A stretch of 35,260 nt of DNA from Acholeplasmataceae bacterium (GTDB taxonomy: Bacteria; Bacillota; Negativicutes; Acidaminococcales; Acidaminococcaceae), in contig JAAYVM010000054.1 in the NCBI GenBank assembly GCA_012517145.1, positions 1 to 35,260 of the forward strand, in the 5' to 3' direction. Below, piece by piece: positions 1 to 35,260 of the stretch (position 1 is its first letter; every line of letters starts with the position of its first letter). Position numbers and translations under genes: made by a program. The notes below the pieces were generated by a model. The model saw only the letters and a program-made list of their open reading frames with translations, did not search any database and was not told where the DNA came from.

Positions 1-951
1 CTTTGTTTCAAATCGGCGTTTTGCGCCGCTGAAAAGTTTCATGGAGGCAACAGCTTTATCAAAGGAGATACCCAATTCGAACGCTGCCGCCAAAGCACCT
101 AAAGAATTAAGGACATTGTGACGTCCTGGTACGATTAATTCAACTTGTCCAAGTTTGTTTCCATGATAATAGAGATCGTAAACAGTACAACTTTTTTCAA
201 ATACAATGTTTTTTGCCTGATAATCAGCGTCAGCACAATCAATTGCATAGGATATTACAGCAGCTTTTGTATCCTTTGCCATACGTCTGATTTTTGCATT
301 GTCAAAACAAAGTATAGCTTTGCCGCCTTCAACTACATTACCGATAAATTGGCAAAATGCTTTATATATATTTTCTTCATTGCCATAATGGTCTAAATGA
401 TCATTTTCAATATTGGTTACCACTGCTATATGTGGATGGAATTTAAGAAAAGAACCGTCACTTTCATCAGCTTCGGCTACCAATACATCTCCTTTGCCAT
501 TGACAGCATTGCCGCCAAGGCTTGAAACAACGCCGCCAATAATAGCAGTCGGGTCAATACCGCTTTCTGTGCAAATACAAGCAAGCATTGAACTGGTTGT
601 TGTTTTACCATGAGCACCAGCCACAGCGACGCCTTTGCCACTGTTAATAAGAGCGGCCAAAACATCTGAGCGATGTAAAACCGTAATTTTTCTTCTTCTT
701 GCTTCTTCAAGCTCTGGATTATCCTCACGAATTGCGGTTGAAACAACAACAGCATCTACGCCTTCAATCTGGCAGGCAGCATGACCTATATAAACCATAG
801 CGCCTTCCTTCGAAAGTTTAGTAGCTATATGACTTTTTGCCGCATCTGACCCAGATACAACGAAACCACGTTTAAGTAAAACATAGGCAATTGCACTCAT
901 ACCTACTCCACCAATGCCGATGAAGTGTATTTTTTTTATGCCGTCTAACAC
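1..951 (-). CDS. murC: UDP-N-acetylmuramate--L-alanine ligase MurC (C-terminus outside window)
   Basis: Cytoplasmic ATP-dependent ligase that adds L-alanine to UDP-MurNAc, the first amino acid of the peptidoglycan stem peptide. The 317 codons present start at a GTG (949-951) preceded by GGAGG at 7-base spacing. The N-terminus reads MLDGIKKIHFIGIGGVGMSA, the dinucleotide-fold loop typical of MurC. The ATP loop GAHGKTTTSS and the motif EADESDGSF follow, then NIENDHLDHYG in the central domain. The reading frame runs off position 1 in the third domain (…AKRRFETK), so about 130-140 residues are missing compared with the usual 450 or so. It lies 18 bases downstream of murG and is the last gene of the dcw operon seen here. 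Identification is by motif and is secure. Confidence 0.95.
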   Translation of the reverse strand, partial: MLDGIKKIHFIGIGGVGMSAIAYVLLKRGFVVSGSDAAKSHIATKLSKEGAMVYIGHAACQIEGVDAVVVSTAIREDNPELEEARRRKITVLHRSDVLAALINSGKGVAVAGAHGKTTTSSMLACICTESGIDPTAIIGGVVSSLGGNAVNGKGDVLVAEADESDGSFLKFHPHIAVVTNIENDHLDHYGNEENIYKAFCQFIGNVVEGGKAILCFDNAKIRRMAKDTKAAVISYAIDCADADYQAKNIVFEKSCTVYDLYYHGNKLGQVELIVPGRHNVLNSLGALAAAFELGISFDKAVASMKLFSGAKRRFETK

Positions 952-969
952 AATGAAACCTCCTCGTAC

Positions 970-2073
970 CTACTTTTTAAGTAAGTCTAGCAACTTACGT
1001 GCGATATCTTCTGCTGCTTCTGGCCTGCCTAAAGTTTTCGCTGCATCCTTCATTTTCTGAAGTCTGCTTTCATCAGCCAGCAAACTTTCTATTTTTTTAA
1101 GTAAAATTTCACCCGTTAATTCCTTGTCAAGAATAACGACTGCTGCTCCTGCGCCTTCAACCGCACGGGCATTATGTTCCTGATGGTTGGCCGTTGCATA
1201 GGGATAAGGCACAAGAATAGAAGGTATTCCCTTTGCCATTAGTTCTGCCAAACCGATAGCCCCTGAACGAAAAACAGCTAAATCAGTAGCTGCTAATGCC
1301 AATGGCATATCATGCATATAACGAAACACTTTAATATTATCAGACATTAATACATTTTTTTCAACCTGCCCGATAAATTTTTCATATCCTGTTTCACCAG
1401 TAATATGTATAACCTGTACATCACTGCGCCCAGCCAAAGATGCTTCTACTGCAACCATCGCATCATTAATGCTTCTAGCACCCCGGCTGCCTCCGGAAAC
1501 AAGAATAGTTTTCTTGGTCGGATCAAGCTTCAATTTTTCGATAGCAGCAGCACGTGAAACTTCAAGAATTTCTTTACGAATTGGATTACCGGTAAATAAC
1601 TTCTCAGAACTACCGCCTAAATACTTTTCTGCTTCCTGATACCCCAAGAAAACTTTTTTTACAAAATGTGCCAAAATTTTATTGGTAACACCAGGCATAG
1701 CATTCTGTTCCTGAATACAAGTAGGTATTCCCTGCAAAGCTGCCAAAAACAAAACAGGCCCACAAACATAGCCGCCGGTTCCCACGACTAAATCCGGCTT
1801 AATTCTTCTTATCAGCTTTAGTGCATCAATAAGCCCCGCCAATAGTTTGAGAGCAGATTTAACAGTATCAAGGCTCAACTTCCGTTGAAAGCCGGCAACT
1901 TCAATAAACTCTATTGGGTAGCCATAACGGGGAACTATTTCACTTTCAAGGCCTTCTCTGGTGCCGACGAAAATAATCTCAGCATCTGGCTGCATTTCTT
2001 TAATTTGATTTGCAATAGTGACTGCAGGATAAATATGTCCACCAGTACCACCGCCTGAAACTATAATTCTCAC
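970..2073 (-). CDS. murG: UDP-GlcNAc:lipid I transferase MurG
   Basis: Peripheral inner-membrane glycosyltransferase (GT28) that adds GlcNAc to lipid I to make lipid II. The 367-residue length is normal. The N-terminal glycine loop VSGGGTGGHIYPA (residues 5-17) is the lipid-I-side signature. The C-terminal domain has SGGSRGARSIND (about 193-204) and LAELMAKGIPSILVPYP, the UDP-GlcNAc site. The start is GTG, with AGGAGG five bases upstream. It sits 17 bases after murD with no room for a gene between them. Many Firmicutes have ftsW or spoVE at exactly this point, so the direct murD-murG join is notable. Confidence 0.96.
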   Translation of the reverse strand: MRIIVSGGGTGGHIYPAVTIANQIKEMQPDAEIIFVGTREGLESEIVPRYGYPIEFIEVAGFQRKLSLDTVKSALKLLAGLIDALKLIRRIKPDLVVGTGGYVCGPVLFLAALQGIPTCIQEQNAMPGVTNKILAHFVKKVFLGYQEAEKYLGGSSEKLFTGNPIRKEILEVSRAAAIEKLKLDPTKKTILVSGGSRGARSINDAMVAVEASLAGRSDVQVIHITGETGYEKFIGQVEKNVLMSDNIKVFRYMHDMPLALAATDLAVFRSGAIGLAELMAKGIPSILVPYPYATANHQEHNARAVEGAGAAVVILDKELTGEILLKKIESLLADESRLQKMKDAAKTLGRPEAAEDIARKLLDLLKK

Positions 2074-2090
2074 AAAATCCTCCTAACCAG

Positions 2091-3446
2091 TCACTTTTCT
2101 AATTTTCTGACTAGCTCTTTAAAGTATCGGCCTCTATGAGGAAAGTTTTCAAACATATCGAAGGAAGAACAGGCTGGTGAAAGTAATACCACCTGCGGTG
2201 CCCTTGCTAAACTATGTGCCAGCATTACGGCGTCATCAAAAGTATCGACAACATGAATATTTTGAACTCCAGCAGTTTCTGCTGCTTGTAAAAATCTTTT
2301 CTTAGCTTCGCCCATAAGGATTAAGTCATCTGTTTTAGCTTTAATAAGGGACATCATGTCTTTCAAATCAGTTTTTTTATCGCGTCCGCCAGCTAAAAGT
2401 ATAATATGACCTTCAAATGACTCCAAGGCCTTGATTGTAGAATCCGGGTTTGTTGCTTTGGAGTCATTATAGTAAGCAACTCCATCTATAGTAGTAACAT
2501 ATTCAAGACGATGCTCAACGCCTTCAAAACTTGTTAGCACGGCTCTTATTTTCTCTTCATCAACACCTGCGAAAAAGGCACAGGCTATAGCTACCAAGGC
2601 ATTTTCTTCATTATGCGCGCCAAAAATTTTCATTTCTTTGACAGGGCAAATTATTTTGCGTTCACCATTCCAGGCAAGTACAAAGTTACCATCGGCCAAA
2701 AATACTCCCTGTTCCAATTGTTTTTTGCGGCTAATGTAACAAACTGTTGATTTAGCTGTTTTGGCAAAATCTGCTACTATTTTATCATCAATGTTCAATA
2801 TTAGATAATCTTCGGCAGTTTGCCGGGCAAAAATATTAGCTTTTGCTTTTGCATAGTCTTCCATTGTGCCGTGCCTATCAAGGTGATCCGGTGTTACATT
2901 AAGAATAGCGGCGATATTAGGTTTTAAAGAAGTAACTCCTTCCAGCTGAAAGCTTGATAGTTCAGCAACCAGCCAGTCATCCTTGCCTAAGCCTTGCATT
3001 TCCACAGAAAGCGCTTGTCCGATGTTTCCACCCACAGCTGTTTTTACCGGCAAAGTTTTAATCATTTCACCGACTAAAGTCGTTGTTGTAGTTTTACCAT
3101 TGGTACCAGTAATTGCAATAAGTTTCCCTTTATATAAACGCGCCGCAACCTCAACTTCGCCAATTACTTCTATACCAGCAGCAATAGCCTCTTGAACTAA
3201 AGTGCTACGCATAGAAATACCTGGCGACACAACAAATAATTCCGTTTGTTGCAGATAATCTTCTGCTTTCTTACCACAAATATATTGTCCGTTTCCACTG
3301 TATAGCACATCAAGAAATTCTTGCGGCAGCGCCTTCTCAGAGTCATTATAAAGCAAGACTCTCTGACCGTTTTTTGTCAAAACTTCCGCTACTCCGCAAC
3401 CGCTGATTCCTGCGCCATAAACAAAAACGTATTTCTCCTGTGGCAT
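2091..3446 (-). CDS. murD: UDP-MurNAc-L-alanine--D-glutamate ligase MurD
   Basis: ATP-dependent cytoplasmic ligase adding D-glutamate to UDP-MurNAc-L-Ala. It has the N-terminal Rossmann start VFVYGAGISGCGVAEVL, the ATP loop ITGTNGKTTTTTL, NVTPDHLDRHG in the central domain and YYNDSKATNPDST plus LLAGGRDKKTDL in the C-terminal domain. I chose the ATG at 3444-3446 (MPQEKYVF, 451 residues) because AAGGGG lies eight bases before it and the usual family length results. An upstream in-frame ATG at 3470 would lie inside the mraY coding end. The start is one base after the mraY stop codon, so translation is probably coupled. Confidence 0.95.
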   Translation of the reverse strand: MPQEKYVFVYGAGISGCGVAEVLTKNGQRVLLYNDSEKALPQEFLDVLYSGNGQYICGKKAEDYLQQTELFVVSPGISMRSTLVQEAIAAGIEVIGEVEVAARLYKGKLIAITGTNGKTTTTTLVGEMIKTLPVKTAVGGNIGQALSVEMQGLGKDDWLVAELSSFQLEGVTSLKPNIAAILNVTPDHLDRHGTMEDYAKAKANIFARQTAEDYLILNIDDKIVADFAKTAKSTVCYISRKKQLEQGVFLADGNFVLAWNGERKIICPVKEMKIFGAHNEENALVAIACAFFAGVDEEKIRAVLTSFEGVEHRLEYVTTIDGVAYYNDSKATNPDSTIKALESFEGHIILLAGGRDKKTDLKDMMSLIKAKTDDLILMGEAKKRFLQAAETAGVQNIHVVDTFDDAVMLAHSLARAPQVVLLSPACSSFDMFENFPHRGRYFKELVRKLEK

Positions 3447-3447
3447 C

Positions 3448-4434
3448 TTAAAGTCCCCTTCCTCCTGCATTTCCTAACAGCAATAACACTATACCCAACA
3501 CAGATAAGCATAGACTTACGAAAGCAAAAACATGGACAACCTTTGTTTCTTTCCACCCGCCAAGTTCAAAATGATGATGGAGCGGGCTCATACGAAAAAT
3601 CCTTTTGCCGCCGGTTTTTTTGAAATAAGTAACCTGGATAATTACGGAAAGAGCTTCGATAACATAAACGCCGCCGATAATAACCAAAAGAAGTTCCGTC
3701 TTTGTAAGCAAGGCAATAGCCGCAATACCTCCGCCCAATGCTAAGGAACCGGTATCACCCATAAATACTTTTGCCGGATGTCTGTTAAAAAGCAAAAATC
3801 CAAGGCACGAACCAGCCAAAGCCATGCCAAAAATTCCAAGTTCCTTATTGCCAAGAGCTATAGCCACATAGGAGAAAGCCAAAGCTACCGGAACTGTTAC
3901 GCTGCTTGCCAAACCATCGAGACCATCCGTAAGATTTACAGCATTTGTTGTTCCAACCAATAGCAAGAAGGCAAACAGATAATAAGCGATGCCCAAATCA
4001 ACTGTGTGTGCAGTCCCAGGAATCCAGACAGAAAAATCATGTCCCGGTGTAGTCTCCAGATAAAAAAGATATAAGCCAGCCAGGAAAAACTGCATCAGCA
4101 ATTTCTGTCTTGCTGTAAGACCCAAGTTCCTCTTTAAAACAACCTTAATAAAATCATCAATAAAACCAATTACACCATGTCCAAGTGTCAGCACAAGAGC
4201 AATCAGAATTTCTGGTGTAAGCTTGCTCCAGAACATTGTTGCCACTACTATTGCCAGCAGCATCATTAAGCCGCCCATAGTTGGCGTACCGCTCTTTTTC
4301 ATATGTTCTTTCGGACCGCATTCACGAATGCTTTGCCCGAATTTCAGCTTAGTTAAAGCCGGAATCAGAAAAGGACCACTTACAGCGCAAACAACAAAAG
4401 CCGTCACTAGCGCGCCCCATAAATTAAAATCCAT
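3448..4434 (-). CDS. mraY: Phospho-MurNAc-pentapeptide transferase MraY
   Basis: Integral membrane enzyme that transfers phospho-MurNAc-pentapeptide to undecaprenyl phosphate, giving lipid I. At 328 residues with about ten hydrophobic segments it fits the family. Diagnostic stretches are KSGTPTMGGLM (about 47-57), GFIDDFIKV with the conserved Asp pair, NAVNLTDGLDGLASS, and VFMGDTGSLALGG with the catalytic Asp region. The C-terminal loop holds MSPLHHHFELGGWKE, the HHH substrate motif. The start ATG has AGGAG about 11 bases upstream. It lies 18 bases after murF. Its last codons carry the ribosome binding site of murD. Confidence 0.96.
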   Translation of the reverse strand: MDFNLWGALVTAFVVCAVSGPFLIPALTKLKFGQSIRECGPKEHMKKSGTPTMGGLMMLLAIVVATMFWSKLTPEILIALVLTLGHGVIGFIDDFIKVVLKRNLGLTARQKLLMQFFLAGLYLFYLETTPGHDFSVWIPGTAHTVDLGIAYYLFAFLLLVGTTNAVNLTDGLDGLASSVTVPVALAFSYVAIALGNKELGIFGMALAGSCLGFLLFNRHPAKVFMGDTGSLALGGGIAAIALLTKTELLLVIIGGVYVIEALSVIIQVTYFKKTGGKRIFRMSPLHHHFELGGWKETKVVHVFAFVSLCLSVLGIVLLLLGNAGGRGL

Positions 4435-4452
4435 TGTTTATCAATCTCCTGG

Positions 4453-5829
4453 TTATTTATTCTGAAAAACCATTTCAATAATTTTATCAACCTGCATAGA
4501 ATGGGAACCCTTGAAAAGAATTATATCATTGTTTTGCATATGATTTTTCAGTTCAACAGCAGCTGTTTCTTTATCAGCACAATAAACAGCACTTATGCCA
4601 GCCTTGGCTGCCTGGTCGATAATCGCCCGGGACTCTTTGCCATAAGCAATTACAAAATCAATCTTTTCACGAACAATATAGTCACCAACTCTGCGATGAG
4701 CATCCTTGGATGATTCGCCAAGCTCCAGCATATCTGCCAAGACGGCGATGCTCCTGCCTTTGCCGGCAGATTTTTTTACTTCAGCCAAAGTTTTCATTGC
4801 TGCCTCCATAGAAGCAGGGCTGGCATTATAAGCATCATTAATCACTGTAATATCGCCGAAGTATAGGATTTCTTGTCGTTTCTCCGTCAATCTTACTTCA
4901 GCAAATGCATCCTCAATATCCTTGTCTGAGACACCCATTTTTTCAGCAACAGTTATTGCTGCCAACGCATTCATGACATTGTGTCTGCCGATTAAAGGCA
5001 TTTTTATGAAATTTTCATTGCCTGTAATTTTACTTTTATAGGTAAATGTAGTACCATTGCCACTTGTTATTAAATTGCTAGCCCAAACAGAGGAATCATT
5101 GATAATACCATAAGTAAGCTTCTCAGCAGAAGTTGCCATCTTGCTGACATAAATATCGTCGTTATTAAGAACAGCGAATTGCTGTTCATTCATATTTTCC
5201 AAAATTTCACTTTTGGCCTTGGCAATGTTTTCCATACTGCCTAATAATTCCATATGGGTTTCGCCGACATTAGTAATTACCACAGCATCAGGTTCAGCTA
5301 ATGCTTTAAGAGCGCGAATTTGTCCAAACCCTCTCATGCCCATTTCAACTACCACAACTTCAGTGTCTGGCTTAATTGTCAGCAATGTTTTAGGCAAACC
5401 GATTTCATTATTAAAATTAGCCTGTGTCTTAACTACTTTGTATTTTTTTGCCAAGCAAGCCGCTATAAGATCTTTAGTCGAGGTTTTTCCATTTGAACCA
5501 GTAATGGCAATAACCTTTATATTTTTTTGTTCCATGCGGTAGGCATGCGCAATCTGCTGGTAAGCTTTCAGAGTGTCGGGAACTGAAATGACAACAGCAT
5601 CTGTCGGCAGCTCATGTATTACCCTTTGTACTAAGACTGCAGCTGCGCCTTTATTCAAAGCAGTTTTGCAATAATCATGTCCGTCGAAATTCTCACCGGC
5701 AAGTGCAATGAAAAGATCTCCTTGGCTAACAGAACGCGAATCGGTCGTAACGCCTGTAAATAATAATTTTTTTTCGCCGCCGGTAACTATTCCTTTTGTT
5801 GCCTCAATTACTTTACTAAGCGAAATCAT
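4453..5829 (-). CDS. murF: UDP-MurNAc-tripeptide--D-alanyl-D-alanine ligase MurF
   Basis: Adds the D-Ala-D-Ala dipeptide to the cytoplasmic UDP-MurNAc-tripeptide, completing the pentapeptide. Its 458 residues show the three Mur ligase domains. The N-terminal part is GVTTDSRSVSQGDLFIAL, the ATP loop is ITGSNGKTSTKDL, the central motif is TNVGETHMELLGS, and the C-terminal domain has INDAYNASPASMEAA and LADMLELGESSKDAH. The NDAYNA(S/N)P motif separates MurF from MurE. The start codon overlaps the murE stop as ATGA (5826-5829), a sign of tight translational coupling. Confidence 0.96.
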   Translation of the reverse strand: MISLSKVIEATKGIVTGGEKKLLFTGVTTDSRSVSQGDLFIALAGENFDGHDYCKTALNKGAAAVLVQRVIHELPTDAVVISVPDTLKAYQQIAHAYRMEQKNIKVIAITGSNGKTSTKDLIAACLAKKYKVVKTQANFNNEIGLPKTLLTIKPDTEVVVVEMGMRGFGQIRALKALAEPDAVVITNVGETHMELLGSMENIAKAKSEILENMNEQQFAVLNNDDIYVSKMATSAEKLTYGIINDSSVWASNLITSGNGTTFTYKSKITGNENFIKMPLIGRHNVMNALAAITVAEKMGVSDKDIEDAFAEVRLTEKRQEILYFGDITVINDAYNASPASMEAAMKTLAEVKKSAGKGRSIAVLADMLELGESSKDAHRRVGDYIVREKIDFVIAYGKESRAIIDQAAKAGISAVYCADKETAAVELKNHMQNNDIILFKGSHSMQVDKIIEMVFQNK

Positions 5830-7316
5830 TTCTGCACCCTATTCTCCCAAAAATCACGAACTACTTCACAATCATCAAAATGAATGGTTTCATTTTTTAG
5901 TATCTGGTAATTTTCATGGCCTTTGCCAGCAATCAGTATCACATCATTAGGCTCAGCCTTCGTCAAGACCAAATTGATTGCCTCTCTGCGGTCAGTAACC
6001 TTATATATCTCTTTATCTGGTGTTGCACCAACCAAACCTTTTTCTATATCAGCAATGATAAGTTCCGGATCCTCCGACCTCGGGTTATCTGAAGTAACAA
6101 CTATGTTGTCAGCCAATGCCAAAGCTATGTTTGCCATAATTGGCCGTTTCTTGCTGTCTCTGTCGCCGCCGCAGCCAAAGACAACCCAAAGCTTGCCTTT
6201 AGTTATGCAACGGGCAGTTTTCAGAACATTTTCCAAACCATCAGGTGTATGAGCATAATCTACAATTACAGTATAAGGCTGTCCGGCTTCCACAAGTTGA
6301 AAACGTCCCGGTACGCCGGCAAAACCATTTAAAGTGTCCTCAATGACCTTTAGGTTAATCTTTTCAGCAATCATGGCAGATACTGCTGCCATAACGTTAT
6401 AAACATTGAACTCACCGGTAATATGAAGCAAAAGATGCAATTCACCTGCTGGTGTTTGTAAATCCAGCTGCATGTGTTTTGCCTCTATTTTCCAGAAGAG
6501 AGGATAGACATCATTTGTCTCAGCCTTGCCATATGTCATGATTGGAGATTTTGTTGACTTTATTATTATTTTCGAACTGGGATCATCCATGTTGAAAATT
6601 GCACATTTATCAGGCTTATTGCCTGTATGTAACGATTCAAAAAGGATTGCCTTTGCCTTCCTGTAATTTTCAAACGTCTGGTGAAAATCAAGATGGTCCT
6701 GGGTTATATTAGTCAATACTGCAACATCATATTCGCAGCCAGCTACTCGGTTAAGAGCAAGTGCATGTGAAGATACTTCCATAACTACGTAATCACAACC
6801 AGCCTGCTGCATCTTATATAAACTGCGTTCCAGATCAACGACATCTGGCGTTGTATTGTGAGATACCTCTATTTCGTCTTCAATCATGATATTAATTGTA
6901 CCTATCAAGCCTACTTTAAAACCAGCCTTGCGCAGAATTAAACGAATAATATTAGTGGTAGTCGTTTTGCCATTTGTGCCAGTAACACCAATCATACGCA
7001 TTTTTTTGCCAGGATAGTCAAAAAACCACGGTGCAACATAACTCATAGCATCGCGGGTATCATTAACCTTTATGACTGTGAGACCTTCCGGTCTGTTTTT
7101 TATTTCGTCTTCAACAAGAACGCAAGCAGCACCATCCTTGTACGCTTGTTCTATATATTTATGTCCGTCAACATGAGCTCCTTTAAGACATATAAATAAA
7201 CTGCCTTCTTGCACTTTGCGAGAGTCAGATGTGACATCGGTAATAACTTTATCCAAAGATCCCATGGCCTTAGCTTGCGGTAATACAACTAACAAATCCA
7301 ACAGCTTCTTTTGCAT
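5826..7316 (-). CDS. murE: UDP-MurNAc-tripeptide synthetase MurE, meso-diaminopimelate type
   Basis: Adds the third stem-peptide residue to UDP-MurNAc-L-Ala-D-Glu. The ATP loop is GVTGTNGKTTTTN, followed by TNITQDHLDFHQT and VDYAHTPDGLENVL. In the C-terminal domain the motif SDNPRSEDP is the DNPR signature of enzymes that use meso-diaminopimelate rather than lysine, so the peptidoglycan is predicted to be DAP-type. I chose the ATG at 7314-7316 (MQKKLLDLL, 496 residues). GGAGGG lies seven to eight bases upstream, while the longer frame starting at 7349 would read through a leader hairpin. Upstream is a 94-base gap to ftsL, where ftsI/pbpB would normally be. Confidence 0.96.
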   Translation of the reverse strand: MQKKLLDLLVVLPQAKAMGSLDKVITDVTSDSRKVQEGSLFICLKGAHVDGHKYIEQAYKDGAACVLVEDEIKNRPEGLTVIKVNDTRDAMSYVAPWFFDYPGKKMRMIGVTGTNGKTTTTNIIRLILRKAGFKVGLIGTINIMIEDEIEVSHNTTPDVVDLERSLYKMQQAGCDYVVMEVSSHALALNRVAGCEYDVAVLTNITQDHLDFHQTFENYRKAKAILFESLHTGNKPDKCAIFNMDDPSSKIIIKSTKSPIMTYGKAETNDVYPLFWKIEAKHMQLDLQTPAGELHLLLHITGEFNVYNVMAAVSAMIAEKINLKVIEDTLNGFAGVPGRFQLVEAGQPYTVIVDYAHTPDGLENVLKTARCITKGKLWVVFGCGGDRDSKKRPIMANIALALADNIVVTSDNPRSEDPELIIADIEKGLVGATPDKEIYKVTDRREAINLVLTKAEPNDVILIAGKGHENYQILKNETIHFDDCEVVRDFWENRVQK

Positions 7317-7338
7317 TTTCTTACCCTCCAAAATTGAA

Positions 7339-7361
7339 AGAGCAGCCAAAAGGCTGCCTCT
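7339..7361 (-). other. Leader hairpin upstream of murE
   Basis: On the minus strand GCAGCC-TTTT-GGCTGC forms a six-pair stem with a four-base loop, extended by an AGA/TCT pairing around one bulged G. The following bases (CTTTCAATTTTGG) are only moderately U-rich, so this is a weak terminator or a leader structure. It lies between the extended -10 element at 7377-7382 and the murE ribosome binding site. Confidence 0.4.
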
Positions 7362-7376
7362 CCATATCGCTGTATA

Positions 7377-7385
7377 ATTATATCA
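7377..7385 (-). promoter_or_regulatory. Extended -10 promoter candidate for murE
   Basis: The minus strand reads TGATATAAT, an extended -10 (TGnTATAAT), in the only sizeable gap inside the mraZ-to-murC run. No good -35 is visible. It could give murE and the genes below it transcription independent of the mraZ promoter. Confidence 0.4.
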
Positions 7386-7410
7386 TAAACGTGTACAGAA
7401 GGCTATAATT

Positions 7411-7806
7411 TTACTTTGCGTAAGCATAACCATCATATAGATTTTTCTTGCTATCCGCCTGTACATAAATATTATTGCGTGCTACTTGCATGCCAAGATT
7501 TGCCTGGGCAATTCCTGTAATACGTGCTGGGCTTTTAAGGGTTTCGACTTCGATTTTCAGCTCTGCATTGTGTGAGATAAGTGCGCTTTCCTGCTGTTTA
7601 AGTAATACCAGATTATTGCTAGTGGATACATAAGCTTCACTTCTTATAACAGATACCAGATAAAATGCCAATAAACAAGCTACTAAGACCATTACCTTAT
7701 GACGTAAAAACTTGTACGATTGTTCTGAAGGCCTGTTACGAAGCACTTTATGCGTTTCCTGGAAATCCTCTTCCCAAGCATAATTGTCATATTTTCTAGC
7801 CAGCAT
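7411..7806 (-). CDS. ftsL: FtsL-like septum protein
   Basis: Small bitopic membrane protein of the divisome, which normally pairs with DivIC/FtsB through a coiled coil and helps activate FtsWI. Identification rests on position directly after rsmH and on architecture. There is a charged cytoplasmic N-terminus of about 38 residues, one membrane helix (VMVLVACLLAFYLVSVI), then a heptad-like segment (LVLLKQQESALISHNAELKI) and a short tail with SPARITGIAQANLGM, as in FtsL. The ATG at 7804-7806 (MLARKYD, 131 residues) has GGGGG eight bases upstream; an upstream TTG at 7821 is less likely. No ftsI follows, which is the usual partner gene. Confidence 0.8.
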   Translation of the reverse strand: MLARKYDNYAWEEDFQETHKVLRNRPSEQSYKFLRHKVMVLVACLLAFYLVSVIRSEAYVSTSNNLVLLKQQESALISHNAELKIEVETLKSPARITGIAQANLGMQVARNNIYVQADSKKNLYDGYAYAK

Positions 7807-7824
7807 TGTTTTTACCCCCAAGTC

Positions 7825-8754
7825 TTAGATTTTTATTGCTCCCCTAAGGCGTGCACTTCTTGACCTTGGATTTTCATCAATTTCCTGCTCTGTTGGCTTT
7901 ATTGAAATGGTCTTTTTTACCTGAGGCTTCTTACCACATACGCAAATCGGCAGCTTTGGCGGGCATGTACAGCCTTTGGCTAATTCTGCCAATGTCTGCT
8001 TAATTATCCTGTCCTCTAAAGAATGGAAGGTTATAACGCCGATCCTTCCACCGCTTTTTAATCTTTCAACGGCTTTCCTTACTACTTCCTCCAGAATATT
8101 TAACTCGTTATTAACTTCAATCCTGATTGCCTGGAAAGTACGTTTTGCCGGATGCGGTCCATCTTGTCTAGCCCCTTTGGGAATTGCTTTTTTTATGACA
8201 GTCACCAACTCACCGGTGGTATCGATTGGTTTAATTTTTCTTTCATTCACTATAAACTGTGCTATTCGCTTGCTCCAACGTTCTTCACCATATCTATGGA
8301 TAATATCGGCAAGTTGTTCTTCACTATAATTATTTACCACATAATAAGCATCTAAGTTGCTTTCCCTATTCATCCGCATATCGAGCGGTCCTTCATTCAT
8401 ATAGGAAAATCCTCGTTCCGGGGTATCCAACTGATATGAAGAAACACCTAAGTCAAAAAAAATGCCATCAATTTTTTCTATGCCTAACGAATCAAGAACT
8501 TTGTCAAAGTCTTTGAAATTCGATTTAGCAATCCGTACATTGCATTTTAAATCTGTAAGCCTTTCAGTTGCTGCTGCAATAGCTGCATCATCCTGGTCAA
8601 TGCCTATTATTGTACCTGCACTCGTAAGTTCTTTAGCAAAAGCCTTGGTATGACCTGCTCCGCCCATGGTGCAATCAACATATATACCATCATGATTGCC
8701 GATCAACCATTCAATACTTTCGTGCAGCAATACGCTCCTATGAACAAATTCCAT
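7825..8754 (-). CDS. rsmH: 16S rRNA (cytosine-1402-N4)-methyltransferase RsmH
   Basis: SAM-dependent methyltransferase modifying C1402 of 16S rRNA in the P site (formerly MraW). It is 309 residues, normal for the family. It starts MEFVHRSVLLHESIEWL and has the SAM-binding loop YVDCTMGGAGHTKAF (about 25-39). GIFFDLGVSSYQLD follows with PERGFSYMNEGPLDMRM, and ITFHSLEDRIIKQ and NPRSRSARLR come near the end, all hallmarks of RsmH. It is second in the dcw operon, 26 bases after mraZ, with the binding site AGGTGGG ahead of the ATG. Confidence 0.97.
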   Translation of the reverse strand: MEFVHRSVLLHESIEWLIGNHDGIYVDCTMGGAGHTKAFAKELTSAGTIIGIDQDDAAIAAATERLTDLKCNVRIAKSNFKDFDKVLDSLGIEKIDGIFFDLGVSSYQLDTPERGFSYMNEGPLDMRMNRESNLDAYYVVNNYSEEQLADIIHRYGEERWSKRIAQFIVNERKIKPIDTTGELVTVIKKAIPKGARQDGPHPAKRTFQAIRIEVNNELNILEEVVRKAVERLKSGGRIGVITFHSLEDRIIKQTLAELAKGCTCPPKLPICVCGKKPQVKKTISIKPTEQEIDENPRSRSARLRGAIKI

Positions 8755-8780
8755 TTATCTTCCCACCTGTCCTTAAGAGT

Positions 8781-9212
8781 CTACAGGCCTAAATCAACTA
8801 ACTGCTCAACTATTTCCGTAACATCTTCATTAACTTCTTCGTTATATGTGTTCCAACGATTTATATCCCAAATTTCTGCTCTATTGCCGACACCGACTAT
8901 TACGACGTTTTTATCAAGAGCAGCGTGCGTTCTTAACGATGGCGGAACCAAGATGCGTCCTTGCTTGTCGCATTCGGCTTCTGTCGCCCCTGAGAAGAAA
9001 TAACGCGCAATATCACGTGCTTCTTTCTTCATCAAAGTCATCTGTTTCAATTTATTTACCAGAACATTCCACTCTTGCTCATCATAGACAAACAAACAGC
9101 CATCAAGTCCTCTGGTAATAACAAAATGGTCTCCAAGTGCTTCACGGAGCTTGACCGGCATAAACAAACGGCCTTTGGTATCGATATTGTGTTGGAATTC
9201 ACCCATCAACAT
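8781..9212 (-). CDS. mraZ: Transcriptional regulator MraZ
   Basis: DNA-binding protein of the AbrB/swapped-hairpin fold that controls the dcw operon, of which it is the first gene. Two MraZ repeats are visible: GEFQHNIDTKGRLFMPVKLR near the start and TEAECDKQGRILVPPSLR about residues 75-92, each with the DxKGR or DxQGR motif. I chose the ATG at 9210-9212 (MLMGEF, 143 residues, the standard family length). A longer frame from the GTG at 9245 would begin at about the predicted transcription start and would translate the operator repeats. Directly upstream are tandem boxes that match the MraZ-box pattern, so autoregulation is likely. Confidence 0.95.
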   Translation of the reverse strand: MLMGEFQHNIDTKGRLFMPVKLREALGDHFVITRGLDGCLFVYDEQEWNVLVNKLKQMTLMKKEARDIARYFFSGATEAECDKQGRILVPPSLRTHAALDKNVVIVGVGNRAEIWDINRWNTYNEEVNEDVTEIVEQLVDLGL

Positions 9213-9220
9213 CCCGGTCG

Positions 9221-9254
9221 CCACCCTTTCACCACTTTTCACCACTTTCCACCA
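9221..9254 (-). promoter_or_regulatory. Tandem MraZ boxes (operator of the dcw operon)
   Basis: On the minus strand the segment reads as three and a half 10-base tandem units of the type TGGTGAAAAG. It contains AAAGTGG twice, exactly ten bases apart, and a third variant AAGGGTGG. MraZ operators described in E. coli and Mollicutes are direct repeats with ten-base spacing (TGGGN or AAAGTGK cores). The array lies between the -10 element and the mraZ start codon and overlaps the expected transcription start. Confidence 0.8.
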
Positions 9255-9282
9255 TTATAATCTTTATTTCGCGAAAAAACAA
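9254..9282 (-). promoter_or_regulatory. dcw operon promoter (upstream of mraZ)
   Basis: On the minus strand TTGTTT (9277-9282), 17 bases, then TATAAT (9254-9259). The spacing is ideal for the housekeeping sigma factor. The predicted start of transcription is about 9247, within the MraZ boxes. Confidence 0.75.
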
Positions 9283-9341
9283 GTTATTCCTTCTTATATT
9301 TGCTGTATTCGAAAATATTTTTTTAATATTTAGAAAGAAAT

Positions 9342-9388
9342 AAAAAAGTATCGTTAAAAGGCCAATTAGGACCTTTTAACGATACTTT
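9342..9388 (-). terminator. Terminator of the RNase P RNA gene
   Basis: A perfect 17-base-pair stem (arms 9345-9361 and 9372-9388, AAAGTATCGTTAAAAGG and its complement) with a ten-base loop, followed on the minus strand by TTTTTT. It separates the 3' end of rnpB from the mraZ promoter. The other flank is also T-rich on the plus strand, so it could stop transcription from both sides. Confidence 0.85.
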
Positions 9389-9404
9389 ATACTTTGTTTT
9401 TTTA

Positions 9405-9766
9405 TGAATATGAGTGCTCATTAAGCCGAGTTCTGTTCCGCAAAGCGGTGATAATCATTTATCTAGGCTTTCAGTTACCTGGAAGCTCAAGCGACGCAAC
9501 CCGGAAGGATCAGCGGGCAGCTTCATCCCTTCCCTATTTGGTCTTGCTCCGAATGGGGTTTACCTAGCCAACCGATTACTCGACTGCTGGTGCGCTCTTA
9601 CCGCACCGTTCCACCCTTACCGGCTTAAAGCCGGCGGTTCACATTTCTGTGGCACTTTCCCTGAGGTCACCCTCGCCGGACGTTAACCGGCATTCTGCCC
9701 TATGGAGCTCGGACTTTCCTCGTCTACCCAACAGGATAGCCGCGATTATCTTTCACACTCATACCC
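9405..9766 (-). ncRNA. rnpB: RNase P RNA, type A
   Basis: Catalytic RNA of RNase P, which removes the 5' leader from pre-tRNAs. The minus strand contains the conserved CRI stretch GAGGAAAGTCCGAGCTCC, then GGGCAGAATGCCGGTTAACG, GGGAAAGTGCCACAGAAA and ACCGCC. The 3' end has ACAGAACTCGGCTTA. P1 can be drawn between TATGAGTGT at the 5' end (about 9756-9764) and GCACTCATA at the 3' end (9409-9417). The P6-P9 region reads like type A (ancestral), not the type B of Bacillus. Ends are set by P1 pairing, the promoter and the terminator, within a few bases. Confidence 0.95.
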
Positions 9767-9771
9767 AAACA

Positions 9772-9800
9772 AATTTATCACAACTAGCGCCTCACGTCAA
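9772..9800 (-). promoter_or_regulatory. rnpB promoter
   Basis: On the minus strand TTGACG (9795-9800), 17 bases, TAAATT (9772-9777). It would start transcription at about 9765, the first paired base of P1. It lies just past the stop codon of the HD-domain gene. Confidence 0.8.
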
Positions 9801-9802
9801 GT

Positions 9803-10723
9803 CTATAAGTATAAATACCTTTGTAACATTTTATTGAACTCCCACGTACCTTCACCAGCATCGCTGTCAAACTGGTTCATAATAGCATCAATTTCATCTG
9901 CATAATGAACAACAAAGCCTTCCTTAGTCGCACAGGCGACAGGAGAACCTTTTTCTTGCTCTCCATGATGGGAAAGAATGATATGCAGCAATTGCTGAAG
10001 CTTTTTGTCATCAACGCTTTCCAGTTTTGCCGCGGCGTCGCTCACCATCATGACAGTTATCGTAATATGTCCTAAAAGCCGCCCGCCTGTCGTGTATGGG
10101 AACCCCATATCGGGCGATATTTCTTTCAGCTTGCCAACGTCATGCAACAAAGCTCCTGCCAGCACAAGGTCTTTATCCATACCGCCTATTTTATCTGCCA
10201 AAGCGCACGCCAAATCTGCGACACAAACAGAATGATGCAGTAAACCGCCTACGTAGGCATGGTGCAGCCTCATACCAGCAGGATTGATTAAAAACTGCTG
10301 ATAGACATTACCTGAGAATACTTCTTCAACAAGTGCCCTCAGACCTTTGTCATTTATACTGCTTATCTGTTGTTTAAATCTTTCTTCATACTCGGCCTTG
10401 TCAAAATTTCCCTGGGGCAGCAAATGGCTTATGTCCTCGCCTGCTTTGACTTCCGACAGTTTCTGGATTATCAGCTGCAATGACATATCACCAGCGAATT
10501 TATTGATATCAACATTACCAGCTACTCTTACTGCTTTTGGCGCATCAAATGCCCTTAGTTTTTCAACTATTCCCGCTTCAAAACAAATAAAAGGTATGCA
10601 CCCGCTGTTATCTTCTATCAGCCCTCTGGCAAAAACACCTCCATTTGATGAATTGCCAACTTTTTGCAAACGTAGCAAAACTATCTGGTCTATCTTCAAG
10701 CCTGTTTTAAATTCGTTAATCAT
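9803..10723 (-). CDS. yhaM: YhaM-like 3'-5' exoribonuclease (OB-fold + HD domain)
   Basis: Resembles YhaM/CBF1, cytoplasmic nucleases with an N-terminal OB-type nucleic-acid-binding domain and a metal-dependent HD domain. The N-terminal part (GLKIDQIVLLRLQKV … FICFEAG) fits the OB fold. The C-terminal part shows HHAYVGGLLHHSVCVADLA with the first metal His and LAGALLHDVGKLKE with the HD pair; ILSHHGE and VHYADEIDAIM complete the metal site. I chose the ATG at 10721-10723 (MINEFKTG, 306 residues), which has GGGAAGG seven bases upstream. An ATG at 10762 overlaps a -10 element and has no binding site. Related HD hydrolases with other substrates cannot be excluded. Confidence 0.85.
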   Translation of the reverse strand: MINEFKTGLKIDQIVLLRLQKVGNSSNGGVFARGLIEDNSGCIPFICFEAGIVEKLRAFDAPKAVRVAGNVDINKFAGDMSLQLIIQKLSEVKAGEDISHLLPQGNFDKAEYEERFKQQISSINDKGLRALVEEVFSGNVYQQFLINPAGMRLHHAYVGGLLHHSVCVADLACALADKIGGMDKDLVLAGALLHDVGKLKEISPDMGFPYTTGGRLLGHITITVMMVSDAAAKLESVDDKKLQQLLHIILSHHGEQEKGSPVACATKEGFVVHYADEIDAIMNQFDSDAGEGTWEFNKMLQRYLYL

Positions 10724-10760
10724 ATCTTTGCCTTCCCTTGTGTCATCTGTATTTTTCTTC

Positions 10761-10788
10761 ATTATAGCATATTAAATAGGCTTGTAAG
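10761..10788 (-). promoter_or_regulatory. Promoter candidate for yhaM-like gene
   Basis: The minus strand has an extended -10 TGCTATAAT (TATAAT at 10761-10766) and CTTACA 16 bases upstream as a moderate -35. It argues that the upstream ATG at 10762 is not the start codon. Confidence 0.5.
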
Positions 10789-10795
10789 ATTTTTA

Positions 10796-11908
10796 CTACA
10801 AGTACTGCAACACTTTGCTTTCCACCGCGCGCGATACTATAATAGTGCGATTATTGCCAGCAGCCCAATCTTCCAGCTCTTTCTGCAGCTTTTTTAAAAC
10901 AGGCATTTCCGATGTCTGATGCCCGGCGTCGATCAAATTTAGTCCAGCATTTAATGCTTCCTGCGCAACATGATATTTGACGTCTCCGGTAACAAACGTA
11001 TCAGCACCTGCCTTCACCGCTTCGGCAATAAAATCTGTTCCGCTGCCGCCACAGACAGCTACTTTACAAACAGGTTTGCCAGCATCAGCAACAATAACGT
11101 GGTCAATTGCTAAGGCGTTTTTCACATTATTGGCAAATTTGCCCAAAGAAAGGGGTCTCTCCAAAAAGCCAATACGACCAAGTCCAAATTCAGCTCTTGC
11201 ATTCACCGTTACCAAAATGTCATAGGCAGGCTCTTCATAAGGATGCGCCTCCAGGACAGCCTCTATTGCCTTCTTTAATTCGCTTTTCTTTAAAAGGATT
11301 TCTATACGCTTCTCCTTGGTTCTTTCCAAAATCCCCTGCTGACCAAGAAAAGGATTGCTGCCTGGCAGCGGACGAAACTGTCCCTCGCCCTCCATAATGT
11401 AAGCACAATCAGCATAATTGCCAATACGTCCTACACCAGCTCTACTTAGAGCAGAAAGCACTTCATCAAGATGAGTATGAGGCACAAAAACTACAAGTTT
11501 ATAATATTTATCACAAAAGACAGGTTTAAGAACTTCTATTTGCCTTAAACCCAGAACATCTGCTAATACGTCGTTGACCCCGCCTCTAGCACTATCCAGA
11601 TTAGTATGAGCTGAATAAACAGCAATTTTGTTTCTTATTAAATCATATAGCAAGGCATTTTTGCCTTCGTTGTAAACGAGATTTTTCAACGGTGAGAAAA
11701 AAAATGGGTGGTGAGTAATAATCATATCGGCTTTTTGTGAATAGGCCTGATCAGCAACTTCTTCTGTCAAATCAAGCGCAAGCATTACTTTTTCAGCCGG
11801 CCAATCAGTACTACCCAGCATAAGGCCTACATTGTCCCATTCCTCTGCCAATTTTATTGGCGCCAGCTTTTCCATTATTTCACAAATATCACTAACCTTT
11901 GTCACCAT
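10796..11908 (-). CDS. Nif3-like dinuclear metal center protein (YqfO family)
   Basis: Member of the Nif3/YqfO family, di-metal proteins of uncertain biochemical role, described as GTP-cyclohydrolase-I-type-2-like and in places linked to tRNA or folate metabolism. The N-terminal half has LAEEWDNVGLMLGS, MIITHHPFFFSPLK (metal His pair) and VYSAHTNLDSARGGVND. The C-terminal half has VAVCGGSGTDFI, DTFVTGDVKYH and IDAGHQTSE. The middle part (about residues 130-235, with AHPYEEPAYDI) is the PII-like insert seen in the longer bacterial form. The ATG at 11906-11908 gives 370 residues and has GGAGG nine bases upstream. It overlaps the end of trmK by 17 bases, the same pair order as in Bacillus (trmK-yqfO). 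Confidence 0.9.
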   Translation of the reverse strand: MVTKVSDICEIMEKLAPIKLAEEWDNVGLMLGSTDWPAEKVMLALDLTEEVADQAYSQKADMIITHHPFFFSPLKNLVYNEGKNALLYDLIRNKIAVYSAHTNLDSARGGVNDVLADVLGLRQIEVLKPVFCDKYYKLVVFVPHTHLDEVLSALSRAGVGRIGNYADCAYIMEGEGQFRPLPGSNPFLGQQGILERTKEKRIEILLKKSELKKAIEAVLEAHPYEEPAYDILVTVNARAEFGLGRIGFLERPLSLGKFANNVKNALAIDHVIVADAGKPVCKVAVCGGSGTDFIAEAVKAGADTFVTGDVKYHVAQEALNAGLNLIDAGHQTSEMPVLKKLQKELEDWAAGNNRTIIVSRAVESKVLQYL

Positions 11909-12587
11909 GAGCAATCGCCTCCAGGTCCTTCTTCAACTTACTAAAAAGCCTGTACTTTTCACTGACTTTAGCTTGTTCACTCTTTCTCATGGAAGAAAGC
12001 AGTTTTTCATAATGATCTATCAGCCTTTGTATATGCCTTGCTAAAAGCACGTTGCCTGCTTCTAAAAGGCGTGGCCCTATTTCATAAAATACCTCAGGAT
12101 ATTCCTTTTCGCTGCCGCGTTCCAAAATTATTATTTCATAAATTATACCAGCGTCTTCTACTAAATCTTCCGCAACAATCTTCCACCCATGCCTTACAGC
12201 CCATATTCTTAACGAAGATGCTCCGTTCATCGGCTGCAAAATTATTCTTTCGGCCGCTTCAGCGGTTGGCAAAGAATTTTCTAATATCTCAATCATGCTG
12301 CCCGCACCCATACCTGCAATTATTATTACATCGACTTCACCGGGAGCGACAATCTTAAGGCCATCACCTTGTCTTACAGTGATAAATTCTTTCATCTCAA
12401 AAGTATCTATCGTATTTTGAGCTGCCTGACAAGGTCCAGCGGCAATATCACCGGCTATGGCAAAATTCGTTTTTCCTTGCCTAACCAGTAAAGTTGGTAA
12501 ATATGCATGGTCTGTACCAACATCAACTATGCTTTTGCCAGCAGGTACCCATTTAGCTATAGCTTCCAAACGTGATCCGAAACTCAT
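11892..12587 (-). CDS. trmK: tRNA (adenine-22-N1)-methyltransferase TrmK
   Basis: SAM-dependent enzyme that makes m1A22 in the D loop of tRNAs, a Gram-positive-type modification. It starts MSFGSRLEAIAKWVPAGKSI. The SAM-binding motif VDVGTDHAYLP follows, then IAGDIAAGPCQAAQNTI, VIIIAGMGAGSMIEIL and IILQPMNGASSLR, which is the family's N/PPM-like catalytic region. The C-terminus is a coiled region. I chose the ATG at 12585-12587 (231 residues) because GGAGG lies five bases before it. The longer reading frame runs back through a terminator and the tRNA. It lies just downstream of the tRNA terminator and is coupled to the nif3-like gene. Confidence 0.92.
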   Translation of the reverse strand: MSFGSRLEAIAKWVPAGKSIVDVGTDHAYLPTLLVRQGKTNFAIAGDIAAGPCQAAQNTIDTFEMKEFITVRQGDGLKIVAPGEVDVIIIAGMGAGSMIEILENSLPTAEAAERIILQPMNGASSLRIWAVRHGWKIVAEDLVEDAGIIYEIIILERGSEKEYPEVFYEIGPRLLEAGNVLLARHIQRLIDHYEKLLSSMRKSEQAKVSEKYRLFSKLKKDLEAIAHGDKG

Positions 12588-12603
12588 TTCTTCCTCCATA
12601 TAC

Positions 12604-12632
12604 AAAAAGCGAAGCCATAAGGCTTCGCTTTT
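12604..12632 (-). terminator. Terminator after the CAT-anticodon tRNA
   Basis: A twelve-base-pair stem (AAAAGCGAAGCC / GGCTTCGCTTTT) around a four-base loop, with a T run on the minus strand. It lies between the tRNA 3' end and the trmK ribosome binding site, so trmK depends on read-through or its own start. Confidence 0.8.
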
Positions 12633-12644
12633 CTCTGTTAAACT

Positions 12645-12719
12645 TGGTGGGCCCACCTGGGATCGAACCAGGGACCAACCGGTTATGAGCCGGTGGCTCT
12701 ACCGCTGAGCTATAGGCCC
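12645..12719 (-). tRNA. tRNA with CAT anticodon (Ile2 or elongator Met)
   Basis: A full cloverleaf can be folded on the minus strand. The acceptor arms are GGGCCTA and TGGGCCC, the D arm is GCTC/GAGC, the anticodon stem is ACCGG/CCGGT with loop CTCATAA, and the T arm is CCTGG/CCAGG with loop TTCGATC. CCA is encoded. The anticodon is CAT. The loop and the GGCTCATAACC context resemble the Bacillus tRNA-Ile2 (lysidine-modified, reads AUA), but elongator Met has a similar loop, so identity is left open. It has its own promoter and terminator. Confidence 0.9.
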
Positions 12720-12761
12720 GATTAGCCTTTCACGGGCAAACCCGAAATAGCCAACGAAGAC

Positions 12762-12790
12762 ATTTTATAATAAAATAAGCGCAATGTCAA
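12762..12790 (-). promoter_or_regulatory. Promoter of the CAT-anticodon tRNA
   Basis: On the minus strand TTGACA (12785-12790, perfect consensus), 17 bases, TAAAAT (12762-12767). It lies just beyond the rpoD stop codon, so the tRNA is transcribed strongly and independently of dnaG-rpoD. Confidence 0.8.
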
Positions 12791-12800
12791 GCTACATCTG

Positions 12801-14381
12801 TCATTCCAAAAAATCTTTCAAGCGCTTGCTGCGGCTGGGGTGCCTTAATTTTCGAAGAGCCTTGGCTTCTATCTGGCGAATACGTTCACGCGTAACCCCA
12901 AAATGCTGACCAACTTCTTCCAATGTTCGAGATCTTCCGTCCTCAAGACCAAAACGTAGTTCAAGGACTTTCTTTTCACGCAAAGTAAGCGTTTCCAAGA
13001 CTTCACCCAACTGCTCACGCAGCAAAGTAAACGAGGCTGCATCAGCAGGTGCCGGTGCATCATGGTCTTCTATAAAATCGCCCAAGTGTGAATCTTCTTC
13101 TTCACCTATAGGTGTTTCCAAAGAAACCGGTTCTTGAGCAATTTTCATGATTTCTCTTACTCTTTCCACATTAGTATCCATTTCTTTGGCTATCTCCTCA
13201 GGCAGCGGCTCTCTGCCGAGCTCTTGCAGGAGTTGGCGTGAAACACGTACTAACTTATTAATCGTTTCCACCATATGCACAGGAATTCTTATTGTCCTTG
13301 CCTGGTCAGCAATAGCACGCGTAATTGCCTGTCTTATCCACCATGTTGCATATGTGCTGAATTTGAAACCTTTATTATAGTCAAATTTTTCTACAGCCTT
13401 AATCAAACCGAGATTACCTTCCTGAATCAAATCCAGGAACAGCATACCACGGCCGACATACCTTTTGGCGATACTGACAACCAAGCGCAAATTAGCTTCA
13501 GACAAACAACGTTTGGCATCTTCGCCCAAATCAACAATATCTTGTAAAGTTTTCTTAAATAATTCATTGCAATTATCCCATTCAAGAAAAACTTCAGCAT
13601 CTTTGACTGTTGCAAGCTGTTTCTTTACTGTTTCCAGCAATTCTTTGATTTCCAGAAGGTAACTTGCTTCGGTATCAGAGGTCTGCTTTTTAATCACAGC
13701 TTTCTTTTTGTTAGCTGTAAACTTTATCTGGCCATCTACTATCAGTCGTTGAATTCTGCTTATTTCATCTTTTGTGAATTCTTCGCACATCTCTTGAAAA
13801 TCAGAATTCTTAATACCTTTACCGGTATTATGGAGGGCTGTTAACTTGGAAAAAACTTTGTTGACTGAACGTTCTTCATACCAATTAATTTCTTTCTGCA
13901 GCAACTCTTTTGCACGCAGAAGCATAGCCTTAACATCAGTCTCGTCAGGTAAAACTAACAAAACATGTTCTGTAACTTCATTGGCTAAAATTTTCTGGGC
14001 TTGATTGCCCTTATCCATACGCTTAGCCAACTTAATTTCGTCTTCACCTACCAGAAGAGGGACGCGACCGATTTCTTTAAGATACATGCGAACCGGGTCA
14101 TCAATGCTCACACCTTCAGGTACAGTCAAGTTGACAAGCTCATGCTCAGCTATAGGTTCTTCATCAACATCCTCGCCTGCAGGCGGGACAGCCGTATCAT
14201 CAATTACCTCAATACCCTTCCGTGCAATCAAATCATACATGTCTTCCATCTCATCAGTGCTCATCTCTTCTGCACTCTGCATGGAATCCATAATTTCGCG
14301 ATAGGTGAGAACGCCGCCATGGCTCTTCCCCTTATGTAAAAGTTCTTCTACCTGCTCTGTTGAAATCTTTTCATTTGCCAT
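12801..14381 (-). CDS. rpoD: Primary sigma factor RpoD (SigA) with long non-conserved region
   Basis: Housekeeping sigma-70 factor. Region 1.2 is at about residues 95-125 ([17 protein letters not shown]). Regions 2.1-2.4 run at about 290-375 ([53 protein letters not shown]). Region 3 is at 375-450, and region 4.2 has [20 protein letters not shown] (about 497-516). It has 526 residues against about 370 in Bacillus. The excess is an insert of some 160 residues (about 126-286) between 1.2 and 2.1, where E. coli sigma-70 has its non-conserved region. AAAGGAGGG lies six bases before the ATG. It follows dnaG by 44 bases, the conserved macromolecular-synthesis order. Confidence 0.97.
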
Positions 14382-14425
14382 TGCGTTCCCTCCTTTCCGT
14401 TACTATTAATTTTACATTAATATCA

Positions 14426-16210
14426 TTAAAACATTTTTTTAATCTCATTCTTTATTCGCTGACTTTCTGCTAATTCCTGCAAAAATTTTTCATCACCTGC
14501 ACGTTCATATTCTGACGCCAGACGGCAATGGTATTCGTACTGCTTCTCTAATCCAGATATTTTCAGTTGTCTGATACAATCATTTAAGATTTGGCTGGCT
14601 GCGTTTACCGACAAGTCTAATTGTAAAATCACTTCCAGCTCGGACGCGCAGACTTCAGACAATTCCGCGAAAAGATCGGCCACAATATTGGGGCTCTTCC
14701 TCGCTGATAATTCTATGAACTTTTGATAAATTTCTGTTCGTCTAACGTCGCAAAAACTAATATCATCAATTTCAGCAAGAAAATCCGACGTAACATTACC
14801 ACCACCGTTTATAAGCGCAAACAACAAGTGTCTCTCAGCCTGCTCAACAGGATTCACTTTGTTCTCTTCTTTTTTTCTTCTCATCAAAGCATCAGAAACA
14901 GCAATGCCATTACCACGTCTTATCTTTTTGAACTCATCAACAATCAGATTTTCATCAATTGTAAGCTTCTGAGCCAAATTACGAATTCTTCTGACTACCT
15001 CGATATCACTTTTGCATTCTAATAGGAACGGTAGTATATTCGACACAGTCTTTACTTTTCCTTCAAGAGTTGAAAAATTATTCTTTTCCAAAGTTCTTTC
15101 AATCTGGAAATCCATACCGGAAGCAGCTTGCGCTATCAGGTTCTTAAACGCATCGGTGCCTTCATTTCTGATAAATTCATCAGGATCTTTACCCTTCGGA
15201 ACTACGAGAACTTTAACTTCGAGTCCCGCTTTTAAAGCAATAGGAATTGCGTCCATAGCCGCCTTCAACCCAGCTTCATCACTATCAAAAGAAAAAACTA
15301 CTTCAGGAACAACACGCGCAATTAAATTGGCATGCTGTTCAGTAAAAGCTGTTCCCATGGACGCCACAGTCCAGTCAATGCCGGCTGCATGCAGGCTTAT
15401 TGCATCCATATGGCCTTCGACGACAATAATTTGCTTTCGCTCCTTAGCAGGTTTAAAGGCAACATCCATGCCAAAGAGAATTGAACGTTTGGTAAAAAGC
15501 TCCGTTTCACCAGTATTCAAATATTTAGGTTCACCCTTGCCGACAACTCTGCCGGTAAAACCAACCACTCTTCCTCTGGCATCTTTAATGGGAATCATTA
15601 TGCGCTCCCTGAAACGGTCATAAACACTTCCATCATCACGCTTTACCGCTAAACCGGCTTTAGCAAGTAGCTCGGCACTAACGCCTCTTCTTTCCAAAGC
15701 ATTGCAAAGTGTGTGATAACCCGGTGCTGCCAGTCCTAAAGAAAATCTTTCAATGATATCCGCATCAATTCCGCGCTTCGATAAATACTCAAGAGCGTTC
15801 TTGCCATATTCAGTTTTTAAAAGACAAGCCTGAAAAAACTTTACAGCCAGAGCATTAGCGTCAAAAATTTGTTTGGAGTTCTTCTCCCGCAATATCTCTT
15901 GCTCTGTCTTTTGTTTTTCAGGTATTGGTATGCCATATTTATTGGCCAGAATTTTAATGGCTTCCGGAAAACTTACATTTTCAATTTTCATGACAAAATT
16001 GAAAACATCACCACCAACGTGGCAACCAAAACAATGAAAGAGATTTTTGCCTGGTGTAACCGTAAAAGACGGCGTCTTCTCGCCATGAAAAGGGCAGCAT
16101 CCCCAATAACGGCCGCCTTTCTTTTTCAGTGCAACATACTCTGAAACGACTTTAACAATATCAGCTTGTGCCCGAACCTGTTCTTTAAAACTTTCATACA
16201 CATCATTCAT
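14426..16210 (-). CDS. dnaG: DNA primase DnaG
   Basis: Makes RNA primers at the replication fork. At 594 residues it has the family's order. The N-terminal zinc-binding domain has WGCCPFHGEKTPSF and LFHCFGCHVGGDVF (CHC2 zinc finger). The RNA-polymerase core includes YDRFRERIMIPIKDARG. The Toprim domain has IVVEGHMDAISLHAAG and VFSFDSDEAGLKAAM, giving the catalytic Glu and the Asp-x-Asp pair. The C-terminal helicase-interaction domain, from about residue 430, is less conserved, as expected. The ATG at 16208-16210 has only a weak ribosome binding site (GGGTG). It is transcribed with rpoD. Confidence 0.97.
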   Translation of the reverse strand: MNDVYESFKEQVRAQADIVKVVSEYVALKKKGGRYWGCCPFHGEKTPSFTVTPGKNLFHCFGCHVGGDVFNFVMKIENVSFPEAIKILANKYGIPIPEKQKTEQEILREKNSKQIFDANALAVKFFQACLLKTEYGKNALEYLSKRGIDADIIERFSLGLAAPGYHTLCNALERRGVSAELLAKAGLAVKRDDGSVYDRFRERIMIPIKDARGRVVGFTGRVVGKGEPKYLNTGETELFTKRSILFGMDVAFKPAKERKQIIVVEGHMDAISLHAAGIDWTVASMGTAFTEQHANLIARVVPEVVFSFDSDEAGLKAAMDAIPIALKAGLEVKVLVVPKGKDPDEFIRNEGTDAFKNLIAQAASGMDFQIERTLEKNNFSTLEGKVKTVSNILPFLLECKSDIEVVRRIRNLAQKLTIDENLIVDEFKKIRRGNGIAVSDALMRRKKEENKVNPVEQAERHLLFALINGGGNVTSDFLAEIDDISFCDVRRTEIYQKFIELSARKSPNIVADLFAELSEVCASELEVILQLDLSVNAASQILNDCIRQLKISGLEKQYEYHCRLASEYERAGDEKFLQELAESQRIKNEIKKMF

Positions 16211-16530
16211 AAATACACCCGTTACACTAATTCAAGAAACTTACTGATTTATTATATTCAATATGAATGTTTTTTTTCCTCTTTTTAAGTTAAAGATTTT
16301 TGAACAACGACTTTTAACTATATAAAATAATTATTAGTTAAGCACTGCTAAAACACACAAAATATGGTGTATGTCGGCGCTATACCTACTATATTTGCAT
16401 TCGAAAAACTAAAAACAATCCCATATGGATATGCCCTCTTCTAATTTTTATTTCTACGCAATCATATAAAGCAGCTACTATAGTTTTTATTAGAAATTTG
16501 ATATAATTAAAAATTACGGAGGGTATATTT
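16211..16530. other. Divergent intergenic region between dnaG and the LptA-like gene
   Basis: AT-rich stretch of 320 bases without a convincing gene. On the minus strand TATAAT (16251-16256) could be the dnaG -10, with no clear -35. On the plus strand the extended -10 of the LptA-like gene is at 16499-16507. The segment 16362-16394 (ATATGGTGTATG … TATACCTACTATAT) resembles the motif upstream of ccpN and ppsA but is degenerate. An 83-codon minus-strand frame here overlaps the LptA-like signal peptide and is judged spurious. Confidence 0.5.
16499..16523 (+). promoter_or_regulatory. Extended -10 and ribosome binding site of the LptA-like gene
   Basis: TGATATAAT is an extended -10 (TATAAT at 16502-16507) without a good -35. 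GGAGGG at 16518-16523 is the ribosome binding site, seven bases before the ATG. The transcript leader would be very short, about 15-18 bases. Confidence 0.5.
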
Positions 16531-17055
16531 ATGAAAAAAATTTTGATTCTTGTCTTTCTACTTTGCTTATTCCCTTTATCATGTCTGGCAAAGCCTGTAA
16601 TAAAGTGTGATAAGCAGACATTCGATCCCCTAACAACCACATATTATCTGGAAGGCAATGTTTCCGTTGATACAGGCAGCCGGTTAATTACTGCCAACAG
16701 AGCACAAGTTGAACTATACTCGCTGGAAGTATACGCAGAAGGCAATGTAAATCTTACGCAGGATAACATGGTTTTTACCGGTGATACTGTTCATGTTTAC
16801 GGCAGTCGGAAAACGGCAGTAGTAGAAGGTGATATTAACTTCAGCGATGGCAGTACCACAATTACAGCTTCCAAAGGCTCTTTTAATTGGGCTACAAAAG
16901 ATGCTGTTTTTGAAGGAAATGTTCTGATAAATGCCGATTCATCTTCCTTCACCGGAACAACGCAAAATCTCTTGCTAACCAATAAAAACGAATCCGGTCA
17001 AATTACAACCAATAAAATAATCTACAATGTGCGAACCAAAAAGTTCCATGAGTAA
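16531..17055 (+). CDS. LptA/OstA-like periplasmic protein
   Basis: A 174-residue protein with a cleavable signal peptide (MKKILILVFLLCLFPLSCLA, cleavage probably after A20), followed by one OstA/LptA-type domain built of repeated beta strands. The repeats include YYLEGNVSVDTGSRLITANR, VYAEGNVNLTQDNMVFTGD, AVVEGDINFSDGSTTI and AVFEGNVLINADSSSFTG. LptA bridges the periplasm and carries LPS to the outer membrane, so its presence in a Firmicute-type neighbourhood points to a diderm organism. It is the only plus-strand protein gene in the window. It is divergent from dnaG and convergent with ppsR. In Bacillus the corresponding gap holds yqxD. Whether this is the main LptA or a paralogue cannot be told here; no lptB or lptC is adjacent. 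Confidence 0.8.
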   Translation: MKKILILVFLLCLFPLSCLAKPVIKCDKQTFDPLTTTYYLEGNVSVDTGSRLITANRAQVELYSLEVYAEGNVNLTQDNMVFTGDTVHVYGSRKTAVVEGDINFSDGSTTITASKGSFNWATKDAVFEGNVLINADSSSFTGTTQNLLLTNKNESGQITTNKIIYNVRTKKFHE

Positions 17056-17088
17056 AAAACCCCCGCAATGCGGGGGTTTTTATTTTTT
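17054..17088. terminator. Bidirectional terminator between the LptA-like gene and ppsR
   Basis: CCCCCGC-AAT-GCGGGGG forms a seven-pair GC stem flanked by an A run on the left and a T run on the right. It can therefore stop both converging transcripts. Confidence 0.9.
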
Positions 17089-17099
17089 TACAGCAGAAG

Positions 17100-17948
17100 C
17101 TAACGATTTATATTTTTGGCTGCATACTCCAGAATCAAGCCAGCTGTTTCTTCGACAGCCCTATTTGACACATTGATAATTTTACAATGTATTCTGCGCA
17201 TGATTGCTTTGGCATATTCCAATTCTTCGTTAATACGATTTACATCAGCGTAAGTCGCATCATCTGACAGTCCCATAGTTTTTAAGCGTTCAACGCGAAT
17301 TTCATTAAGTTTATACGGATCTATCAACAGGCCGATAACTTTGTGAGACGGAACCTTGAACAATTCCTCTGGCGGCGTTATTTCAGGTACCAGCGGTACA
17401 TTGGCAACTTTCAGCTGTTTGTGCGCCAGATACATGCTTAAAGGAGTCTTAGAAGTACGTGAAACACCAATAAGAACTATATCGGCTTTCGAAAGGCCCC
17501 AGGGATTTTTGCCGTCATCGTATTTGACCGCAAATTCAATAGCTTCGACACGCTTGAAATACTCGTGGTCAAGAGCATGGATGAGTCCAGGTTGATTTTT
17601 TGGCAATAGCCCTGATGTCTTCTCAATCGCTTTAAGCACAGGACCTATGATATCAACTACTTCAACGTTCTCTTCTTTTGCCTCGCTGGCAATTATTTCA
17701 CGTAATTCCGGAGATACTATTGTATGGCAAATTACAGCATTGTTTTCCTTGGCTTCTTTAACAATCGCATGAACCTGTTCTGCATCTCTTAGATATGGAA
17801 CACGGATAATATCAAATTTTTCCTGCACAAACTGGCTGATTGTTGCTTTTGCTACAGCCTCAGAAGTTTCGCCAATAGAATCGGAAACAGCATAAATTAT
17901 TGGTAAACTAGCTATGATAAATTCCCCCTTTGCCCTCTGCCAAGTCAA
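17100..17948 (-). CDS. ppsR: PEP synthase regulatory protein PpsR (DUF299 kinase/pyrophosphorylase)
   Basis: Bifunctional regulator that inactivates PEP synthase by ADP-dependent phosphorylation of a Thr and reactivates it by phosphate-dependent removal. Diagnostic parts are IIYAVSDSIGETSEAVA at the N-terminus, HTIVSPELR, GLIHALDHEYFKRVEAIEFA, and the P-loop ADIVLIGVSRTSKTPLSMYL. VPLVPEITPPEELF and LLIDPYKLNEIRVERLK follow. The end given is the only standard start codon in frame, a TTG that has no binding site and lies within the ccpN-like gene. A strong site, AAGGGGG (17924-17930), lies eight bases before ATA (17913-17915), which would give the family's usual N-terminal length. Its target enzyme, ppsA, is two genes upstream. 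Confidence 0.93.
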   Translation of the reverse strand: MTWQRAKGEFIIASLPIIYAVSDSIGETSEAVAKATISQFVQEKFDIIRVPYLRDAEQVHAIVKEAKENNAVICHTIVSPELREIIASEAKEENVEVVDIIGPVLKAIEKTSGLLPKNQPGLIHALDHEYFKRVEAIEFAVKYDDGKNPWGLSKADIVLIGVSRTSKTPLSMYLAHKQLKVANVPLVPEITPPEELFKVPSHKVIGLLIDPYKLNEIRVERLKTMGLSDDATYADVNRINEELEYAKAIMRRIHCKIINVSNRAVEETAGLILEYAAKNINR

Positions 17949-18570
17949 CCAGCAGTCTGGTAAAATTAGTCTTGGTAATCCTGCCTACGACTTCATAACA
18001 GTGCTTCTCTTCATTAATTGTTTTAACGACCGGCATACAATCGATCTCATTATCAATTAGACGTCTCGCGGCAGTTGCTACTGACTCTTCCGGTTTTGTG
18101 ACGATTAATTTTGATAGCGGTGTCATAACCATGACAATTGGTATATTTTGTAGGTCAGCGCCGTTGTTGATGGCTGTTTTCAATAAATCCTTGCGAGAAA
18201 CAACGCCTAAAAGAGTACTATTATCACCGACAACAAAAACTGTGCCGATATCCTCCAGAAACATGGTAACAACTGCGTCATATGCACTTTTATCATTGTG
18301 AATCCCGATAGGAACAGATTGAATATCACGCACGCAAATACCTGATATTTCTTCCATAAGCATACCCAAAGTATTTTTGCCAGTAAAATAATATCCAACT
18401 TTAGGCCGTGCATCCAATATACCGCTCATTACAAGAATTGCAAGATCCGAACGCAATGCGGCTCTTGTTACGTTTAATCTTTCTGCAATATGTTCGCCTG
18501 TAATAGGTCCGTCCTGACGAACGATTTCTGCAATTCGTTTCTGTCTATTGCTCAGAGAAATGTTACTCAC
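17908..18570 (-). CDS. ccpN: CcpN-like transcriptional repressor (HTH + two CBS domains)
   Basis: A 220-residue DNA-binding protein related to Bacillus CcpN, the repressor of gluconeogenic genes. A winged HTH occupies residues 1-65 (RQKRIAEIVRQDGPITGEHI, LNVTRAALRSDLAILVMSGI). Two CBS domains follow, with MFLEDIGTVFVVGDNSTLLG and SRKDLLKTAIN in the first and DNEIDCMPVVK in the second. The GTG start at 18568-18570 matches the family N-terminus (MSNISLSNRQ), although the AAGGA site is unusually close. As in Bacillus (ccpN-yqfL) it precedes the DUF299 gene and overlaps it. It probably senses adenine nucleotides through the CBS pair. Putative binding sites lie just upstream of itself and of ppsA. 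Confidence 0.88.
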   Translation of the reverse strand: MSNISLSNRQKRIAEIVRQDGPITGEHIAERLNVTRAALRSDLAILVMSGILDARPKVGYYFTGKNTLGMLMEEISGICVRDIQSVPIGIHNDKSAYDAVVTMFLEDIGTVFVVGDNSTLLGVVSRKDLLKTAINNGADLQNIPIVMVMTPLSKLIVTKPEESVATAARRLIDNEIDCMPVVKTINEEKHCYEVVGRITKTNFTRLLVDLAEGKGGIYHS

Positions 18571-18586
18571 ATCCTTCCCAAACTCA

Positions 18587-18656
18587 AAATAGTGTATGCT
18601 TTATTATACGCTATTTGTCTAAAAAATCCTCTTTTTAAATAACTGATACACTAAAT
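18587..18656 (-). promoter_or_regulatory. ccpN upstream region with three copies of an ATAGTGTAT-type motif
   Basis: On the minus strand ATTTAGTGTATC lies at 18645-18656 and AAATAGCGTAT at 18606-18616. An inverted copy, AAATAGTGTAT on the plus strand, lies at 18587-18597. The last two form an inverted repeat around TATAAT (18603-18608), a likely -10 for ccpN. The same core overlaps the ppsA -10. This suggests autoregulation; no good -35 is seen. Confidence 0.5.
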
Positions 18657-18681
18657 AATTATGTTTAAAAATTTTTTCTAT

Positions 18682-18736
18682 AAAAAACACCCATACGCAA
18701 GTTGCCGTCTTTGGCTTGGCAACCTTTGCATGGGTG
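18682..18736 (-). terminator. Terminator of ppsA
   Basis: A long stem (CACCCATGCAAAGGTTGCC pairing with GGCAACTTGCGTATGGGTG, with few mismatches) is followed by TTTTTT on the minus strand, directly after the ppsA stop codon. Confidence 0.88.
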
Positions 18737-18753
18737 TAATTCTTTACTATAAA

Positions 18754-21126
18754 TTACCAGATAAGATCAGTGTCGTCAGCTTTGCCTTTGCCAGTCAAAG
18801 CATCTAACATGATACGCTGTTCAACTTGAGCTACCATTTTCTTGGTAAACTTCACGGTATCAGGATTTACTGACATACTATCAATACCATTTTTCACCAG
18901 GAATTCAGCAAACTCTGGATATACGCTTGGTGCTTGTCCACAGATTGAAACGGTCTTGCCATCTTTGTGAGCAACTTCAATCAAGTGTTTTATCGCACGG
19001 CGTACAGCAAGATTACGTTCGTCAAAGATATGGGAAACCGTATCATTGTCGCGGTCGCAGCCCAGTGTAAGCATTGTAAGGTCGTTGGAGCCTATTGAAT
19101 AACCATCGACATACTTGTTAAACTGATCAGCCAATATTATATTGGCAGGGATTTCAGCCATTAGCCATACTTTAAAGTCTTTGCCACGAGCAAGACCTTC
19201 TTGGGCCATCAGGTTTGTTACCTTTTCACATTCCTCAACACTGCGGCAGAAAGGTATCATAACATGCAAATTCTTAAGACCGAATTCTTCACGGACTTTG
19301 CGAACAGCTTTAATTTCCAATTTGAAAGCTTCTATATATTTTGGGTCGTAATAGCGGGAAGCTCCACGCCATCCTAAAAGCGCGCTCGGTTCATAAGGTT
19401 CGAATTCGTCGCCGCCTTTCAGGTCACGATACTCACTGGATTTGAAATCGCTGAATCTTAAAGTTACCGGGCGCGGTGCCATAGCCTGGCAAACCTGACG
19501 GAAGCCTTCTGCCAATTGGTCAACAACTTTTTCCGGGTGACCTGTTTTAATCAAATACAAAGGATGCTCATGAATGTAGGTTGTCCAGATAAATTCTTCA
19601 CGCATCAAGCCAATACCGTCACAAGGGAGAACCGAATATTTTTCAGCAAGCTCAGGATCACCAAGATTCATATAAATCTTAGTTCCAGTTACAGGGAAAG
19701 TTTCAGCAACAACTGCAGCGGCAGCTTCAGATTTTTTAGCGCTTTCAATAATACCTTCGTAAACAACACCGTTACTAGCATCTACCGTAATATCAATACC
19801 ATCTTTGATTGCGGTAGTAGCTGATTCTCCTCTGCTCTTTGTACCAACAATACATGGAATACCAAGCTCACGGCTGACAATAGATGCGTGGCAAGTCATG
19901 CCGCCTGAATCTGTTACTATTGCTTTAGCCTTCTTCATTGCCGGAACCCAATCCGGAGCAGTCATTTCGGTAACAAGGATTTCACCATCTTTAAATTCAT
20001 CAATGCGGGATGGATCAAGAATTACATGCGCACGGCCGGAAACCAATCCTGGGCTTGCAGGCAATCCTTTGACAATAACTTTACGGTCAGTAGTTATTTT
20101 TGCACTTTCCACTTTTTTGCCCTCTTCTTTATTACGGCGAGACCAAACGGTTTCCGGACGAGCTTGCAATATCCAGATTTTGTCAGTACGTTCGTCAATG
20201 CCCCATTCAATATCCATATAGCAGCCATAATGTTTTTCAATCTTTTTAGCATAGTTAGCCAGCTCAAGAATCTGCTCTGTAGTCAGGGTCTGTTTGTGGC
20301 GATTTTCTTCAGGCACAGGCTGTTCTTCGCAATCGCCGCCTTTTTTACGAACAAGCATTACATCTTGCTCGTTAACATTAGTTTCAATAATTTTATTGTC
20401 AGCTTTGGAAACTGTATAGTTATCAGGAGTTACGGTTCCTTGTACAACATATTCGCCAAGACCATAAGCAGCTTCAATCAGGATATTCTCGTCATTGCCG
20501 GTTGCCACATTGACAGTAAACATTACGCCAGCAGCCTTAGAGAACACCATCATTTGAATAACAGCGCTCAGAGCAACATCAAGGTGATCAAAGCCTTGTT
20601 TTTCTCTATAGTATACGGCGCGATCTGTGAAGCATGAAGCATAGCATTCCTTTACTTTTGCAATAACAGTTTCAGCACCTTGAACATTTAAATAAGTATC
20701 TTGCTGACCGGCAAAACTAGCATCAGGTAAATCTTCTGCAGTAGCACTGGAACGGACTGCAACAAAAGGCAGCTCCTCGCCGACTTTTTTTGCTAATTCA
20801 GCATAAGCCTCTGCAATTGCTTTCTGCAGATCATCAGGCATCTTTTCAGCCATGATAGCTGCACGCAGTTTAGCACTTACATCACGCAGCAAAGCGCTAT
20901 TCTCAACATCGGTAAGTTCTGCAAGCAGGGCTTCCATTTTTACCTTAAGGCCACTTTCCTCGATGAAATATCTATAAGCGTGTGCAGTTGTTGCAAAGCC
21001 GTAAGGAACGGGTACATCCGTCTTTGAAGTCATTTCTCCGAGAGAGGCTGATTTACCGCCGACTATGGAAACATCAGTTTTTTCTAACTGTTCAAACCAA
21101 AGTAGGAACTGTTCTTCCTTTTTCAT
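18754..21126 (-). CDS. ppsA: Phosphoenolpyruvate synthase PpsA
   Basis: Converts pyruvate + ATP to PEP + AMP + phosphate, the entry step of gluconeogenesis from pyruvate. At 790 residues it matches PEP synthase (about 790) rather than pyruvate phosphate dikinase (about 870). The N-terminal ATP-grasp domain has VGGKSASLGEM, VAVRSSATAEDLPDASFAGQ and MDIEWGID. The swivelling domain has DSGGMTCHASIVSRELGIPC, with the phosphorylated His and the neighbouring Thr that PpsR modifies. The C-terminal TIM barrel has MREEFIW, LRFSDFKSSEY and VSICGQAPS with the catalytic Cys. A binding site (AAAGGAG) precedes the ATG. It lies between glyS and ccpN, an insertion compared with Bacillus, and sits beside both of its likely regulators. 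Confidence 0.95.
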   Translation of the reverse strand: MKKEEQFLLWFEQLEKTDVSIVGGKSASLGEMTSKTDVPVPYGFATTAHAYRYFIEESGLKVKMEALLAELTDVENSALLRDVSAKLRAAIMAEKMPDDLQKAIAEAYAELAKKVGEELPFVAVRSSATAEDLPDASFAGQQDTYLNVQGAETVIAKVKECYASCFTDRAVYYREKQGFDHLDVALSAVIQMMVFSKAAGVMFTVNVATGNDENILIEAAYGLGEYVVQGTVTPDNYTVSKADNKIIETNVNEQDVMLVRKKGGDCEEQPVPEENRHKQTLTTEQILELANYAKKIEKHYGCYMDIEWGIDERTDKIWILQARPETVWSRRNKEEGKKVESAKITTDRKVIVKGLPASPGLVSGRAHVILDPSRIDEFKDGEILVTEMTAPDWVPAMKKAKAIVTDSGGMTCHASIVSRELGIPCIVGTKSRGESATTAIKDGIDITVDASNGVVYEGIIESAKKSEAAAAVVAETFPVTGTKIYMNLGDPELAEKYSVLPCDGIGLMREEFIWTTYIHEHPLYLIKTGHPEKVVDQLAEGFRQVCQAMAPRPVTLRFSDFKSSEYRDLKGGDEFEPYEPSALLGWRGASRYYDPKYIEAFKLEIKAVRKVREEFGLKNLHVMIPFCRSVEECEKVTNLMAQEGLARGKDFKVWLMAEIPANIILADQFNKYVDGYSIGSNDLTMLTLGCDRDNDTVSHIFDERNLAVRRAIKHLIEVAHKDGKTVSICGQAPSVYPEFAEFLVKNGIDSMSVNPDTVKFTKKMVAQVEQRIMLDALTGKGKADDTDLIW

Positions 21127-21170
21127 TGTAGCACTCCTTTTGTCATATACTTATTAAATGACTATTTCTA

Positions 21171-21210
21171 ATATAGTATACACTATATCACGTTTATGCT
21201 CGTTGTTCAA
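21171..21210 (-). promoter_or_regulatory. ppsA promoter with overlapping palindromic operator
   Basis: On the minus strand TTGAAC (21205-21210), 17 bases, TATAGT (21182-21187). The -10 is the left arm of an inverted repeat (21171-21188, ATATAGT-GTAT-ACTATAT) that extends over the predicted start of transcription. Its core ATAGTGTAT is shared with the ccpN upstream region, so it is the best candidate operator for the CcpN-like repressor. Confidence 0.7.
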
Positions 21211-21250
21211 GTGAATTTTTTATAAATTTTATACATTTTTGTACTTTTCT

Positions 21251-23311
21251 TTACAGTACTATCGAACTTAGATCGCCGACCATACTAGCTGTCTCTTTGA
21301 CTTGTACCAAGAGAGCTAAACGATTATTTTTTACATTTTCATCTTTATCCATGACCATTACTGTATCAAAGAATTTGTTAACCGGTGCAGACACTTCATT
21401 CATTAATTTAAGCACTTCGGCATAGTTGTAAGCAACCAAGGCTGGAATAGTTTCTTTTTGTAAACGGCAGATAGCTTCATAGAGTTCTTTTTCTGCAGTT
21501 TCTACAAACAAGTTTTCCCGGATAATAGTCTCGCCCTCTGCTTTTTTGCAGAGATTGGCAACACGGGTAAAGGCTTGAATGCTTTCAGCTGCTTCCGGAG
21601 TTTCAACGTATTCAGCTAACGCCTTCGCCCTTACAAACAAATCAACGATATCATCATTGGCCTTTTCATTTAATACTGCATCAATAACGTCGTAGCGAAT
21701 TCCTTGGTCACTCATCATGTTTTTAACGCGCTGCACAAAAAATTCTTGTAATTGCGCCAACAATTCACCACTTTTAGCACAAGGAACATTTAACAGTTCT
21801 AACACAGCAGACATTGTCTTAAGTAAAGGCAGATGATAATTGCCATCAACTAAAATATTAATAATACCAATTGCCTGGCGGCGCAAAGCATAAGGATCCT
21901 GCGAACCAGTAGGTATTAATCCGCGGCTGAAAGTAGCAGCAATATTATCCAACTTGTCGGCAATACCTACCAAGCGGCCAATATCAGTTTTTGGTAATTC
22001 ATCACCGGCAAAACGAGGCAGATAGTGCTCAAATATACCCTGTGCTACTTCAGGTTTTTCACCATCAAGCAGGGCGTATTCACGTCCCATAACACCTTGT
22101 AATTCGGTAAATTCACATACCATGCCGGTCACTAAGTCCGTTTTGGACAACAGAGCAGTACGTTGCAAAACATCTTCATCGACTTTTACGTTGAGGTTCT
22201 TTTTCAATGTCATTGCAATATCAGCCAAGCGCACACTCTTGTCATAAATATTGCCAAGACCTTCCTGGAACACGACAGTTTTCAATTTTTCCAGACGTTC
22301 TTCCAGTTTAATCTTTCTATCTTCATTAAAGAAAAATTCCGCATCGCTGAGACGAGCACGCAAAACGCGTTCGTTGCCATGGGCCACAATATCAAGACCT
22401 TCACTGTTACCATTACGAACAGTAATAAATTTGGCCAGTAATTTGCCGTCAGCAGTAAGCACTGGGAAATAACGCTGATGTTCACGCATAGGAGTTATAA
22501 CGGTCTCTTTAGGCAATGACAAAAATTTGTCGTCAAAATGTCCGCACAGCGCCGTAGGATATTCAACAAGATAAACTACTTCTTCCAATAAGTCTTCGTC
22601 TATTTCGGCAATGCCGCCTTCTTTTTGCGCCAATTCTTCTACTTGCTGACGTATTATGCTTCGGCGTTCATTTTGGTTAACAATGACAAAATGGTCACGC
22701 AGCACCTTTTCATAATCGCCGGCGCTAGCTATTTCCACTTCACCTTTGCTCAGGAAACGATGACCTAAGGTGTTACGTCCTGATTTGACACCAGTTATTT
22801 CAATTGGAATAATTTTATCGTCTAACAATGCAACAAGCCATCTTATCGGGCGTACAAAACGGAAATCATGATCAGCCCAACGCATATTTTTAGGAAAAGA
22901 TAAAGATTCCACAATATCGACCAAGAAAGCAGGCAAAAGGTCAATTACAGCTTGTCCTGTCAATTTTTTAACCGCATAGACGTACTCATCGCGAACAATT
23001 AAATCTTCAACAGCTATTCCTTGTCCTCTGGCAAAACCCTGTGCGGCTTTTGACGGAGCACCATCCGGGCCAAAAGCAATCTTTAATGAAGGCCCTTTGC
23101 TTTCAACGACTGTACTAGCTTGTGTTTCTTCAACGCCTTCCGCAATAAAAGTCATACGGCGTGGTGTACCGAAAACAGTAACTGAAGCAAATGGAACGCG
23201 AAGTTCTTGCAGCTTCTTCTCTGCTAAACCCTTCAATTGCTCCAAAATGCCCGGCATAAATTTAGCAGGTATTTCTTCTGTTCCTATTTCAAATAATAAC
23301 TTCTGTTCCAT
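21251..23311 (-). CDS. glyS: Glycyl-tRNA synthetase beta subunit GlyS
   Basis: Beta subunit of the bacterial alpha2-beta2 glycyl-tRNA synthetase, needed for tRNA recognition and aminoacylation. It is 686 residues, normal size. Family stretches include LLFEIGTEEIPAKFMPG at the start, FGTPRRMTFIAEGV, RWADHDFRFVRPIRWLVALL and MREHQRYFPV. DAEFFFNEDRKIKLEERLEK and RGLIPTGSQDPYALRRQAIG follow, and an anticodon-binding-like C-terminal helical domain ends the protein. It starts two bases after the glyQ stop and is controlled with glyQ by the T-box leader upstream. Confidence 0.96.
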   Translation of the reverse strand: MEQKLLFEIGTEEIPAKFMPGILEQLKGLAEKKLQELRVPFASVTVFGTPRRMTFIAEGVEETQASTVVESKGPSLKIAFGPDGAPSKAAQGFARGQGIAVEDLIVRDEYVYAVKKLTGQAVIDLLPAFLVDIVESLSFPKNMRWADHDFRFVRPIRWLVALLDDKIIPIEITGVKSGRNTLGHRFLSKGEVEIASAGDYEKVLRDHFVIVNQNERRSIIRQQVEELAQKEGGIAEIDEDLLEEVVYLVEYPTALCGHFDDKFLSLPKETVITPMREHQRYFPVLTADGKLLAKFITVRNGNSEGLDIVAHGNERVLRARLSDAEFFFNEDRKIKLEERLEKLKTVVFQEGLGNIYDKSVRLADIAMTLKKNLNVKVDEDVLQRTALLSKTDLVTGMVCEFTELQGVMGREYALLDGEKPEVAQGIFEHYLPRFAGDELPKTDIGRLVGIADKLDNIAATFSRGLIPTGSQDPYALRRQAIGIINILVDGNYHLPLLKTMSAVLELLNVPCAKSGELLAQLQEFFVQRVKNMMSDQGIRYDVIDAVLNEKANDDIVDLFVRAKALAEYVETPEAAESIQAFTRVANLCKKAEGETIIRENLFVETAEKELYEAICRLQKETIPALVAYNYAEVLKLMNEVSAPVNKFFDTVMVMDKDENVKNNRLALLVQVKETASMVGDLSSIVL

Positions 23312-23313
23312 AT

Positions 23314-24189
23314 TTATTTATCCCCTTTCAGTAGCGGGAAGCCCAATTTTTCCCTCTGTTCAACATAAGCAGCTGCGCAGAGACGTGCCATTGCCCTTAC
23401 ACGCCCAATAAACGCCGTTCTTTCGCTGACGCTTATGGCTCCGCGGGAGTCAAGCAAATTGAAGGTATGCGAACACTTCAACACATAATCATAGGCCGGG
23501 CGGATATTGCCGGTTTCTATAACACGCTTAGCTTCTTTTTCATATTTGTCAAACAGGTCAAATAACAATGCAGTATCAGCAATCTGGAAATTATAATAGG
23601 ATTGTTCTACTTCATTGGTATGAAAAACATCTCCATAAGTAATATCGCCAACCCATTTAACATCATATACGTTTTCAACGCCCTGTATATACATGGCAAG
23701 ACGTTCTAATCCATAGGTAATCTCGACGGTAACCGGTTTAACATCTATGCCTCCAACTTGTTGGAAATAAGTAAATTGCGTAATTTCCATACCATCAAGC
23801 CAAACTTCCCAACCAAGTCCCCAGGCTCCAAGTGTTGGAGATTCCCAGTTGTCCTCCACAAAACGAATATCATGTTCATTCTGGTGAATACCTAATTCGG
23901 CCAGACTTTGCAGGTAAAGCTCCTGTATGTTTTCAGGTGAAGGTTTAATAATTACCTGATATTGATGGTGCTGGAAAAGACGGTTGGGGTTATCTCCATA
24001 GCGGCCATCTGCCGGTCTTCTGGAAGGTTCAACGTATGCAACGCGCCATGGTTCAGGTCCAAGCGCCCTGAGAAATGTGGATGGGTTCATAGTGCCGGCA
24101 CCTTTTTCGATGTCATAAGGCTGAGCCATGATACAATCCTGTTTGGCCCAAAACTCTTGAAGCTTCAAAATAATCGTTTGGAAATTCAT
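23314..24189 (-). CDS. glyQ: Glycyl-tRNA synthetase alpha subunit GlyQ
   Basis: Catalytic class II subunit that forms glycyl-adenylate and charges tRNA-Gly together with GlyS. Seen are [60 protein letters not shown] (motif 2 region), [14 protein letters not shown] and [21 protein letters not shown] chose the ATG at 24187-24189 (291 residues), with AAGGAGG six bases upstream. A longer frame back to 24249 reads into the T-box terminator. It is first in the glyQS operon. Confidence 0.96.
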
Positions 24190-24224
24190 TTTCTTCCTCC
24201 TTAAATTTATACAGGTTTGCAAAC

Positions 24225-24428
24225 AAAAAAGCCTCCATCCCTGTAACAATAATATGTTACAGGGACGGAGGCTTAAAGCTCCCGCGGTTCCACCCTGTTT
24301 GACTGCAAGCAGTCCTCTCTTATCAAATATAAAATTTTGGCTCCCGGGTGCCTTCGTCTTTGATATCGGCTTACACTATCCCGACTCGCTGCTGCAAAAA
24401 CTACTTATCCCCTTCATTGCCTTTTCTT
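24225..24428 (-). promoter_or_regulatory. Glycine T-box leader (glyQS)
   Basis: On the minus strand the T-box sequence AGGGTGGAACCGCGGG (24281-24296) contains the UGGA bulge that pairs with the tRNA acceptor end. It is followed by a strong terminator with arms 24231-24247 and 24256-24272 and a T run at 24225-24230. Upstream is a stem I region with a GTAGT element (about 24400) and a likely GGC specifier at 24350-24352, in GAAGGCACCC, read by tRNA-Gly(GCC). Uncharged tRNA-Gly would stabilise the antiterminator and allow glyQS transcription. Confidence 0.93.
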
Positions 24429-24434
24429 TAAGAA

Positions 24435-24463
24435 AATATAACAGATAGCCGGGTCTTTGTCAA
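24435..24463 (-). promoter_or_regulatory. glyQS promoter
   Basis: On the minus strand TTGACA (24458-24463, perfect), 17 bases, TATATT (24435-24440). Transcription would start at about 24428, the 5' end of the T-box leader. Confidence 0.82.
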
Positions 24464-24647
24464 CTCAAAAAGAAGTATATCAACTTTTGTAAGACAATGG
24501 TTAAAGAGTTCCTCTGGCTGCTTCCACACGCGACAATTCATTCGCCTGCAAGCAGTCGGTCGCTGATGTGCAGCAAGCCCGTCACTTCTTTAGCCCTTGC
24601 CTTTCCCAGCAAGTTCTAAAACAACTGCGTATGTTGTCACTTGTTTA
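24464..24647 (-). other. Unassigned, possibly structured region between recO and the glyQS leader
   Basis: No convincing gene. On the minus strand a -10-like TATAAT (24647-24652) spans the recO stop codon. Downstream come ACAAC/GTTGT, CTGCTT/AAGCAG and AGAG/CTCT pairings. A 12-base segment (CTGCAAGCAGTC on the plus strand, 24546-24557) recurs in the T-box leader at 24303-24314. The stretches AAAGGCAA and GTGTGGAAGCAGCC recall T-box segments in the same order. It could be a decayed T-box copy or a small RNA. A 38-codon frame starting at 24541 lacks a ribosome binding site. Confidence 0.3.
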
Positions 24648-25382
24648 TTATACGCTGATTTGGGCAAGAAATTGTAAGCTGACAAGAGGTTTATCCGTTT
24701 GATAAACCAGAAATTTATATAATGTTTGTTCAAGCTGCATAAGATCCGCGCCACGCACTACGAATTTCTCAGGGTTTGCAAAATCCAGACGCTGCAGTTT
24801 TAACATCAACTCACGTGTGCCAACTGCAAAAGGTAGTTCAGCACCTGTGCTGCAGTTATCACAAACAACGCCCCCCTGTACAGTACTGAAATAAGCATCT
24901 CCTTCAATTTTTTCGTGACAGGTCGTGCAATTTTCCAGTGCTGGATCAAAACCGCAAAAGCTCAATAGTTTACACAAAGCGCTGACAACAACAAGCCTCT
25001 TATTGTGACGACCAAGCAAAACCAGAGCTTGCTGTAAGAGTATAAAAATCTCTTCCTGGGGCGAGTATTCCTCCGTCAGATTTTCCACTGCTTCAGCGAT
25101 AACAGCCGAATATGCAAGCGCTAAAATATCCATCGTTTGCGGCAAAACACTAAGCTCACACTGCTGCAAAGTATCAAAACGCCTGCCACCTATCAGCCTT
25201 GCAGAAAGCTGCGCAAACGGCTGAATAAGCCGTCCACCGTTGGACTTGCCATACCTGGCCCCATACGCGATAAACGACACCTTACCATGTTCACGTGAAA
25301 AGCAGACTGCGTACTTATCCGCAGTCTGCCAGTCTTTCACTCTTAAAATTATTATCTCGTCCTGATAAGCTACCTTATTCAT
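24648..25382 (-). CDS. recO: DNA repair protein RecO
   Basis: Recombination mediator that works with RecR and RecF to load RecA on gaps. The 244 residues have the N-terminal OB fold (DEIIILRVKDWQTADKYAVC, GKVSFIAYGARYGKSNGGRL). A helical domain (SAVIAEAVENLTEEYSPQEE) and the zinc-binding motif CTTCHEKIEGDAYF … VCDNC at about 158-185 follow. The order era-recO-glyQ is conserved in Firmicutes. Its start ATG overlaps the end of the CorC-like gene by eight bases. Confidence 0.93.
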   Translation of the reverse strand: MNKVAYQDEIIILRVKDWQTADKYAVCFSREHGKVSFIAYGARYGKSNGGRLIQPFAQLSARLIGGRRFDTLQQCELSVLPQTMDILALAYSAVIAEAVENLTEEYSPQEEIFILLQQALVLLGRHNKRLVVVSALCKLLSFCGFDPALENCTTCHEKIEGDAYFSTVQGGVVCDNCSTGAELPFAVGTRELMLKLQRLDFANPEKFVVRGADLMQLEQTLYKFLVYQTDKPLVSLQFLAQISV

Positions 25383-26682
25383 TTTCCGTTTTTTTCACAC
25401 CTTCAGGAACATATTGCGTAACTTTAACCCTTTCGACCCTGAATCCGGCAGCGCGTAAAACTTCAAACTTAAATCCTTCAGCTGCAACTATATCGCCAAC
25501 TTCCGGTCGTCTGCCCAAAAGTCCGAAGACAAATCCTCCAATAGTATCCTCTTCAGGCTCATCGAATTCAATATTTAAAATATCACTGACATCATCCAAA
25601 AGAACCAAACCATCAAATTCATAGGAGCCATCAGCCAAACGCGAAATTTCAGGTTCCTCCTGGTCATGTTCATCCTGGATATCGCCAACAATTTCTTCCA
25701 GCAAATCTTCCATTGTAACAAGTCCTGCAGTGCCGCCATATTCATCAGCCACAACAGCCATCTGAATGTGTTTTTTCTGCAAAGTCTGCAAAATTTTAGC
25801 TATCGACATACCTTCAGGCACAACAACTATCTCACGCATTATATTACGCAAGTCATAATCATCGCTTTTTCCCTTTAAATCCATCAAATCGCGAATATGG
25901 ATTATACCTAAAGTATGATCCTTGTCTTCAAGACACAACGGATAACGAGTATGGCCGCTCTCCTTGACAACTTTCATATTCTCGGACAAAGTGTCGTCCG
26001 TGAATAAACACACCATGTCCTGCCGCGGAACCATAACCTCGCGCGCAACCCGATCAGCAAAATCAAAGACATTATCAATCAAGCGGCTTTCCATATGATC
26101 AAGTACACCGCCACGCTCACTCGCACTTACAATCATACGAAGCTCATCTTCCGAATGAGCAATATCTTCTTTTTGAACTGGTTCAACACCCAATAGCTGC
26201 AATATAGCACGTGAAACCCTGCTGAAAATAACTACAAGCGGAAAGGTTAAGATATAAAACAAACTAAGCGGTTTGGAAACCGCCATGGCAATTTTTTCAA
26301 CTTTACCCAAAGCAATAGCTCTTGGCACCAATTCACCGAAAACGACATGAACAAAAACAAGCACAAAGATTGTTAAAAACACCGCAGCCACATGAACTGA
26401 CCAAGGTTCAAAATAACTAATACCAATAAGACTACGCATCAATTCGACCAACAGAGGACCACCAAGCCAGCCAAGAGTAAGCGAGGCTATCGTTATCCCC
26501 ATCTGGGTTGCGCTGAGGTAAGTGTCCAAAGACAGCGTCATTTCCAAAACCGCTTTGGCACGGTCATTGCCTTGTTGAATTAATTCTTCCAGCCTGCTTT
26601 TTCTGATTCGTACAAGCGAATATTCCGCCATAACGAAAAAACCGTTTAACAGTGCCATTATAAAAATAAGCACCAATTTCAT
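25375..26682 (-). CDS. CorC/HlyC-type membrane protein (DUF21-CBS-CBS-CorC domain)
   Basis: Membrane protein of the CNNM/CorC family, linked to divalent cation (Mg/Co) efflux, historically labelled hemolysin. The DUF21 membrane domain runs from residue 1 to about 170, with ALLNGFFVMAEYSLVRIRKS, ATQMGITIASLTLGWLGGP and VFGELVPRAIALGKVEKIAM. Two CBS domains follow (VMVPRQDMVCLFTDDTLSEN; MAVVADEYGGTAGLVTMEDL). The C-terminal CorC_HlyC domain has SYEFDGLVLLDDVSDIL and EEDTIGGFVFGLLGRRPEVG. The ATG used here has no ribosome binding site. AGGAGAGG (26720-26727) stands seven bases before an in-frame ATA at 26710-26712, which may be the true start and would add ten residues. It is inserted between era and recO relative to Bacillus. 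Confidence 0.88.
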   Translation of the reverse strand: MKLVLIFIMALLNGFFVMAEYSLVRIRKSRLEELIQQGNDRAKAVLEMTLSLDTYLSATQMGITIASLTLGWLGGPLLVELMRSLIGISYFEPWSVHVAAVFLTIFVLVFVHVVFGELVPRAIALGKVEKIAMAVSKPLSLFYILTFPLVVIFSRVSRAILQLLGVEPVQKEDIAHSEDELRMIVSASERGGVLDHMESRLIDNVFDFADRVAREVMVPRQDMVCLFTDDTLSENMKVVKESGHTRYPLCLEDKDHTLGIIHIRDLMDLKGKSDDYDLRNIMREIVVVPEGMSIAKILQTLQKKHIQMAVVADEYGGTAGLVTMEDLLEEIVGDIQDEHDQEEPEISRLADGSYEFDGLVLLDDVSDILNIEFDEPEEDTIGGFVFGLLGRRPEVGDIVAAEGFKFEVLRAAGFRVERVKVTQYVPEGVKKTENE

Positions 26683-26796
26683 TGCGTTCGATAACGCAGG
26701 ATCGCCTTCTATAGGACATCCTCTCCTAACAATTAATATTTATGGGGTATATAGAGAAATCATATCATGATATTTTTGTATGGTCAAACAAACAAA

Positions 26797-27708
26797 TTAT
26801 CCTTCATAACCAAACTGACGCAGAATATTTTCCCTATTGCGCCAATCAGCTTTCACCTTTACCCAAAGATCAAGATACACTTTGTTGCCCAAGAGGCTCT
26901 CGATATCCTCACGCGCTTGTCTGCCGATAAGCTTGAGAAGACTGCCCTTTGCGCCAATAACTATGCCCTTCTGTGATTCACGTTCCACATAAATTGTGGC
27001 TCTGATATAAAGGTCATCGTTATTTCTGGTCTTCATTTCCTCTATTTCGACAGCAATGGAGTGCGGAACTTCGTCTCGCGTCAGTTTCAACACCTTTTCT
27101 CTGATCATTTCAGCAGCTATTACCCGCTCCGGTTGGTCAGTAATCATATCCTCCGGGAAATATTGCGGTCCTTCCGGTAAATGCTTGACTATCTCACCAA
27201 CCAAAGATGCAAAATCTTTGTCTACTAAAGCAGAAGTCGGTACGACAGCAATAAAATCAAAGCTTTTTGTATATGAAGAAATAATAGGGAAAAGCTGTTC
27301 TTTGTCTGCCAACTTATCAATTTTATTCGCCACCAGGATAACCGGCGTCTTTACTTTTTTCAATTGTTCAATTATATAATCGTCTCCGGCACCCTTCTTC
27401 TCATTGACATCAACAACAAAAAGAATTACATCTACCTCGTGCAGGGTGCTTTCTGCCGAACGCACCATATACTCGCCCAATTTATGCTGTGGCTTGTGAA
27501 TGCCAGGAGTATCCAAAAACATAATTTGTGCATTATCAGTATTAAGAATGCACATGATTTTATTTCTTGTAGTTTGAGGACGATCTGACATTATCGCAAT
27601 CTTTTCACCAATCAAACTGTTTACTAATGTGGATTTACCAACATTTGGCCGCCCCACTACAGCTACAAAGCCTGAATAATGCGTCTTTTGTGTTTCTATG
27701 GCAATCAC
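26797..27708 (-). CDS. era: GTPase Era
   Basis: Essential GTPase that binds the 3' end of 16S rRNA and assists 30S assembly. The GTPase motifs are G1 GRPNVGKST, G2 SDRPQTTRNK, G3 LDTPGIHKPQHKLGEYM, G4 NKIDKL and G5 SAL. The KH domain at the end has GIVIGAKGSLLKLIGRQARE and VYLDLWVKVKADWR. At 303 residues it is standard. The GTG at 27706-27708 overlaps an extended ribosome-binding sequence (AAAGGAAGTGAT), which places the codon ATA at 27697-27699 at a more usual distance; the family length fits either. It starts 13 bases after cdd. Confidence 0.96.
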   Translation of the reverse strand: MIAIETQKTHYSGFVAVVGRPNVGKSTLVNSLIGEKIAIMSDRPQTTRNKIMCILNTDNAQIMFLDTPGIHKPQHKLGEYMVRSAESTLHEVDVILFVVDVNEKKGAGDDYIIEQLKKVKTPVILVANKIDKLADKEQLFPIISSYTKSFDFIAVVPTSALVDKDFASLVGEIVKHLPEGPQYFPEDMITDQPERVIAAEMIREKVLKLTRDEVPHSIAVEIEEMKTRNNDDLYIRATIYVERESQKGIVIGAKGSLLKLIGRQAREDIESLLGNKVYLDLWVKVKADWRNRENILRQFGYEG

Positions 27709-27721
27709 TTCCTTTGATTAT

Positions 27722-28117
27722 TTATAATTTCTTTAGGTTATCCGAGCTAAAGCTATATGGCAGCAACTCTTCCAACGTCTTTCTTATTACTTTTCCGTTA
27801 CAATTGGCTAGGAATAATTCATTGATACCAAACTCGCTCATAACCTGGCGGCAAGCGCCACACGGCGCAACCGGTTCTACGGTTGCTGCTACAACGCAAA
27901 GAGCCTTAAATTTTTTCTCGCCTGCAGCAATTGCCGCATAAATCGCGTTGCGCTCTGCGCAGCATGTTAAACCGTAAGAAGCATTTTCGACGTTGCAGCC
28001 AACATAAATATTATTGTCTGCAGTCCTTACCGCAGCTCCTACGTTAAATTTTGAATAAGGCGCATAAGCTTGCTGCCTGACAGCTAAAGCAGCAGCATAA
28101 AGTTCTTTGTCCATCAC
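27722..28117 (-). CDS. cdd: Cytidine deaminase
   Basis: Zinc enzyme that deaminates cytidine and deoxycytidine in pyrimidine salvage. The 131-residue homotetrameric type is recognised by YAPYSKFNVGAAVRTAD, NVENASYGLTCCAERNAIYA (zinc Cys and catalytic Glu) and VEPVAPCGACRQVMSEFG (two more zinc Cys). AGGAGG lies six bases before the GTG at 28117 and nine before the ATG at 28114; either could be used. The order ybeY-cdd-era is conserved, except that the dgkA gene usual in Bacillus is absent. Confidence 0.95.
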   Translation of the reverse strand: MMDKELYAAALAVRQQAYAPYSKFNVGAAVRTADNNIYVGCNVENASYGLTCCAERNAIYAAIAAGEKKFKALCVVAATVEPVAPCGACRQVMSEFGINELFLANCNGKVIRKTLEELLPYSFSSDNLKKL

Positions 28118-28127
28118 AAATAGCCTC

Positions 28128-28613
28128 CTAGCGAGCAGCCAAAAACTCTTCGGACAACTTTATTTCTCTCAAGGCTTCCTCTTCCTTGGCTCTCATCACA
28201 ACTTTATCCTCTTCTTGCATATGATCATAGCCCAAAAGATGCAGCAAACCATGCACAGCAAGATAAACTATTTCTCGTTCCAAGCCGTGTCCGAACTCCT
28301 CAGCCTGACGAGTTGCGGTCTCAGCCGAAATAATAATATCGCCAAGCAAATGAACTTCCGGTCCACCCACTAATTCCGGTTCACCGCCGTCTTCATCAAG
28401 CGCGAAGGACAAAACATCTGTAGCACGATCAACATTACGATAATCACGATTCAAGGTGTGAATTTCTTCATCGCTTACTATCGTAATATCAACTTCTTCA
28501 TGTTCTCCCAGACCATGAAGCTTCGCTACCGCATTCAGGCCATCGCTAAGCAATTGTTCCAGCTTTTCCGGTATCTCAACAATATCCTGATCGTTTTCAA
28601 GAGAAATTATCAT
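28128..28613 (-). CDS. ybeY: Endoribonuclease YbeY (16S rRNA maturation)
   Basis: Zinc-dependent single-strand endoribonuclease involved in 16S rRNA 3' end maturation and ribosome quality control. The 161 residues include VDITIVSDEEIHTLNRDYRN, RATDVLSFALDE and LLGDIIISAETATRQAEEFG. The metal site VHGLLHLLGYDHMQEED carries the three His residues. The start overlaps the phoH stop by four bases (ATGA), indicating coupling. Confidence 0.95.
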   Translation of the reverse strand: MIISLENDQDIVEIPEKLEQLLSDGLNAVAKLHGLGEHEEVDITIVSDEEIHTLNRDYRNVDRATDVLSFALDEDGGEPELVGGPEVHLLGDIIISAETATRQAEEFGHGLEREIVYLAVHGLLHLLGYDHMQEEDKVVMRAKEEEALREIKLSEEFLAAR

Positions 28614-29617
28614 TTTTCTTCCTCCTGCTCTGTTACTTTTTTACTTTTGCTGCTTTCAAACTTCTCATAAGCCCGCACTATTTCCGCTACAAGTTCATGT
28701 CTTACAACATCGCCCTCAGTAAAGCGAACTATCCCTATACCTTTGACGTCACGCAAAACGTTGGCTGCCTGATTAAGTCCTGATGAGCGGCCAGTTGGTA
28801 AATCAATCTGAGTTACATCACCAGTAACAACCATTTTAGAACCAAACCCCAGCCTTGTCAGAACCATTTTCATTTGTTCATGAGTCGTATTTTGCGCATC
28901 ATAGAGAATTATAAAAGAATCGTTCAGATTGCGTCCCCGCATATACGCCAAAGGTGCTACCTCTATGACGCCCTTAGCAAGATATTTTTGGAAGTTTTCC
29001 ATACCTAGCATATCGCTAAGCGCATCATAAAGAGGACGCAAGTAAGGGTCAACCTTTTCTTGTAAATCGCCAGGCAAAAAACCAAGTTTTTCGCCAGCTT
29101 CCACAGCAGGGCGTGCCAAAATCAAGCGCTCTACCTCTCTTGTTTTAAGTGCCTTGACAGCCATAGCTACCGCAAGATAAGTTTTGCCCGTGCCAGCCGG
29201 GCCTATGCCTATTGTTATCGTATTCTTTCTAATGGTTTCCAGATAGTTCCATTGGCCAAGAGTTTTGGCCTTAATTTGCCGTCCACGGTTAGTGACCAAA
29301 ATAGTTTCCGCAAACATCCTGTGCAGGCTCGCTTGCCGTCCCTCAACAATCATTCTCACGCTATAGCGCACATCATGAGCGGTTATGGGCAAACCTTGCC
29401 GATAAAGAAACAGCAATTCGTTCAAAAGCTGCTCTGCTAAAGCAACTGACTCCTCCTCACCGCTTAAAACAATAACATTGCCGCGTGCAACAAGCGTGCA
29501 GGTCATGCCTGCCTGCATAATACGTAAAAACTCGTCATTTCTACCCAAAATACCGAGAAGTTCTTGCTGGTCCCTTATTTCAATCCTCTGCTCCGTTTTT
29601 TCTAACGACAAATGCAT
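28610..29617 (-). CDS. phoH: PhoH-like ATPase with altered Walker B motif
   Basis: Cytoplasmic P-loop ATPase of the PhoH family, often next to ybeY and thought to act in RNA metabolism. At 335 residues the length is normal. A KH-like N-terminal part precedes the ATPase domain. Walker A is GIGPAGTGKTYLAVAMAV (about 137-154). Other conserved parts are ILARPAVEAGEKLGFLPGDL, VDPYLRPLYDAL and MVVTGDVTQIDLPTGRSSGL. The Walker B position reads FIILYDAQNTT (Y239, D240), whereas the family normally has ILDEAQNTT. Both acidic positions are thus changed while everything around is intact. AAGGG lies close before the ATG. The function of this copy may be altered. Confidence 0.93.
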   Translation of the reverse strand: MHLSLEKTEQRIEIRDQQELLGILGRNDEFLRIMQAGMTCTLVARGNVIVLSGEEESVALAEQLLNELLFLYRQGLPITAHDVRYSVRMIVEGRQASLHRMFAETILVTNRGRQIKAKTLGQWNYLETIRKNTITIGIGPAGTGKTYLAVAMAVKALKTREVERLILARPAVEAGEKLGFLPGDLQEKVDPYLRPLYDALSDMLGMENFQKYLAKGVIEVAPLAYMRGRNLNDSFIILYDAQNTTHEQMKMVLTRLGFGSKMVVTGDVTQIDLPTGRSSGLNQAANVLRDVKGIGIVRFTEGDVVRHELVAEIVRAYEKFESSKSKKVTEQEEEK

Positions 29618-29642
29618 CCCTCCCTTAATTTATGATAAAGGC

Positions 29643-30197
29643 TCAATTCTCTATGATTGATATTGTTTTTATGATGACATCCTGAGTAGGTTTATCATTG
29701 CTATCAGTCTTGACTTTGCCAATTTTTCTTACTACTTCCATACCTTTTGTAACTTTGCCAAAAACTGCGTGTTTGCCGTCAAGCCAAGGTGTAGCTTTCA
29801 AAGTAATGAAAAATTGCGAGCCTCCCGTATTAGGTCCGCTGTTCGCCATCGACAAAACACCTTCACCATCATGTTTGAGTTTTGGAGAAAATTCATCTCT
29901 GATTTGGTAACCCGGACCACCTCGACCGTTTCCCATCGGATCACCGCCCTGAATCATAAAACCGTCGATAACGCGATGAAATATTAATCCATTATAAAAA
30001 CCCGCTTTGGCCAGCTTAATAAAGTTGTCCGAAGTAGCAGGCGCATCCTCAGTTGCCAAAGCAACTTCAAAGGTTCCCATATTAGTTACAAAAACTGCCG
30101 TTGAAGGTTTAGGTTTTTCCACCTTTTTCTCTCCACCACAAGCTGAAACCAAAAATGCAAAAATTACAACAGATAACAATGCTAATATCTTCTTCAA
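29643..30197 (-). CDS. Lipoprotein peptidyl-prolyl cis-trans isomerase (cyclophilin type)
   Basis: Cyclophilin that catalyses prolyl isomerisation in exported proteins. A lipoprotein signal ([19 protein letters not shown]) ends in the lipobox VSAC, so it is predicted to be membrane-anchored outside the cytoplasm. The cyclophilin core is complete: [55 protein letters not shown] and [17 protein letters not shown] chose the TTG at 30195-30197 (184 residues), since GGGGG lies seven bases upstream and the signal peptide then begins at once. The upstream ATG at 30251 would add 18 hydrophilic residues before it. Confidence 0.92.
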
Positions 30198-30262
30198 AAT
30201 ATTTCCCCCAGATTCACTATTCTTAATCTTATTATAAAGCAAAGCATTCAAATATGGAATTT

Positions 30263-31015
30263 TTAAATCAAGATATGCTGCAGCCAGGAGAATACTTCCT
30301 CGGCAGCTTTATGCCCATGGTTAGTAAAACTATGATCAGCATTAGGAATTACAACCAGTCGCTTCGGCAAGCCAGCCAGGAAATACGACTGCTGTCCTTG
30401 CGCCAAAGGAACTGTCTCATCCTTCTCACCGTGAATAACCAATAAAGGTCTTTTCTTCCAATTACGTAGTAGTTCAATTAAATCGTACTTGTTTATATCA
30501 TGCAGAAATTCCGGCGTTAGGATAAGTTCCCCCCTCTCATCATTTAAATAGAGATTTTCTCCATTTTTTAATTTAAGATAACCAGCTTTGCCTAAAGAAT
30601 TTAAAAAAGTCAGATGTAAATCATTGGGCGTTGCCCACAAAACTAGTCCTTTAATCTCGATGTCTCTAGAAGCCGCAACAAGTGAAGCGCAGCCTCCCAT
30701 ACTTCTTCCTAAAAGAACGATCCTGCTGCCTTCATAGCGTTTTTTAACATATGTTACTACCTTCTCCAACTCAGCTATCTGTTTGCTCAATATCTGACTG
30801 CCATTAAAATTAAAACGTACGACATGAGCAATTTCGCCAGCCAAATCAGCCAGATTTTTAGCTCTGCCGCCACCTTCCATCGAACCACGGAACCCATGGG
30901 CCATAATCAAAACAGGCTGGGTATTCTCTTTAGCCGTACAGGGAGTAATAACCAGATCAATTTCTCCATACGGTCCTTTAATACTCGTTTCTTCATCTTT
31001 TTTCAATTCAATCAT
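30263..31015 (-). CDS. Alpha/beta hydrolase
   Basis: A 250-residue serine hydrolase of the alpha/beta fold, cytoplasmic (no signal). The oxyanion region is [17 protein letters not shown]. The nucleophile elbow is [16 protein letters not shown] (GxSxG), the acid is in [15 protein letters not shown], and the catalytic His is in [16 protein letters not shown]. It resembles small dienelactone-hydrolase/acyl-esterase-type enzymes, but the substrate cannot be told from sequence. It stands alone between the lipoprotein gene and a divergent tRNA-Val, with a short 65-base gap to the former. Confidence 0.82.
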
Positions 31016-31084
31016 CGGCTAATCTCTTCTTTCTGCTTTTAACCACAAAACATGGAGTATTGGTACAATATTATATTTCTATAT

Positions 31085-31093
31085 ATTATAGCA
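31085..31093 (-). promoter_or_regulatory. Extended -10 promoter candidate for the alpha/beta hydrolase gene
   Basis: The minus strand reads TGCTATAAT (TATAAT at 31085-31090), an extended -10 about 70 bases before the start codon. No clear -35 is present. Confidence 0.4.
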
Positions 31094-31143
31094 GAAAATC
31101 AATATCATATTATGCTTTGACTTTTAACCAAACATATTTAGCC

Positions 31144-31173
31144 TTGACAAAGAGCTTGTTTTTTAGCTATAAT
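31144..31173 (+). promoter_or_regulatory. tRNA-Val promoter
   Basis: TTGACA (31144-31149), 18 bases, TATAAT (31168-31173): both elements are perfect consensus. Transcription would start a few bases before the tRNA. Confidence 0.88.
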
Positions 31174-31185
31174 ATTTCACGTTAA

Positions 31186-31262
31186 GGGGTTATAGCTCAG
31201 TTGGTTAGAGCGCTTCGTTGACATCGAAGAGGTCTGCAGTTCGAGTCTGCCTAACCCCACCA
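31186..31262 (+). tRNA. tRNA-Val (GAC)
   Basis: A cloverleaf folds with acceptor arms GGGGTTA/TAACCCC, D arm GCTC/GAGC, and anticodon stem CTTCG/CGAAG with loop TTGACAT (anticodon GAC, valine). The T arm is TGCAG/CTGCC with loop TTCGAGT and one mismatched outer pair. CCA is encoded. It is flanked by its own promoter and terminator. Confidence 0.93.
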
Positions 31263-31274
31263 TTTTCAATAAAT

Positions 31275-31322
31275 AACAGAGCCATCTGCGAGTAATTCGC
31301 AAAATGGCTCTGTTTTTGTTTT
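31275..31322 (+). terminator. Terminator of tRNA-Val
   Basis: AACAGAGCCAT pairs with ATGGCTCTGTT around an inner TGCGA/TCGCA stem, followed by TTTTTGTTTTTT on the plus strand. It may also weakly stop the converging FAD oxidoreductase transcript. Confidence 0.9.
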
Positions 31323-31358
31323 TTAATCTTCTTACAAAGCAGTTCAGGCAGTAGAACA

Positions 31359-32675
31359 TCACCCGTCCAATCCCCTTGAGGCTCTGCACATCTTTTCATA
31401 AAGATTCCTAAATATGTTTTCAGGATCTGTTTGCCGCTTAACAAAAGCATAATTCTCTTTATTCCATATACTCCAAAATTCTTTTTCAGAATACAAGTTG
31501 GTAGAGATAAGTGTTTTTATGCCTCCAAGTTCAATTAGCTTTTCTTCGATAATTCTATAATAATGTTTAGGATTATCTCTGTGCATACCATAAATTGCAA
31601 TATCAAGGAATAGTTCATCCTTAACATTTTTAAGAAATTCATCCGAAATCCATTCATATTTTCGTACAATCTTGTAGGGAACGCACCATAACGGAAAGTG
31701 ATTAACCTCTTTCTTAAACCAATCCATGAACTCGTCCATCCTTGAAAAGGGAATAAAAGTATCAACTGTTATCGGAATAATGTTTGAAGGCATAAATTTT
31801 CTGAATCTATTGGCGGCGCTCAATGTGACATTTGAGTTAATGAACCACCCAAATAATATTCTTCCAAGCAACGATTTAGGATATACGTTCGTCACACCCT
31901 TGTTGTATCTGAAAAAATAATCAGGTGTTTTCAAGTAATCTTCCCTTCTTGTCGCGGTGCTTAGATAATAGACACTCATCCAATCATAGTTGTGTGTATA
32001 TGGAGCCTTGTCGATAAAATTGCCCGTACTAAGGACATATTCTTCCGGCGAGTGAATTATGCCATCCATAAAATCTGTATCTTTTTTGATGTAGTGACCC
32101 CATATCGCTTCCTTATATTCTTCCAGGCTCCTGTATTTTTCATATGTAATTTTTACAAATGGCTTTACGGGTATAAGCCTGAATTTAAGCCTTGTGATTA
32201 TTCCTAAAGTGCCAAAAGTACCATGCAACATCTGAAACAATAGTTGATTCTCATTGTCAGGTGTACATATCAGCACATCACCTTTGGCGGTTACAACCTC
32301 ATATTCAAGACAGCTGTCATGAAACCCGCCAAACTTGTATGACATTGATTCAATAGAACACCCTGCCACAGCGCCACCGACAGTTATTGTTTTGAGCTCA
32401 GGTACAACAACCGGAGCCAATCCGTACTTAATCGTAGCATCTACAACCTTCGAAAACGTAACGCCAGGTTCCGCAATGCAAAAACGCCTTTCTTTGTCGA
32501 TTTGAATTATCTCATCAAGGTCACTGATGTCAAGCTTTTCGTCTGAGTGTCTCTTATCAAATGGTTTTGGGACTTCATGCGAAACAGCCTTCTTCTTCAG
32601 AGTCAAAGGAGCAGTACTTTTTCGTTCCTTCAGTTGTTGTGCTACTCTGCTCACTTTTTCTTCATGAGACAACAT
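31359..32675 (-). CDS. FAD-binding oxidoreductase, DHCR24-like (PCMH/vanillyl-alcohol-oxidase fold)
   Basis: A 438-residue flavoprotein with an N-terminal PCMH-type FAD domain (about 40-185). The region GLAPVVVPELKTITVGGAVA followed by GCSIESMSYKFGGFHDSCLE closely recalls Delta24-sterol reductase and its bacterial relatives, as does FGTLGIITRLKFRLIP. The C-terminal substrate domain includes YDWMSVYYLS and NIFRNLYEK. No sterol genes are near. It lies two genes downstream of a cyclopropane-fatty-acid-synthase-type methyltransferase. In actinobacteria a reductase of this class (TmsA/BfaA) saturates the methylene fatty acid made by such a methyltransferase. The ATG at 32673-32675 has AGGGGAG nine bases upstream. 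The family call is good; the substrate is inferred. Confidence 0.8.
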   Translation of the reverse strand: MLSHEEKVSRVAQQLKERKSTAPLTLKKKAVSHEVPKPFDKRHSDEKLDISDLDEIIQIDKERRFCIAEPGVTFSKVVDATIKYGLAPVVVPELKTITVGGAVAGCSIESMSYKFGGFHDSCLEYEVVTAKGDVLICTPDNENQLLFQMLHGTFGTLGIITRLKFRLIPVKPFVKITYEKYRSLEEYKEAIWGHYIKKDTDFMDGIIHSPEEYVLSTGNFIDKAPYTHNYDWMSVYYLSTATRREDYLKTPDYFFRYNKGVTNVYPKSLLGRILFGWFINSNVTLSAANRFRKFMPSNIIPITVDTFIPFSRMDEFMDWFKKEVNHFPLWCVPYKIVRKYEWISDEFLKNVKDELFLDIAIYGMHRDNPKHYYRIIEEKLIELGGIKTLISTNLYSEKEFWSIWNKENYAFVKRQTDPENIFRNLYEKMCRASRGLDG

Positions 32676-32769
32676 TACGCTCAACTCCCCTGTTTATTCT
32701 TCATGAAATATCAGCACAAGACTTTATATCAGCCTTTATTTTGGTCAAATAATAAATTCCATTAATTAG

Positions 32770-32811
32770 CAAAAGCTATGACCTCTTTGAAAAGTGATGG
32801 CCATAGCTTTT
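32770..32811 (-). terminator. Terminator candidate downstream of uspA
   Basis: AAAAGCTATG at 32771-32780 pairs with CATAGCTTTT at 32802-32811, with an added CC/GG pairing and an internal loop. The U tract on the minus strand is short. It lies between uspA and the FAD oxidoreductase. A weaker AAATGCTA/TAGCATTT hairpin sits at the uspA stop (32881-32911). Confidence 0.6.
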
Positions 32812-32909
32812 GTTTAGCCATTTGAAGCTGCCAATACTTCAAAACTAAAAGAGCTATAACGCTTATGTTTGTTCTTAATGAAATGCTAGATAGCAATACC
32901 ATTTAGCAT

Positions 32910-33350
32910 TTATCTCACAATTAAAACTGGCATAGTAGCATACTGGATAACACTGGAACTAACGCCTCCCAAGAGCAAGTCACTGATGCCGCTAAGTCCC
33001 CTGCTGCCTATGACAATTGCTTCACAACCGGAAGATTTAGCTTTAGAAACGATCCTTTCTGAAGGATGGCCCACTTCTAGAACATATTCAACATGATTAG
33101 GATAATTTGCTAATTTTTTCTTTGCCATGTCTAAAACCTTTTCTCCGGCTTCTTCCAAAGCACTGTTCACCTGATAAAGAGTAGCACTGTCCCAGGGAAT
33201 TGTCAGTGGCACTATATTGCCGTTATAAGGCTCTACGACATGAATTATCAGAAGCTCGCCATCAAAATTCTCACCCAGAATAATTGCTTGTTCAAGTGCC
33301 CTCCAGGAATTTTCAGAACCATCAACCGGAACCAGAATTTTTTTGAACAT
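32910..33350 (-). CDS. Universal stress protein (UspA family)
   Basis: A 146-residue cytoplasmic single-domain Usp protein of the ATP-binding type. It begins MFKKILVPVDGSENSWRALE and ends with the nucleotide motif VIGSRGLSGISDLLLGGVSS followed by MPVLIVR. I chose the ATG at 33348-33350 because GGAGGGG lies five bases upstream and the family begins there. The longer frame to 33407 overlaps the methyltransferase gene. It sits 31 bases after that gene and before the FAD oxidoreductase, so these genes may be co-transcribed. Its role beside lipid-modifying genes is unknown; membrane stress is a reasonable guess only. Confidence 0.92.
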   Translation of the reverse strand: MFKKILVPVDGSENSWRALEQAIILGENFDGELLIIHVVEPYNGNIVPLTIPWDSATLYQVNSALEEAGEKVLDMAKKKLANYPNHVEYVLEVGHPSERIVSKAKSSGCEAIVIGSRGLSGISDLLLGGVSSSVIQYATMPVLIVR

Positions 33351-33381
33351 ATATACCCCTCCCTTTGAATGCAGAATTGAC

Positions 33382-34176
33382 TTATTTTTTTGCATACAAG
33401 TAATCATATGTCATAGGAAGACTATTGTTTAGACCCTTTGTGAATAAGATTTGAAACACATCCAAATCTGTGGCTCGAAAAGAAGCAGCACAGCACTGCA
33501 GATATAAACTCCACATTCTTATAAAGCGTTCGTCAAATTTTTCTCTTACTTCATCGATATGGGATAAAAAGTTTTCATACCAGATATCCAAAGTTTTTGC
33601 GTAATGCATCCGTAAACTCTCAATGTGCATTGGATGAAAATCGTATTCAGGCAACTGCCACATAATTTCTCTCAAAGAAGGAATATAGCTTCCAGGAAAG
33701 ATATATTTTTTCATCCAGGTATTTGAGGCGCTCTTTTCATCAGCGCAGGTAATCGTATGCAACAACGATATGCCTTCGGGCACTAATAACTTATTTACTA
33801 TTTCCATGTATTTGTGAAGATTTTCTTTACCAACATGTTCAAACATCCCCACACTGACTACTTTCTCAAATTGATAAACTCCTTGCTCCATGTCAAGATA
33901 ATTCATTAGTCTGACATCAACTTTGCTATTAAGACCCATTTCGTTTATTATTTCTTTTGTTTTGCGGTACTGCTCTTCACTCAAGGTTATGCCAAGAGCG
34001 TTTACTCCATATTCTTTAGCAGCCCTAATAATAAGTTCTCCCCACCCACTACCGATGTCAAGCAGCCTCTCCCCTTTTTGGAGATTCAGTTTTCTTAGGA
34101 TATATTCAATCTTATTAGATTGTGCCTGATCCAAACTATCATCAGGGCGAGTAAAATATGCGCAGGAATAACTCAT
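33382..34176 (-). CDS. cfa: Cyclopropane-fatty-acyl-phospholipid synthase-type methyltransferase, C-terminal part (frameshifted gene)
   Basis: The 264 residues are the catalytic part of a CFA synthase-like enzyme, which uses SAM to add a methylene or methyl group to unsaturated acyl chains of membrane phospholipids. It begins in mid-domain with MSYSCAYFTRPDDSLDQAQS. The SAM-binding loop LLDIGSGWGELIIRAAKEYG and VSVGMFEHVGKENLHKYM follow, with FPGSYIPSLREI later. The family's preceding residues (…LWLDKT) are encoded in this same frame just upstream of the ATG, and the missing part lies in the next upstream frame. It is therefore half of one gene split by a single-base deletion near 34197-34203. 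The ATG overlaps the stop of the upstream half as ATGA, so separate translation by re-initiation is conceivable. Confidence 0.85.
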   Translation of the reverse strand: MSYSCAYFTRPDDSLDQAQSNKIEYILRKLNLQKGERLLDIGSGWGELIIRAAKEYGVNALGITLSEEQYRKTKEIINEMGLNSKVDVRLMNYLDMEQGVYQFEKVVSVGMFEHVGKENLHKYMEIVNKLLVPEGISLLHTITCADEKSASNTWMKKYIFPGSYIPSLREIMWQLPEYDFHPMHIESLRMHYAKTLDIWYENFLSHIDEVREKFDERFIRMWSLYLQCCAASFRATDLDVFQILFTKGLNNSLPMTYDYLYAKK

Positions 34177-34574
34177 GGTCTTATCCAGCCAAAGTGAAAA
34201 AAATCATTACCCAAATCATAGTGATGCTCAATATTACTCTTCTGCTCTTTCTTATTTATTAAACTATTGATTTTACTTGTAATGTTTAATATTTTCGTGT
34301 TACAAAAAATGTTTTCATTCTTCGCCATCATAGCAAGAAGTATTTCCAGTCTGCCTTCGAAATCAATGGTTCCATCCATATATGCCTCACCTAATGCCAG
34401 TCGAAGGTCTTCTGTTGCCATATACTGAGGTTCTTTGCGAAATATCAAATGGAATTCTGGCGGAGCATCTCCATATACACATTCCTCTCCGTCCCAGAAG
34501 GTCACTTTCAATCCTCCATGTTTAATTCCATGCAATAGTTGCTTCAGCAATAGTTTTTTCATCCCAACCACCAT
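34173..34574 (-). CDS. cfa: Cyclopropane-fatty-acyl-phospholipid synthase-type methyltransferase, N-terminal part (frameshifted gene)
   Basis: The N-terminal 133 residues of the same enzyme: a lipid-binding-type N-domain (VTFWDGEECVYGDAPPEFHL, LALGEAYMDGTIDFEG) ending in the conserved entry to the catalytic domain, IEHHYDLGNDFF. After this the frame reads HFGWIRP and stops. With one more T in the minus-strand T7 tract (34197-34203) the reading would become DFFSLWLDKTMSYS, the family sequence, and would join the downstream half into about 390 residues. The start may be the ATG at 34562, which has GGTGG five bases upstream, or the one at 34574. The break may be a real mutation, a phase-variable tract, or an assembly error. 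Confidence 0.82.
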   Translation of the reverse strand: MVVGMKKLLLKQLLHGIKHGGLKVTFWDGEECVYGDAPPEFHLIFRKEPQYMATEDLRLALGEAYMDGTIDFEGRLEILLAMMAKNENIFCNTKILNITSKINSLINKKEQKSNIEHHYDLGNDFFHFGWIRP

Positions 34575-34794
34575 CCATATCTTCTATCATAATCAAAGAT
34601 TTCTGGATATCTTAACATTCAACCAATAGATATTAGTCAGATATGTTAACAGACAGGATATTTTGCGAATATTCTTTCTATAATTATAGTATATCAAATA
34701 CCACAAGGCAACGTTGCAGTATTTATTTTATATTCATAAATACTTCTATCACAAAATAGCTCAATGCATTGAACATTAAGTAAATATAAAACAA
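34575..34794. other. Intergenic region upstream of the cfa-type gene
   Basis: AT-rich, without a convincing gene. On the minus strand a TATAAT (in ACTATAATTATAG, near 34680) and a TATGAT close to the start codon are -10 candidates, but neither has a clear -35. Nothing else is recognised. Confidence 0.5.
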
Positions 34795-34830
34795 ATGATG
34801 CTTCACAGCCAAAAGGTTGTGAAGCATCAT
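34795..34830 (-). terminator. Terminator of the M20 amidohydrolase gene
   Basis: ATGATGCTTCACA (34795-34807) pairs perfectly with 34818-34830, and an inner GCC/GGT pairing extends the stem to about 16 pairs around AAAA. TTGTTTTATATTT follows on the minus strand. Confidence 0.85.
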
Positions 34831-34895
34831 AAATATGGCAACTTTGATTATTGCTAAGATACAATTATTCTAATTTATTTTGGCTTTGTTCTCCC

Positions 34896-35260
34896 TCATC
34901 GAAAAGATTTGACAACCATTTGCGTTAATATCCTCACCCCTAAAGGCAAAGCATCTAACGAAAAATGCATATCAGGATTGTGTAAGCCCGGTTCAAGATC
35001 GCACCCAAGACCAATATATGCGGCTCTTATGGAAGGTTTGTTGTACGTATACAAATGAAAATCCTCGCCACCTGGCGATATTTCTACTGGCAATACTCCC
35101 TCATGGCCTAAAATTTCCTCAATTGATTCTTTTGCCAATTCCACTAAGTCTTCATCATACACAGCAGCCGGTACGCCGGGATGAATAGTTATTTCTGCAC
35201 TAGCCCCTACGGAAGCAGCCCCTAGTTCAATTGCTTTTGCAACCTGCTCTTTCAAATTGA
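34896..35260 (-). CDS. M20 family amidohydrolase, C-terminal part (N-terminus outside window)
   Basis: The last 120 or so residues of a metal-dependent amidohydrolase of the M20D type (hippurate/N-acyl-amino-acid hydrolase, AbgB-like). Visible are VEISPGGEDFHLYTY, with the conserved metal-region Gly-Glu-Asp, and LGCDLEPGLHNPDMHFSLDA, with the metal His near the C-terminus, then GVRILTQMV. The reading frame continues to the window edge, and the TTG at 35255 is just an internal codon. The substrate cannot be inferred from this fragment. Confidence 0.82.
   Translation of the reverse strand, partial: NLKEQVAKAIELGAASVGASAEITIHPGVPAAVYDEDLVELAKESIEEILGHEGVLPVEISPGGEDFHLYTYNKPSIRAAYIGLGCDLEPGLHNPDMHFSLDALPLGVRILTQMVVKSFR

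Follow-up and report, generated by a model that had tools for sequence, protein, structure and literature searches.

Predicted CcpN operators at the ppsA and ccpN promoters of an Acidaminococcaceae bacterium

In Bacillus the repressor CcpN takes adenylates as its signal through its CBS domains, and its binding site follows the consensus TRTGHYATAYW. No printed form of that consensus was found in open papers, and the comparison made below rests on Bacillaceae promoters. The targets of Bacillus CcpN are gapB, pckA and sr1 (PMC8501984). For the Lactobacillales, a comparative genomics study predicts CcpN control of ccpN, ppdK and fbp (PMC3616900), so that autoregulation and control of a pyruvate-to-PEP enzyme have already been predicted there. 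Our literature search found no paper treating CcpN together with the Negativicutes. We describe here a locus from that class with a 12-bp palindrome over the -10 of ppsA and a doubled one-mismatch form of it over the -10 of ccpN, sites that we consider highly likely to be CcpN operators from their sequence, position and conservation.

The window, meaning the whole 35,260-nucleotide stretch that was analysed, comes from a gut bacterium of the family Acidaminococcaceae, near Phascolarctobacterium. Its minus strand carries, in order, glyQ, glyS, ppsA, ccpN, ppsR, dnaG and rpoD. The ccpN gene (17908-18570, minus strand, GTG start) encodes 220 amino acids, with an HTH_11 domain (PF08279) followed by a CBS pair (two PF00571 stretches) that is matched by the solved YqzB chain 3fv6. 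An equivalog-level profile match (NCBIfam NF053704, 276.8 bits, cutoff 260) confirms the predicted product as the CcpN transcriptional repressor. It is orthologous to Bacillus subtilis CcpN (YqzB), at about 50% identity, and both are linked to ppsR. The ppsR gene (17100-17948, minus strand; PF03618, NF003742), for the PEP synthase regulatory kinase/pyrophosphorylase, adjoins ccpN here and in nearly all related loci, and with glyS, dnaG and rpoD nearby the context is the one typical of ccpN. The ppsA gene (18754-21126, minus strand) encodes a phosphoenolpyruvate synthase of 790 amino acids (PRK06464 and TIGR01418, above cutoff). An earlier, sequence-only reading of this DNA had seen a repressor, its probable target and the target's modifying enzyme as neighbours, and the profile matches bear out all three identities. 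A strong intrinsic terminator 3' of ppsA (18687-18737, minus strand; -28 kcal/mol, z -5.6, then a U run) lies between ppsA and ccpN, so that ccpN requires its own promoter in the window. On the opposite strand, in the interval between dnaG and ppsR, an open reading frame (16531-17055, plus strand) has LptA/LptD_N and OstA-like domains, fitting a diderm cell envelope.

The sequence-only reading had built its putative CcpN operators on an 11-bp half-site, AWWTAGYGTAT, with three copies upstream of ccpN and the same core at ppsA. A pattern search of the window finds exactly these four and no others, at 18587-18597 (plus), 18606-18616 (minus), 18646-18656 (minus) and 21178-21188 (minus). The expected genome-wide signal did not appear: the half-site matches 18 times and the reversed control 17 times, and of the 14 half-site matches outside the window 9 fall inside open reading frames, so that it is little informative by itself and its enrichment was dropped as a claim. 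The informative unit is instead the 12-bp palindrome TAGTRTAYACTA, whose strict form is visible in the aligned promoters of relatives. A weight matrix was trained on the ppsA operators of other genomes only and applied to the window; genome-level counts for the window's own genome come from pattern searches, the matrix scan covering the window.

The top matrix score in the window, 27.3 bits, belongs to a full palindrome, TAGTATACACTA / TAGTGTATACTA, at 21174-21185. It overlaps the -10 of the ppsA promoter (21182-21210, minus strand), which consists of the -35 TTGAAC (21205-21210), a 17-bp spacer and the -10 TATAGT (21182-21187); both the palindrome and its position over the -10 had been noted earlier and are confirmed. 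The site thus stands at the -10 of a gluconeogenic gene, as expected of a CcpN operator, and in B. subtilis too the operator lies over or near the -10 and the targets are gluconeogenic. Across the family the ppsA promoters conserve a TTGAAT-type -35, the 17-bp spacer and TATAGT, which forms the left edge of the operator. Every one of the 36 family genomes with available sequence ahead of ppsA (9 + 27, the window among the 27) has the palindrome there, also where ppsA sits far from ccpN or on another contig. Beyond the family it precedes ppsA in 11 of 20 other Negativicutes, and the full palindrome is absent from ppsA in several ccpN-bearing families (f24, f6 and f30). One Phascolarctobacterium faecium genome (G032, locus L225) has two palindromes upstream of ppsA, 160 bp apart at 2596 and 2756, an arrangement that could allow looping or reflect a second promoter.

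Upstream of ccpN, the second and third matrix hits of the window abut one another. Copy C, TAGTGTATGCTT (18590-18601, plus strand), has one mismatch to the palindrome and scores 12.4 bits (chance expectation 0.1 per 35 kb); copy B, TAGCGTATAATA (18602-18613, minus strand), also with one mismatch, scores 7.6 bits (chance expectation 0.5). By direct reading, the probable -10 of ccpN, TATAAT (18603-18608, minus strand), lies inside copy B and within the inverted repeat of 18587-18597 and 18606-18616, as previously described. That spaced repeat occurs once in the 2.47-Mb genome and was first taken for a split operator; the two abutting 12-mers describe the region better. No convincing -35 hexamer for ccpN was found in the window, and because none scores, the promoter scan gives no promoter there. 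G010 and G022, the two closest relatives, retain the abutting pair, in more degenerate form in G022. Read on the minus strand, copy C is AAGCATACACTA in the former and CAGCATATGCTA in the latter; copy B holds the same position in G010. Phascolarctobacterium has a single palindrome at about the place of copy B, and at ccpN of more distant relatives the palindrome is perfect.

The third copy is a half-site, ATTTAGTGTAT (18646-18656, minus strand); read as 18645-18656 it ranks eighth in the window with 0.9 bits and is not conserved in G010 or G022. Alone it is probably not an operator, so that of the operators first put forward the ppsA site and two ccpN copies stand and this one falls away. Four related loci have comparable half-sites, TTTAGTGTA, some 30 bp ahead of their palindrome. 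Also upstream of the ccpN operator is AAAAAGAGGATTTTTT (18621-18636, minus strand), which relatives conserve as AAAGAGGATTTTT and AAAAGGGTTTTT at a similar distance; it is unlike any -35.

The distribution of sites depends on gene order. Where ccpN is directly behind ppsA, as in Acidaminococcus-like genomes, it is usually without a site of its own. In the other arrangement, and in several families, the palindrome usually stands upstream of ccpN, complete or nearly so. This is the pattern expected with ccpN autoregulated in both arrangements. Conservation upstream of both genes in relatives, on which the first reading had made its motif depend, is found at all the family ppsA genes counted above and at most separately promoted ccpN genes.

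The same operator precedes other genes of pyruvate metabolism. In the window's genome the perfect palindromes are at ppsA, PFOR (pyruvate:ferredoxin oxidoreductase) and Dcu (C4-dicarboxylate transporter) genes; pckA, gapB and pyc, the targets anticipated from the sequence alone, are not among these sites. Within the family a site is found before the PFOR gene in 11 genomes, the window's included, and the PFOR promoters that were read conserve TTTACA-N17-TATACT, with the -10 in the right arm of the palindrome. It is found before acetate kinase (ackA) in seven, in an intergenic region common with a divergent gene; before malic enzyme in six; before Dcu in four, again with the window's; and before RnfC in three, among them the window's, where the site is near-perfect. 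Given this spread, CcpN probably controls pyruvate-linked flux in these organisms. The predicted CcpN regulon is the pyruvate node, and in the Acidaminococcaceae CcpN seems to control more than in Bacillus: ppsA is the predicted gluconeogenic target here and gapB and pckA are the targets there, and the predicted set extends to PFOR, acetate kinase, malic enzyme, Dcu and RnfC. It differs from the Lactobacillales set as well, with PEP synthase in place of pyruvate phosphate dikinase, and with PFOR, AckA, malic enzyme, Dcu and Rnf unreported in the available part of that study (PMC3616900).

The palindrome and the Bacillus-type site TRTGTTATACT have the right arm TATACT in common (TATACTA/TAGTATA in its longer form) and differ in the left arm; the even 12-bp palindrome is dominant here, TRTGTTATACT there. 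The outer arm TATACTA looks like a -10 hexamer, so promoter sequence could account for part of the similarity. Among 62 Bacillaceae ccpN promoters, 16 contain TAGTATATACTA/TAGTATATAATA, matching the palindrome with at most one mismatch, where random windows do so in 0.36% of cases; a Bacillus-type site, AGTATGACATA or AGTATAACA, often follows about 22 bp downstream. Bacillaceae pckA promoters likewise combine TRTGTTATACT with TAGTATAGACTA or a close variant of it. Both operator forms in one promoter point to one protein. The diverged specificity suggested by the sequence-only reading is thus mostly unneeded and finds little support, although a quantitative shift is possible, since the putative recognition helix is TRAALRSDL in most Negativicutes and TRATLRPDL in Bacillus, differing at two places. 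Scored with the Negativicutes matrix, the pckA and gapB promoters of Bacillaceae come out higher than those of gapA (p = 5e-6 and 9e-4, with relatedness ignored). In distant Bacilli with low CcpN identity no palindrome was found at ccpN, to which we give no weight for or against.

Several other explanations of the sites were weighed. The repeats might be mere AT-rich promoter sequence, with -10 hexamers on both strands and no regulator, as the motif contains TATACT, TATAGT and TATAAT and the half-site by itself shows no enrichment in the genome. This is extremely improbable: the 59 Acidaminococcaceae genomes hold 128 sites of the strict palindrome TAGTRTAYACTA against 14 for the reversed pattern of the same composition, about 9-fold (sums over a per-genome table, with within-family counts inflated by relatedness). 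Across genera, moreover, the palindrome is conserved at every base, and it is whole at both ppsA and PFOR, yet the -10 is its left arm at the one and its right arm at the other. We also think it unlikely that CcpN binds at ppsA while the ccpN sites are too degenerate and the window's ccpN is not autoregulated. Each of the two copies does have a mismatch and the third is only a half-site, but the pair ranks directly after the ppsA operator and is mutually abutting, and the doubled arrangement persists in the two nearest relatives (in weaker form in G022) and gives way to a perfect palindrome in more distant ones.

That the palindrome serves another regulator of pyruvate metabolism, ccpN being a target and not the gene of the binder, would suit a target set broader than the gluconeogenic targets of Bacillus CcpN and a form different from TRTGTTATACT. 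Against it, ccpN is the only regulator gene found repeatedly behind the site, and the palindrome stands beside the Bacillus-type site at Bacillaceae ccpN and occurs at Bacillus pckA. Motif counts outside the family follow the same line, with 145 palindromes against 107 for the control in 108 ccpN-bearing genomes and no excess (26 against 50) in 103 ccpN-less ones. All 31 ccpN-less Negativicutes tested lack a ppsA of this type, so that among them ccpN loss and PEP synthase absence coincide completely; in a family whose genomes mostly lack ccpN, three members that carry it have ppsA, two of them with the palindrome before it. We judge a different regulator distinctly unlikely, and these comparisons indicate that the sites are very probably those of CcpN.

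From the computed gene identities, sites, conservation, -10 position, regulon and co-occurrence we infer how CcpN binding, repression and signal would fit together. CcpN would bind TAGTRTAYACTA over the ppsA -10 and the doubled one-mismatch version over the ccpN -10, and, as a repressor covering the -10, would block promoter recognition or opening. PEP synthase would then be repressed and ccpN-ppsR autoregulated. By analogy with Bacillus, the signal may be adenylates through the CBS domains. As PpsR would regulate the PpsA enzyme, the pyruvate-to-PEP step would be controlled from one locus both in transcription and at the enzyme.

CcpN is known chiefly from Bacillus; the result adds a precise predicted operator and a short target list from a class that includes gut bacteria such as Phascolarctobacterium and Acidaminococcus and for which little transcriptional control is known. 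We lean slightly towards a broader proposal. In it, CcpN of the Negativicutes, instead of repressing gluconeogenesis in response to glucose, acts as the master switch for the pyruvate node as a whole, with PEP synthase, PFOR, acetate kinase, malic enzyme, dicarboxylate uptake and Rnf, and probably senses adenylates via its CBS domains. If so, energy metabolism linked to succinate, malate and pyruvate is governed by a protein whose name refers to catabolite control of gluconeogenesis. Many Negativicutes do not live on sugars, and in hosts that use little or no sugar the real signal of CcpN would become a testable question.

A second ccpN gene is present in some large Negativicutes genomes, such as G150 (L300 and L301) and G132 (L302). 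In G150 one lies behind glyS and the other behind ppsA, and the two may split duties.
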